Assembly: GCA_028284955.1 (NCBI GenBank)
Contig: JANQQS010000131.1
Location: 1-53,257, forward strand
DNA length: 53,257 nucleotides
Source of the DNA: Myxococcota bacterium
GTDB taxonomy: Bacteria; Myxococcota_A; Polyangia; Polyangiales; Houyiibacteriaceae
Reading direction: 5' to 3'
In this document: in pieces, positions 1 through 53,257 of the stretch
Layout of the letters: the number at the start of each line of letters is the position of its first letter
How positions within the stretch are numbered: the stretch's first letter is position 1
Translations under genes and position numbers: made by a program
The notes under the pieces: model-generated
The model's input: the letters and a program-made list of their open reading frames with translations, nothing else
Told to the model about the DNA's origin: nothing
The model's database searches: none

Positions 1-27
1 TTCGAGGGCATGAAACTTCATCGTAGA

Positions 28-89
28 GCTCCTGATGTTTGGGTTGAGGGTCACGCCCCGTCTTGGCCCTCAACCCGAACATCAGGAGC
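28..89. repeat. Long hairpin (23-bp stem, 16-nt loop)
   Basis: Arm 28-50 pairs with arm 67-89 with one wobble position (T at 40). The loop is 51-66. There is no U-tract on either side, so it is not a canonical intrinsic terminator. It lies in the gene-free left edge of the window, beyond the low-complexity tract and the hairpin repeat that follow the gene ending at 334. Confidence 0.7.
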
Positions 90-90
90 G

Positions 91-276
91 GATGCAGATT
101 CTGAATCTGACACCGACACGGGTGCAGACGCCGAGACCGATGCACAATCAGATGCCGAACCCGATGCCGAACCAGATTCTGCGTCCGCTTCTGCACAGGA
201 ATCGGGATCGGGATCGGCGTCTGATTCTGAATCAGCGTCGGCGTCTGTGTCAGTATCCGAGTCCACGTCAGATTCA
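91..276. repeat. Low-complexity GAnTC-rich tract
   Basis: About 185 bp built from short imperfect units such as GATTCTGAATCT, GATGCCGAACCC (immediately repeated with one change) and runs of ATCGGG. Both strands stay open and would encode Ser/Asp/Glu/Ala-rich polypeptides. That follows from the unit composition and is not evidence for a gene. No ribosome binding site or recognisable domain is present. It could be the remnant of a Ser-Asp linker coding sequence, but I see no gene to attach it to. Confidence 0.5.
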
Positions 277-336
277 GAGGGTCCGGCTCGGCTTCGGTGC
301 TCGATTCGACCCTCAGGCAAACTGATCGCTGCTCTA
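277..336 (-). repeat. Stop-codon-linked hairpin repeat, copy A
   Basis: Read on the minus strand, the element starts with the TAG stop codon of the gene ending at 334. It continues TAGAGCAG, then a TGATCA-like core and TTTGCCTGAGGGTC. The first 29 nt match the copy after 53161 at 27 positions. GAGGGTC (277-283) pairs with GACCCTC (308-314), but the loop is long (24 nt) compared with the 3-nt loops of other copies. Placement at a 3' gene end suggests a 3'-UTR or termination role; this is inference. Confidence 0.7.
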
Positions 337-1542
337 CCGCCAGCTTTGAATCGTGCCGGAAGATCCCGCCACATAGACCGTTCCATCGGTCCCCAGCGCC
401 GGCGCGGATAGCGTTCGCAGCCCGGTATCGACCGACCAAAGGTTGGTGCCCGCGGGATCGATGGCGAGGAGTCGGCCGCGTTGATTGATGGCCAGGGTCA
501 CACCCGAGGCGTCGACCGTGATTCCGCCCGGGAATGCTCCTTCCGAGTCTACCCGCCAACGAACGCCAGTACCCGGATCGACGCACAGTAGTCCATCTGC
601 AGCGGCCCCCAAACGCACCCCGCCGTCCAGTCCCACCGCCAGCCGAGTACTTCGAGAAGGTCGAATGCCGAGTTGCCATCGTGCCACCACCCGTCCACGC
701 GCGCCGGTGCCGACCAACTCGCCACCTGTCGTCACGACCAACGCGGTTCCGTCATCCATCATCGCGGGTCCGACAATCACCTCCGCGGGAGTCTGTACGC
801 GCCGCGATGAATCTCCTGAAAACGAAACAAACATCACTTCGTTGCCGCTTACGAGTGCGATACGGGAAGCGCTGCTCGCGAGTACGCTTCGCACGGCGCG
901 TGGCGAAGACACTCGAAAAATCGACCGACCATCTACCCCAAAGCGACTCACCGCGCGGTCAGCCGTCGCCAGCACCGCCGAGCCGTCGGGAAGCACAAGA
1001 GGTGAACCAAGCGGTGCGCCCGACAAATGAGTGCGGCTCAATTCCTGACCGCGAATCGAGAGCCGGACCAGTGCGTCAGGATGGACCGAGACGGCGAGCT
1101 GGCCCGCCGGAGTGATCGACGGCGGGAACGACACCGTTCCTAGTTCGCGTTCCCAAAGCAGCGCCCCGGAACTCGAAACAGCGGCCACTCCGTCAGATGT
1201 CCCGACGAAAAGTGTGCCATGTTGATCGATCGCAGGGCCCGAAAGGCGACGCGTCTTGATCCGGAGCTCCCATTGCTTCGTAGGGGCGTTTCGAGAGACT
1301 GACGCCGCCGACCGCCCGAGTCGTTTCGGTCCGACGCCTTCGGTCGCGACAGGATGAGCTGAAGACACCCCGTGGGGGACTTCCACGAACCGACCAACCC
1401 GCACCGGGCGCGCTCGCGCCCTCGATGGGGCCAACCATCCAAGCGGTGTCTCCCACTCGAAATGCCCCGCAGCAATCACGAAAAGCATTCCCGCGCATGC
1501 GAACGTCATGATGCGTACCCCAAGAGGCATCGGGGACATCAT
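334..1542 (-). CDS. Membrane-anchored PQQ/WD40-like beta-propeller protein
   Basis: A 402-residue protein with one N-terminal hydrophobic segment (about residues 10-27, signal peptide or anchor). A short Arg-rich stretch follows, then repeated propeller-type blades, for example SGPAIDQHGTLFVGTSDGV near residue 100 and LSAPALGTDGTVYVAGSSG near the C-terminus. Such propellers act extracytoplasmically as binding scaffolds; no catalytic motif is seen. Its start overlaps the stop of the upstream kinase gene by 4 bp, so the two are probably translationally coupled. It is the last gene of the three-gene operon 5428-334, and its stop codon forms the first bases of hairpin repeat A. The ligand is unknown. 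Confidence 0.85.
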   Translation of the reverse strand: MMSPMPLGVRIMTFACAGMLFVIAAGHFEWETPLGWLAPSRARARPVRVGRFVEVPHGVSSAHPVATEGVGPKRLGRSAASVSRNAPTKQWELRIKTRRLSGPAIDQHGTLFVGTSDGVAAVSSSGALLWERELGTVSFPPSITPAGQLAVSVHPDALVRLSIRGQELSRTHLSGAPLGSPLVLPDGSAVLATADRAVSRFGVDGRSIFRVSSPRAVRSVLASSASRIALVSGNEVMFVSFSGDSSRRVQTPAEVIVGPAMMDDGTALVVTTGGELVGTGARGRVVARWQLGIRPSRSTRLAVGLDGGVRLGAAADGLLCVDPGTGVRWRVDSEGAFPGGITVDASGVTLAINQRGRLLAIDPAGTNLWSVDTGLRTLSAPALGTDGTVYVAGSSGTIQSWR

Positions 1543-3563
1543 AGCGGTCGCAATGCGATTCGGTAGCGCTCCTCACCGTTCGACGAATGTGCCCCGGAAC
1601 GCCGGTTGCGTGACGCACGTACCGATACTTCGATGCACGTCCCGTGGAGTTCCGCCGAAGGCTCAAACGCGCCGGTCCGCTCTCCTTCGCCGACACCGTT
1701 CTTGTCGATGGTCACGCTGCTCGCGTTTCGACGCTCCACGAGACGAATCGCCAAATCGAGCCCGTGTACCCCAGTGACTTCGGCGCGATATCGCCCGGAA
1801 GTTTCCCGTACGCAAAACGCATCTACGTCCCCACGCCAACCGATATAACCAAACATTGGCGATGCTGACGTCAAATCATTCGAGAGTTCGAGCGAGTCGT
1901 TGACCTCAATTTCGTCCGCTTTTTCCGCTCGAACCGAGTCCCAACGTATCGTGTAGTCGTCCGACACATTCTCCGTCGGAAACTCTCCTTCAACCCAGCG
2001 CTCTCGCACACGGAATACATAATCGCCGGCCTTCACGTGGAAATTCGGAACGACTTCTGCACCCCCGAATCCCCCGCTATTCGCTTCGAGCAATGGTGTC
2101 GATTGCCCGGGCTTCACGATATCGAGGACGACATCCATGTTGGGGATTGCGCTGAGCGACACCCGCAGGGTCGTCGCCGAATCGACGTGAAAAGAGTATA
2201 GATCGACGTCGCTGAATTTTCGATTGAGGCGCCGACCAAGTTGGCCTCTCACCGCAACCCCTGGAGGAATAGGGTTTGCTCGTTCGAGTTGGTGATTCGG
2301 TTCTTGTTCCCGAGTGAGGGGGCGCTTGTCGGTTCGGTGCTGGGTCAATGCGTACCACCCTGCGAACGCTGCTCCAGCAATCACCAGCGAAAGCATCACG
2401 TACGCAGCTGTCCCGCGTCGATGAATACGTTTTTCGTATCGATCGATATCCCCGCGCGTGGCGACCTGCTCGAGTCGAGAGTCGCGTTCCGAAGCCATCG
2501 AAGACGAGCGAGAGGGTTGCGCCAATTCGGGATAGGACGCGTCGATGGATGCCATGTAGCCGAGAAGGTCCTCACGGAGTGCGTCAGCGCTCTCGTAGCG
2601 GTTGGCCCGATCTTTCTCCATCGCCCGGCCCACAATCCGATCCACGTCGGGAGGAAGCGGACGTTTGGCACGTTGCGAAGGCGGAACCAGAGCTTCTGTC
2701 AAATGCTTGGTGAGCACACCGACCGGTGTGGGCGCGGCAAACGGTGGAACGCCAGTGCACGCTTTGTACATCATCGCACCGATGGCGTAAATGTCAGCGC
2801 GTCCGTCCACCTCATCGCCGCGAATTTGTTCCGGCGACATGTAGTACGGCGTTCCGACTATCGCCCCGGCCCGCGTGACCGTCGCGTACCCTCTTCCTTC
2901 TCGTAGCTTCGCAAGACCGAAGTCGAGCACCTTGGCCATTTCCGCGTGCGACGCTGGCTTGCTCACCATGACGTTTTCCGGTTTGAGATCTCGGTGCACG
3001 ATGCCGTGTCCATGCGCTTCTGAAACCGAGGCACAGATCTGGGCGCAGATGCGCGCGACGCGTTCAAACGTAAGCGTGCCGTCTTGGCGAATCATCTGAC
3101 CGAGATCGCGCCCGTCCACATACTCCATCACCAGGTACATCAGTCCTTCGCTCCGACCAAAGTCGAAGACCTGCACCGTGTTGGGATGACTGAGCCGCGA
3201 TGCGGCTTGTGCTTCCCGTTGAAATCTTTTTACGGTGTCTTTCGCGCGCACGAGGCCACCGTGCAAAAGCTTCATCGCCATGAGCTTGCCGATGTGTACG
3301 TGTTCGACCTTGTACACTACGCCCATCCCTCCTCGCCCGAGGAGGCTCATAATTCGATAGCGATCAGCCACCACCCGGCCAACCAGGGGATCGGCCACCG
3401 CGTCCACTGGATCGACCGCGACCGGGCGACTCCCTAGTTGCAGCCCACATCCCGCGCAGAAATGTGCGTCGACCGGATTGCCTCGACCGCATCGCGTGCA
3501 CGGCACGACATCGATGGTGTGCGCTGCCTCCTCGGGAGACGCGGCTTCATCGGGAAACGTCAT
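1539..3563 (-). CDS. Zinc-ribbon Ser/Thr protein kinase with extracytoplasmic domain
   Basis: A 674-residue Hanks-type kinase. The N-terminus has a four-Cys zinc ribbon (C22, C25, C36, C39). The kinase domain spans about residues 68-345 with glycine loop GRGGMGVV, catalytic Lys in MAMKLL, HRDLKPEN, DFG in KVLDFGLAK and SPEQ in the activation segment. These motifs look complete, so the kinase should be active. A transmembrane helix lies near residues 386-405. The remaining ~265 residues are outside and resemble pre-peptidase C-terminal (PPC)-type beta domains. It overlaps the downstream propeller gene and the upstream zinc-ribbon gene by 4 bp each. Likely role: transmembrane signalling in which the outer domain and the propeller may cooperate. 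Confidence 0.93.
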   Translation of the reverse strand: MTFPDEAASPEEAAHTIDVVPCTRCGRGNPVDAHFCAGCGLQLGSRPVAVDPVDAVADPLVGRVVADRYRIMSLLGRGGMGVVYKVEHVHIGKLMAMKLLHGGLVRAKDTVKRFQREAQAASRLSHPNTVQVFDFGRSEGLMYLVMEYVDGRDLGQMIRQDGTLTFERVARICAQICASVSEAHGHGIVHRDLKPENVMVSKPASHAEMAKVLDFGLAKLREGRGYATVTRAGAIVGTPYYMSPEQIRGDEVDGRADIYAIGAMMYKACTGVPPFAAPTPVGVLTKHLTEALVPPSQRAKRPLPPDVDRIVGRAMEKDRANRYESADALREDLLGYMASIDASYPELAQPSRSSSMASERDSRLEQVATRGDIDRYEKRIHRRGTAAYVMLSLVIAGAAFAGWYALTQHRTDKRPLTREQEPNHQLERANPIPPGVAVRGQLGRRLNRKFSDVDLYSFHVDSATTLRVSLSAIPNMDVVLDIVKPGQSTPLLEANSGGFGGAEVVPNFHVKAGDYVFRVRERWVEGEFPTENVSDDYTIRWDSVRAEKADEIEVNDSLELSNDLTSASPMFGYIGWRGDVDAFCVRETSGRYRAEVTGVHGLDLAIRLVERRNASSVTIDKNGVGEGERTGAFEPSAELHGTCIEVSVRASRNRRSGAHSSNGEERYRIALRPL

Positions 3564-5428
3564 GTCTCATCCGACTCTGCCGCCAGCACGTAGCTCGCGT
3601 CGAGCCGTGGCACCGAAACCACCTGACCAGAACTCGAGCGAAATTGTTGCTCGCCAGCGATTTCCCCGAGCACGCGCACCCAGCTATCCACTTCGTGCTC
3701 GGTTGCCGCCGGATACGTCACCCACAACGGGCATCGCTGCCCTCGTCCGCAATCCCGCACCAGGATTTGAAGAACGCTCGCGCCTCCGTGCACGTCGACG
3801 TGGTATACGCGACCGACGAACTGCGCGTGCCGCCCTCGGTAGATGGCGGGGTTGGTCACCACTCGTTTGTAGGACAGACTCTTGTCGATCTCGTACTTCG
3901 CTGCCTCGTCGGCTAAGCTCGCGACCCGCTTCACGGCCAGCACGCGCTTACGTGGAGCTTTCCCCGGCTCGCGCGCCACGACCTCAAATCGGAAGGGTCC
4001 GTTTCGAGAAAGCTTCATTCGCTTTAGAAATCGCCCTTTCGTCACCTTCAGACCGACTCCATTGATCGAAACAGCGGCTGACGAATGCACCGCGCCTGCG
4101 ATCTCGACGAACGCGCGGTCAGTCACCACACGGTCCCCCGGTCGATCGACCTGCAGAGTGGCGTAGGGGACGCGAAGCCGAATCTTGCCGGTGTGCGTTT
4201 TCCCGCCGGGAGGTGAGATACGAAACCGTATCGCTCGATCGAGAGCAGACGCGCTGGAGTCTTCCCCCTCAAGCAGGTAGTCGAGCTTCGCGTGACCGCG
4301 AAAATCGAGCTCTAGTGGCGTGTCATCCACCATGACGTCGGCGCCGGGTAAGCTATCGACGAGAATACGTAGTTTCGGCGGATCTTCCTTCAACGCACGA
4401 AGATCTGGGCGAACACGGAAGGAAAGCGCCAGCACGACCTGCTCGGTATCCACGCTTCCATCGGGATCTACAACATCCAGGACAAGCTTGTTGTCACCGA
4501 CCTGGAGTGTGTCGGACGCCAACGTAAACGACACTCGCCCGGCTTTGACCGTGCGTTCGGCGCCTCCAAATCGAACCTTCGTGCCCTTATTCGCCGAAGG
4601 AACGTCGACCACCAGGGTTTCCCGGCCGCCCGTGTGGGTCACCTGAACGCGTAGCCCTGGCTCTGGACGAACCCATCGATAGACCGCGACTGCGGCCGCC
4701 ACAACGAATGCGAGCGCGACAACACCGAGGCCCACCCGTTTAGCGACCGCCCCGGCGCGACCAAAACGCACCGGCACCACCAAAGGCTCGTGCTCGGCCT
4801 GGCCCGCCGAAGCAGCCGAGCTTGTATCGGTTCGGAGCGCTGCCTTCGACGCGGTCGATCGCACATCGGTCACAGGTTTCTCGCCTGGGTCCAGCACCGG
4901 TGGCGTCATGCCGAGCACCGTCCGATTCGTCCGCTGCGGTCGCGCACGCCCTCGCCCTGTCGGCGAGGCGGGTTCCGATGGGGCGACCCCCTGCGCAGGC
5001 GGCATGCCCGGCAAAGTGCGTCCCGGTGTCGCCTGAACGTCTGTGTCGGCTGGAGCATGTGGGCGAGCCAAACTGTCGGGAGAGGCCGACGCTTCCGGGC
5101 TCGAACCGTCCCCGGAAGCGTCGGTTCGCTCGGCCGGAAACGACTCGCGAGGAATCACAGACGGCATGCCAACCACGGTGTGCGCGCGCCGAGGCCCTCG
5201 AGTTTCAGAGTTCTTCGCCGAATCGCCTTCCGCGCCGGGAATAGACGCCGCCGGCATACCGAGCACGGTGCGACGAACTTTCTTCGAGGTCTTTGCGTCG
5301 CCAGAGGAAGGCGCCGCGCGCGGGTCGCCGGCCTGAGTACGAAAGTTGTAGCCGCAATCACCGCAAAATTTTGCCTCTGGCGGGGAGATGCTTCCGCACT
5401 CCGGGCAATGAATCGAGGATGCCGTCAT
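3560..5428 (-). CDS. Zinc-ribbon membrane protein with repeated TVLGMP motifs and OB-like C-terminus
   Basis: A 622-residue protein. It starts with a zinc ribbon (C8, C11, C22, C25), then a ~200-residue disordered, Ser/Pro/Ala-rich cytoplasmic part carrying four related motifs (RTVLGMPAA, HTVVGMPSV, RTLPGMPPA, RTVLGMTPP). A transmembrane helix lies at about 231-253. The outer part contains beta-rich segments and a C-terminal ~90-residue region resembling an OB-fold (starting YRGRHAQFVGRVYHV). It is the first gene of an operon with a Ser/Thr kinase, so the Thr-containing motifs are plausible phosphorylation or docking sites; this is inference. The ATG lies just after the divergent intergenic region shared with amt. 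Confidence 0.85.
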   Translation of the reverse strand: MTASSIHCPECGSISPPEAKFCGDCGYNFRTQAGDPRAAPSSGDAKTSKKVRRTVLGMPAASIPGAEGDSAKNSETRGPRRAHTVVGMPSVIPRESFPAERTDASGDGSSPEASASPDSLARPHAPADTDVQATPGRTLPGMPPAQGVAPSEPASPTGRGRARPQRTNRTVLGMTPPVLDPGEKPVTDVRSTASKAALRTDTSSAASAGQAEHEPLVVPVRFGRAGAVAKRVGLGVVALAFVVAAAVAVYRWVRPEPGLRVQVTHTGGRETLVVDVPSANKGTKVRFGGAERTVKAGRVSFTLASDTLQVGDNKLVLDVVDPDGSVDTEQVVLALSFRVRPDLRALKEDPPKLRILVDSLPGADVMVDDTPLELDFRGHAKLDYLLEGEDSSASALDRAIRFRISPPGGKTHTGKIRLRVPYATLQVDRPGDRVVTDRAFVEIAGAVHSSAAVSINGVGLKVTKGRFLKRMKLSRNGPFRFEVVAREPGKAPRKRVLAVKRVASLADEAAKYEIDKSLSYKRVVTNPAIYRGRHAQFVGRVYHVDVHGGASVLQILVRDCGRGQRCPLWVTYPAATEHEVDSWVRVLGEIAGEQQFRSSSGQVVSVPRLDASYVLAAESDET

Positions 5429-5524
5429 GGACAGACCCGAGATCCTATCAGATCCGTGCCAACGCGCTCCAACCAGCGATCAGAGGAAAAACGGCGAATT
5501 GAGTGACAGCTGACTAATTCATCC

Positions 5525-5554
5525 TTGCTATTAGACGCCATACACTATTACTAT
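5525..5554 (+). promoter_or_regulatory. Possible sigma-70-type promoter of the amt operon
   Basis: TTGCTA (5525-5530) and TACTAT (5549-5554) are separated by 18 nt and lie about 50 nt upstream of the proposed amt start, in the 176-bp divergent space between the zinc-ribbon gene and amt. The match is moderate. No -24/-12 (sigma-54) element was recognised, although many ammonium transporter genes use one. Confidence 0.35.
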
Positions 5555-5604
5555 AGTTTTGCGTGATTTCACGATTACCAGCTCATGATCGCGAGGAGGA
5601 TCTC

Positions 5605-7035
5605 TTGTCAGCGCAATTATCGACCCATAGTACCGCAGTTTTGCGCGACCGACTCTCCATTCTGGGAGGACTCGCGTCCGCCATTGTCATCTGGATGTTG
5701 CCTTCGTGGGCACAGGCGCAAGCCGCGGAAGCGGCGGAAGCCGCGAACAACGTCGCCACGACCGAAGCCCTGGACACGCTGTGGGTGGTGATCGCCGCGG
5801 CGATGGTGTTTTTCATGCAGGCCGGCTTTCTCGCGGTAGAGGTTGGCTTCGTACGGCCTCGCAACATCGCCATGGTGGCCATGAAAAACCTGGTGGACTG
5901 GGTCGCGGTGAGCATGGCGTTCATGTTGGTGGGATTCGGCCTGATGTTCGGCACCTCGCTGGGCGGCATGTTGGGAGGCGCCGGGGGCGACTTGCTCATG
6001 GCCGCCGGCATCGACCGGTTCGGCATGCGCGGCTTCACCTTCTTCATGTTCCAGCTCGCGTTTTGCGGCACGGCCGCCACCGTGGTGTCGGGTGCGATGT
6101 CGGAGCGCACAGGATTCGTCCCGTACCTCTTCACCTCGTTTGTGGTCGGTTTGATCATCTACCCTCTCTTCGGCCACTGGGCATGGGGAAATCTTCTCGT
6201 TGAAGACAACCAGCCCTTACTTGTCCGAGTCGGATTTCACGACTTCGCAGGCTCTACCGTCGTGCACTCTCTCGGAGGCTGGGTCGGCCTGATGGGGGCG
6301 TGGCTCGTGGGTCCGCGAATCGGTCGCCTCGATGCCGACGGCAACGTGCGTGCGATGAGAGGATACAGCGTTCCGTTTGCAGTTCTTGGAACGATCATTC
6401 TGTGGTTCGGTTGGTGGGGGTTCAACGGCGGCAGCACGCTAGCGCTCAATGACCAAGTCGGTCCCATCATCACCAATACGAATTTATCCGCCGCAGCGGG
6501 CGGCTTCGTCGCGTTTGCGCATTGCTGGTTCGTGCAAGGCAAAGCGGACCTCAACGAAAAGTTCATCGGCGGCATTCTCGGGGGCCTAGTGTCCATCACC
6601 GCGTGTTGCGACGTCCTCGATCCATCCCGTTCGCTTCTCGTAGGCGGCCTGGCTGGGGTGCTCCACAACTACGGCTACGATTTCATTCTCAAGCGCGCCA
6701 AAATCGACGATCCTGTCGGTGCGATTCCGATTCACCTCATTTGCGGCATCTTCGGCACCCTCTGCGTCGCGATGGGAGATTCGTCGAAACTCGGTGGACG
6801 CGCGTGGCAGGAAATCCTCATCGTGCAGTGCTTCGGCGTACTCGCCTGCATGGTCTGGACCATCGGATGTTCGCTGGTTCTCTTCGTCGGGCTCAAGACC
6901 ACCATCGGCCTTCGAGTGTCTCCGGAAGAAGAAGTGGCCGGTCTCAACATCGAAGGCGAGTTCATGCAACCAGAAGAGCAAGGTGACCAGCTCGAAGTCG
7001 ACATGGACATGCTCGACAGCCTGATGAACGACTAG
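5605..7035 (+). CDS. amt: Ammonium transporter (Amt/MEP/Rh family)
   Basis: A channel-like ammonium transporter of the inner membrane, about 476 residues. A signal-peptide-like N-terminus ends near PSWAQAQA, followed by eleven or so membrane helices. Diagnostic residues are present: the ammonium-site Asp and first pore His in HDFAGSTVVHSLGGW, the second pore His in IPIHLICGIFG, the Phe-gate region FQLAFCGTA and FGWWGFNGGS. The start is chosen as TTG 5605 because GAGGAGG (5593-5599) sits 5 nt upstream; an in-frame ATG at 5563 lacks such a site. The C-terminal tail is acidic and extended. No glnK-type PII gene is adjacent; signalling genes follow instead. Confidence 0.95.
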   Translation: MSAQLSTHSTAVLRDRLSILGGLASAIVIWMLPSWAQAQAAEAAEAANNVATTEALDTLWVVIAAAMVFFMQAGFLAVEVGFVRPRNIAMVAMKNLVDWVAVSMAFMLVGFGLMFGTSLGGMLGGAGGDLLMAAGIDRFGMRGFTFFMFQLAFCGTAATVVSGAMSERTGFVPYLFTSFVVGLIIYPLFGHWAWGNLLVEDNQPLLVRVGFHDFAGSTVVHSLGGWVGLMGAWLVGPRIGRLDADGNVRAMRGYSVPFAVLGTIILWFGWWGFNGGSTLALNDQVGPIITNTNLSAAAGGFVAFAHCWFVQGKADLNEKFIGGILGGLVSITACCDVLDPSRSLLVGGLAGVLHNYGYDFILKRAKIDDPVGAIPIHLICGIFGTLCVAMGDSSKLGGRAWQEILIVQCFGVLACMVWTIGCSLVLFVGLKTTIGLRVSPEEEVAGLNIEGEFMQPEEQGDQLEVDMDMLDSLMND

Positions 7036-7067
7036 GGCGAGGCCTCGGCCAACCGCCAGGAGAGACT

Positions 7068-7262
7068 ATGAATCGTCGAATCGCACAAATCGCTGTCAAG
7101 CAGGGGATCGGCTACAACACGGTCAAGCCAGAGCAGTTTTTTGAAAAGCCCCGAGACGAACGAGTTCGTCTGATCATGGAACACAAGGTCTTGTTCTACG
7201 ACGAGGCGGGCGTTCAAGTGCCAACCAAAGAAGCTCTACAGCTGCTGAAGGCACAGCGGTGA
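7068..7262 (+). CDS. Small conserved-looking protein of unknown function (64 aa)
   Basis: A 64-residue basic/acidic soluble protein with no signal or membrane segment. An AGGAGAG ribosome binding site lies a few nt before its ATG. It starts 32 bp after amt and ends 23 bp before the roadblock gene, so it sits inside the operon. I do not recognise the family. It is not PII/GlnK, as it is far too short and lacks the T-loop. The position suggests an accessory to the transporter or signalling genes. Confidence 0.75.
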   Translation: MNRRIAQIAVKQGIGYNTVKPEQFFEKPRDERVRLIMEHKVLFYDEAGVQVPTKEALQLLKAQR

Positions 7263-7285
7263 CAGAAGGCGGGGAGTTTTAGCGA

Positions 7286-8035
7286 ATGCAAGATGCACTT
7301 CAACGAATCAACCAGGTCGCCGGAGTCCGAGGCTCCGCGTTGTTCAACCTTAGCGGTGAGTGCATTGCCGCGCTGACGCCCCCCCCTTACGAGCCGATCC
7401 TTCTCAACCAACTAATGACGGAGCTGCAGGCCGCGTTTCAGGTTCATCACTACCTCGAGACCGAAGGTGTCGAGCAGCTTTCGATGCATTGCGAAGGCGG
7501 GAACCTGTTGGTGCGAAAGGTCTACCAATATCTGGTGCTGGTGCTCACCGACGCTTCGGTTAACTCCGCTATGGTCGATGTCGCCATCAACGTGATGTCG
7601 CTCAAACTCAAAGGCGCAGAGGCCGGCGTAGCTGCGATGCCCGCGCAGGCTGCGGTCGGCGGTGCGATAGCCGCCACTCCGTTTTCTGGCACTTCTCTAT
7701 CGGACTCCCGTCCAGGAAACATGGTCGACGCCTCGACGAGCCTTCCCGCAGTTTCGTTCGCGAGCCTTGGCCAGACCGGAAATATCCCCCAATCTCAATC
7801 TGGGCCCAAGCTAAGCACTACCCTATTGCGGGCATTGCGCGACGTCTGCACGAAGCACATGGGCGCTGACGCAAAAGCCATCATGAAAGAAGAGCTCGCG
7901 AAACTTGGCGCGACCTCGGGAAAGATTCGCGTGAGCTACGATGAACTCGTCGCACTCCTCAGTCGAAGACTTCCTCCACATCGAAGAACTGCATTCGCGG
8001 ACGAAGCCCGAGCACTACCGAGCACTATGAAATAG
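7286..8035 (+). CDS. Roadblock/LC7-domain protein
   Basis: A 249-residue protein. Residues about 1-105 look like a roadblock/LC7 fold (GVRGSALFNLSGECIAAL near the start, then alternating strands to LVLVLTDASVNSAMV). An Ala/Ser/Gly-rich linker follows, then a ~70-residue helical C-terminal domain (LRALRDVCTKHMGADAKAIM...). Bacterial roadblock proteins usually regulate small Ras-like GTPases such as MglA; no GTPase gene is present in this window. A second roadblock-like domain occurs at the C-terminus of the protein encoded at 10971-12137. Role inferred: regulatory scaffold in the amt-linked signalling operon. Confidence 0.85.
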   Translation: MQDALQRINQVAGVRGSALFNLSGECIAALTPPPYEPILLNQLMTELQAAFQVHHYLETEGVEQLSMHCEGGNLLVRKVYQYLVLVLTDASVNSAMVDVAINVMSLKLKGAEAGVAAMPAQAAVGGAIAATPFSGTSLSDSRPGNMVDASTSLPAVSFASLGQTGNIPQSQSGPKLSTTLLRALRDVCTKHMGADAKAIMKEELAKLGATSGKIRVSYDELVALLSRRLPPHRRTAFADEARALPSTMK

Positions 8036-8110
8036 GCGTTTCTCGAAACGGAGCCATGCATCTGAAACGAAAGGACCGGGGGTAGCTGACAGACAAGGGA
8101 GCAGTCATTT

Positions 8111-9124
8111 ATGGGCGACGACATTCACTCCAGAAATCATGACACAGGGGCAGCGATGGGCGTATCCATGGGCCACTCGTCATTGGGGCTAAGCACCTCC
8201 GAAATCGGAACGGAGGAAAGTGCCCCTCCCGCGGCCCCACCTTCTCCCCTGGATCGTAGCCCTGGCAAGCTCGTGTTGGTGGGCGGCGTGGCCATCGTCG
8301 CCGCGCTGGCGATCGGTTTCGTGACCATGCAGATGAACAACGGGTTCGCGACCAGCGCGCCTGGGAACTCCAAAGGTTCAAGAAACGAGCCTTCGGGTGC
8401 TCTGGCTTCTACAACGCCGAGTTTGGAAAAGGGCACATCAGACATCAAAGAGGAAACGCAAACCGATCCGCTCGCAGAAGAATCTATGACCGACGAGTCC
8501 GCGTCAGCGGCGGACGAACCGGGGGCTGTCGAATCGACGAATCCCGAACTTCTGTTGGCCAACCCATCGGCGCCGAACGAGACCGCGAGCGAGCGTCCTG
8601 CAACCGACGGCAAAGCAGCTGGTTCCGACCCAGCCGAAAAAGAGGTCGTGAAAAACGAAGCCGCGAGCGCGAACCGCGTTGAAACCGCTCCTCCTATCTC
8701 CTCCGACACCTCTCCTGCCGAACCCACTCCATCGAGCACGACGCTGTCAAACTCTGCCGCCAAGTCGGCAAAGCCCCTCCGTTCCCCTGGTCGCCTCCTC
8801 TACCCCGCCGTCTACTGGGTCGGAGACATTCGCGGACACCGACTGAACGCAGGCCGCTTCGCTACCATTGCCAAACGCTTTGGAGCCTGCAAAGGCCCCG
8901 TTTTGGTCAGCGGCCACTCGGATAGCAGTGGCGACCAACGCGAAAACGTTTCGCTCTCCGAACAGCGTGCGGAATGGGTAAAATCGCAACTTGTCGCGCA
9001 GGGCATTCCAGAAACCGACATCCGCGCCCGCGGCCTTGGCAGCAGCCAGCCTCGCGACTCGAACGAAACTATCGACGGGCGACGAAAAAATCGGCGAGTC
9101 ACCATCGAGTGCGCGTCGCGGTAG
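8111..9124 (+). CDS. Single-pass membrane protein with C-terminal OmpA-like domain
   Basis: A 337-residue protein with a cytoplasmic N-terminal ~50 residues, a transmembrane helix near residues 54-75 (LVLVGGVAIVAALAIGFV), an acidic Ser/Glu/Pro-rich linker of ~150 residues and a C-terminal OmpA-like peptidoglycan-binding domain. That domain is recognised by GHSDSSGDQRENVSLSEQRA and RGLGSSQPRDSNETIDGRRKNRRV. It probably links the inner membrane to the cell wall, in the manner of MotB/PAL-type proteins. It lies between a roadblock gene and a kinase gene on the same strand. The 75-bp gap before it contains a small palindrome (8037-8050). Confidence 0.88.
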   Translation: MGDDIHSRNHDTGAAMGVSMGHSSLGLSTSEIGTEESAPPAAPPSPLDRSPGKLVLVGGVAIVAALAIGFVTMQMNNGFATSAPGNSKGSRNEPSGALASTTPSLEKGTSDIKEETQTDPLAEESMTDESASAADEPGAVESTNPELLLANPSAPNETASERPATDGKAAGSDPAEKEVVKNEAASANRVETAPPISSDTSPAEPTPSSTTLSNSAAKSAKPLRSPGRLLYPAVYWVGDIRGHRLNAGRFATIAKRFGACKGPVLVSGHSDSSGDQRENVSLSEQRAEWVKSQLVAQGIPETDIRARGLGSSQPRDSNETIDGRRKNRRVTIECASR

Positions 9125-9216
9125 CCACCCATGGCCGCCGTGTACAACATAAGTCGCCGGATAGAGCCGACTCACCAACGGCCGATTCGATTGCGCCTCA
9201 AACGAGGAATCGCCCT

Positions 9217-10974
9217 TTGAGCTCAAGCTCATCAAAATCCGGCCGCGCCAAACCGGCTTCGCCCTCAAACGAAGCGCCGCCGGTGGGCGCAAAACTCTCC
9301 GACCGATACTTGTTGAATCGAATCATCGGCCGCGGCGGCACCGCGGTTGTCTATCAAGCCGAAGACCTACTCCTCGAGCAACGGGTCAGCTTGAAGGTTC
9401 TTCTCCTCGCCGACATGCAAGCGGCCACCAACGCCACGTCCACGCTGGCCGACTTCCGCGCGGAAGCTATCGCCGCCATGCGCCTAAGCCACCCCAATAT
9501 TGTTCGCACCTTCAACTACGAACGTACCGACGATTGGGAATATTTGGTGATGGAGTTCGTGGAAGGGGAAGATAGCCTCAGGCGACGACAGCGACGACCG
9601 CAGGGGCGCTTCGACCCTGGCGACGTCGCACGAATCGGGATCGAAAGCCTCGAGGGCCTCGGCTACGCGCATGAGCAAGGCGTGATCCATCATGACGTCA
9701 AGCCGAGCAACATTCTGCTCGCCAACGATGGTCAAGTAAAAATCTGCGATTTTGGGCTCGCCCGAATCGCCGCCATGGCATCCAAGATACAGAACGAACA
9801 AAGCACAGTGTTTGCGGGCACTCCAGCGTACGCGAGCCCAGAACGGATTGCAGGGAAACCAGGCGACCACCGGAGCGACCTCTATTCCCTCGGCGCATCT
9901 TTGTACATGCTAGGGGAAGGAAAAACTCTCTATGGCAATGACCAAAACGCTGCCTGGCGAGGTCATTTGCAAGGAACACCCCCCAACGCTTCGTCGATCC
10001 CCAAGCCCATCTACGACGTCCTACTTCGCTCACTCGAAAAGGCACCGGTCCGCCGCTACCAAAGCGCTGAAGACATGGCGCACGCCCTGCATCGCGCATT
10101 GGTCGAGGTTGAGGGCTCGGATGTTCATACAAGAAAGACGGTGGAAAACTCCTGGTCACCGAAACCCAGTCGCAAGTTCGTCACTGCGCTGCCCGATGGA
10201 GACCCGGAGCGCAACGAATCGCCGCCGCCATCATCCGAATCGGACCTCGATATCGATATCGACATCGACGGCGAGGCGCCATCGAGCGATGTGCAACAGG
10301 GACACGAACCCGTACCCGTCGCCTCCTTTTCGGACATGGTTCATGTCCCCGCCATGCAGTTCGAGTCTCGATACGACTCCGCTGTTCTTGACGTTCCGTC
10401 GTTCTATCTCGACCTCACTCCCGTCACCAATGCTTGTTACTATCGCTTCGTAGTGGAAACAGGAGGCGCGCCTCCGATTCACTGGAGAGACTCCAAACCA
10501 CCGGCCGACAAATGGACCCACCCCGTGGTGTGCGTCACCTTTGAGCAAGCCGCGCGCTACGCAGCATGGTGCGGAAAGAGACTTCCGACCGATGCGGAAT
10601 GGGAAGCTGCCGCACGACGCCCACTCAATCGTAAATTTCCTTGGGGTGATTCGTGGGAGGCGTCACGATGCAACGCACCCGAACGTGATCTGCGATCGAC
10701 CAGCCCAGTACATCAACATGCGGGCGGCATGAGCTTCGATGGCTGCCTCGATCTCGTCGGCAACACGTGGGAGTGGACGGCTCCGCAGGACAACTCGCGC
10801 GGCGCTGGCCCCCAACGGGCATGGATTTTCGGAGGCTCGTTCCGGCAGCCTTGTCAAAAAGACGGGTCCATCGTTCGACAACCTGCCCTCGTGCTCCATC
10901 GCTCGATGGAACTCGGTTTTCGTTGCGCGTGCGATTTGACCGGCGACGACTCGATCGGGGGCGAAACGCCATGA
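9217..10974 (+). CDS. Ser/Thr protein kinase fused to an FGE/SUMF1-like domain
   Basis: About 585 residues. The N-terminal kinase domain has glycine loop GRGGTAVV (38-45), the VAIK-type Lys in SLKVLL, DFG in KICDFGLAR and SPER. The catalytic HRD motif reads HHD (HHDVKPSN), which is atypical but keeps the catalytic Asp. After a charged linker with Asp-Ile repeats comes a C-terminal formylglycine-generating-enzyme/SUMF1 (lectin-like) domain (FYLDLTPVTNACYYRFV, LPTDAEWEAAARRP, LVGNTWEW, MELGFRCA). I do not see the paired catalytic Cys motif of true FGE, so it is probably a binding domain. TTG 9217 is chosen as start because it follows the preceding stop and has GAGG upstream; this is uncertain, and an in-frame ATG at 8974 would overlap the OmpA gene. 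Confidence 0.88.
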   Translation: MSSSSSKSGRAKPASPSNEAPPVGAKLSDRYLLNRIIGRGGTAVVYQAEDLLLEQRVSLKVLLLADMQAATNATSTLADFRAEAIAAMRLSHPNIVRTFNYERTDDWEYLVMEFVEGEDSLRRRQRRPQGRFDPGDVARIGIESLEGLGYAHEQGVIHHDVKPSNILLANDGQVKICDFGLARIAAMASKIQNEQSTVFAGTPAYASPERIAGKPGDHRSDLYSLGASLYMLGEGKTLYGNDQNAAWRGHLQGTPPNASSIPKPIYDVLLRSLEKAPVRRYQSAEDMAHALHRALVEVEGSDVHTRKTVENSWSPKPSRKFVTALPDGDPERNESPPPSSESDLDIDIDIDGEAPSSDVQQGHEPVPVASFSDMVHVPAMQFESRYDSAVLDVPSFYLDLTPVTNACYYRFVVETGGAPPIHWRDSKPPADKWTHPVVCVTFEQAARYAAWCGKRLPTDAEWEAAARRPLNRKFPWGDSWEASRCNAPERDLRSTSPVHQHAGGMSFDGCLDLVGNTWEWTAPQDNSRGAGPQRAWIFGGSFRQPCQKDGSIVRQPALVLHRSMELGFRCACDLTGDDSIGGETP

Positions 10975-12137
10975 ATCACTCCGCCACGCCTTCAACTCCT
11001 GAGATTCGGTATCTGTGCCTAACGTCCAACGCGCAGGTGGTTAAAGAACTCGAGCAATGCCTGATCGGGCTCGGCTTTGAACCCATCGCGGAGCAGGCGG
11101 ATTCGCTCGAACAACTCGCCACCGCGGCGCGCGCGCGCTCGGCGGCGTTTGCCTTCACCCACTTGCCGCAGGCGAAGGATATAACGTCGCCCCCCTTTGG
11201 CCTCCGTTTCGGCGCGGTGCGTTTTCCGCCGATCGTGGTCGCCGTAGATGGGATTCCAACCGCCGACGAAATCGAAACGCTCCGATTTCATGGTGTGTCT
11301 CACATCATGCCGCGACCTTTTTCAGCGAAGCAGGAAGGCGCGGTGCTGCGCGCTCTTTCCGCCGCTCCATCTTGGCAAGGGAGTGAAACAGAGCCTGCCT
11401 CTGTCCCCGATGTGGTGCACGCACTGTCCGCGGAAGGCGCGACCGCGATGATTGCGGTCGCGGATTCGAGCACAACTCCCGCGCAGGAAACATCCTGGAC
11501 CGAGCTGGCCGCGACCCAAGATCCAACCGCCGGCACACAAGGTCGCCTATATTTGAAGGACGGGGCGCTAGTTCACGCGGAAACCCCGATGGCCAGAGGC
11601 GCGAGCGCGGTCACTCAGCTATTGCGTATCCCCAAGCCTCTCGTGCATGTGCACGAAGCATTTCTGATGCCGCGCCCCGCCAATATCGAGACCGCAATCA
11701 GCGGCGGCGCGGTCGTCGATTCTGATTCGTCGACATCAGTCGAAACCAAAACGGGGACCGTCGAGTACACCGATGAACAAGAGAATGAAAAAGCAGGAGG
11801 CGACGAAAATGGGGAAGACGATATGACTACACTAAGTTCGCTGACCACCGTGGCGCCGGACCTTTGGGGTGCCGCGATCGCAGATCGGCGCGGGCATGTG
11901 CGAGAAGTATCCGGAAACACCGACGGTGAAACGATCTGTGCCGTTGCTGCAATGTCGTGTTCACACATGCAGCAAGCTTCGGACATGATGGGGCTCGGGG
12001 AGGTACGGGGATGGCTAATCGTCAGCGGCGAAAGCACGCTGTACACGCACGTCACCGCGGATGGATTTGTTGTCGCTCGAGGCGCCAAACGCAAGAATCC
12101 AGACACTGTATTTAAAGCCATTCGTGAGAAGTTGTAG
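10971..12137 (+). CDS. Pseudo-receiver / DUF4388-like / roadblock-like regulatory protein
   Basis: A 388-residue protein whose ATG overlaps the kinase stop (ATGA). Residues about 12-125 resemble a response-regulator receiver, but the phosphoacceptor Asp position reads Thr (AFAFTHLPQ), so it should not be phosphorylated there. The middle segment (GRLYLKDGALVHAETPMARG) resembles the DUF4388/PATAN adaptor domain. After an acidic linker, the C-terminal ~100 residues (LWGAAIADRRGHVREVSG ... LYTHVTADGFVVARG) resemble a roadblock/LC7 fold. Likely a protein-protein adaptor working with the two kinases and the roadblock protein of the same operon. Confidence 0.78.
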   Translation: MNHSATPSTPEIRYLCLTSNAQVVKELEQCLIGLGFEPIAEQADSLEQLATAARARSAAFAFTHLPQAKDITSPPFGLRFGAVRFPPIVVAVDGIPTADEIETLRFHGVSHIMPRPFSAKQEGAVLRALSAAPSWQGSETEPASVPDVVHALSAEGATAMIAVADSSTTPAQETSWTELAATQDPTAGTQGRLYLKDGALVHAETPMARGASAVTQLLRIPKPLVHVHEAFLMPRPANIETAISGGAVVDSDSSTSVETKTGTVEYTDEQENEKAGGDENGEDDMTTLSSLTTVAPDLWGAAIADRRGHVREVSGNTDGETICAVAAMSCSHMQQASDMMGLGEVRGWLIVSGESTLYTHVTADGFVVARGAKRKNPDTVFKAIREKL

Positions 12138-12156
12138 CAGGTCCGAGCTCTGAACC

Positions 12157-13902
12157 ATGCCCGAACGAAGCGCCAAACGAAAAGCGAACGCTCCTGCAAA
12201 GCTTCGCGATGGCGATCGTCTCGGCAACTATGTAATACGACGTCCCATCGGCAAAGGTGGCGAGGCAAACGTCTATCTAGCAACCGATGTATTGCTGAAG
12301 CGTCGGGCAGCCATCAAGGTGTTGCATTCAGGCACCGCAAAGCGTGCGGTAAAGGAAGCTCGACTGGTCGCGACCCTGGATCACCCGAACATTGTACGGG
12401 TGTACCATTTCGAATCTGCAGCGAACGTTTGGTACATGGCCATGGAGTATGTCAACGGAGGCAGCCTCTATGGTCGGGTACGGCGCGTGGGCCCGCTATC
12501 TCCAACAGACGCCGTCGAGTTCACCGCCACCATCGCCGACGCGCTGGCGTATGCGCATTCGCGTGGTGTGATTCACCGCGACATCAAACCGAGAAACCTC
12601 CTGATCAATCGCCATGGAATCGTAAAACTGGCTGATTTCGGCCTCGCGCGTGTCGAAACCCAAGCGAGTCAAACCGGAAAGGACCTAGGTGTAGCCGGTA
12701 CGCCGCACTACCTGGCACCCGAAGTTTGGAAAGGCGAACCTTCCACTCCGCGGTCCGATGTGTATAGCTTGGGAGGCTGCCTCTACTTCCTGCTCCTCGG
12801 CAAGCCGCTCTTTCCCGGGACCACCATCGACGAACAGCGCAACGCCCACGTACACCAACAACCTGATTTACCGGCATGGCTGCCGCGATCTCTGAGCCAA
12901 ACGCTGGTCAAGTCGCTCGCCAAAAACCCCGATGAGCGCCCAGCATCGGCCTCGGCGATGCGCGACGAGCTGAAGCGCATTGCTGGAGAATCGCAGCTCA
13001 CGGCCTGGTCTGGGCAGAGCCCGGTTCGCGAAGCGCCGACGACCATTTTTTCGGCCGAATCTCGCGAGCGCGGAGTCCGCGCGATGCTGAACGTCCCGCC
13101 TCTTGACGAAAAAAGCAGTCGTGTGGCACGGGCCCTTGCGGGGTCGCATGCCGCGATCACAGTAAGCGGGTTCGACCCCGGGCTTTGCGCTCAAATCGCG
13201 CGCGCCGCGCTCGATACACATTCCGAACAGGTGATTCCGCTACTCCGCATCGGCCTATCCGACGACGGAGACGACCTCCTCGACGCGATGCTACTGCGCG
13301 CGAACATCACACAAGTGGGTCGACCGGGCAGCTACGCGCAACTCGTAGACTCGCTTTTTGGCAACGTGCCAGACCGTCGAATCGGAGTCGCCGCGCTCCA
13401 TCTCGGGCGCCGCTGTCGCGCCTGGGAGGCCCACGATATTGTTCAGCTCACGTCACGCGCCGCAAAGGAGCGGGGCACTCTGCTCATCACGTGCGATCAG
13501 CCCACCGCCCGGGAAATCTTCACCGAGTTTGAGGCCGCGGGTCAACCCGGATTGCTCGCCACCGTGGAGGTGCCTGAGACCGGTCCGCAAACCATCATGC
13601 GGGCTGCCAAAGCGTGGACGGAGGCCGCAGCTCCCGGCCGCGTTCGTTGGACGGAAGATGCATTGCGGCTCACTGCCGAATGCGCTGCGGATATCGGCGA
13701 TCTCACGCGCATTGCACAAAACGCAGTCGTCATCGCTACCGCGGCGGAGATGTTTCTGATCACGACTTGGTGCGTGCTGGCCGCAAAAAACCACGCCGAA
13801 ACACTTGAACGGGAAACCGACATCAAAGAGGAATGGCGAAAGCAGCCATCGAGCTGGCCGAGCGAGGAAGTTCTCGCCATGCTCCAAAAACTGCGCCCGT
13901 AG
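12157..13902 (+). CDS. Ser/Thr protein kinase with degenerate ATPase-like C-terminal domain
   Basis: A 581-residue protein. The kinase domain covers residues ~22-280: glycine loop GKGGEANV, AAIKVLH, HRDIKPRN, ADFGLAR and a YLAPEVW substrate segment, so the catalytic motifs are complete. The ~260-residue C-terminal part looks like an AAA/ExeA-type ATPase fold. The place expected for the P-loop (ITVSGFDPGLCAQIARAAL) has no Gly-Lys-Thr, so nucleotide hydrolysis is doubtful. No membrane segment is seen, so it is cytoplasmic. It starts 19 bp after the adaptor gene and closes the amt-led operon. A 6-bp hairpin (13945-13966) follows it, without a U-tract. Confidence 0.9.
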   Translation: MPERSAKRKANAPAKLRDGDRLGNYVIRRPIGKGGEANVYLATDVLLKRRAAIKVLHSGTAKRAVKEARLVATLDHPNIVRVYHFESAANVWYMAMEYVNGGSLYGRVRRVGPLSPTDAVEFTATIADALAYAHSRGVIHRDIKPRNLLINRHGIVKLADFGLARVETQASQTGKDLGVAGTPHYLAPEVWKGEPSTPRSDVYSLGGCLYFLLLGKPLFPGTTIDEQRNAHVHQQPDLPAWLPRSLSQTLVKSLAKNPDERPASASAMRDELKRIAGESQLTAWSGQSPVREAPTTIFSAESRERGVRAMLNVPPLDEKSSRVARALAGSHAAITVSGFDPGLCAQIARAALDTHSEQVIPLLRIGLSDDGDDLLDAMLLRANITQVGRPGSYAQLVDSLFGNVPDRRIGVAALHLGRRCRAWEAHDIVQLTSRAAKERGTLLITCDQPTAREIFTEFEAAGQPGLLATVEVPETGPQTIMRAAKAWTEAAAPGRVRWTEDALRLTAECAADIGDLTRIAQNAVVIATAAEMFLITTWCVLAAKNHAETLERETDIKEEWRKQPSSWPSEEVLAMLQKLRP

Positions 13903-14006
13903 CGCCGGCAACGGCTCGATCCACATTCAGGTCACGGGCATCGTGGCAGGGGAACAGCGACCTGCCCCCACTTGACAGCTCGTTGTGATCGGGAACGCTG
14001 CGGGCG

Positions 14007-15170
14007 ATGTCTGACGAAAAGTCTATGCCCAATCGGCCGCTCGCTGCGCTGCGCGCCATGCTCGACGCCATCGACCGGGACACGTTGCAGCTTCTTGCGC
14101 GCCGCATGGCCATCGTGGGCGAAATTGCGGCATTCAAGCGTGAAAAGTCGATCCGGATTCGCGACCTCAATCGAGAGCGACAGGTGCTGGGCGATCGCAC
14201 GCGTCGGGCTCAACGGCTCGGCTTGCCCACCGGAGTCGTGGAGTCGGTCTGGCGCTTGATTTTGCTCGCGAGCCGAGATCGACAAGCCGCGCTTCGCACG
14301 GAGATTCCGCTCGACATCGAATCGCGCGTAGTCGCCATCATCGGCGGCGAAGGGGCCATGGGCCAATGCTTGGCTCGCCTGTTTGGCGACCTCGGGCATG
14401 CCGTGATGGTAGCGGATCGAAACACGGAACTGACCCCCATCGAAGCCGCGAAAGCGGCTGACGTCGTCGTGATCAGCGTTCCCATTCGTGAAACGCAACA
14501 TGTGATTCAAACCGTAGGCCCACACATTCGACCCGACGCCCTGTTGATGGACGTCACATCACTCAAAGAAATGCCGATGCGAGCGATGCTCGAGGCAACC
14601 CGCGCAAGCGTGGTCGGCACGCACCCCATGTTCGGACCGGGAGTCCATACGTTTCAGGATCAAAGGGTAGTGGTGTGCGCAGGTCGAGGAGATGAATGGC
14701 TGTCTTGGGTACGGGAAGGCTTCGCCGCGCGCGGACTCGTGGTTACGGAAGCAACACCCGAGGAGCACGACCGAGTGATGAGCGTCGTGCAGGTGTTGAA
14801 CCACTTTCACACCCAGGTCCTCGGGTTGGCCCTCAGCCGGCTTGGGGTGGATATCCAGCAAACGCTCGCCTTCACGTCGCCGGTATATCTGCTCGAAGCG
14901 TACGTGACGGGACGACATTTTGCGCAATCTCCCGATCTCTACGGACCCATCGAAATGCTGAATCCTCGAGGACAAGAGGTTACAAATACATTTCAACAAG
15001 CTGCCGCAGAGCTCGCGGATATTTTGAAGAGCTCGGACCAAGAACGTTTTGACGGGGTGTTTGATGAAGTACGGTCGTTCTTCGGTGAATTTACCGAAGA
15101 AGCGCTGGACCAAAGCCGTTTCCTCATCGATCGCCTGGTGGAACTGACCGCAGGCCGAAGGTCGGTCTGA
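14007..15170 (+). CDS. tyrA: Bifunctional chorismate mutase / prephenate dehydrogenase (T-protein)
   Basis: A 387-residue enzyme converting chorismate to prephenate and then to 4-hydroxyphenylpyruvate for tyrosine synthesis. Residues ~10-95 are an AroQ-type chorismate mutase (RAMLDAIDRDTLQLLARRM). Residues ~105-385 are the NAD-dependent dehydrogenase with nucleotide-binding IIGGEGAMGQCL and the HPMFGPG motif. The order and length match the enterobacterial T-protein (about 373 residues) rather than the monofunctional TyrA common in other groups, which may indicate transfer. It stands alone, converging with the SDR gene 16 bp downstream. Confidence 0.93.
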   Translation: MSDEKSMPNRPLAALRAMLDAIDRDTLQLLARRMAIVGEIAAFKREKSIRIRDLNRERQVLGDRTRRAQRLGLPTGVVESVWRLILLASRDRQAALRTEIPLDIESRVVAIIGGEGAMGQCLARLFGDLGHAVMVADRNTELTPIEAAKAADVVVISVPIRETQHVIQTVGPHIRPDALLMDVTSLKEMPMRAMLEATRASVVGTHPMFGPGVHTFQDQRVVVCAGRGDEWLSWVREGFAARGLVVTEATPEEHDRVMSVVQVLNHFHTQVLGLALSRLGVDIQQTLAFTSPVYLLEAYVTGRHFAQSPDLYGPIEMLNPRGQEVTNTFQQAAAELADILKSSDQERFDGVFDEVRSFFGEFTEEALDQSRFLIDRLVELTAGRRSV

Positions 15171-15186
15171 ACTTACCGCATGCGCG

Positions 15187-16032
15187 TTATCCGCGCTGTA
15201 CAGACCGGATTAGGTCTGCGTAGCCTTCGCGATAGGTGGGGTAGAGAAACTCGTACCCAGAACCCTTCAACTTCCGATTGCGGCAGCGTTTGTTCGAACG
15301 CGTCTTTCGAGGGGGAGAACTGCTGTCTTCCTCGGGTGGAGACGGCAGCTCAAATTGCGTCGCAATATGATTCTGAACATCGCTTAGGAGCGCTGGCTCG
15401 TCGTCCACGCCGACGTAGAGCGAATCGGCCTGCTCGAGACCAATGAGATGCGCGATGACACCCGCGCAATCGTCACGATGAATGCGGTTGGTGTATCGAG
15501 CGGTGACCGGCGTCCGCGCTCTCCCTTCCGCGACTGCGCGGACCATTCGGTCTCTACCCGGTCCATAAATCCCCGCTAGGCGAACCGTCGTTGAGGGCGC
15601 GGGATGAACCGCGAGCAACCGTTCCGCTTCAAGAAGGATTTGGCCTGAAAAATGCTGCGGCGTGGTTTCGGAGCTTTCGTCGACCTCCTCGCCGGCTTGC
15701 TGCGCGTACACACCCGTGCTCGAGGTGAAGACAACCCGTCTCAGCGATTGTCCAGAAAGAGCATCGAGCAGGTTCGTCAACCCTTCCACATAGGCGCGCC
15801 GATACGCGTCTTCGTCGCTCGCATCAGCGCTTGCCGCATACACCACCACATCCAGCTGAGGCGGCACTAGGGACTTCAGGCTCGGGTTCGCCAAGTCAGC
15901 ACGTAGCGGTAGAACTCCTTCCGGAAGCGATACCGGATTTCGTTTGAGACCCCAAACGCGATGACCGCGCCCCGCGAGCAAACCAGCTAATACGCTCCCG
16001 ACGTATCCGCATCCTGCAATCAACACATTCAT
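15187..16032 (-). CDS. NAD(P)-binding SDR-family (epimerase/reductase-like) protein
   Basis: A 281-residue atypical extended short-chain dehydrogenase/reductase. A Rossmann GCGYVGS motif lies at residues 7-13, SSTGVYAQ near 105 and VRLAGIYGPGRDR near 150. The usual YxxxK catalytic pair is replaced (segment HFSGQILLEAERLL), as in YeeZ-like atypical SDRs, so the catalytic activity is uncertain. The C-terminus is basic and Ser/Pro-rich. It is divergent from mepA and convergent with tyrA. The substrate is unknown. Confidence 0.85.
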   Translation of the reverse strand: MNVLIAGCGYVGSVLAGLLAGRGHRVWGLKRNPVSLPEGVLPLRADLANPSLKSLVPPQLDVVVYAASADASDEDAYRRAYVEGLTNLLDALSGQSLRRVVFTSSTGVYAQQAGEEVDESSETTPQHFSGQILLEAERLLAVHPAPSTTVRLAGIYGPGRDRMVRAVAEGRARTPVTARYTNRIHRDDCAGVIAHLIGLEQADSLYVGVDDEPALLSDVQNHIATQFELPSPPEEDSSSPPRKTRSNKRCRNRKLKGSGYEFLYPTYREGYADLIRSVQRG

Positions 16033-16130
16033 GCTGCTCCGTGTGCCATATCTGGCAGTCCAAAGATATAGGAAATCAATTCAACGCAGGAAACTTGCCT
16101 GCCCAAGATCGTTTTCAGTATGCGAACTAC

Positions 16131-16925
16131 GTGGAACGCGTGCGCATCGCCCTCGTCGTGCTCGCCTTCGGGGCACCCTTCAGTCTCGGCACGCTCTCGA
16201 CCGACGTACGGGCAAGCGCAGGAAAGACCCGCGATACGACGCGCGGACCCGGCGCGAGGCGACTTCCCAAACGAAGCCGTTCGGTCGGCCTTCCGTTCTC
16301 CGGCCGTCTCCGTCGAGGAGTCCGGCTTCGACCCTCGGCGTTTGTGCGACTCCTGCCGGCCGATGCGCCCGCCGGCAACTTTTACGGAACCTGGGAACTC
16401 GTGCAGCTGATCGAACGAGCCGCCTACCGCGTCGCGCGCCGACACCCCGGTGCGAAGTTGACGGTAGGGGAGCTCTCTCGAAAAAACGGCGGGCGTATTC
16501 CTGGTCACGCATCCCACCAAAATGGACGCGACGCCGATCTCTCGTTCTACATGCTCAATGGTCGAGGCAAACCGTTCGCGCCATCCGCATTTGCGCGCTT
16601 CGATGCTCGTGGGCGCGGCAAGTCACCAAACCGAGGACTAACCTTCGACGATGCTCGAAATTGGGAACTCGTCGCAAAACTCGTGGCTGACGGCGACGCC
16701 CGAGTGCAGCAAATTTTTGTTGCGCGCACGTTGAAGGAGCGACTACTGCGCGAAGGGCGACGCGCTCGGGCGCCGGCCGCGGTGCTCAATCGAGCCCGGA
16801 AGGTCATGGTGGAGCCCGGCCATCACCCCCACGACAACCACTATCACGTGCGTATTTACTGCAGTCCCAGCGACCGCCCATCCTGTCGCGACCAGGGTCC
16901 CCGGCACCCTTGGCGACCTCGCTAG
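16131..16925 (+). CDS. mepA: Penicillin-insensitive murein endopeptidase (M74)
   Basis: About 264 residues. A periplasmic Zn-dependent LAS-type endopeptidase that cleaves peptide cross-links in peptidoglycan. Zinc-ligand motifs are visible: SHQNGRDADLSFY and HPHDNHYHVRI, matching the MepA family. An N-terminal signal peptide (IALVVLAFGAPFSLG) is followed by a basic linker. GTG 16131 (or GTG 16140) gives a proper signal peptide; an upstream in-frame ATG at 16041 would add 30 residues before it. Divergent from the SDR gene. Confidence 0.88.
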   Translation: MERVRIALVVLAFGAPFSLGTLSTDVRASAGKTRDTTRGPGARRLPKRSRSVGLPFSGRLRRGVRLRPSAFVRLLPADAPAGNFYGTWELVQLIERAAYRVARRHPGAKLTVGELSRKNGGRIPGHASHQNGRDADLSFYMLNGRGKPFAPSAFARFDARGRGKSPNRGLTFDDARNWELVAKLVADGDARVQQIFVARTLKERLLREGRRARAPAAVLNRARKVMVEPGHHPHDNHYHVRIYCSPSDRPSCRDQGPRHPWRPR

Positions 16926-17073
16926 CGTACCCGTTCCCAAGCGCGCTCCCAATCGCGTCACCGCAACCACAGCGCGTGGCCTCAACCCCACGCTCGCGGC
17001 GCTGAATAACGCCAGAACCTGCCCAAAACGTAGGTGTTCGGCCTAGGCACCAGATTTGCGAAGCCTGGCCTGC

Positions 17074-19665
17074 ATGACCACACGCTTGTCCTCCGCAGCC
17101 GTACTCGCGGCGCTTGTTGTCCTCACCACATCTTCGATCGCATCCGCGAACGATGCACCGAGCCAAGGCGCGCTGCGCGCACTTAGCCCAGACCGCACGC
17201 CGCTCGGCGAATGTCCGCTCGACCATACCGACGTGGACATAGAAGTGAGTGGATACGTCGCGCGCACCCGCGTCACCCAGCGGTTTGTCAATCCATTCTC
17301 CGAACGCATCGAGGCGCTCTACATCTTTCCCTTGCCCGAGCGCGCGGCGGTTCGGAACATGGAGATGCGCGTTGGCGATCGAATGGTCAAAGCGGAGATT
17401 CAGCGCCGCGAGGACGCCCGAGAAACCTATGAAGGAGCACGGAGCGCGGGAAAAACAGCCAGCCTGCTCGAACAGGAGCGACCCAATATCTTCACCACTT
17501 CGGTCGCCAACATCCGGCCCGGCATCCCCATCGAAGTTACGCTCGAATACGTCCATACGCTGAAATACGATAGCGGCACCTATCGCCTCGCGTTTCCCAT
17601 GACCGTCGGTCCGCGGTTTATTCCTGGAACGCCGGCTCCGAACAAGAGTGGCGCGGCCGCTCACAATACGGACCGCGTTCCCGATGGCGCACGCATCCAG
17701 CCGCCGGTGGCTCCTCGAGGGCGCAGCGGACACGATATTTCGGTTTCGGTCGACCTCGACGCTGGCGTCCCCATGTCCTCGCCGCGTTCGTCCAGCCACC
17801 GAGTGTCCATCCGCCGGCGGTCCCCAAACCGCGCCCGCATCGCGCTGTATCGCACGGACTCGATCCCCAATCGAGACTTCTTGCTCGAGTGGACGGTGTC
17901 GCCCACCCAGGTGGATACCGGCGTGATCACTCATCGCGCGAACCCAAAGCGACCGGGATTTCTCACGCTCATGCTCCATCCGCAAGCGGCGCCTCCACCG
18001 TCTTCAGTCACTCCGAAAGAAATCGTTTTCGTGCTGGACACCTCAGGGTCGATGTACGGCCGCCCGATGGAGCTATCCAAGAAACTCATGCGACGGTTGA
18101 TTCGCAACCTGCACCCCGCCGATACGTTCGCGGTGCTCCGGTACAACGATGCAGCAAGCGCGCTGTCACCGCGACCGCTCGCAAACACCCCCGCCAACCG
18201 CAAGCTCGCCCTCGACCACATCGAAACCCTCGAAGGCGAAGGCGGGACCGATGCGCTCGGGGGCGTTCGCGCGGCGTTTGCCTATCCGCGCGACGAACAG
18301 CGTCTTCGTGTGGTGGTGTTTCTTAGCGATGGATACATCGGCAACGAAACCGAGGTTCTCGCAGAACTGCAGTCGCGCATTGGCGCAGCCCGCCTCTTCA
18401 GCTTCGGCGTGGGCTCGAGCGTGAATCGATTCTTGCTCGAAGGCATGGCGCGGGAAGGCCGCGGAGCGGCGCGCATCGTCACCGAGCAAGAATCGCCTCG
18501 CGACGCAGTGGATGGCTTCTATAAGCGCTTACAGAGCCCTTATTTAACTGATATAGAAATAGACTGGGGCGATCTCGATGTAGACCGGGCGTATCCTCAT
18601 AAAATTCCTGACTTATTCGCGGGTACGCCGCTGGAAGTGCACGCGCGCTATCGGCGAGAAGGCTCCGGCACGGTGGTGGTACGGGGCCGTCTCGGCGGAC
18701 ATCCCTTCGTTCAACAAGTTCCGGTCACGCTCCCTGCTCGCAGTGATGATCACCGGGCCATCGCATCGATTTGGGCACGAGAGCGCATCGAAGAACTCAG
18801 CCGCGCCATGTACCAAGCGGAACACAAAAAGATCGTCAAAGAGCTGACTCAGGTCGCGTTGCGCCATCGTCTCCTCAGCAAATACACATCGTTCGTAGCG
18901 GTCGAACGCAGATTGGTGCCGGCTGGTGACAGGGCGGCGCCTACCCAACAAATCGCGATTCCTGCCGAGCTCCCGCAGGGGGTGAGCCCGGCCCGAATAT
19001 TCGGTTCATCCTTATCCCTGGCGAGGTTTCAGCCGGGCGACCCGGAGCTCCGCGTGTCTGCGCCCGCTTCGACACGCCTGGTCACGGCGGTCTTTCCGTT
19101 CGGGGAGACCAAAGAGCTTCGCTACGAGCCGCGGCTAGGTATATGGACCACGCGTTTCTTGGTTCCCCGGGACACCCCGGAGGGCAACTACCGCATTCGC
19201 ATTCTGGTTACCCTTCGAGACGGCCAACAAATACGACTCAGCCGCCCCTACACCGTCGACGCTTCCGCGCCCGATATCTCGCTTGAGTTGCTCGGCGAGG
19301 CGGCCCCCGGTGCAGAGGTACGCATCCGCGCCCGTCAGCGATTCACCGCTGCGGACCGCGCACTGCATGGACGAACCCGCGCGCAGATTCTCAGCGACAT
19401 CGCGCGAATCCAGCTGCAGCATGGTAAACGACCAAGTCCACAGACCCCAATCCCTCTAGACCTCATCGAACCCGGGGTCTGGGAAGGCCGCATGCGCATT
19501 CCGGCTGACCTGCCAGACTCGACGATCACCTTCTCGGTCACCGCGCACGACGTCGCAGGCAACCGCGGCGCACGAACGATTAAGATGCACGTCCCCCGGC
19601 GCGATGCCCGTCCCCGGCGCGTGGATGGTCTCCGGAACGCTGATGGAGCCTCGAGAACACCATGA
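17074..19665 (+). CDS. Secreted VIT/vWA-domain protein
   Basis: About 863 residues. The signal peptide (residues 1-25) is followed by a vault/inter-alpha-trypsin (VIT) domain starting at CPLDHTDVDIEVSGYVARTR with the ERPNIFTTSVANIRPG motif. A von Willebrand A domain follows, with an intact MIDAS (FVLDTSGSMYGRPME). The C-terminal ~250 residues are beta-rich and Ig-like. No membrane anchor or sortase signal is seen at the C-terminus. Known VIT/vWA proteins bind other surface proteins in a metal-dependent way. The stop overlaps the start of the propeller gene by 4 bp. ATG 17074 is preferred over an in-frame TTG at 17056 because it starts directly at the signal peptide. Confidence 0.88.
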   Translation: MTTRLSSAAVLAALVVLTTSSIASANDAPSQGALRALSPDRTPLGECPLDHTDVDIEVSGYVARTRVTQRFVNPFSERIEALYIFPLPERAAVRNMEMRVGDRMVKAEIQRREDARETYEGARSAGKTASLLEQERPNIFTTSVANIRPGIPIEVTLEYVHTLKYDSGTYRLAFPMTVGPRFIPGTPAPNKSGAAAHNTDRVPDGARIQPPVAPRGRSGHDISVSVDLDAGVPMSSPRSSSHRVSIRRRSPNRARIALYRTDSIPNRDFLLEWTVSPTQVDTGVITHRANPKRPGFLTLMLHPQAAPPPSSVTPKEIVFVLDTSGSMYGRPMELSKKLMRRLIRNLHPADTFAVLRYNDAASALSPRPLANTPANRKLALDHIETLEGEGGTDALGGVRAAFAYPRDEQRLRVVVFLSDGYIGNETEVLAELQSRIGAARLFSFGVGSSVNRFLLEGMAREGRGAARIVTEQESPRDAVDGFYKRLQSPYLTDIEIDWGDLDVDRAYPHKIPDLFAGTPLEVHARYRREGSGTVVVRGRLGGHPFVQQVPVTLPARSDDHRAIASIWARERIEELSRAMYQAEHKKIVKELTQVALRHRLLSKYTSFVAVERRLVPAGDRAAPTQQIAIPAELPQGVSPARIFGSSLSLARFQPGDPELRVSAPASTRLVTAVFPFGETKELRYEPRLGIWTTRFLVPRDTPEGNYRIRILVTLRDGQQIRLSRPYTVDASAPDISLELLGEAAPGAEVRIRARQRFTAADRALHGRTRAQILSDIARIQLQHGKRPSPQTPIPLDLIEPGVWEGRMRIPADLPDSTITFSVTAHDVAGNRGARTIKMHVPRRDARPRRVDGLRNADGASRTP

Positions 19666-21479
19666 GCCCGCTCTTGGCCATCACCGTGGTTTCCGCGCTC
19701 ACCGCCACCACCAGCGTACGAGACGTCGCCTCGCAGGAAGACGTGCTGTGGGTCGCCACCGACGGCGGTCTCCTGCGCATCGAAGGTTCGGAAACTCGCG
19801 TACTCACCCCGAAGCAAGGTCTTCCCGACGGTACCGTGCGCGCGATTTTCGTGGAACGCGCGAGCGTATGGGCGGGAACGGATCACGGGCTTGCAGAGCT
19901 AACCGCGCAAGGAACCGTCAAGCGAATCATCGGGCGCCCGCATCGAATCACCGCGCTCACACGCCATCAAGGCCACCTCTTCGTCGGAACACTCAGAGGA
20001 CTGTTTCGACTGAAGGACGCCGCGCGCACCCACGCCAACGAGACCCGCTATACCGAGGAGGGCGCACACCTCGAACTCGTCGCCCCAGCGCGTCAGATCA
20101 CTGCCCTCGCTTCGGCGAACAGGATGCTCTACGCAGCTTCGGCGGCGCACGGTGCGTTGATGCTCGACCACGGCTCGAAACCCGGTCGGCGCGCGAAACC
20201 CAGTCGGCGTGCGAAACGCAGTATCCGGCCGCTGGTACGCCTCGGAGGAGAACGCCTGTGCTGGGACATCGCCGTGCGTGGCGACGAGGTTTGGTTTGCC
20301 ACCAGTCGCGGTCTACAACGCGTGCGCGCGGGGAGCCGTCGTTTGCTCCATGGAGCCGTCATCCGGACGTCACGCGAGCTGCCAGTCGCCGATCTGCGTG
20401 CAGTCGTCATACACCGCGATCGGATCTTCGTTGGAAGCTATGGCGGCGGTGTGTCTTCCTGGAACCCTCAATCAAAACAGTGGACCCAAGAAACCGTCAC
20501 GCGTTCGGAGACGAACCTGCGCGTCACCGCCATCGCACAAAACCCAGCCGGCGCGCTTGTCGTCGCCTCCGATCGAGGTCTCTGGCCGATGTCCTCGCCG
20601 CAGACCACCTCGCTTTCTTCCGGCGCACCATCGCTCCCGAGCAACGACCTCACGTCTCTCGCGCTCACCGAAGAAGGCTTGTGGATCGGAACGTTTGATT
20701 CAGGCCTCGCGCTGCTCGCCACCGACGGAACCCTCGAGCATTGGAGCGAACGCCAAGGGCTCATCGACAACCGAATCAATCGCCTCGCCGTCGACAACGA
20801 GGGCGCACTTTGGGTCGCCACCGACCGTGGCGTCATGCAACGACGAAAGAATCGTTTCATCATGCGGGGCCTCATCGACCAACACGTGTTCGCGTTGGGG
20901 GGCCGTGAGTCGATGTTCGCCGGCGCGGGCAAGCATCTCTACGTTGCACGTGGTCAAGGGTTTGTTCGGCTCTCGACTCCGGGATCGCGTCCGCAAGACA
21001 TCGTCAGTCTCGGAACGGAGATGGCAGTCGCGACCGCTGAAGGCCTCGCGCGACGTAATTTCGCGGCTGGAGCGTGGTCACTGACCACATCGAGCGGACT
21101 ACCTCGCCAGGCGCTACCTGACGACTGGGTTACCGCGGTCGCCGGGCGAGGCCCAAACCTCTACGTCGGTACCTATAACCGAGGCGTAGCCCGCGTTCAC
21201 GGAAACTCGGTGGTGCCAATGAAACCCGACCTCTGGGTCAATGCGGGAGCCATGCTTGTGGCCCACCACGCCCTGTGGGTTGGAACGCTCGACCAAGGTC
21301 TGTGGGTGCATACGTCGCGCGGATGGAGTCATGCGACCACCGATCACGGCTTGCCTGACAATGACGTCACCGATGTGATTGCCATTCCGGGCACGCTCGA
21401 CGTATGGGTCGCGACTCGGGGCGGGCTCGCCCGGGTACGCATTGCTGGTCCGCGGCGGGCTCGCATCGACGGGACATAA
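19662..21479 (+). CDS. Periplasmic/secreted sensor-type beta-propeller protein
   Basis: A 605-residue protein with a short hydrophobic N-terminus and many blades of the type found in the 'two-component regulator propeller' sensor module: VLWVATDGGLLRIEG, VWAGTDHGLAEL, LWVATDRGVMQRR, LWVGTLDQGLWVHT, VWVATRGGLARV. No kinase or DNA-binding domain follows, so it is the sensor part alone. A basic tandem repeat (KPGRRAKPSRRAKRS) occurs near residue 170. It is coupled to the VIT/vWA gene by an ATGA overlap and followed 62 bp later by the FG-GAP lipoprotein gene. Confidence 0.85.
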   Translation: MSPLLAITVVSALTATTSVRDVASQEDVLWVATDGGLLRIEGSETRVLTPKQGLPDGTVRAIFVERASVWAGTDHGLAELTAQGTVKRIIGRPHRITALTRHQGHLFVGTLRGLFRLKDAARTHANETRYTEEGAHLELVAPARQITALASANRMLYAASAAHGALMLDHGSKPGRRAKPSRRAKRSIRPLVRLGGERLCWDIAVRGDEVWFATSRGLQRVRAGSRRLLHGAVIRTSRELPVADLRAVVIHRDRIFVGSYGGGVSSWNPQSKQWTQETVTRSETNLRVTAIAQNPAGALVVASDRGLWPMSSPQTTSLSSGAPSLPSNDLTSLALTEEGLWIGTFDSGLALLATDGTLEHWSERQGLIDNRINRLAVDNEGALWVATDRGVMQRRKNRFIMRGLIDQHVFALGGRESMFAGAGKHLYVARGQGFVRLSTPGSRPQDIVSLGTEMAVATAEGLARRNFAAGAWSLTTSSGLPRQALPDDWVTAVAGRGPNLYVGTYNRGVARVHGNSVVPMKPDLWVNAGAMLVAHHALWVGTLDQGLWVHTSRGWSHATTDHGLPDNDVTDVIAIPGTLDVWVATRGGLARVRIAGPRRARIDGT

Positions 21480-21541
21480 CCGCGAAGCCCACACCGCTTC
21501 GCCCAGGCGCACGAGGGCCACCAGTGTGCTACGAGCCCCGT

Positions 21542-23473
21542 ATGCGACGTCGCCTGTTGAAAAGGTTGTTGGGAAGGCTGTGGATCGGATGGTTGTCGGT
21601 TTTGGTCGCCGGAGTGCTCCCCGGCTGCGGTGGCGTTTCTTGTCCTGAAAACCGGATCGAGACTGAAGATCGAGCATGCGTATGCGCAGCGGGGTTGGTC
21701 GAACGGGACGGTCGATGCGTCCCTAGCTCGGATTCGGACGGCGGGATGACAGAAGACGGGCAGACCCCGGGTGCTCCTTCCACAGCGCGCGCGCGGTTTC
21801 CCTGGAACGGCTTCGCCACCGGCAGTATCCACGCCGCCTCTACCGCGGCGACCCGCAAGCCGCTCCGCCCGCGGTTCGTTTGGGAGCCCGCGGCTGGGGC
21901 TGCCGAGTACGAAATCCAGATCACGGACGAGTGTTCTTTGTCGTTTGAGGACTGTGCCTTCGAGACACCGGTGGTCACGGCGCGGATCCAAAACACAGAA
22001 TACGTGCCCGAGGAAAACCTGCCGATCTCCACCGCACCCCCGGTGGGACGCCGCTACTACTGGCGAATCCGCGCGTGCTCCGCGCCCGCAGTGTGCTCTG
22101 CTTGGACCACCCCGCGCTATCTTGACGTCGGACGGCTGCGCAACGACTTCGATGGCGACGGATACAGTGATGCCGCGATCGGTGCGAACCGACAGCGGAC
22201 CGCCCCCAATCGCACAGAAGAGGGAATTGTATATATCTTCGCCGGCAGTTCGACGGGCTTGTCGACCACCCCCGCCGTCACCCTCACGAACCCCGAACAC
22301 CAGAGCGACGCACGATTCGGCGAGGAGGTGGCCGCCGCGGGCGACCTCAATGCAGATGGGTATTCGGATTTGGTGGTGGGGGCTCCCCGGTATGACCGCG
22401 GAGCGGTCAACGAAGGAAACGCGTTCGTCTATCTCGGATCGAGCGATGGCCTCGGGACAGACCCCGCGGTCTCGCTCGACAACCCATCGTCTGAACAAAC
22501 CAACGCGGCGTTCGGGTTCTCCATTACGGCAGTGGGCGACGTCAATACCGACGGGCTCGCCGACATCGCCATTGGCGCCAACGCACAAAACATGGGAACG
22601 CCCATGGAGGGAGCTGTCTTTCTCTACTTCGGGACAACCGACAACGTCGGCGGGTCGCCGTCCATCGTGCTGGACAACCCCGACGGCGAGGACGGCGCAC
22701 TCTTTGGCTTCTCCGTAGCCGGCCTTGGCGATCTCGGTGGCGACGGTCAAACCGATCTGATCGTCGGCGCGGTAAAACAAAATCGCGGCGCGATCGACGA
22801 AGGAAACGCCTTCATTTACTTCCTCGACCCCGGCAAAACCGATCCCACCATTCCTCTCGATAGCCTGGCCAACCAGAATGGCGCGTTTTTTGGTCAGGCA
22901 GTCGCCGGCGCAGGAGATATCAACGGCGACGGCTACGCCGACGTTGTTGTCGGGTCGCCGCGCCACGACGAACAGAATACGGATGAGGGTCAGGCCTACG
23001 TTTGGTTCGGGACGCTCGACTTCATCGAAAGCTCAGCCTGGGTCATCCCGCACCCCTTCCGCCAGGAAGACGCGCTCTTCGGTTCGGTGGTCACGGGGAT
23101 AGGCGACGTGAACGGAGACGGCCTAGACGACATCGCCATCGGCGCACCGGGCGAAACCGGCGGAGCCACCGACACGGGCAACGCATTTGTCTTTTTTGGA
23201 ACCACCGACGACACGCTCGGCGCGCCGACTGTACTCATGAAAAGCTCCGGCCAAACATCGACCGAGTTCGGCATCGAGATCTCGGGAAGAAACGACTTCA
23301 ACGGAGACGGCTACGCCGACGTGCTCGTCGCGGCTCCGAAATTCGAGACCAACGGGATGGAGCAGGGGGTTGCCTTCGTGTACCTCGGCGGCGCTCCTTT
23401 TTCCGCGCAACCTGCCGACACCTTGACCAGCCCGCTTGCATTCATCGGCGGACGATTCGGCGAAGGGCTCTAG
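21542..23473 (+). CDS. FG-GAP (integrin-like) seven-bladed propeller lipoprotein
   Basis: About 643 residues. The signal peptide ends in a lipobox (VLPGC), so it is probably lipid-anchored. A short Cys-rich segment and a fibronectin-like domain (RPRFVWEPAAGAAEYEIQ) precede seven FG-GAP repeats with DxDGDGxxD calcium loops (DFDGDGYSDAAIGAN, DLNADGYSDLVVGAP and five more). Seven repeats fit one complete propeller. ATG 21542 is chosen because the hydrophobic signal follows at once; a longer reading frame exists upstream. Last gene of the VIT/vWA-propeller-FG-GAP set; likely surface adhesion. Confidence 0.9.
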   Translation: MRRRLLKRLLGRLWIGWLSVLVAGVLPGCGGVSCPENRIETEDRACVCAAGLVERDGRCVPSSDSDGGMTEDGQTPGAPSTARARFPWNGFATGSIHAASTAATRKPLRPRFVWEPAAGAAEYEIQITDECSLSFEDCAFETPVVTARIQNTEYVPEENLPISTAPPVGRRYYWRIRACSAPAVCSAWTTPRYLDVGRLRNDFDGDGYSDAAIGANRQRTAPNRTEEGIVYIFAGSSTGLSTTPAVTLTNPEHQSDARFGEEVAAAGDLNADGYSDLVVGAPRYDRGAVNEGNAFVYLGSSDGLGTDPAVSLDNPSSEQTNAAFGFSITAVGDVNTDGLADIAIGANAQNMGTPMEGAVFLYFGTTDNVGGSPSIVLDNPDGEDGALFGFSVAGLGDLGGDGQTDLIVGAVKQNRGAIDEGNAFIYFLDPGKTDPTIPLDSLANQNGAFFGQAVAGAGDINGDGYADVVVGSPRHDEQNTDEGQAYVWFGTLDFIESSAWVIPHPFRQEDALFGSVVTGIGDVNGDGLDDIAIGAPGETGGATDTGNAFVFFGTTDDTLGAPTVLMKSSGQTSTEFGIEISGRNDFNGDGYADVLVAAPKFETNGMEQGVAFVYLGGAPFSAQPADTLTSPLAFIGGRFGEGL

Positions 23474-23481
23474 GAGACTGG

Positions 23482-24708
23482 CTAGCGGTCGCTTTGAACC
23501 GCGCGGACAGTCTGCTCCAACGTGTAGCGGGGTCGAAAACCCATATCCGCGCGCGCGCGTTCGTCATCAACCATACACACATAGCGAATGTGGTCGATTT
23601 CCGGCGAGGGGAACGAAGTGAGTCGGTACTTCCAAAGCTGATCCAGCCCCGCTCGCGCCACCGTGCCAGGAAGTACGCGCGGAGTACGGTCCAATATCTG
23701 AAGGATGCGCGAAAGAGGCAGTTCTCCGGGGCCTCGCAGATTGTAAATACCGCGCACGCCAGGACGCATCGCGAGTTGAATCGCCGACACCACATCGCGC
23801 TCGTGAATCGCTTGCACCATGGGATCAAAGCCGAGAATGGTGACCGGCCGAGGCAACCGCAAATAGTTGCTGGCTGCGTTTTTTACGCGCCCAAGAATAT
23901 GACAGGGACGCAACACCACCGTTTCCGTCGATGGATGTTTCCAGAAAAAGCTCTGAGCCAGCATGTCGAGCTCGACCAGGTCTCGAATCCCGCCGAATTC
24001 CTGGGACCCTAGCAGCGGCGTTTCTTCGGTGAGAAACTGCGAGTTTCCTGGCTGCGGTCCGTATACGTTGGCGCTCGAAAGCACGACCAGCTTGGGCACT
24101 TCGTATTGAGCCAGGTATTCGAGCAATTTTTGGAAGGCGACCACGTTCCACGTGTGCCGTTCGCGATCGCTGGTTCGGGGATCGTGCAACACGCCCAGAT
24201 GGACCACCGCAGAAATCCCTCCCCCACGAAAAAGATCTCGCGTCTTTTTACGTCGTAAATCAATGGGATGATGCACGATATCCTTCGGCCGGTCCGGAAA
24301 GGGCCGTCGATCGACGCCCACCACGCGACGTCCTCGATGCAGTTCGCGCGCCAGCAATTTCCCGAGGCGACCGCAAATCCCCGTGACCAACACGGCCCCT
24401 TCGTTCTCCGGCGCCGAGGACACGTGGCTCGGTAGCCGCGAAGGACGCGACCCGGAGGCATGCGATGTGGAGGGGTTACGTGCGATAGCCGCGGCTGCGC
24501 CATCTGATTTGCGACCCGCGGGCGCGCTGCGGACCGCGTCTCCGTAGCTCCGGCGCGCCGTGGGACGGCTCTTGGCGGTAGCCTCGTGTTCGCCATCGCC
24601 CTGGTTTGAAGCCGACGGTCGAGACGACCCCGAATCGTGACGCTGACGCCGCGCGCCTGGACGCACACTCGAGGGACGCTGTCGCTCCACCGCCATCTCC
24701 CGCATCAT
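23482..24708 (-). CDS. NAD-dependent epimerase/dehydratase (extended SDR)
   Basis: A 408-residue protein. The first ~100 residues are basic, Ser/Arg-rich and disordered. The SDR domain begins at GAVLVTGICGRLGKLLARE, with VVHLGVLHD, the VVLSSANVYG strand and VVLRPCHILG. The catalytic Tyr-Lys pair is not obvious. It is paired in an operon with the upstream acyltransferase gene (96-bp gap). A similar epimerase-acyltransferase pair (galE2/Rv0502) is known from mycobacteria. Substrate not predictable; a role in envelope lipid or glycolipid metabolism is inferred. The start is uncertain because of adjacent ATGs. Confidence 0.83.
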   Translation of the reverse strand: MMREMAVERQRPSSVRPGARRQRHDSGSSRPSASNQGDGEHEATAKSRPTARRSYGDAVRSAPAGRKSDGAAAAIARNPSTSHASGSRPSRLPSHVSSAPENEGAVLVTGICGRLGKLLARELHRGRRVVGVDRRPFPDRPKDIVHHPIDLRRKKTRDLFRGGGISAVVHLGVLHDPRTSDRERHTWNVVAFQKLLEYLAQYEVPKLVVLSSANVYGPQPGNSQFLTEETPLLGSQEFGGIRDLVELDMLAQSFFWKHPSTETVVLRPCHILGRVKNAASNYLRLPRPVTILGFDPMVQAIHERDVVSAIQLAMRPGVRGIYNLRGPGELPLSRILQILDRTPRVLPGTVARAGLDQLWKYRLTSFPSPEIDHIRYVCMVDDERARADMGFRPRYTLEQTVRAVQSDR

Positions 24709-24804
24709 GAGCGAAACCCGGGCCCTGAGGCAAGGTCGGACTGTCTAAAGGTCTGCCGGTCCGGCCGCAGCCAGCCTCCAGAAAATCGAGCCCACATCAC
24801 GCGC

Positions 24805-25734
24805 CTAGAAAAAAATCGATTTTCGTTCTTTCAGACCTTTGTTCACCATGCTCTGAATGGTGGTCTTGACGACCCAGACTTGCTCCTCGATCACGGCATC
24901 ATCGTCGTCTGGATCCCCAGAAAACGTCATCGGTTGACCGAAATACAACCGGTAGCGCGTAGGCAACGGCGCCAGCATGCCCACAAACAACTGAGGAATC
25001 ACCGGGAAGGCAGGCATGCCAAGTACGCGCGCGAGCGATGTCATGTTGGCTACCGAAGGATACTGTTCTTCCCCTCCGATCACCGCGACGGGCAAAATCG
25101 GAGTCTGAGTTTCGAGCGCAAGCCGCATGAACCCAAGCCCAAAATCGGCCAGTTGATAGCGACGGTCGAAGGTCTTCGAAATGCCTCGGGCGCCTTCCGG
25201 AAACACCACCAGACTCTCCTCCTTGAGGAGCAGCCGGCGCGCATTTTCCGGAGAACCGACGACCTGGCCGATGCGCGGAAACACCATCGAGACAAACGGC
25301 AGTTCCGCGGTCCACTTCTCGACCATGCTCCGGGGGAGGCGCGGCGGGTTCGCATCGAGCAACAGGGCCGCTCCGATCAAGACTCCATCGAGAGGAAGCT
25401 GCCCAGAATGATTCGCTACCACCAACAGCCGCCCCGAGGGTACGCGGTCTAGGCCATGGACTTCCGTGCGGAAGTAGCGACGGTGAAGAATTGAGGCCAT
25501 CGCGAGCGCATATCGACTTGTGTCGGGATCAAACCCAAACGGGTCTTGGCCGACTTCGTTGCCCCCCGTCTGAACTCGGGCGAGGCTCCCATCGATGTCT
25601 TCCCCCGCCAAATCCTCGGCGAGCCCCACCAACCAATCGCCAGTTCGTCGCGCCGCCCCCCGCAGCGCAGAAATGCCAAGCTCTCCCGGACTGCGCCATC
25701 CCGCAAAAGGAACGATCGGCTTATTGGTTGCCAT
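24805..25734 (-). CDS. Lysophospholipid acyltransferase (PlsC/LPLAT superfamily)
   Basis: About 309 residues. Contains the LPLAT motifs VVANHSGQLPLDG (the NHSGxLPxD variant seen in MGAT-like members) and VVFPEGARGISKTF. These bind the acyl chain and phosphate of the substrates in glycerolipid acylation. Membrane association is probably through hydrophobic loops. ATG 25734 is used; GTG 25743 is in frame 9 bp upstream. First gene of the pair with the SDR epimerase; divergent from the M23 gene. Confidence 0.88.
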   Translation of the reverse strand: MATNKPIVPFAGWRSPGELGISALRGAARRTGDWLVGLAEDLAGEDIDGSLARVQTGGNEVGQDPFGFDPDTSRYALAMASILHRRYFRTEVHGLDRVPSGRLLVVANHSGQLPLDGVLIGAALLLDANPPRLPRSMVEKWTAELPFVSMVFPRIGQVVGSPENARRLLLKEESLVVFPEGARGISKTFDRRYQLADFGLGFMRLALETQTPILPVAVIGGEEQYPSVANMTSLARVLGMPAFPVIPQLFVGMLAPLPTRYRLYFGQPMTFSGDPDDDDAVIEEQVWVVKTTIQSMVNKGLKERKSIFF

Positions 25735-25874
25735 GGGCGCCACTGTAGCCCGGAACCATTCGCTAGAAAACGGCCACCGACAGCTCCATTTAGAATCGTT
25801 TCCCGATCACCCGATCGCCACGCTTGCCGATATGTTGACCGAGGGGCGACAAACAGGCGACGTCTGTGGATACG

Positions 25875-27335
25875 ATGGAGGAGCTGCGACGCCACACCAA
25901 GCGGGTCACTGGATCCCGACCTCGCCGACTCGTCATCGGTGGTTTGGGCGTGCTCGCCGCGCTCGCCGCATGGGTGCCTCCTGCGCTCGCGGACGATGAT
26001 ACGGGAGAAGAAATAGCAGTAGATCGTGCACGAGAAGCTACCCCGACGACGTCGCCTGCCGCTCGATTCTCTCGCGCACGCAGGTTTGACTATTCTCGGT
26101 TTCGAGACGGTCCACGACGGGTCCCGCGAGCGCGTGGCGCCTCTCTGGCGCGAGCAAAAGGGCTCGGGCTGGGAACTCGAGAGACGGCTACGCGCTTGCT
26201 CCGAGGAAAGCCTGCGGAGCGGTGGGTCGCTGCGGCGAACTGGCGACCATCCGCTCCGCGCCGCGCGAGCACAAAATCGCAGCCAGCCCCGCTCCTTTGG
26301 CCAGTGGCCGCCGGGCGCTTCGGGCGCGGCTTTGGCTTTGTGCGCACCACTCGTCCGGACAAACGTCACAACGGAGTAGATATCGTCGCGCGAGAGGGAG
26401 AAGTCGTACGCGCGGTGGCGGACGGAATCGTGGGTTATAGCGACAACGGGGTACGTGGTTTTGGCAACTGCATTCTCATCGTCCACCCCGATGCCAGCGT
26501 CTCTGTCTACGCCCACAACTACCGCAATACTGTGCAAGCAGGGTGGCGCGTGCGGCGCGGGGAGCGCATCGGATTCGTCGGTACCACCGGGATTTCGCGC
26601 GGTCCGCACTTGCATTTCGAGCTTCGTCATCGCGGCACACCGGTCGACCCGCTCAAACGGTTTTCCGGTCGACCCTGGATTCGCGCGTACAGAACCTGGC
26701 AGGCTCAACTGCGCCGCGGCACCCTCCCCCCACTCCGCGATCATCTTGGTTCGACGCATCTTGGTTCGACGGAGAAAGCGGCTACGAAACATCCCTCCGC
26801 CCCAGCGACGACCGCCGACCCGACCGTACCGCAACGAGCCCGCGTTGCAGCGCTGCGGCTGATTCGACGCGGCATCCCCGAGCCACAGCGCGAACGATTG
26901 CCCGGCCGCAATTTCTCCACTCTTCTGTGGCCTCTTCGCGGCGGGGAGGGAGTGGCGCGCAGCGGGCGCGGAGTAAACATCGCGGCGCCAGAAGGAACAC
27001 CTGTCCGCGCCGCCGCGGATGGCCGTGTCGTGTTCGCGGGCGCAGGTCTACCTGGCTTGGGAATCGCCGTCGTGCTCGCGCATCCCAATGGATGGGTCAC
27101 GGTCTACGGAGCGCTTCGTGAGATCGGCGTATCCGTAGGCCAAGACACGCTTCGCGGGGAATGGATCGGTCGAAGTGGACCCGCGTTCGCGAAATCGGCC
27201 GGAAAACAATCGTCGGCCGGAGCTCCCCATTTACATTTCCAACTACGACAAGACGGCCGTGCACGAGACCCTCGCGCGCTGTTCGCGCAGCAACCGCACA
27301 CCCTCGGCGCTGACATTCACGAGCCGGTTCGCTAA
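25875..27335 (+). CDS. Secreted protein with two LytM/M23 peptidase domains, the second degenerate
   Basis: About 486 residues with a signal peptide (VIGGLGVLAALAAWVPPALA). The first M23 domain (~150-280) keeps its zinc ligands: HNGVD and HLHFE, plus YAHN. The second (~350-480) has RGVNIAA where the HxxxD ligands should be and YGALRE in place of the YxH segment, although HLHFQ remains. It is therefore probably a non-catalytic regulator, as in EnvC/NlpD-type activators. A 15-bp tandem repeat (26745-26774 region, DHLGSTHLGST) lies in the linker. Likely role: cell-wall remodelling or amidase activation. Confidence 0.87.
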   Translation: MEELRRHTKRVTGSRPRRLVIGGLGVLAALAAWVPPALADDDTGEEIAVDRAREATPTTSPAARFSRARRFDYSRFRDGPRRVPRARGASLARAKGLGLGTRETATRLLRGKPAERWVAAANWRPSAPRRASTKSQPAPLLWPVAAGRFGRGFGFVRTTRPDKRHNGVDIVAREGEVVRAVADGIVGYSDNGVRGFGNCILIVHPDASVSVYAHNYRNTVQAGWRVRRGERIGFVGTTGISRGPHLHFELRHRGTPVDPLKRFSGRPWIRAYRTWQAQLRRGTLPPLRDHLGSTHLGSTEKAATKHPSAPATTADPTVPQRARVAALRLIRRGIPEPQRERLPGRNFSTLLWPLRGGEGVARSGRGVNIAAPEGTPVRAAADGRVVFAGAGLPGLGIAVVLAHPNGWVTVYGALREIGVSVGQDTLRGEWIGRSGPAFAKSAGKQSSAGAPHLHFQLRQDGRARDPRALFAQQPHTLGADIHEPVR

Positions 27336-27344
27336 GCTCCCGTC

Positions 27345-28187
27345 ATGTTCGATCTAGACCGCATCGGCGGCGTTTCCGCGCTCGACCGTCTGGTCGACGC
27401 GACCCTGCAGGCCGGCGAAGAGGCTTTGCGATGGTATCGAGGTTCGACTCGCCGCGACGCGACGACCAACCAGGCGGGTCTGCCGAGCGGGATTCAGCGC
27501 AAGGGCGACCAGAGTCCAGTGACCGAGGCGGATCGAAACGCGGAAAAACTGCTTTCCAACTTCATTCGGCGAGAGTTTCCCCGCGCCTCGTTTTTTGGCG
27601 AGGAAAGCGGCGCCCGAGAAGGCTCGTCGGAGTTTCGGTTTTTCGTCGACCCAATCGACGGGACACGAGCCTTCGTTCGAGGAATTCCAACGTGGTCGGT
27701 GCTTCTGGGTCTTGAGGCCGCAGGAGAGCCCGTGCTGGGCATTGCGTTCATGCCGGCCGCAGGCGACCTGTTCGTAGGCGTCAAGGGTCATTGCGCGCTG
27801 GTCAATGGTCGCCCAATCCATCTGTCCACTGTCGACTGTGTCGACGACGCACTGGTCACGCACGGAACGCTGCAGCAGTTTCGCGACGCCGGCGAGATCG
27901 AGTTGCTCGCTCGCTTGGCGAACAAAACCTACACCGCCCGAGGCAATCCCGATTTCGATGGCTATCGACAACTTCTGCTCGGGCGCGCAGAAGCGATGGT
28001 GGACCCCGGCATCAAACCGTACGACGTCTGCCCGGCCGCCGTGTTGGTCCGCGAGGCAGGCGGCCGGTTCACCGACTTTTCGGGAAACGACACCATTCAT
28101 GGGAGCTGTGCCCTCGCCACGAATGGCTTAGTGCACAGTGAACTGCTCTCTCTAACGCGGACCTCCCTCCTGACCCCCAGAGACTAG
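27345..28187 (+). CDS. Inositol monophosphatase-family phosphatase
   Basis: A 280-residue Mg-dependent phosphatase of the IMPase/FIG superfamily. Metal-site motifs: GEESG near residue 86, the signature DPIDGTRAFVRG, and IKPYDVCPAAVLVREAGG at the C-terminal site. The DGTRAF variant resembles HisN-type histidinol phosphatases, but no histidine genes are nearby, so the substrate is open (inositol-P, histidinol-P or PAP). Starts 9 bp after the M23 gene stop. Confidence 0.88.
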   Translation: MFDLDRIGGVSALDRLVDATLQAGEEALRWYRGSTRRDATTNQAGLPSGIQRKGDQSPVTEADRNAEKLLSNFIRREFPRASFFGEESGAREGSSEFRFFVDPIDGTRAFVRGIPTWSVLLGLEAAGEPVLGIAFMPAAGDLFVGVKGHCALVNGRPIHLSTVDCVDDALVTHGTLQQFRDAGEIELLARLANKTYTARGNPDFDGYRQLLLGRAEAMVDPGIKPYDVCPAAVLVREAGGRFTDFSGNDTIHGSCALATNGLVHSELLSLTRTSLLTPRD

Positions 28188-28258
28188 GTTGCGTTCGTGC
28201 AGGAGATCTGATTACCTCCGCCGAGACACTCAACCCTGTACATTCAACCCTGCAACGC

Positions 28259-28295
28259 GATTCTGGGCCCACGGAGTGATTCTGGGCCCACGGAG
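28259..28295 (+). repeat. Two 18-bp direct repeats upstream of a small gene
   Basis: GATTCTGGGCCCACGGAG occurs at 28259-28276 and 28278-28295 (period 19). It is preceded by TCAACCCTG at 28230-28238 and 28244-28252. They end 10 nt before the proposed ATG 28306, where they could affect translation or bind a regulator. Confidence 0.7.
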
Positions 28296-28305
28296 CAATC
28301 CCGAC

Positions 28306-28590
28306 ATGGAAGACGAAGCGCCCCCCCACACCGAGATTCCGCGGGACCCCGCCCCGAGCATCCCCGAGATTCAAGACGAAGCAGGGCGCACTCCGATGTG
28401 GGTGCCTGCGCTCGGCCTCGGGCTTCTCCTCGGCCTCACGCTCGTCTACGTAACGATGAGCGCATTCGGTGATGCCCAAGCTCCCGAATCGGACGCGGCC
28501 ACCGCTCCGACCGAAGGAAACGGCGCCGCAGGGGGAGAAGACGACCCCGGCGGGAAAAACACCGACGAAGAAAACGCAGACGCCAAGTAG
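28306..28590 (+). CDS. Small single-pass membrane protein, unknown function
   Basis: A 94-residue protein with an acidic Pro-rich N-terminus, one transmembrane helix (MWVPALGLGLLLGLTLVYV, about residues 31-49) and a Gly/Asp/Glu-rich C-terminal tail. ATG 28306 is chosen because the upstream in-frame extension covers direct-repeat DNA. It lies between the phosphatase and the beta-oxidation gene on the same strand. I do not recognise a family. Confidence 0.6.
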   Translation: MEDEAPPHTEIPRDPAPSIPEIQDEAGRTPMWVPALGLGLLLGLTLVYVTMSAFGDAQAPESDAATAPTEGNGAAGGEDDPGGKNTDEENADAK

Positions 28591-28653
28591 CGCAGGTCGG
28601 AGTACTATAGGCCTACTAGGCACATCGGGCCGATCAAGCGAGGAGGGAGCGCC

Positions 28654-31038
28654 GTGCAACCGATAAAAGACGTGCAACCGATAAAAACAGTGGGGGTAGT
28701 CGGTGCGGGCGTCATGGGCAGTGGAATCGCTGCCCACATGGCCAACGCGGGCATTCGCGTCACGCTGCTCGACATCGTTCCCCCCGATTTACCCAACCCG
28801 GAGAGCGCGCCGCATGCACAACGCAGCCGCTTTGCTGGGGACGCGATAAAGAAAACACTAAAAAGCAAACCAGCCGCCTTTTTCCACCCCGACATGGCGA
28901 AGCTGGTTGCTACCGGCAACCTAGAGGACGACCTTGATTCGCTGAAGAACGCCGATTTGATCATCGAAGCGATCATCGAGCGCATCGACATCAAGAAGAA
29001 ACTCTTCGCGCGTCTAGAAGACACCATCAGCAGCGACACCATCGTGGCGTCCAATACCTCGGGCTTGCGCATCGCCGACATGCTCGAAGGTCGCAACGAT
29101 TCATTTCGCGAGCGATTCTTGGTCATGCATTTCTTCAATCCAGTCCGGTACATGAAGCTACTAGAATTGGTGGCCGGTCCCGACACGTCGGATCAAGTGC
29201 GAGAGCGGGTAGAAACGTTTGGGCGCGAACTGCTCGGCAAAGGCATTGTTTGGGGAAAAGACACACCCAACTTCATCGGCAATCGCATCGGCTGCCACTC
29301 CATGATGCTTACGCTCAAAGAGATGCAGCCGGCGGGCTTGAGCATCGAAGACGTCGACGCGATCACGGGCGTGCCCATGGGCCATCCGAAGAGCGCAAGC
29401 TTTCGTACGGCGGACATGGTTGGCCTCGACACCTTCGCGCACGTCGCCAGCAACTGCCACGCCGCGTTGGTCGACGACGAGGAACGCGACGTCTTCCTCG
29501 CGCCTGAATTTCTCACCAACATGGTGGACAAGAAGATTCTGGGAGACAAGACCAGAGGCGGCTTCTACAAGAAAACCAAAGACGGCATCCTCACCATCGA
29601 CCCGAGTTCGCTGGAGTACCGGCCCAAGGGCGGCGACCCCGAGCTCAAAAAAGCGATGAAAGACATCGCCAAAAAAGAAGACCCCGCAGAGCGCGTGCGC
29701 GCCCTGGTCGCCGACTCCGGCAAAGCCGGCGCATTCGCGTGGAAGCTGCTCTCGCGATCCTTGCTCTACTCTGCTCGGCGCGTGGGCGAAATTGCCGACG
29801 ATGTGGTGGCTTGCGACGATGCGATGAAGTGGGGCTACAACTGGGAGCTTGGCCCGTTCGAAATTTGGGATGCGCTCGGGTTCTCAGAAACGCTGACGCG
29901 TATGCGGCAGGACGGCCTCGACATACCGAGCTCGATCGAGCGCATGGAAAACGCCGGCGCGACATCGTTCTACCGCCCCGGCGAGGTTTTCGATCTCGCC
30001 CGTGGCGCCTACGTCGAGAAACACGAAGACCCTCGCACCGCACCGCTCGTGCTCGTACGTCAACGGACGGCGCCGGTGGTCGAAAACGCAGGCGCCAGCG
30101 CATGGGACCTCGGTGAAGGTGTGCTCGGGGTCACTTTCAAAACCAAAGCCAACAGCATCGATGCCGACGTCATTGGCGCGATCCATCAATCGGTTGACCG
30201 AGCAGAACGAGACTTCTCCGCCGTGCTTCTCTACAACGAAGGGGACCATTTTTGCGTCGGCGCAAACCTCTTCGCGATTGTGATGGCAGCCAATCAGAAG
30301 CAATGGGACCAGCTCCGCAATACCGTGCAGGGTTTTCAGGGGGCCGTGCAGCGCATGAAGTACGCCACCGTACCCGTTGTGGCGGCGCCCTACGGAATGA
30401 CCTTGGGGGGAGGCTTGGAGCTTTGTTTGGCGTCGGATGCGGTGCAGGCTTCCGCGGAAACCTACGCGGGCCTGGTCGAAGCGGGCGTAGGGGTGATTCC
30501 CGGTGGCGCAGGCAACCTCAACATGCTGTGGCGGGCGCTTGAAGGCATTCCCGACGGGGTCGAGTTCGACGTGCAAGCCGTTGTCGGACGGGTGTTTCAG
30601 AATATTGCCACCGCGAGAGTTGCGACCAGCGCGCATGAAGCGATCCGTTTCGGATATGTCCCGACCCGAGCAAGCGTTTCGTTTGATCGAGCCCGCCATC
30701 TCAGCGAAGCCAAAGCGCTCGCAGCCAGCCTCGGACGCACCGGCTATCACCCACCGGCTCCGCGGTCGTATCGCCTGCCCGGGGAAAGCGGAATCGCAAC
30801 GCTCGGCATGATGGTCGACACCATGGTGGCGGGCTCCTACGCCACAGAACACGATGCGCTCATCGCTCGCAAGCTCGCCACGGTATTGTGCGGAGGCCCA
30901 GGAGGCGCAACGAAACTGGTCACCGAAGAACACATGCTCGAACTAGAGGCAGAAGCATTCGTGAGCCTTTGCGGCGAGCCCAAGAGCCTTGAGCGAATGC
31001 AGCATATGCTGATGCACAACAAACCGCTCAGGAACTGA
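28654..31038 (+). CDS. fadN: 3-hydroxyacyl-CoA dehydrogenase / enoyl-CoA hydratase (FadN-type)
   Basis: A 794-residue multienzyme of fatty-acid beta-oxidation. The order is dehydrogenase first (NAD-binding GVVGAGVMGSGIAAHMANAG, then the C-terminal HAD domain) and hydratase last, as in Bacillus FadN and opposite to E. coli FadB. The hydratase keeps both expected acidic residues (GGGLELCLASD and GLVEAGVGVIPGG), so it should be active. GTG 28654 follows AGGAGGG (28640-28646). The first 18 bp are duplicated (residues QPIKD then QPIKT), giving a second in-frame GTG at 28672. The stop is followed directly by the hairpin array at 31045. Confidence 0.92.
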   Translation: MQPIKDVQPIKTVGVVGAGVMGSGIAAHMANAGIRVTLLDIVPPDLPNPESAPHAQRSRFAGDAIKKTLKSKPAAFFHPDMAKLVATGNLEDDLDSLKNADLIIEAIIERIDIKKKLFARLEDTISSDTIVASNTSGLRIADMLEGRNDSFRERFLVMHFFNPVRYMKLLELVAGPDTSDQVRERVETFGRELLGKGIVWGKDTPNFIGNRIGCHSMMLTLKEMQPAGLSIEDVDAITGVPMGHPKSASFRTADMVGLDTFAHVASNCHAALVDDEERDVFLAPEFLTNMVDKKILGDKTRGGFYKKTKDGILTIDPSSLEYRPKGGDPELKKAMKDIAKKEDPAERVRALVADSGKAGAFAWKLLSRSLLYSARRVGEIADDVVACDDAMKWGYNWELGPFEIWDALGFSETLTRMRQDGLDIPSSIERMENAGATSFYRPGEVFDLARGAYVEKHEDPRTAPLVLVRQRTAPVVENAGASAWDLGEGVLGVTFKTKANSIDADVIGAIHQSVDRAERDFSAVLLYNEGDHFCVGANLFAIVMAANQKQWDQLRNTVQGFQGAVQRMKYATVPVVAAPYGMTLGGGLELCLASDAVQASAETYAGLVEAGVGVIPGGAGNLNMLWRALEGIPDGVEFDVQAVVGRVFQNIATARVATSAHEAIRFGYVPTRASVSFDRARHLSEAKALAASLGRTGYHPPAPRSYRLPGESGIATLGMMVDTMVAGSYATEHDALIARKLATVLCGGPGGATKLVTEEHMLELEAEAFVSLCGEPKSLERMQHMLMHNKPLRN

Positions 31039-31044
31039 GTTTTT

Positions 31045-31147
31045 GGGAGGGGCTGGCCGCAGCCCCTCCCCCCGCGGAATACGATTCCGCGGGCCCCCCC
31101 TCCCGCCGCCGGCCGCTCCGCGGCCGCCCCATCGCTTTGCGACGGGG
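31045..31147. repeat. Array unit 1: four consecutive hairpins
   Basis: Stems: 31045-31054 with 31061-31070 (10 bp, loop GGCCGC); 31071-31080 with 31084-31093 (10 bp, loop ACG); 31111-31116 with 31120-31125; 31127-31135 with 31139-31147 (one internal mismatch). A T-run precedes rather than follows the first stem on the plus strand, so it is not a standard intrinsic terminator for fadN. Confidence 0.75.
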
Positions 31148-31233
31148 CCCCGGTTACGTTGGACTTCAGCGTTGGAACAAGACTGGTGGACAACAACGAC
31201 ACCTCGCCACCCGCAATTCGACCCCACACCACC

Positions 31234-31382
31234 AGGTCACGTGCTTCCTGGAGGGGGAGCTTGGGTGGCTGTTGTTGTTCGGAGGGTTTGGTGCAAACCC
31301 TCCCCCGTGCGGGTACGACCCGCTCGGGTCCCCCTCCCGACTCCGGCCGCTTGCGCGCCCGCCCCACCGCGAAGCGGCGGGG
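31234..31382. repeat. Array unit 2: conserved block plus hairpins
   Basis: Begins with AGGTCACGTGCTTCCTGG and a G-rich block. It continues with stem 31281-31290/31294-31303 (10 bp, loop GTG), stem 31309-31314/31318-31323 (loop ACG) and stem 31362-31370/31374-31382. The last stem corresponds to the fourth stem of unit 1, with a T-A pair replaced by C-G, a compensatory change. Confidence 0.72.
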
Positions 31383-31477
31383 CCCCGGTCGCGTTGGGCT
31401 TCATCGTTTAGGACAAGACTGCGTGCAGGCGACGACAACATCTCGAACCATCTCCCGCAGTTTTCCCTAACGAAACC

Positions 31478-31558
31478 AGGTTACGTGCTTCCTGGCGGGG
31501 GAGCTTGGGTGAATCGCTGGGATCGTATCCCAGCGAGAGGGTCTGGGTGCCAGACCCT
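31478..31558. repeat. Array unit 3: conserved block plus double hairpin (copy C)
   Basis: AGGTTACGTGCTTCCTGG and a G-rich block lead to a 10-bp stem 31514-31523/31527-31536 (loop CGT) and a 9-bp stem 31538-31546/31550-31558 (loop GTG). It lacks the AGAGCA tail of copies A, D and E. Confidence 0.78.
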
Positions 31559-31612
31559 AGACAACAGAGCGGCGAGGCCCCAGCAGTTCAACCTCCCACG
31601 TAACCAGGTCAC

Positions 31613-31708
31613 GTGCCTCCTGGCGGGGGAGTTTGGGTGAATCGGCGGGGTCGTACCCCGACGAGAGGGTCTGGGTGCCAGACCCTCAGGCAAACTGATC
31701 AGTGCTCT
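31613..31708 (-). repeat. Array unit 4: full double-hairpin element (copy D)
   Basis: Read on the minus strand it is AGAGCA, a palindromic ACTGATCAGT core (31694-31703), TTTGCCT, stem 1 (31665-31674/31678-31687, 10 bp, loop CAC), stem 2 (31642-31651/31655-31664, loop ACG) and a C-rich tail ending GGAGGCAC. It aligns over 96 nt with copy E (53162-53257) with six differences, four of them at two paired positions of stem 2. Confidence 0.82.
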
Positions 31709-31774
31709 TGAGCAAAGCTTGCTTGCGTTGATCGTAAACTCGAGTCGCGTACCATGGAGCAGTGGAATTTTGGT

Positions 31775-31881
31775 CTGAGCTTGAGCGCCCCGGCAGCGCA
31801 GACCGGATGACGCACGAATAGTGCTTCGTCCGGGCGAGCAGGGGAGGTAAGCCAAGCTCAGGGCAAAAGGCCGCTGCTCTA
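31775..31881 (-). other. Branched structured element following the RHH gene stop (copy F)
   Basis: Closing stem CTGAGCTTG (31775-31783) with CAAGCTCAG (31853-31861), 9 bp perfect. Inside is a 13-bp stem 31803-31815/31821-31833 (one mismatch, one G-U) with loop GAATA, plus a possible GCGC/GCGC stem (31785-31799). On the minus strand it begins TAGAGCAG at 31881, one nucleotide after the RHH stop codon, then TTTTGCCCTGAG as in the other copies. It is probably a 3'-UTR structure of the RHH mRNA; ncRNA is an alternative. Confidence 0.55.
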
Positions 31882-31882
31882 G

Positions 31883-32191
31883 CTAGTAAGTTCTGGGCAG
31901 CTTGGACACATCCACCTGATCCAACGCGAATCGGATGAGGCCGCTGCGGCTTACTCGGCGGTGGCCCGATGCTTTGAGCGACGCGACTTTTTCGTCGAGC
32001 TTCTGCAGATCTTCTTTGTACAAAGAAATGCAGATGACTTCGTAGTGGTCTGGCTTCGGTTTGGTGTTTTTCGGTTTGGCGGGACGCGTTTCTTGAGTCG
32101 GCGGAACAAAGAATGTGTCGCGGAGCACATCCCGCACCTCGTCTTCAGAGATGAGGTCGGAAGTCAGCGGTGTGCCTTTGTGGTTCGCCAT
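31883..32191 (-). CDS. Ribbon-helix-helix (CopG/ParG-like) DNA-binding protein
   Basis: A 102-residue protein with a flexible charged N-terminal half (residues 1-48) and a C-terminal RHH fold: strand YEVICISLY, helix EDLQKLDEKVASLKAS, and HRRVSRSGLIRFAL. It starts 3 bp after the stop of the ParA gene. A ParA followed by a small RHH protein with a mobile N-terminus is the arrangement of ParF/ParG-type partition modules. Inferred to bind a centromere-like site and stimulate the ATPase. The stop codon is followed by the structured element 31775-31881. Confidence 0.78.
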   Translation of the reverse strand: MANHKGTPLTSDLISEDEVRDVLRDTFFVPPTQETRPAKPKNTKPKPDHYEVICISLYKEDLQKLDEKVASLKASGHRRVSRSGLIRFALDQVDVSKLPRTY

Positions 32192-32194
32192 AGA

Positions 32195-33718
32195 TTATCT
32201 GCCTGAAATGGGCGGGTGCGCGCGACGGAATCCATCGTGGAGAGGCGCCGGCTCGCCCACCACCCCACTGCGTTGGCGAGCCCAGGTCTTGCTGCTTTGC
32301 TGAGACCACGATTCCTCTGCCGGGGCCGGCATGCGGGTGCGTCGCGTCGCCTCCAGCATGGCGGTATCGGCCGTCGGGGCTGTTTCAATGGAAGGTCGCC
32401 GCAGAGCCGAGTAGCGCTCGGTTCGCATGGGCGAGCCGCTTGGCGGTTCGGCACCGTAGCTCAACGAAGTTCGCGACCCAGTGGCTCGGCCAACGACCCC
32501 CGGCGACCGCCCATCGAGAGATCGCCCGTCGAGAGACCGGGCATCAAGCGTTCCACTTTCAGATGAATCGGCTTCAGACAAGCCGCTTTCGTACATCGAC
32601 GCGCTATCAACGCGCGCCGACGCAGACTCCGTCCTCGGCGCCGCCCCAGGCGTTCCAGAGCGCACTGCCTCGGTAACCTGCCCGCTTCTCATACGATTGA
32701 TGGTATGCACGAGCGAAAGATAATCCTCTGCGCCGCGGCTCAAGCAGTCGTACTCAAAAATGGTCTGCTTCGCGCTCGGAGATTCGCGAATCTTTGTGTT
32801 GACGCGAATCGGTTCGAAACACCGATCTCCGAAGTGGTGCGTCAACGTCTCCAGAACTTCGCGGGCGATACGATTTCGAATATCATAGAATGTCGGCAAC
32901 ACGCCTAGTAGGCGCAACTGGTACCCAAGCATCTTCCGTACGTTTTGGATGGTACGAAGCACTTGCTTGACACCAACGAGCGAAAGATAGTCGCACCCCA
33001 CCGGAACGAGCACGCTATCCGCGAACACTAGCGCGTTTTGATTCATCAACGAAAGTGCTGGCGCGCAATCGAGCACCACCACGTCGTAGTCGGCGCTCTC
33101 AGCACCGATGCGCTCGCGCAACACCCGCTCTCGATTGGGGCGTGAAGCCAGGTAGAGCTCCGCTGCCGCAACGGTCTCGTTGGCGGTAATCACATCCAGA
33201 TTGTTGCGCACGGGAACCGCCGCCTCGCGCACCGAAGTGCCCAGCACGACCAAATGGTAGAGACTTTTGTCGCCCTGGACCCCAAGCGATGCCCCAACGT
33301 TGCCTTGACCGTCCACGTCGACAAGCAGTACGCGGTGCCCGAGATCGGCAAGGCCCGCTGCGAGGTTCACCGATGTCGTGGTCTTTCCGGTGCCTCCTTT
33401 TTGGTTGAACACCGCGATTCGCCGCACGCTGTTCGGCTCTCGGTGGGACTGCACCCGGGAAACCCCCTTTTTCCGACATTCCGGCGAGCAAAAATAGAGC
33501 CGCGCGCCTTCGACGGTAACGGCCTGGTAGGCGTACACAAAAGAAAACTTTTTGCCACACACCGAGCATGTACAGCCGCCGGGCTTTTCGAGCAGCCGCT
33601 GCTGGCATGTTTGGGAGCAGACGTAGGTATAGCGACCGTTCTCCTCCCGCATCTGGTATCGAAACCGGACTTCGAAGGACGCCCCACAAACGTGGCAAGT
33701 GTTCTTCATACCCACCAT
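32195..33718 (-). CDS. ParA-family ATPase with two N-terminal TRASH/MYM-like zinc fingers
   Basis: A 507-residue protein. Residues ~8-42 and ~48-85 form two zinc fingers of C-x2-C ... C-x3-C type (CHVCGASFEV ... CSQTC; CSVCGKKFSF ... CSPEC). Residues ~100-345 are a ParA/Soj ATPase with deviant Walker A KGGTGKTTTSVNLA, VLLVDVDGQGN and VVLDCAPAL. The last ~150 residues are Ser/Arg-rich and disordered. ParA ATPases position DNA or protein clusters on the nucleoid. The finger-ATPase fusion is unusual to me. It forms an operon with the RHH gene. No replication genes are near, so plasmid origin is not indicated. Confidence 0.88.
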   Translation of the reverse strand: MVGMKNTCHVCGASFEVRFRYQMREENGRYTYVCSQTCQQRLLEKPGGCTCSVCGKKFSFVYAYQAVTVEGARLYFCSPECRKKGVSRVQSHREPNSVRRIAVFNQKGGTGKTTTSVNLAAGLADLGHRVLLVDVDGQGNVGASLGVQGDKSLYHLVVLGTSVREAAVPVRNNLDVITANETVAAAELYLASRPNRERVLRERIGAESADYDVVVLDCAPALSLMNQNALVFADSVLVPVGCDYLSLVGVKQVLRTIQNVRKMLGYQLRLLGVLPTFYDIRNRIAREVLETLTHHFGDRCFEPIRVNTKIRESPSAKQTIFEYDCLSRGAEDYLSLVHTINRMRSGQVTEAVRSGTPGAAPRTESASARVDSASMYESGLSEADSSESGTLDARSLDGRSLDGRSPGVVGRATGSRTSLSYGAEPPSGSPMRTERYSALRRPSIETAPTADTAMLEATRRTRMPAPAEESWSQQSSKTWARQRSGVVGEPAPLHDGFRRAHPPISGR

Positions 33719-33898
33719 TTGGTCATTGGTTGTCGCTCGTCATAGACTCTTACATCGGTCATGGCCCCCTACATCAGGCCCACGACCACTTAGATCACAG
33801 GTCCCCACAAAGGTCAAAAAAAGACTGCCAGAAATTTGCGCGTCGGTGTCCGCGCCGCCGCAGAGGGCACCTCGCCGCCCGACTAACTATGCGAAACG

Positions 33899-35101
33899 TT
33901 AGGGAGCGACGATGCGATGGATCACGACTGGGCCTTCCGGATGCGAGACCACGACGATCGATTCGGTTGTGTCAAACCGCACGGTGGTGATTTCACCCAG
34001 GTAGTTGAGCGGCACGCCTGAAGCCACAGCGTCTGACGCGGTCACCACGGACATCGTGTCGCCAGACACGTCGGTCCGACCGCTCACCGAAAGCAAGCCG
34101 GCAGCATCGAGAATCTGGTAGGTGCCGGAATGCGAGCCGCCGCCATCAAACACCATCACTACGCCCCCGCGCAACAGGAAGCTTGCGAGCGCAGTGGACC
34201 ACTGGCGCCCAAGCATGGTGAGCGTGGAGTCGTTCGATCCTTGCTGTGAATAGACCAAGAACACGTCGGCGTCAGCGAGAAGCAGCGGCACTTGTCCAGC
34301 ATCGCTCGCTACCGTGCGGTTGACGCCGGCGCCGAGGTTGGCGTTGATGTTGCTGATCGATCGGGCCGACGCGTCGCCTTCGTAGACGAGCGCTTCGATC
34401 GGCGAACTGGTAGCGATGCCCACCGAGTTGGATACCAAAAGGTTCATTCCGGCGCGCGTGTTGTCGTAGCTGTGGCCAATGAGCACGACGTGACCGGCCG
34501 ACGCCGCGATGCACATACCGTCTTGGCAAAGTCCGCTCGCGCAGTTTCGGCCGCATCCCCCGCAGTTGTCCGGGCTGTTGCTGGTGTCGACGCAAAACCC
34601 GCTACAGAACGTGGTCGGTGGCGCGCACAGCGGCTCGCAACTTCCGGAGGAGCAAACGGTTCCTGCCCCGCAAATCAACCCACAGCGACCACAATTTCGA
34701 GGGTCGACATTGGGGCTCACGCAGACGTCGTCGCAGCAGATCTCGCCAATATCGCAGGCGCAGGACACACCGCCGTCGCCCATGCCGCCATCGCCCACTC
34801 CGCCATCGCCAACTTGCCCATCAAGAGGCGGGTTCGAAGAGTCAAAGATGCTGCCGTCGCCAAACCCTCCGTCGAGATCGCCGGCGTCAGGATCCGTACG
34901 ACATTCTCCGGAGATGCACACCAAGCCGAAATCGCATCGGTTGCCGCAGGCACCGCAGTGGAGCGGATTCGAGTTGGTGTCTACGCAGCGGCCATTGCAA
35001 ACGGTGAACCCTTCGCGGCATTCTCCCCCGACAATCGCGCTGCCGCAGCTCGCGACAAACAGCATTCCCAGCGCAAACATCCACGCGCAAATCGGCTTCA
35101 T
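33899..35101 (-). CDS. Cys-rich surface lipoprotein
   Basis: A 400-residue protein. The signal sequence ends at VASCGS (lipoprotein-like). Residues 28-200 contain three Cys-rich repeats of the type NPLHCGACGNRC / DPRNCGRCGLIC / SPDNCGGCGRNC, separated by a Gly/Asp-rich linker (VGDGGVGDGGMGDGG). The C-terminal ~200 residues form a globular domain beginning GHVVLIGHSYDNTRAGM and containing VVMVFDGGGSHSG, loosely like a glutamine-amidotransferase or ThuA-type fold. Overlaps the upstream OmpA/TSP3 gene by 4 bp, so the two are coupled and probably work at the outer membrane. Confidence 0.8.
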   Translation of the reverse strand: MKPICAWMFALGMLFVASCGSAIVGGECREGFTVCNGRCVDTNSNPLHCGACGNRCDFGLVCISGECRTDPDAGDLDGGFGDGSIFDSSNPPLDGQVGDGGVGDGGMGDGGVSCACDIGEICCDDVCVSPNVDPRNCGRCGLICGAGTVCSSGSCEPLCAPPTTFCSGFCVDTSNSPDNCGGCGRNCASGLCQDGMCIAASAGHVVLIGHSYDNTRAGMNLLVSNSVGIATSSPIEALVYEGDASARSISNINANLGAGVNRTVASDAGQVPLLLADADVFLVYSQQGSNDSTLTMLGRQWSTALASFLLRGGVVMVFDGGGSHSGTYQILDAAGLLSVSGRTDVSGDTMSVVTASDAVASGVPLNYLGEITTVRFDTTESIVVVSHPEGPVVIHRIVAP

Positions 35102-36555
35102 TGCGCTCCCTCCTCTGCTCCCGTCTGATTCGGTCTCTTGGGTTTCGCAGGGCCCGATCCTGCCTTACTTGACCCTCTAGTACCCGAGTCGGCCGCATCG
35201 TCCGCGGGCTGACTCGCATCGGGATCGGCATCAAACACCATGTCTGGCGCGGGCGCAGGGCCCTCCGGGGCGATGGGTCGACGCGCCAGCACCACAAACT
35301 CGACGCGCCGGTTGAGCTGGTGAGCCTGCTCCGTTTCTTCTGAACTGCGCGGCTGGGTAGATCCATATCCACGCGAATCGATGACGTTTTCGGGAATGCC
35401 TTCCGAAATCAGGAACTTCATCACATTGCGCGCGCGCCGTTCGCTGAGACGCTGGTTGTAGTCTTCGTTGCCGCGGACGTCGGCGTGACCTTCGATCCGC
35501 ACGCGAGCCCACTCTGGATGCTGCCGGTAGAGATTGACGATCGCGCGAATGATCGGGCGCGCCGCGCTCTTGACGCGCGCGCGCTCAAAATCGAATAGAA
35601 CACGCTCCTCGAGCACGATGCGATCGTCGATCAATTCGATCAGCCCTTCATCGGGGCACCCATCTTCGTCGTCGACTCCATTGACCACCTCGGGCTCGTT
35701 CGGACAGGCGTCGCTTACGTCGAGAATTCCATCTTGGTCGTTGTCGGTGTCGGGGCAGCCGTCTTCGTCTTCAAACTCATCGATGTCTTCGGGCTCGAGA
35801 GGGCATCCATCGTCTAGGTCAGCGACCCCGTCTTTGTCGTTGTCCCATTCGGGGCAACCGTCCTCATCCTGAAATCCATCGACATCTTCCGCGTCGTTCG
35901 GACACGCGTCGTCTGGATCCAAAATGCCATCCGCATCGCGGTCGCCGACTCGCTTGTCGCCCACGATATCGCCAGGCGCAGGCCGACGGTCGAAGAAGGT
36001 TCCTTCCGCTCCGAACACAATCAGCTGCGCATCTCGGCCATCGAGCTCGTTGCTCGGCTGGATGAAATGGATGTAGCGAACGAACGGCCCTAGGCCGTAC
36101 TCCCCAATCGCGAAGGAGTAGCCAAGCCCCACTTCGAGCGCGGCACGACCCAAGTCGCCCGTGATCCCGCCACCCGCGGCGCCCTCGATCCAGAGCGATG
36201 TACCGCGCGCGGGGTCGCCCGAGGTAATGATCGGTCGAAATCGCAATGCAGCGGAAAACGTGGTGAAGGTTCCGATGCCGGGGTCTTCGCGTCCCGGGTC
36301 GTCGGGAGCGGAGCCATCAAAGAGCATCCCTGTGCGCGCCTGGGCGCCAACGAGCATCCAGGGAAAGATCGCGCGTCGAACGGATACCGCGCCGCTCAAG
36401 CCTGGCCCGTACAGGCTGCTTTGGGGCTCCCCGATCGGCAGCACGAAGCCGCCTTCGACCGAAAGAAGCCAAGGTTCACTGGCCGAAGCCCGACGAGCCG
36501 ACCCCAAAACCATCAGTGCAACCAAACAACCCCAACAAGCAAACTGGCGTGCCAC
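35098..36555 (-). CDS. Outer-membrane protein with TSP3 repeats and OmpA C-terminal domain
   Basis: About 485 residues. A signal peptide ends near SARRASA, followed by a ~190-residue beta-barrel-like N-terminal region. Three thrombospondin type-3 calcium repeats follow (DRDADGILDPDDACPND, DNDKDGVADLDDGCPLE, DNDQDGILDVSDACPNE), then an OmpA peptidoglycan-binding domain (VRIEGHADVRGNEDYNQRLS, RGYGSTQPRSS). GTG 36555 is proposed because GGGGGAAG lies upstream; an in-frame GTG at 36603 would add 16 residues. Operon partner of the Cys-rich lipoprotein. Likely links the outer membrane to peptidoglycan. Confidence 0.88.
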   Translation of the reverse strand: MARQFACWGCLVALMVLGSARRASASEPWLLSVEGGFVLPIGEPQSSLYGPGLSGAVSVRRAIFPWMLVGAQARTGMLFDGSAPDDPGREDPGIGTFTTFSAALRFRPIITSGDPARGTSLWIEGAAGGGITGDLGRAALEVGLGYSFAIGEYGLGPFVRYIHFIQPSNELDGRDAQLIVFGAEGTFFDRRPAPGDIVGDKRVGDRDADGILDPDDACPNDAEDVDGFQDEDGCPEWDNDKDGVADLDDGCPLEPEDIDEFEDEDGCPDTDNDQDGILDVSDACPNEPEVVNGVDDEDGCPDEGLIELIDDRIVLEERVLFDFERARVKSAARPIIRAIVNLYRQHPEWARVRIEGHADVRGNEDYNQRLSERRARNVMKFLISEGIPENVIDSRGYGSTQPRSSEETEQAHQLNRRVEFVVLARRPIAPEGPAPAPDMVFDADPDASQPADDAADSGTRGSSKAGSGPAKPKRPNQTGAEEGAQ

Positions 36556-36780
36556 GCGCGTCTTCCCCCATTGCCAGGACGACCAGCAGCACCTCAATAA
36601 CACCGAGTCTGAAATTATTCAGCACCGGTGGGTGTGCTGCAAACCTTTTGGTAGCGTAGCGTACTCATAATCGCGCCCAGTTGCCGAAAAAGTCTGCAAA
36701 CGAGATGGCGCGGACTCGATGAATTGCATGCTCGTTCGGGAAACGTGAGGCCGCTCACCACGCGTCTGCGCACCACCCAC

Positions 36781-38685
36781 CTAGAGATCGAGCTCGCTCG
36801 CGTCGGCCCCGGAAGCGCGGTCCATGATGAAGCTGTAGCGAGGCGCGGGGTCTTTACCCATCAGTTCGTTGAGCAGGCGGTCGGTTTCAAGTTCGCCTTC
36901 GATGGTGACGCGAAGCGCTTTTCGTTTTGCAGGGTCGAGGGTGGTATCGCGAAGCTCCGTCGCCGTCATTTCGCCGAGACCTTTGAAGCGACTGATGTTG
37001 GGTTTGGCGTTCTTCGCCAGGCCGGACAGAACGCGATCTCGTTCCGCGTCGTCAAGCGCCCAGTGCGTATCGTTGCCCACGTCGATTCGGTAGAGCGGCG
37101 GCTGCGCCAAGAATATGTGCCCTCCCCGCACCAACGCCGGCAAGAGCCGGTAAAAAAAAGTAAGCAACAGCGTGGCGATGTGGTGGCCGTCGCTGTCGGC
37201 ATCCATCAGCAGGAAAACACGGCCGTAGCGTAGTTTCGAAATGTCAAAACTCTTTCCGATCCCGCAGCCGAGCGCGCTGACCACGTTGCTCAATTCTTTG
37301 TTGCTCATGACCTGAGCCGCCGAGGCGCGTTCTGCGTTGAGCACCTTTCCGCGCAACGGCAAAATCGCTTGGGTTCGTCGGTCGCGACCCTGCTTGGCGT
37401 TCCCGCCCGCGCTATCGCCCTCGACGAGGAAGATCTCGCTTTCGTCAGGATTGGTGCTTGCGCAGTCGGAGAGCTTACCGGGGAGATTGAGGCGATGGCT
37501 CACTGCGGTTTTGCGCAACACCTGTTTGCTGGCCGCTCGGCTCGCGGCCCGGGCACGTGCCGAAAGAACGATGCGTCCGCAGATCGCATCCGCCGAGGAT
37601 TTGTTCTGCAGCAACCAATGTTCGAGTGCGCTCCGAACCGTGCCTTCGACTTGGCCGGTAACCTCCGGATTGTTGAGTCGGTCTTTGGTCTGTCCCTGAA
37701 ACTGCGGCTCGGCCACGTATACGCTCAATACCGCCACGAGGCCTTCGCGGATATCTTCGGCGGATATCTTCAAGCCTTTGGGCGACAGTTTGTGCGCGTC
37801 CAGATATCCGCGAACCGCCTTGCTGAGCGCGTTCTTGAGCCCATTTTCGTGGCTGCCGCCCGACCCGGTCGAAATTCCGTTGGCGTAGGTCTTGAGCACT
37901 TCATCGGTGGACTCGGTCCACTGCAGGGCAAGCTCCATGCGACCTTCACCGAGGCGTTCGAGGGTAAATGGCTCGGCATGAACCGGGCTGTGGCCGCGTT
38001 GCGCGACGAGCTTCGCCAGGAAATCCACGATCCCGCGAGGGTGCTCAAGCGTGGTCCGCGTTCCTTCGTGGTCCTGAAATACGATTTTTAGGCCCTTGTG
38101 CACATACGTCTTCGCTTCGAGCACTTCGCGCACGCGCGCGGGATCGAAGCGGGATTTGCCAAATACTTTGGTGTCGGGCCGAAAATGAATCTGAGTGCCG
38201 CGCTTGCTCGTCTTCGCTCCGGCGCGCACTTTGCTGCTCGGAACACCGCGGGCGTACGATTGGGTGTAGGTCTTACCGGAGCGCCACACGCTCGCGGTCA
38301 GTTCGGACGACAGAGCGTTGACGACCGACGAACCGACGCCGTGCAGCCCGCCGGATACCTGGTAGCTCTTCTTGCCGAACTTGCCTCCCGCGTGGAGCGT
38401 AGTGAGGATGAGCTCGAGCGCGGATTTCTTGTGCTTGGGATGACGGTCGACCGGTATCCCGCGTCCGTTGTCGCGCACGGTGGCGCCTCGAAGATCTTTG
38501 TCGAGCTCGACTTCAATGCGATTGGCGTGGCCCCCGATCGCTTCGTCCACCGAGTTGTCGACGATTTCCCAAAGCAGGTGGTGAAACCCCCGAGCATCCG
38601 TGCTTCCGATATACATCGCGGGGCGCTTGCGCACCGGCTCGAGCCCTTCGAGCACCTCGATTTCGCTGGCGTCGTACTTGGCCAT
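36781..38685 (-). CDS. parE: DNA topoisomerase IV subunit B
   Basis: A 634-residue type IIA topoisomerase ATPase subunit. GHKL ATP-binding motifs: EIVDNSVDEA, DNGRGIPV and GGLHGVGSSVVNAL. TOPRIM: EIFLVEGDSAGG, LPLRGKVLNAE and the Mg-binding MDADSDGHHI. The length and lack of the large GyrB insertion favour ParE. It decatenates chromosomes together with ParC, encoded just upstream. The start codon immediately follows a 20-bp inverted-repeat arm at the end of the 165-bp parC-parE intergenic element. Confidence 0.93.
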   Translation of the reverse strand: MAKYDASEIEVLEGLEPVRKRPAMYIGSTDARGFHHLLWEIVDNSVDEAIGGHANRIEVELDKDLRGATVRDNGRGIPVDRHPKHKKSALELILTTLHAGGKFGKKSYQVSGGLHGVGSSVVNALSSELTASVWRSGKTYTQSYARGVPSSKVRAGAKTSKRGTQIHFRPDTKVFGKSRFDPARVREVLEAKTYVHKGLKIVFQDHEGTRTTLEHPRGIVDFLAKLVAQRGHSPVHAEPFTLERLGEGRMELALQWTESTDEVLKTYANGISTGSGGSHENGLKNALSKAVRGYLDAHKLSPKGLKISAEDIREGLVAVLSVYVAEPQFQGQTKDRLNNPEVTGQVEGTVRSALEHWLLQNKSSADAICGRIVLSARARAASRAASKQVLRKTAVSHRLNLPGKLSDCASTNPDESEIFLVEGDSAGGNAKQGRDRRTQAILPLRGKVLNAERASAAQVMSNKELSNVVSALGCGIGKSFDISKLRYGRVFLLMDADSDGHHIATLLLTFFYRLLPALVRGGHIFLAQPPLYRIDVGNDTHWALDDAERDRVLSGLAKNAKPNISRFKGLGEMTATELRDTTLDPAKRKALRVTIEGELETDRLLNELMGKDPAPRYSFIMDRASGADASELDL

Positions 38686-38850
38686 CTAGTGCTTAGTCCC
38701 AACTGATTTGAGCGATGCTCGCGCCGGATTCGGCGACAGCGGCAAGGCGGGAGGAGGAAGAATAGCCGAAACTATTTTGACGACGAGCAACGCAGCCGGT
38801 GGTGGCGAAGACAAGCGAGGACGATCAAAGCAGTTGAGACTAAGCACTAG
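38686..38850. repeat. 165-bp element with 20-bp terminal inverted repeats between parC and parE
   Basis: CTAGTGCTTAGTCCCAACTG (38686-38705) is the reverse complement of 38831-38850 with one mismatch. The outer ends contain the parC stop codon and touch the parE ATG. The internal ~125 bp is Gly/Arg-codon-like, GC-rich and without a supported gene. It could be a MITE-like insertion or an mRNA stem-loop controlling parE translation. No clear target-site duplication was seen. Confidence 0.75.
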
Positions 38851-41216
38851 TGCTCTTCCGGGTCGGGAAATTCTGGCACGGTCGGTAGCTCAACCACCAC
38901 GCGGTCGATCCCGCCTCGTTTCACGAGCGCAAAACCTTTTCCGCCCCGAGAGACGGTTTCGTATTTTCGGGTGGTGATGCGATATTCGGTGCCGCTGCTT
39001 CTCGAGACGACGAACGCGCTGTCATCGTCCACCAGAAGCTTCGCGCCCACCAGCGCGTCAGTCGGCGCGAGCTTGATCAACATCACGCCTTTGCCCGGCC
39101 CCGCGAGCACCGAAACGTCTTCTGCAGGGCAGAGCAGTGCGCGTCCCTGTCTGGTCGCGCAGGCTACCACCTCGCCGTCTTCCACCCACTCCACGTACAC
39201 CACCTCGTCGTTGTTTCCGACACGACAAAATCGCCGCCCGCTACGGCTGGTGGGTTCTCGATGATTGGTGAGCGAAAATCTCAAACACATGCCTTTTCGC
39301 GTCACCGCAAGAGCCAGCGGTGGCTCGGGCTCCGCGGCATCTTCAGTCGGCTCCGGAACCTCCATGAAGCGCGGATCAAAACTCATGACAGAGACAACGC
39401 GTTCTCCGTCCTTCATTTTCAGCAATGTCTGCAGCGGTGTGCCATGACCGCTGGTTGCCGCGATGTCGACGAAGCGGAGCACGTAGCACACGCCCTGGGA
39501 CGAAAAGAGCGCCAGAGAGCTCCGCGTGGATCCCGCGACAACCGCCATCACCCGATCGCCCTCACGCACGCGCGTCGTACCCACGTCTTTGACGCGCTGT
39601 TGCCGCTTGATCCATCCCTGCTGCGTGACCACCACCATGGCGTCTTCGTCTACAATGAAGGCGTTCGCATCGAACTGTGGTTCGTCGAGCCGCGTCACGA
39701 CTCGGGTGCGACGAGGGCTGGGGTAGGCCTCTGCGAGCTCGTGCAGCTCGGCGCGAATCAGTTTCCATCGCGCGGCTTTGCTCTTGAGCAGTTTTTCGAT
39801 TCGGCGGGCGTCTTTTTTCTTGGCCTCGAGCTCTTCTCGGAGCACCAAGATCTGCAGCTTGGCCAAACGATAAAGCTTGAGCTCCAAAATGGCGTCGACT
39901 TGGTCTTCATCCAGTTTGAAACGCTTGATGATCTTCTGCGCCGCGTCCGATTTCCCTTCCGACCGGCGAATGATGCGAATGGTTTCGTCGAGCGCGTCGA
40001 AAATCGTGACGAAGCCTTCGAGAATATGAATGCGATCGCGCAGTTTCTGGAGGTCGAAGGCAAGCCGTTTTTCGACCACCTCCATGCGAAAATCGAGAAA
40101 ATGACGGAGCACCGCGGACAACCCCAGCCGCTCTGGCGCTGCCACGTCGGGGGAGTCGGTGGGCACCAGGCACGTGAGGTTGACCGATACGCTGGTTTGC
40201 AGCGGCGTATGTTTGAAGAGGTAGGCCGCGATTAGCTGGGGGTCTGAGCCGCGTTTCACCTCGCACACCACGCGACATTCTTCTGCGCTTTCATCTCGCA
40301 CATCCACCAGCGCAGGCATCTTGCGCTGAATGATCACTTCCGCGATTTTCTCCACCAAAGCGCGTCGTTCCACGCCGTAGGGGATCGACTGAATCACGAA
40401 GAGATCGTGGCTGCCCGCGTTCTCCGACGTCCATTCGCCCCGCAGCTTGAGCGACCCCTGGCCGTTTTCATACGCCGCCACCAAGTCTGATTTTGAGCTC
40501 ACGAGCTGGCCCCCGGTGGGAAAATCTGGCCCCTTGATGCTGCGCAGAAGCTGCCGCAGGCTGATGTTTGGCTCGTCGATCATGGCGATCGCGCCGCGCA
40601 CCACTTCACCCATATTGTGCGGGGGAATCGACGTCGCCATGCCCACCGCGATGCCCTGCGAACCGTTGACGAGCATGGCGGGAAACTGCGCCGGCAGCAC
40701 CACGGGTTCGAAGCGTGTGCCGTCGTAGTTGGGACGGAAATGAACCGTTTTCTTCCCGAGCTCTTCGAGCAGAACGTCGGCAAGCTGCGTCAGTCGCGCT
40801 TCGGTGTAGCGCATCGCGGCCGGAGAATCTCCGTCGGGCGAACCGAAGTTGCCGCGCCCGTCCACCAGCGGCATGCGCATCACAAAATCCTGCGCCATTC
40901 GAGCCAGCGCGTCGTAGATCGCCACATCGCCATGGGGATGAAACTTACCCATCACGTCGCCCACGATCGCCGCTGATTTGCGGTACCGCGCATCGCTACG
41001 AAGCCGCAACTCGTTGAACATCGTATACAAGATCCGCCGCTGCACTGGCTTCAGCCCGTCGCGTACATCGGGAAGCGCACGAGCTGTGATCACGCTCAGC
41101 GCGTAGTTCAAATAACGTCGCTGGGTTTCATCAGCCAGCGAAGCGTCGGTAAACGAGTGCATGGGCAGCGCGGTCTGTGCCTGCTTGCCCTTCCCTTTTC
41201 GCTTTCGCGCCAACGA
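38847..41216 (-). CDS. parC: DNA topoisomerase IV subunit A
   Basis: About 789 residues. Breakage-reunion domain with [37 protein letters not shown], and the active-site Tyr in MRYTEARL. A coiled region and a C-terminal beta-pinwheel follow. Only a weak GyrA-box-like segment (SRGGKG) is seen, near the C-terminus, which with the parE neighbour supports ParC. TTG 41216 is proposed as start because GGAGG (41223-41227) precedes it by 6 nt, giving [11 protein letters not shown]. In-frame ATGs at 41249 and 41162 are alternatives. Position 80-equivalent (E. coli ParC Ser80) reads Val. Confidence 0.92.
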
Positions 41217-41296
41217 CGTCCTCCACGGCTTATGCGCCGCGATTCGCATAGCAGCCGCCGAGGTCGAGCCGCAAATTTTCGTATTCGAAGGAGGAT

Positions 41297-42343
41297 CTAC
41301 CGACGCCGGCGACGCCAGCCAAGCCACACTACGGCCGCAGCCAACCCAAAGGGCAAGCTGGTCAGACGCAATGGTCGACCGTGCGCCACGGTGCACACTG
41401 TGCCGCGAAGATCCGAAGCGTTTGAGGCCGCGCTGAACATCGGAACGCAGATGTCGAAATCGCCGGCCGGGTCGCAGCGCATGTTGCTTCCGCAGATCGA
41501 ATCGGAATCGCAAAGCATGGTGCAAAACGTTTGCGTTCCACGCTCGGCACATCCGCCGAAAGTGCAGTCATCATTGGTGCGGCAGGGCGCTCCGAGTTCA
41601 CCCTCTTCGGGTTGCCCTGAACTCGTTGCCCCATCTACCGGGCGGGAGGTGGGTCGATTCGGCATCGGGGAGTCATCATCGCCAGGCGGTGGGTCAGGTG
41701 GGGGTGGGTCGGGAGGTGGTGTATCGGGTGGCGGGTTGGGCGGTGGAGACCCCGGGTCGCGCGGATAGAGCTCGCAAATCGCGTCTCGGTCATCATCCGC
41801 CAGCGAGCTCACACCGCCGCTATATCGAGCCACCATGGCCGAATCCGGGCTTTGCGAATGGCCGATCCCGAAAAAGTGCCCGAACTCGTGAAGGATGATC
41901 GAATAGGCATCCACTTCCTGCCGATTTTGCGGGGCGCCGCGCACCCACTGATAGTCGTCGCCGTTAAACGCGATATCCGACTCCGCACTGGTGCTCGACG
42001 ATCGAAACGTCGTCCGGCCGATGGTGGCGGACGAATGGGGCCAGTTCGACTCGATCCATCCCACGACGTTTTGGTCATCCGCAGCATCGGGGGGGCTACC
42101 CGTCGTGCCTTCATACTCCGCCACCAAATCCGTGCAGTCGAACGCCGCCCAATCGGCAATCGCGCGATCGATGAGTTCTCGCGTGCCGCTCGCGCCTAAA
42201 TCGCTTGAAACCTCGGCGAGCGACCACCGCACGGGAAGGCGCCACGGCCCGTGCACCAATGTAAACGCGCCCACCGGGGCCGCGACGGCGAACACGCCTG
42301 CCGACAGCAAAGCACTGAGGATGATCCGCTGACGTCGCGTCAC
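41297..42343 (-). CDS. Matrixin-like secreted metalloprotease with C-terminal membrane tail
   Basis: A 348-residue protein with a signal peptide, then a catalytic domain with the zinc motif [12 protein letters not shown] (HExxHxxGxxH) followed by [10 protein letters not shown] as Met-turn region, typical of metzincin M10 proteases. A Pro-rich linker ([16 protein letters not shown]) and a small Cys-rich region follow. The C-terminus is a hydrophobic helix ending in five Arg ([14 protein letters not shown]), resembling the MYXO-CTERM surface-sorting tail. Overlaps the upstream secreted-protein gene by 4 bp. Confidence 0.88.
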
Positions 42344-42954
42344 TGAGACATCCGCTCGTGTTCGCGCACGCGACGGCGCACGAAATCTAGCAAGTTTTCG
42401 AGCAGCATCGCGGGACGAGGACCGCCTGGTTCAAATGCTACTCGACCCGCATTTCGCTGCAGTAGAGAGACGCCGCCGAGGTTGCGCTCGGCAATCTCTC
42501 CCGCGGACTCTTGCTTGATATGAAAGCAGCCTTGCACCATCCCGAGCGTTCGAAACCCGCCCGCGTCCTTCTCCAGAAATAGCAGCAGGTCCTCGCCGGG
42601 GGTGTACTTCGGGGTTCCGTCGACCCGAGAAACATTGTTTCCCCAGCGCCCCCCCGCTTCCTGAATCGTGATTTCCCCGTCCCGTGTGCCGGCGAGAGCC
42701 TTGTTCAAACCGGGTCCCTTGAGCCAGCTCCGTACCCGCACGTCCGTGAGCGTGACCACATCCCACGAGCCTTGCGTCAGCACCAAGCGCGACCCAGAGC
42801 GAGTCACTGTGCCACGAACGATGGCGTCCGCTTCATCGACCAATCGTTCGAGCGGCATTTCCTCGACCACGGTCGCATGCGCCGTCCACGAGACGGTAAG
42901 CACCGACAGAACGATCGTCAGCCCCGCGAGTCGTGACGGCACCTCATGTCGCAC
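42340..42954 (-). CDS. Secreted protein of unknown function, partner of the metalloprotease
   Basis: A 204-residue protein with a signal peptide (LAGLTIVLSVLTVSWTAHA). The mature part starts ATVVEEMPLERLVDEADAIVRGTV, a pattern I associate with secreted proteins encoded beside matrixin-like proteases in Myxococcota, but I cannot name the family. Beta-rich, no catalytic motif seen. The ATGA overlap with the protease gene implies co-translation; an inhibitor or chaperone role is speculative. Confidence 0.75.
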   Translation of the reverse strand: MRHEVPSRLAGLTIVLSVLTVSWTAHATVVEEMPLERLVDEADAIVRGTVTRSGSRLVLTQGSWDVVTLTDVRVRSWLKGPGLNKALAGTRDGEITIQEAGGRWGNNVSRVDGTPKYTPGEDLLLFLEKDAGGFRTLGMVQGCFHIKQESAGEIAERNLGGVSLLQRNAGRVAFEPGGPRPAMLLENLLDFVRRRVREHERMSQ

Positions 42955-43284
42955 GCCATCACGAGAAGCAAATTGTACGCCTGTGGGAATGAGGATAAAT
43001 CCCTCATTGTTTCAGCCGGTTGGGGTATCGCCGAGGGCAGCATCCTGGGGTGTATCGCCCCCATGCTGTGGGAATCCACCCACAGCCCAAAGGGTCACCG
43101 ACACGGGGCGCCGGGGTCGACCGTGGCCGAGAAGCAACGACAGCCAGCGCTCATGAAATCGATCGGAGGCGCGATCGCGAACCCGTGTATCCCAATTACC
43201 TACTTGACCCTACTGTAGTTTCCAGGAAAGTTTCCATTTCGTGTCAACGGGGGTGGCGCGGCGCATCAAGAAGTCGAGGAAACT
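42955..43284. other. Divergent intergenic region with two hairpins
   Basis: 330 bp between the divergent genes at 42954 and 43285. Contains hairpin AATGAGG/CCTCATT (42988-42994/43002-43008) and hairpin GCTGTGGG/CCCACAGC (43065-43072/43079-43086, loop AATCCA), plus a repeated GGGGTRTATCGCC-like segment (near 43022 and 43048). No gene is supported. It presumably holds both promoters. Confidence 0.5.
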
Positions 43285-44715
43285 ATGGAAATCACGGAAC
43301 ATTTTCGCGTACATCACCAGACCAACAAGACACCCCCAAGCGTGAAGCTGCTTCATCTTGCGGTAGTTTCGATCTTGGCCGCCACAGTGGGATGTGCAGG
43401 CGAAACAGATGAGGAGCTCGTTGAAAGTTCGTTTGCTTTCGAGCGCGACTCCAACATTCTTGAAAAAGATTTCGAGCGGCGATTGCGCGAGCGCGTCGTG
43501 TACGACGAAGAGAAGAACGGCGACCTGTCGAACGACGGGAGCGCTCCGACTCGGGTCACGCTTCGACGCGGGGCGAATGTCGTGCGCAACACGTTCAACA
43601 ACCCGGGCGACCCCGACTACCTCACGATCGTTGTGCCACGGGGGACGCGACTCACGGATATTGAGCTGCGGTCGTGGGAAGCCGACCCCTTCGAGGACAT
43701 CGGTTTTTTTGGTGTACAGCGCGGAGAAGAATTCACCTTCGCGTTTCCCAACGACAATCCCGAGCCCGCATCCGGATTGCTCGGTTGGAGTCATTTGCGG
43801 TCGGCGCAGGTAGATGGGTTCAGCGTGCTCGACGAAATGGCAACGTCGAATCAACCACCGGACGCGGTGGGCCTCGACGAAGTGTTTCGAAACGAAGGAA
43901 ACGACGCTCTGATCGAGCAGTGGGCGCCGGGCGCGGAAGGGTTCGCCGATTTTTCGAGCCCCACCGAGTATCAGGCTGAGCTCGGGCCGGGCACCTATAC
44001 ATTTTGGTTTCGGCAAGGTTCCGGAGTGGACATCAGCGTGGAAATCGCATTCGTAGTGCAAAAAGACCGTCGCTGCTTCTTGCCGAGGATCTGGCGCGGG
44101 CACGACGAAACGTGCGACGGCGATCTTTCCAATGACCAACAGGAGCCGACGGATATCGGCGCGCTGTGGCGGCGCCGCACCCCGCTCTCCGCCACCTTCA
44201 ACAACTGCTCGGATCGCGAGCCGGACCCGGACTATCTCACGTTCCGGGTGCCCGGAGGTCGCGAACTGGTTGGCATCAAGCTACGCAAGTGGACCGCGTC
44301 ACCCGTTTGGGAAGACATTGGGTTCGCTGGGCTGGTGACCGGAAATACCTTCGACTTCACGTTTCCAAACGAAGCGTTTCCCGATGCCCCGGCCACCGGA
44401 TTGCTCGGCTGGTCTCACCTGCGCTCGGCTCAGGTGGATGGTCAGGATGTGCTCGCGGAAATGGCGGTCTCCAATCTCGACCCCAAGACCGCAGGGCTCG
44501 ACGCAGTGTTCATCGAGGAGGGCAATGGCGCGCTGGTCGACACTTGGGCTCCCGGAGCCCAGGGGTTCGAAGGCACGCTCGGAGCGGGCACCTATTCGAT
44601 GTGGCTGAGGCAAGGCTCGTGCACGAACATCAGTGCCGACCTCGAGTTTGTCACCGGTCCGAGTCGCCGCTTCCCCGGCCGCGACGAAGACAACCGAAAC
44701 GAAAACAAAAAGTAG
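43285..44715 (+). CDS. Exported protein with two tandem copies of an LGWSHLRSAQVDG domain
   Basis: A 476-residue protein. The N-terminal hydrophobic segment ends at AATVGC, a non-canonical lipobox. Two homologous ~165-residue domains follow (about 85-260 and 280-460). Each has GDLSND, DPDYLTxxVP, PxxGLLGWSHLRSAQVDG, VLxEMAxSN, WAPGAxGF and GTYxxWxRQGS. The shared GLLGW ... GTYxFWxQQ pattern recalls secreted domains of cyanobacterial PEP-CTERM proteins; I cannot assign a function. The C-terminus is charged. Stands alone, convergent with the HtrA gene 7 bp away. Confidence 0.82.
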   Translation: MEITEHFRVHHQTNKTPPSVKLLHLAVVSILAATVGCAGETDEELVESSFAFERDSNILEKDFERRLRERVVYDEEKNGDLSNDGSAPTRVTLRRGANVVRNTFNNPGDPDYLTIVVPRGTRLTDIELRSWEADPFEDIGFFGVQRGEEFTFAFPNDNPEPASGLLGWSHLRSAQVDGFSVLDEMATSNQPPDAVGLDEVFRNEGNDALIEQWAPGAEGFADFSSPTEYQAELGPGTYTFWFRQGSGVDISVEIAFVVQKDRRCFLPRIWRGHDETCDGDLSNDQQEPTDIGALWRRRTPLSATFNNCSDREPDPDYLTFRVPGGRELVGIKLRKWTASPVWEDIGFAGLVTGNTFDFTFPNEAFPDAPATGLLGWSHLRSAQVDGQDVLAEMAVSNLDPKTAGLDAVFIEEGNGALVDTWAPGAQGFEGTLGAGTYSMWLRQGSCTNISADLEFVTGPSRRFPGRDEDNRNENKK

Positions 44716-44722
44716 CCACGCG

Positions 44723-45874
44723 CTACTGGTCGACGACTCCGGTCAAGACAACCTTAAGTACGCGGCTTTTGCCGTCGCGCACCACTTCGACGTCTACCGT
44801 TTCGCCCGCTTCGCGCACGTCAAGCACGCGGTAGACGTCTTCGGCTCCGCCGATGGGCTTTCTATCGACCGAGACGATCACGTCACCAACCACCAGCCCG
44901 CCCGTGCGCCGGTCGATGCGCGCGGGCCGGATGCCCGCTTTTTCGGCGCCTGAACCCGGAGTGACCGAAAGCACCATCGCGCCCTTGAGGCCGATTTGCG
45001 CGGCGAGCCGCCCTTCATCGATCTCGACTCCGATCACCGGTCGAGTGACCCGCCCATGTTGAATCAGTTGCGGGACGACCCGATTTACGGTGTCGATAGG
45101 CACAGCGAAACCGACGCCCACCGAGGCACCAGACGGACTGTAGATCTGGGTATTGACGCCAATCACACGTCCCGCGCTATCGAGCAGGGGCCCACCAGAG
45201 TTCCCCGGGTTGATGGCCGCGTCGGTTTGAATCGCCCCTTGAATCGGTCGCCCGCCAATCGATCGAATCTCTCGCCCCACCGCGCTCACGACGCCAGTCG
45301 ACAAGGTGTGATCGAGCCCGAACGGGTTGCCGATCGCAAATACGTTCTGTCCCACTTCGAGATCCCCCGAAGTGCCAAGCTTCACTGGCTTGAGCACCTG
45401 GGGCTGCGCCTGGATGCGAAGCACGGCGATGTCTTTGTCGTCGTAGTAGCCTACGAGTTCAGCGTCCCACACGCTGCCATCAGAGAGCGACACTTTCGCG
45501 GCGTTGGCTTCCTGCACCACGTGGTAGTTGGTCACCACATGCCCCCTGCGGTCCCACACGAAGCCTGTACCCGTGCCGCGCGGAATGGCGGTCACATTAC
45601 GGCGAAACAGCCCCTGACGCAGCGCAAGTGTCGTGATGTACACGACGGAAGGAGAAGTCTCGCGAAAAATCTTGGTCGTCGTGCGCTCAAAGTTCGAGAG
45701 ATCCCCGCGCGGCGCAACCGGCGCAGGACTGGGTTCGCCAGATTGCACGATGCGATCGTATTTCTGAGCGCCCCACGTGGCCCCAAACCATGCCGCTCCC
45801 GCTGCGACCAAAATAAGCACCAGCGCGTACACCGAAAGGCATCCCGCCCGAGCCCACAGCGCCTTCGCGTTCAC
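44723..45874 (-). CDS. Membrane-anchored HtrA/DegS-type serine protease with one PDZ domain
   Basis: A 383-residue protein. An N-terminal transmembrane anchor (residues ~12-35) is followed by a trypsin-like domain with the catalytic triad His (VVTNYHVVQ), Asp (DDKDIAVLRI) and Ser (NPGNSGGPLL), and a single C-terminal PDZ domain (~275-380). Size and architecture fit DegS-like periplasmic proteases. Start GTG 45874 lies 9 bp after the HiPIP gene stop, so the two are likely co-transcribed. Confidence 0.92.
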   Translation of the reverse strand: MNAKALWARAGCLSVYALVLILVAAGAAWFGATWGAQKYDRIVQSGEPSPAPVAPRGDLSNFERTTTKIFRETSPSVVYITTLALRQGLFRRNVTAIPRGTGTGFVWDRRGHVVTNYHVVQEANAAKVSLSDGSVWDAELVGYYDDKDIAVLRIQAQPQVLKPVKLGTSGDLEVGQNVFAIGNPFGLDHTLSTGVVSAVGREIRSIGGRPIQGAIQTDAAINPGNSGGPLLDSAGRVIGVNTQIYSPSGASVGVGFAVPIDTVNRVVPQLIQHGRVTRPVIGVEIDEGRLAAQIGLKGAMVLSVTPGSGAEKAGIRPARIDRRTGGLVVGDVIVSVDRKPIGGAEDVYRVLDVREAGETVDVEVVRDGKSRVLKVVLTGVVDQ

Positions 45875-45883
45875 GCGCGCCCC

Positions 45884-46252
45884 CTATCCCTGTTTCGCAG
45901 CCCACGAAGTGCAGTGTCCCATCGGGTGAATCGGGCCTTTGACCAAGGTGCAGGAACCACACTTGTCTTTGCCCGCGGGCTTGAAGAAATTGCAGTTCTC
46001 GCAGTTCTTATCGGACTCGGGAGACTTGTCGACGTACTTGAGGGTTTGACGCAAATCTCGGTCCGCCCCCGAGAGCGAGGATACGTCCGTGCACTGAAGC
46101 TCCTTCTCCTCCTTGCTGCATCCCGTCAAGAGGGGAAGGAAAAGGGGCGCCGCGCCGATCGCTGCCGTGCCAACGACCGCGCTGTCTCTAAGCAGCGCTC
46201 TCCGACCCACCTTGCGGCTTCCATCCACTTTGCGGGTGTCGTTCTTGTTCAT
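45884..46252 (-). CDS. High-potential iron-sulfur protein (HiPIP), Tat-exported, lipoprotein-like
   Basis: A 122-residue protein. ATG 46252 is chosen because AGGAGG lies 5 nt upstream. N-terminal twin-arginine segment GRRALLRD, a hydrophobic stretch, then LLTGC, which fits a lipobox. The mature domain has the HiPIP ligand pattern C84-x2-C87, C101 and C114 (CENCNFF, CGSCTLVKG, MGHCTSW), with an extra Cys98. It would bind one [4Fe-4S] cluster and act as a periplasmic one-electron carrier. Lies between the photolyase and HtrA genes on the same strand. Confidence 0.88.
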   Translation of the reverse strand: MNKNDTRKVDGSRKVGRRALLRDSAVVGTAAIGAAPLFLPLLTGCSKEEKELQCTDVSSLSGADRDLRQTLKYVDKSPESDKNCENCNFFKPAGKDKCGSCTLVKGPIHPMGHCTSWAAKQG

Positions 46253-46326
46253 CGATTCCTCCTTTGAGCGGGGCGCGCAGAGAATAGCCAACAGTCCAGC
46301 GGCAAGCCAATATCCGAAGGAACGCA

Positions 46327-47799
46327 CTACTTGCGATTCTTGAGATACTGCTTGGCCAATGCCAGAAAACGCTCTCGCGCGTGTCGGTGCTCAACGATGG
46401 GATGAGGATACGTCGCCCCAAGCGTGATGTCGGCTTGCCGGAGTGAAAGTGGCGGCGCCGTCCAGGGAGCATGAATGTATTTCGTCTCGAGGTTTGAAAG
46501 CTCCGGAACGTAGCGGCGAACGTAGTCGCCCTGAGGATCGAATTTTTCGCCCTGTGTCATTGGGTTGAACACTCGAAAATAGGGTTGCGCGTCGCAACCA
46601 CAACCCGCCGACCACTGCCAACCGGAGTTGTTCTGCGCCCAGTCGCCGTCGGTGAGGTACTTCATGTAATGCGCTTCGCCGCGCTGGTACGAAATCAGCA
46701 GATGCTTGGTCAAAAAGCTCGCTGCGATCATGCGCGCGCGGTTATGCACGAACCCTTCCTGCAGCAGCTGGCGAGACGCTGCGTCCACGACGGGATAGCC
46801 GGTTGTCCCGCTGGTCCACGCGCGCCACGCCGTTTCGTCGTCGCGCCACGGAAACCCTTCAAAGGAGCTCTTGTAGGGTTGCTCGAGCACCTCCGGCCGG
46901 TCCCACAGCGTACTGTGGGTGAACTCTCGCCAAATGAGCTCATTGCGAAACACTTCGCCGGCTCGCGAGTCTCCGAGTTCGCGATGCGACGCATGCCAAA
47001 CTTGGCGGGCGGATATCGTTCCGAATTTTAGGTCCGCCGACAAGCGGCTGGTTCCAGCAAGATCCATCCGGTCGCGATGTTCGTCGTAGTGCGCGGCGGC
47101 TTCGCGACAAAACCGCTGCAGGCGAGCAAACGCATGCGATTCGCCGCCTTGTTGAATTCGTTTATTGATGCTCAGGCCGAGGTCTTCCGGCGAAGGAACA
47201 GTGGTCCGCGATTCGAGGCTTGGAAGGGTGGACATCACATCGGCCGGCAACGGGGGCAGTGACTCTGGACGTGGTTGCAGCGCTTCGATGGTCGCCCTCG
47301 CCAGAAACGCTCGCTTGAACGGAGTAAACACGGAAAACGGAGTGTCCGACCCGGTTCGAAGGGTTCCTGGCGGCCACAGCGTTTCGCCTTCAAATAGTAC
47401 GAGCGGCACATGGAGCCGAGCCGCCACTTTCCGGTCACGGGCTCGAGCAAAAGGCTCCACCCACCGATGGGCAACGACGCGATCGACGCTCCATCGTTTC
47501 GCCAACTGCGGAACGACATCCACGCTCTTTCCTCGCACCAATAAAAGCTCGGATCCCAGTCGAGCGATTTCCTGGGCGAGCTCGGAAAGCCCGTCGAGCA
47601 GAAACTGCATCCGATACGGCAGATCGGCTGCGCGCCGAGGCTCAAAGAAAAATGGGTCGACGACAAAAAGGGGAATCATTTCCCCGCGCTCGATCGCATC
47701 GCAGAGCGGCACGTGGTCGCTCAGCCGTAGGTCTTTCCCGCGAAACCAAACCAAAGTACGCGCCGCGGAAGCTTTGGTGGACGAAGAACGTGCAGACAT
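46327..47799 (-). CDS. phrB: Deoxyribodipyrimidine photolyase (cryptochrome/photolyase family)
   Basis: About 490 residues. The N-terminal Rossmann antenna domain starts TLVWFRGKDLRLSDH. The C-terminal FAD domain has the signature region SYQRGEAHYMKYLTDGDW, then NNSGWQWSAGCGCDAQPYFR, typical of class I CPD photolyases that repair UV dimers with light. ATG 47799 is preferred because GGGAG lies upstream at suitable spacing; in-frame starts at 47808 and 47841 also exist. The HiPIP gene follows 74 bp later. Confidence 0.92.
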   Translation of the reverse strand: MSARSSSTKASAARTLVWFRGKDLRLSDHVPLCDAIERGEMIPLFVVDPFFFEPRRAADLPYRMQFLLDGLSELAQEIARLGSELLLVRGKSVDVVPQLAKRWSVDRVVAHRWVEPFARARDRKVAARLHVPLVLFEGETLWPPGTLRTGSDTPFSVFTPFKRAFLARATIEALQPRPESLPPLPADVMSTLPSLESRTTVPSPEDLGLSINKRIQQGGESHAFARLQRFCREAAAHYDEHRDRMDLAGTSRLSADLKFGTISARQVWHASHRELGDSRAGEVFRNELIWREFTHSTLWDRPEVLEQPYKSSFEGFPWRDDETAWRAWTSGTTGYPVVDAASRQLLQEGFVHNRARMIAASFLTKHLLISYQRGEAHYMKYLTDGDWAQNNSGWQWSAGCGCDAQPYFRVFNPMTQGEKFDPQGDYVRRYVPELSNLETKYIHAPWTAPPLSLRQADITLGATYPHPIVEHRHARERFLALAKQYLKNRK

Positions 47800-47884
47800 G
47801 GCGCGCATTCTCCCGGAACGAGAACCGCGCGCAAGGGCCAAAGGAACGGCGCCTGGCTGTTCGATTCTCTCGCGTAGCTCGACG

Positions 47885-49585
47885 CTACCGCGAAGCCGCT
47901 ACTCGGCGGTCTTGAGCGCTCGATACTACGCCCGGCAAAGGCGCTTCGGTCGTGCCGGCGGGATTTCGAATCGACAACATCGCGGATAAAGTGGCCGCCA
48001 CCCGTGCGCGCCCTACCGGTCGTTCGTGTACGGAAGGAGTGATGCCCGGTCCACGATACAGAATCGGGACGTAGCGGTCGTAATCCCATGGCGTGCCGTG
48101 GGTGGTGCCTGGGTCGTGCCGGTGGATGTAGCCGTTCGCAGGGACAACAAAGATCGCCCCCGAAACGTCGGGAGGAAAGCTCTTTCCCGCGAGTCGTTCA
48201 AGCTCGTTTTGAGATGCCTCGAGCTTGGCCTGCGTAGCAACGTCAAAGGCTGCTTCGACTGCGGGGTGGCGCTGAAGTTCTTCGAGCGCGATTTCCTTCA
48301 CCCGTGCTTCGGGTCCGGCCAGCGCATCGGGGCCCAGATAGAGCAACGGCGGCTCGTACGCAACGAACCAATCTCCCGCGTTCAGTGCTTTATCCACAAC
48401 CTTGTCGAGATGGTCGACCAAATCGCGGCGCGCCAAACGACCTCCTGGGGTCCCTTTCTCTCGCAACTCAGGGAAAGGAATCGAGCCGTGGTCTGAGGTC
48501 ATGAGCACGGCGATCGATGTCGTCTGCTCGAGCTGGCGCAAGAACGCGCCAAGCGCGCGGTCTACACGAATCAAGTTATCGAGGTACTCGAGCGACTCTA
48601 CGCCAAACACATGGCCGACGTAGTCGGTGCCGGATATCGAAATCGCGAGCAGGTCCGGAATGTCGTCCTGTCCCAGTCGGCGTTGCTGCACGCATTCCCA
48701 TGCCGCATCAAGCAAATACTCGGAAGACGCAGGCGTCGCACTGAACACCTCCTCGGGCACCTCGGCTTTCTTGGGATCGTGGGGAAAGCTCGACCCGAAC
48801 CCCTGCCAGTTCCATCGACCCGGGGTGTCTGGTGGAGCGGTCACCGCCGCGTGCGCCGTCGGATCCTGCGGTGTCCATACATCCATACGCGCGCGCACTG
48901 GATGTGCCTTGTTCCAAGCCTGCAACCACGGCGGCAACTGCTCGCGATAGTAGCGCGAAGTGGTCATACCCGCGCCCCCGTCGTCCAAACCGTACTGGTA
49001 CCACAGCACCAGATCGGCGGTGCGGCCTCCCGAGAGCGCAGCCGCGTATCCTTTGATCGACAACGACACAACTTGCGCGTCGCGCCCTCGCGCCTCGTGC
49101 AAGGCATCCCCCACGGTCTCAAGCCGCAAGACATCAGGGCTGATCGATCGCGAAGAAGCGCCCAAGATCGCATGGCCACCTTGCGCAGCCAGGTATTCGA
49201 GTTTGCCGCGCTCGTAGTTCCATCGTTTGTTGGCAAACACTCCCGTCTTCGATGGCGGCGCGCCGGTATAGATCGCCGCGTGCCCCGGAGAGGTAAGCGT
49301 GGCTGCGTATTGGATTTCGCCGCGCTTGATATAACGCCCGCGCGCCACCGTCGTACGAATCGCGCCGTCTTCATCCAGGAAGGGTAGATAGCGGTCGAGC
49401 GCCCAACTACCCAACTGGTCGAGAACCACAGAAACCACAAGCCGCGCGGGAAGATCCGAACTTGCGGACACGCTGGAAGAAGACGTTGTTGAACGGGGGC
49501 TCGCCGCCGCGCCGCAGCCGAGCAGAATCACAACCAAGAACGTGTACCCAAGCCGCGAACGAATCAGCATAGATTGCGAGTGCAT
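47885..49585 (-). CDS. PafA-like alkaline phosphatase / type I phosphodiesterase lipoprotein
   Basis: About 566 residues of the alkaline-phosphatase superfamily. Lipobox VVILLGC at the end of the signal peptide. Metal and nucleophile motifs: VVLDQLG (first Asp), TLTSPGHAAIYTG (Thr nucleophile), GTDYVGHVFG, TSDHGSIPFPE and the late His in THGTPWDYD. The Thr nucleophile fits PafA/NPP-type enzymes that hydrolyse phosphate mono- or diesters outside the cell. ATG 49585 (or 49570) gives a normal signal peptide; a longer frame to 49708 is unlikely. Confidence 0.9.
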   Translation of the reverse strand: MHSQSMLIRSRLGYTFLVVILLGCGAAASPRSTTSSSSVSASSDLPARLVVSVVLDQLGSWALDRYLPFLDEDGAIRTTVARGRYIKRGEIQYAATLTSPGHAAIYTGAPPSKTGVFANKRWNYERGKLEYLAAQGGHAILGASSRSISPDVLRLETVGDALHEARGRDAQVVSLSIKGYAAALSGGRTADLVLWYQYGLDDGGAGMTTSRYYREQLPPWLQAWNKAHPVRARMDVWTPQDPTAHAAVTAPPDTPGRWNWQGFGSSFPHDPKKAEVPEEVFSATPASSEYLLDAAWECVQQRRLGQDDIPDLLAISISGTDYVGHVFGVESLEYLDNLIRVDRALGAFLRQLEQTTSIAVLMTSDHGSIPFPELREKGTPGGRLARRDLVDHLDKVVDKALNAGDWFVAYEPPLLYLGPDALAGPEARVKEIALEELQRHPAVEAAFDVATQAKLEASQNELERLAGKSFPPDVSGAIFVVPANGYIHRHDPGTTHGTPWDYDRYVPILYRGPGITPSVHERPVGRARVAATLSAMLSIRNPAGTTEAPLPGVVSSAQDRRVAASR

Positions 49586-49739
49586 CAATGGGATCCTGGT
49601 TGCGCTGACCGCCAGCGGCCGGCGAAGTTTGTCCGCGAGCGGTTGCATAACTGGGGCGCTTCGGGTGTGCAACCTGCCAGCCACGGGCAACGCGATGTGA
49701 TGCGACACTAGTACTCAGATCGACGATTGCGGTACACTT

Positions 49740-50297
49740 TTGGCAGTGACTGCTTCGCATCGTCCGTTCCGCCAATCACTTCTGATCGCGCGCGTTTTGT
49801 GGGGCGCGCTTCTGTTCAGCACCGTCATCTACCTGGTCGTGCTCATCACAATCGCCCCGGAGACGACGGGCCCCGCGACAGGACCTCATGCATTGGTCTT
49901 TGCCGCGATAGGAATCACCCTCGCAGGGACTTCTATCGGACTGCCTCCGATCCTGTACAACGGAATGCTCCGCCGTGCTGGTTTTGAAACGACCGACATC
50001 CCGGACGAGAAAGCTGAAGCGATGTTTCGAGACCAGCAGCCCACGCGAAGGGTGTTTCAGTCCCCGGATTTTGTAAAATCTCGCGCCGCTCAAATCGCGC
50101 TCACGCCAAATATCATCGGCCTCGCGATGGCCGAATCGATCGCTATTTGTGGATTCGTGCTCGGTTTTCTTGGCCAGCCACTCAATATCGTGCTGATGTT
50201 TTTCTTGGCGGCGTGGACACTCATGATTCCGCGTTTTCCGACCGCACGGCGGGCTCTTGAGCCGGTTGAACGCGTATACCAAGCTCGCCTCGACTAA
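49740..50297 (+). CDS. Integral membrane protein of unknown function
   Basis: A 185-residue protein with four predicted membrane helices (about 17-38, 48-70, 123-140, 145-165) and a polar cytoplasmic loop between helices two and three. No known domain recognised. The start is uncertain (TTG 49740 or GTG 49746). Divergent from the phosphatase gene, with only ~155 bp between starts, and about 95 bp upstream of lemA. Confidence 0.72.
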   Translation: MAVTASHRPFRQSLLIARVLWGALLFSTVIYLVVLITIAPETTGPATGPHALVFAAIGITLAGTSIGLPPILYNGMLRRAGFETTDIPDEKAEAMFRDQQPTRRVFQSPDFVKSRAAQIALTPNIIGLAMAESIAICGFVLGFLGQPLNIVLMFFLAAWTLMIPRFPTARRALEPVERVYQARLD

Positions 50298-50390
50298 ACC
50301 GTCGGCGTCAACCCTTGCGCTCTCTCAAAGAATGGTCATGTTTCACCTGGGCTGCGCGACGCCTGACGCGCGAGCACCAAGGAGAACGCC

Positions 50391-50960
50391 ATGCGAAGCA
50401 GAATAGCCGCCCTTTCCTTGCTTCTTTGTTTTGGTTGCGGGTTCAACGACGTGGTCGACGCCGACGAGGACGTGAAGGCCGCGTGGTCCGAGGTACAAAA
50501 TCAGTACAAACGACGGGCTGATCTTGTGCCCAGCTTGGTCAAAACGGTCAAAGGGGCCGCGAATTTTGAGCAGGAAACGCTGCAAAAAGTAGTGGAGGCG
50601 CGATCAAAAGTCGGAAGCATGAAGGTGGATTCGTCCATCGTAGACGACCCTGCAAAACTCCAAGCTTTCGAAAAAGCGCAGCAGCAGCTCTCAGGGGCGC
50701 TGTCAAAACTGATGGTGGTCGTCGAGCGCTACCCGGACCTGAAGGCAACCGGCGGGTTTCGCGATCTTCAGGCGCAGCTCGAGGGAACAGAAAATCGCAT
50801 CGCTGTCGCTCGTCGCCGCTACATTCAGTCAGTGTCGTCGTACAACAAGATCGTCCAGCGCTTCCCCTCGATGATTGGGGCGTCACTGCGCGGGAAAGAG
50901 GTGCGCGCCAACTTCGAAGCTTCTCCCGGGCTTGAACAAGCACCGGAAATCAATCTGTAG
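50391..50960 (+). CDS. lemA: LemA family protein
   Basis: A 189-residue protein preceded by AAGGAGA. The N-terminus (LLLCFGCGFNDV) resembles the lipoprotein-like start of LemA proteins. The rest is the LemA helical domain: AWSEVQNQYKRRADLVPSLV, TVKGAANFEQETLQKVVEAR and NRIAVARRRYIQSVSSYN. LemA genes commonly sit beside TPM-domain genes, as here. The biochemical role is poorly defined; envelope-associated. Confidence 0.93.
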   Translation: MRSRIAALSLLLCFGCGFNDVVDADEDVKAAWSEVQNQYKRRADLVPSLVKTVKGAANFEQETLQKVVEARSKVGSMKVDSSIVDDPAKLQAFEKAQQQLSGALSKLMVVVERYPDLKATGGFRDLQAQLEGTENRIAVARRRYIQSVSSYNKIVQRFPSMIGASLRGKEVRANFEASPGLEQAPEINL

Positions 50961-50973
50961 CGCCGTGCTACGG

Positions 50974-51843
50974 ATGGCCGCACCGCTTCGCTCGTTGCCG
51001 CAAACTACCGCGGCAGGAACGGCTTCGTGCGTTCCGCGATTCGGTTTGGCCCTAAAGTCCAGCTTGGCGTTGCGGTTCAGTTCAGCGTCATGGTTCGGAT
51101 TCGCGCTGTGGTTCGGGTTCGCGCTGTTGCCTGGCCAGCCGCTTGCGCGAGCCCTTGACGTGCCGCCACTAGCCGGCCGAGTGAACGACCACGCGAACCT
51201 ACTCGATGCATCCAGTCGCGGTGCACTCGAACGGAAATTAGCTGAATACGAGCAGCGCGTGGGTCACCAATATGCGCTGCTCATCATCCCCTCGCTCGAA
51301 GGCGACTCTCTCGAAGAGTTTTCTATTCGAGTCGCAGAAGAATGGAAACTCGGTCGCAAAAACGACGACAACGGGCTGATCTTGTTGATCGTGCTTCAAG
51401 AACGCCGCGTACGAATCGAAGTCGGCTACGGGCTGGAAGGAGAGATTCCCGACGCGGTGGCGTCGCGCGTCGTGCAATCGACGCTGGTCCCGGCGTTTCG
51501 TGAGCATCGCTATGTTGGAGGAATCGAGCGCGCCTTCGACCAGTTGATGCTGGCCGGCGAAGGAAAGGAGGTCGAACTTCCTGCGGAGTCGACCAAACCC
51601 TCACGCCGGCGCGCAAGCATTTGGGATTTACTGATCATGCTCGCCACAATCATCGCGATGGGTTTCTTTATGCGTGGAGGCGGCGGAGGGCTCATGCCGC
51701 TGCTCTTCCTGAGCGGTATGGGACGAGGACGGCACTACGGCAGCGGCTTCGGCGGCGGCTTTGGCGGTGGAGGCTTTGGCGGTGGCGGCTTTGGCGGCGG
51801 CGGCGGCGGGTTCGGCGGCGGCGGTGCTTCGGGTGGCTGGTAG
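50974..51843 (+). CDS. TPM-domain protein with Gly-rich C-terminus (YgcG family)
   Basis: About 289 residues. A signal-type hydrophobic stretch (with a repeated FGFALWFGFAL segment from short DNA repeats) precedes the TPM domain (VPPLAGRVNDHANLLDASSR to FDQLMLAG). A transmembrane helix (DLLIMLATIIAMGFFM) and a Gly-rich tail (GGGFGGGGFGGGG) follow. TPM proteins are linked to photosystem repair in plants and to LemA in bacteria. ATG 50974 lies 13 bp after lemA; GTG 50965 is an alternative. Confidence 0.9.
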   Translation: MAAPLRSLPQTTAAGTASCVPRFGLALKSSLALRFSSASWFGFALWFGFALLPGQPLARALDVPPLAGRVNDHANLLDASSRGALERKLAEYEQRVGHQYALLIIPSLEGDSLEEFSIRVAEEWKLGRKNDDNGLILLIVLQERRVRIEVGYGLEGEIPDAVASRVVQSTLVPAFREHRYVGGIERAFDQLMLAGEGKEVELPAESTKPSRRRASIWDLLIMLATIIAMGFFMRGGGGGLMPLLFLSGMGRGRHYGSGFGGGFGGGGFGGGGFGGGGGGFGGGGASGGW

Positions 51844-51867
51844 TATGCCGAGTATGAGGACCTGTTC

Positions 51868-52488
51868 ATGACGCAACTGCTCACCGCGAACGATCGCGCG
51901 CGCATCAAAGACGAAATCGCACAGGTTGAAGCAAAGACCGCCGGCGAACTGGTCGTCGCTATTGTGCGCCGTAGCGCAGAGTATTCCGCGCCGCGCACCG
52001 CAATTACGTTCGGATGTACGTTGGCCACGGCGTACGTAACGGGGCTCTTGATGCATGACCATCACCCGCGCTGGGTTCTATTGATGCAGGTACCGGTATT
52101 CCTAGCCATGTGGTGGGCGACCGGTCGGCCCGCGTTTATTCGGGCACTCGTTCCCGCTCAAACGCTTGACGCGGCTACGTATGGATCGGCGTTTCGAATT
52201 TTCTGCCAGCAGGGAGTGCACCGCACCCGCGACCGGAGCGGTTTGCTGATTCTCATTTCAGAAACGGAACACCGCGTAGTCATCCTCGGGGACGAAGGAA
52301 TCCACAAGCAAGTGGGTACTGAGGGTTGGCAGACTCATGTCGATGCGATCATCCGAGGCATTCGGAAGAAGCGCGCGGTGGAAGCGATCGTGGAGGAGGT
52401 GCGTGCCTTAGGTGCGGTGCTTGCCGAAAAATTTCCGCCAAGGCCGGATGACGAAAACGAGCTCCCTGACGACGTAGTTGTTTCCTAA
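51868..52488 (+). CDS. Second TPM-domain membrane protein
   Basis: A 206-residue protein. The TPM domain begins at residues ~5-30 (ANDRARIKDEIAQVEAKTAGELVVAIV), is interrupted by two membrane helices (about 48-63 and 72-88), and resumes with GVHRTRDRSGLLILISETEHRVVILGDEGIH. This layout matches the short TPM proteins often encoded downstream of lemA and the Gly-rich TPM gene. Starts 24 bp after the previous stop; the three genes form one operon. Confidence 0.88.
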   Translation: MTQLLTANDRARIKDEIAQVEAKTAGELVVAIVRRSAEYSAPRTAITFGCTLATAYVTGLLMHDHHPRWVLLMQVPVFLAMWWATGRPAFIRALVPAQTLDAATYGSAFRIFCQQGVHRTRDRSGLLILISETEHRVVILGDEGIHKQVGTEGWQTHVDAIIRGIRKKRAVEAIVEEVRALGAVLAEKFPPRPDDENELPDDVVVS

Positions 52489-52806
52489 ATCACGTTTGCT
52501 TGTGTGTTCGTTCACAGATCGAGCAAACGGCTTTGCTCCACCGACCCTTCCTGCCTCCTCGTTTTTCCAGCACTTTTTGGGCAGGAACATGTCGATAGCG
52601 GGATAGCCACCAACTGTCCGAATATTACACAGTTGTCGGTTCGGTAAATTCCTGTGGTCTCAGGAAAGATCCCCTCGAACAAACGAGAATATTTTTTTAC
52701 TCTGTGACGTTCGCGAAACAAGGGCGTCGTGTTCATCGATCAGGAGATCGCGAACGTCGGCCACGACGTGTTTGATTGAGCGACCGTACGACAGAGGGAG
52801 GAACAT
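52489..52806. other. Intergenic region upstream of the hibernation factor gene
   Basis: 318 bp without a supported gene. It contains the 7-bp inverted repeat CAACTGT/ACAGTTG (52611-52617/52629-52635, 11-nt spacer) and an AT-rich run near 52680-52700. The ribosome binding site AGGGAGGA precedes ATG 52807. The inverted repeat could be an operator. Confidence 0.4.
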
Positions 52807-53163
52807 ATGCCGGTGCCTTTGCAAATCACGTTGAAGTCCATTCCACACTCGGATGCGCTTGAGGAGGCCATCCACGCAAAAGCAGCCAAGCTCGAGCGCT
52901 ACCGGAGTCAAATCACCCACTGTCACGTAACCATCGAGTCGCCGCATCGACACGGCACCAAAGGATCGCTCTACCACGTCCACATCGACGTCTGCACACC
53001 CGGCGGCGAGCTCGTCGTGAGCCGCGACCCAGGCCGCAACCACGCCCACGAAAACGTCTACGTTGCTTTGCGCGACGCGTTCAACGCGGTGCGCCGACAA
53101 CTGGAAACGCATGTCGAACGACGACGTCCGCGGAGTCAGCCGCCCCAAGCCATCGCTTACTAG
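52807..53163 (+). CDS. hpf: Ribosome hibernation promoting factor / sigma-54 modulation protein
   Basis: A 118-residue protein of the HPF/YfiA family, binding the 30S decoding region to inactivate ribosomes in slow growth. Family features: PLQITLKSIPHSDALEEAI, helix with KAAKLERYRSQITHCHV, and HENVYVALRDAFNAVRRQLE. The short form without the C-terminal dimerisation domain of long HPF. The TAG stop is also the first three bases of hairpin repeat E. Confidence 0.93.
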   Translation: MPVPLQITLKSIPHSDALEEAIHAKAAKLERYRSQITHCHVTIESPHRHGTKGSLYHVHIDVCTPGGELVVSRDPGRNHAHENVYVALRDAFNAVRRQLETHVERRRPRSQPPQAIAY

Positions 53164-53257
53164 AGCAGTGATCAGTTTACCTGAGGGTCTGGCACCCAGA
53201 CCCTCTCGCCGGGATACGATCCCGTCGATTCACCCAAACTCCCCCGCCAGGAGGCAC
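53162..53257 (+). repeat. Stop-codon-linked double-hairpin repeat, copy E (truncated by window end)
   Basis: Starts in the hpf stop codon: TAGAGCAG, TGATCAGTTTACCTGAG. Stem 1 is 53183-53192/53196-53205 (10 bp, loop CAC); stem 2 is 53206-53215/53219-53228 (loop ACG, one mismatch). A C-rich tail follows to GGAGGCAC at the window end. Same order and strand sense as copy D. The continuation beyond 53257 is not visible and may be another array. Confidence 0.82.

Follow-up and report, generated by a model that had tools for sequence, protein, structure and literature searches.

The window analysed here is an entire contig of 53,257 nt, belonging to a 6.07 Mb Myxococcota MAG in 223 contigs. Near one edge it carries hpf, whose stop codon also opens a structured sequence that runs off the contig, and ends of the same kind lie behind two further genes and inside a repeat array (Table 1). 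These four copies, first noticed in a preliminary description of the sequence, all hold, and both their copy number and their placement relative to genes are far beyond chance. The ORF coordinates confirm that the TAG at hpf (53161) and at the propeller gene (336) is the stop codon itself. Behind the RHH-like gene, which has no Pfam match at E 0.001, a single C separates the stop from the TAGAGCAG that begins at 31881, so that this left end lies four bases from the T of the stop. The copy that had been placed inside the array, copy D, is indeed part of a composite, in which the right end of the neighbouring element, TTGAGCAAAG, comes before it. The older part of this array (31043-31455) consists of units of 235 nt that contain long GC-rich hairpins; it begins directly after the TGA stop (31036-31038) of a 3HCDH gene.

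Table 1. Genes and repeat elements discussed in the text, with their positions in the window.
Feature	Position	Strand	Description
PQQ/beta-propeller gene	334..1530	-	stop TAG 336-334 is the element's own TAG
F1-type left end with divergent palindromic GAXTCX-repeat body	1..336	-	reaches contig edge; 336 down to 308 conserved
F1 copy D	31485..31708	-	left end 31708, then two ~128 nt tandem units; older array units to about 31043
F2 composite right arm	31709..31755	-	ends F1R-type (GATCAACGCAAGCAAGCTTTGCTCA); abuts copy D
F2 core, ~126 bp palindrome	31756..31881	-	ends TAGAGCAGCGGCC... and ...CCACTGCTCC; left-end TAG 31881-31879
RHH-like gene	31883..32191	-	stop TAG 31885-31883
Second, sequence-unrelated inverted-repeat element	38686..38850	-	CTAG-TGCTTAGTCTCAACTG...CAGTTGGGACTAAGCA-CTAG
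hpf (Ribosomal_S30AE, PF02482), 118 aa	52807..53163	+	stop TAG 53161-53163 doubles as the element's first three bases
F1 element, left end	53161..53257	+	TAGAGCAGTGATCAGTTTACCT, hairpin GAGGGTCTGG-CAC-CCAGACCCTC at 53183-53205, second hairpin, GATTCACCC...; contig stops within element

Across the whole genome, a pattern search with TAGAGCAGTG returned 153 sites, against 8 for the reversed control pattern. BLAST matches fall into two separate families, F1 (hpf-type, 46 matches) and F2 (RHH-type, 47 matches), and the motif TTTRCC(C)TGAG followed by a stem, as first described, is correct in both. Many copies lie at contig ends, which indicates that the repeats break the assembly. The piece found 3' of hpf is one of well over 100 ends of small, gene-less and probably mobile repeats.

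The outer ends of both families are terminal inverted repeats of 7-9 bp (TAGAGCAGYG...CRCTGCTCTA), that is, TAGAGCAG...CTGCTCTA. F1 and F2 share only these first ~8 bases and a loose TTTTGCC..TGA motif (F1, AGAGCAGTGATCAGTTTRCCTGAGGG; F2, AGAGCAGYGGCCTTTTGSCCTGA). In F1 the order is TAGAGCAGTGATCAGTTTRCCT, the hairpin GAGGGTCTGG-CAC-CCAGACCCTC, a second hairpin, GATTCACCCAAACTCCCCCGCCAGGAGGCACGTGAC... and then GATTTCGATCAACGCAAGCAGGCACTGCTCTA. A compact copy measures ~171 bp (for example C120:10425-10596), and in long copies, such as copy D, the middle is a tandem array. The F2 core is a near-perfect palindrome, TAGAGCAGYGGCCTTTTGSCCTGA...TCAGRCCAAAATTCCACTGCTCTA, and most copies continue beyond it into a 46 bp arm ending in a GATCACTGCTCT-like sequence. 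Copies nest, abut (CTGCTC-TA-GAGCAG) and combine as modules, and arrays also occur, with contigs breaking in them. Column composition gives a sharp left edge: the upstream columns are random, position -1 is C in 67-76%, then come T (92-98%) and A (98-100%), and from there on the columns are conserved. CTAG is thus found at most left ends, while a minority have G before the TAG, and both GTAG and TTAG occur. Right ends are less regular; those of F2 begin with TAGAGCAG in only about a third of copies, and those of F1 also carry TA. Predicted RNA folding is stable in both families (z = -3.5 for F1, whose hairpin lies 19 nt after the stop TAG, and z = -5.7 for F2 with its long palindrome). A third type of body is found on the same ends and consists of long degenerate GAXTCX repeats, coding-like for Asp/Ser, with an 80 bp inverted repeat at 1-308 of the window; bodies of this type also occur at C12:28664, C22:75034, C4:10477 and C29:54908. 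At C101:25432 (-) only TAGAGCAGTGATCA, which corresponds to bases 1-14 of the F1 left end, stands between two convergent genes, with no element body, and is possibly the remnant of an element.

The placement of these ends relative to genes was scored on a set picked by pattern alone, namely the first 100 TAGAGCAGTG sites listed in the whole-genome search, blind to the type of end. In this set the TAG of the left end is exactly an in-frame stop codon in 23 of 45 cases, and lies 1-14 nt after a stop in 10 more. Right ends do so in 1/19 (exact) and 2/19 (near), one of the sites scored as a right end being a left-end variant. The difference between left and right ends at stops is significant (p = 3e-5), as is the orientation (binomial p = 1e-7), although nested copies are not fully independent in these statistics. 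The same picture comes from a 1 Mb sample, which is more biased as it was partly drawn with left-end queries, and in which 761 genes were predicted by a simple home-made codon-Markov finder calibrated only by eye on the window. There, the T of TAGAGC falls exactly at an in-frame stop in 67 genes (about 60 left ends, 2 right ends, the rest weak or unassigned), and an element end follows the stop by 1-14 nt in another 35 (31 left, 3 right). At exact overlaps the stops are 65 TAG, 2 TAA and no TGA; stops 1-25 nt before an element are 27 TAG, 6 TAA and 4 TGA, and those of element-free genes 262, 100 and 238, respectively. There is also a preference beyond the stop itself, with C at -1 in 70% vs 41% and C at -2 in 6% vs 23%. 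Element-bearing genes belong more often to convergent pairs (35:20 vs 177:384, p = 4e-6), the median gap of such pairs being 343 nt with an element and 49 nt without. The enrichment directly after stop codons on which the preliminary description made its proposal depend is therefore present genome-wide. TAG is the commonest stop codon of this 60% GC genome (about 44-50%; 44% in element-free genes), and its share ranges from 12 to 39% in small samples of five relatives (G001, G002, G005, G008 and G015).

The genes beside exact or near copies are unrelated to each other, as had been noted within the window, and include hpf, the PQQ propeller gene, purF, dnaJ and a sigma-factor-like gene, among others, while the copies themselves are 90-100% identical. 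PurF at C104, an exact overlap, extends 15 residues beyond the aligned region, against 16 in Bacillus PurF, which means that the element sits on the native stop and that the protein is neither truncated nor extended. The length of Hpf is near that of other short Hpf proteins, and there the native-stop argument is only approximate. A read-through or shifted stop was seen about once (C177, d = +8), whereas random insertion at 3' ends predicts it for two thirds of in-gene TAs.

The window also contains a second element with the same kind of placement, located between gyrB and the gene at 38847-41249 (-). It has 29 bp arms, 90% identical, and ends unrelated to those of F1 and F2. Its left CTAG contains the stop codon of the gene at 38847-41249, its right CTAG stands directly before the gyrB ATG (38685), and its removal gives CAC-TAG-ATG-GCC between the two genes. 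The CTAG on both sides is suggestive of a target-site duplication, and partial copies of the element's end were seen in the sample at C5:28207 and C115:45872. A second family with different ends and the same CTAG/stop placement counts for insertion over an inherited signal.

In related genomes the leader is missing. AGAGCAG leaders were found in none of 58 relatives and the exact F1 leader in no other GTDB r220 genome. F1 matches occur in two of the 58 (G008 and G015, of one genus), and only from the hairpin onwards, so the core of the hairpin predates the AGAGCAG leader. There it forms a dispersed repeat, AGGGTCTGGCACCCAGACCCTCTC-N19-GATTCACCC...CTCCCCCGCC, found beside stops in some cases and in spacers or between genes in others, and the core hairpin without leader is also present in Myxococcales bacterium UBA1660 and Deltaproteobacteria bacterium HCUG1432-5. 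At one locus of a relative (L166), a short stretch from the start of the next gene is duplicated beside the core. No F2 was found in G008 and G015 by a search that had no positive control. The Hpf orthologues of the relatives are too divergent to serve as empty sites, and are often fused to a second domain. Literature searches with the core hairpin sequence returned only unrelated primer matches.

With a probability of roughly 70%, we read these repeats as MITE-like, non-autonomous elements whose target is the TA of a (C)TAG stop codon, where TA plus the first G of the element restores TAG. Like MITEs, for which no ORF is needed, they are short, non-coding, multi-copy and bounded by terminal inverted repeats. 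The model proposes that a transposase acting in trans would insert the element at the TA of (C)TAG by cut-and-paste, with duplication of the TA. Landing in a TAG or TAA stop would recreate TAG, so that the gene is unharmed and the insertion survives, and insertions inside genes would usually be purged, leaving those at stops and in spacers. TA plus a leading G would rebuild TAG whichever end faces the gene, provided that this end starts with G. About two thirds of F2 right ends lack this G, so a backward F2 would often destroy the stop, which helps to explain the orientation of F2; F1 right ends mostly start with G, so that the F1 bias needs either selection on the 3'-UTR or insertion that senses polarity. 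Insertion at the TA of a palindromic CTAG does not predict the bias towards left ends, and one of these two, selection on the 3'-UTR that the element supplies or polarity-sensing insertion, is its likeliest cause. That the element itself senses gene polarity, a fixed end being delivered to stop codons, for example by coupling to the termination of transcription or translation, and not sorted by selection, seems quite unlikely.

If such an element were excised, three bases with a TA on either side would remain as a scar (TA-GNC-TA), of the form TAGNCTAG. TAG-NN-TAGAGC was counted 33 times, NN being most often AC, TC, TG or GC, and the counts for other spacings are 5-10. Spacers reading TAGAC, TAGTC, TAGGC or TAGTG separate the stop from some elements, and chains of TAG units exist, such as CTAGACTAGTCTAGGCTAG and CTCTAGACTAGTCTAGGCTAGAGCAG; the scar model would account for both. 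We infer that the TAG-NN-TAG spacers are TA-GNC-TA excision footprints. It counts against this reading that the scars follow G-N-S and are not exact terminal triplets.

It could be argued that the element is an ordinary CTAG- or TA-targeting MITE without any special targeting, and that the stop pattern is a by-product of the CTAG sites that survive and of purging within genes. This is a tentative alternative of some weight, since CTAG sites are few (1,660 oriented ones in about 1 Mb, 115 of them stops), rare in genes and common as C-TAG stops, TAG is the commonest stop even where no element is present, and insertion at TA plus G always restores TAG. It was weighed against a null of random oriented non-coding CTAG sites, each palindromic site being counted once per strand because orientation is part of the question. 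This null gives 115/695 exact (16.5%) and 22/695 near (~3%), whereas 51% and 22% are observed (Fisher p = 3e-7 for exact, 1e-13 for exact plus near). A by-product also predicts left and right ends at stops in equal numbers, and the observed ratio is about 60:2.

The preliminary description had left two readings side by side, preferential insertion at stop codons and a conserved 3'-UTR signal. The first is the better supported, by the terminal inverted repeats, the sharp TA edges, the 90-100% identical copies beside unrelated genes, the nesting, the partner family of different sequence with the same placement and the footprint-like TAG-NN-TAG spacers. The second is unsupported as the origin of the pattern, because the two families are unrelated in sequence, there is no U-tract terminator and a search of 58 relatives did not find the AGAGCAG leader. 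A broader form of it would make the element a functional 3'-UTR module, in mRNA 3'-end protection, attenuation or termination, of which only hairpin-bearing left ends beside stops survive. The strong orientation bias, the stable F1 hairpins and F2 palindrome and the enrichment between convergent genes all fit such a module, but the nesting, the abutting copies and the expansion of arrays look parasitic, and together with the points just given they make it unlikely. A retained 3'-UTR role may still apply to the one-sided orientation, which insertion alone leaves unexplained.

Transposition of the REP/RAYT type, in which a single-stranded HUH mechanism acts 3' of a (C/G)TAG tetranucleotide, would give the fixed orientation for free. 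The elements are like REP/REPIN sequences in being high-copy extragenic palindromes near gene ends with TAG next to the palindrome. The orientation relative to TAG is fixed, the subterminal hairpin lies 19 nt from it, REPs have a GTAG head (PMC2817692) and the genome holds a single Y1_Tnp (RAYT-like, 302 aa) gene (C158:16674-16928). However, no TAGAGCAG copy was found around this gene, whereas RAYT genes are reported to have flanking REPs in every case (PMC2817692). The head is not GT(A/G)G (C at -1 in 70%), matched inverted repeats stand at both outer ends, with TA also at F1 right ends, and footprint-like scars are unexpected from precise HUH excision, all of which makes this explanation very improbable. 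Three further identities were discarded: integron attC-like cassette ends, by the core-gene neighbours (hpf, purF, dnaJ) and the inverted-repeat ends; an intrinsic terminator, as no T tract follows the stem and neither a U-tract nor a terminator was called at 53161-53257; and a known RNA family, as Rfam gave no match above gathering score within the window.

No IS630-type (PF13358), IS4/IS5-type (PF01609) or DDE_Tnp_1_2 (PF13586) transposase was found in the assembly, in searches whose positive controls matched, and this lack of the transposase expected of a TA-duplicating element counts against the insertion reading. As the MAG comes from short reads and is fragmented at repeats, a multi-copy IS may have dropped out of it. 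About a dozen sites (C156 and 11 others, such as C120:10615-10714) carry an IS110/IS1111-type element (483 aa transposase, PF01548 + PF02371) inserted after AGGGTCT, in the first arm of the F1 hairpin or of a solo hairpin, which suggests a hairpin-targeting IS. The transposase at C156 was rejected as the mobiliser, its own element being inserted in the hairpin arm as a passenger.

Among known systems, bacterial MITEs mostly have TA termini (PMC5896051). Those flanked by TA (Correia, RUP, ERIC and Coxiella QMITE1/2) resemble the present elements in being intergenic, ORF-less sequences of 100-200 bp with terminal inverted repeats and strong secondary structure. Coxiella QMITE2 resides mainly in 3' UTRs and serves IS1111 as an insertion hot-spot (PMC5896051), a parallel to the IS110/IS1111-type element in the hairpin arm. 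BOX elements (boxA-boxB(n)-boxC) are modular, form nested clusters and are enriched between convergent genes (PMC3049150). The pneumococcal BOX has the same plan of a fixed left end, variable tandem internal units and a fixed right end, but there is no sequence relation, and BOX is not described as starting on stop codons. By analogy, then, the elements appear to work like a TA-type MITE with BOX-like modularity and a QMITE2-like parasitism by an IS1111-type element. IS870, a member of the IS5 family, offers a further comparison. It is reported to need a 5'-CTAG-3' target and to acquire a stop codon at its junction with that target (Fournier et al. 1993, as cited in PMC6471742). CTAG at most left ends is reminiscent of this, but GTAG and TTAG also occur here, IS870 creates the stop of its own ORF while the stop restored here is that of the host gene, and an IS4/IS5-type transposase is absent from this assembly. 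What sets the present elements apart from TA-flanked MITEs is the exact overlap with the stop in half of the copies and the fixed end towards the gene; the literature searched, which covered few subscription journals, yielded no description of a repeat family whose copies begin at host stop codons in a single orientation.

If true, landing on the TA of a stop codon and rebuilding TAG would offer the element as many as a few thousand targets per genome, one at each suitable gene, at almost no cost. This could explain how short repeats become so numerous in a compact genome and how a genomic parasite can settle on a gene without breaking it, each host gene that is hit gaining a structured 3' end that is new to it. 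Why the orientation is fixed is a testable puzzle, as it needs either insertion that senses polarity or strong selection on the 3'-UTR. If the TAG-NN-TAG scars are confirmed, they would be a record of earlier insertions at genes that no longer carry an element.
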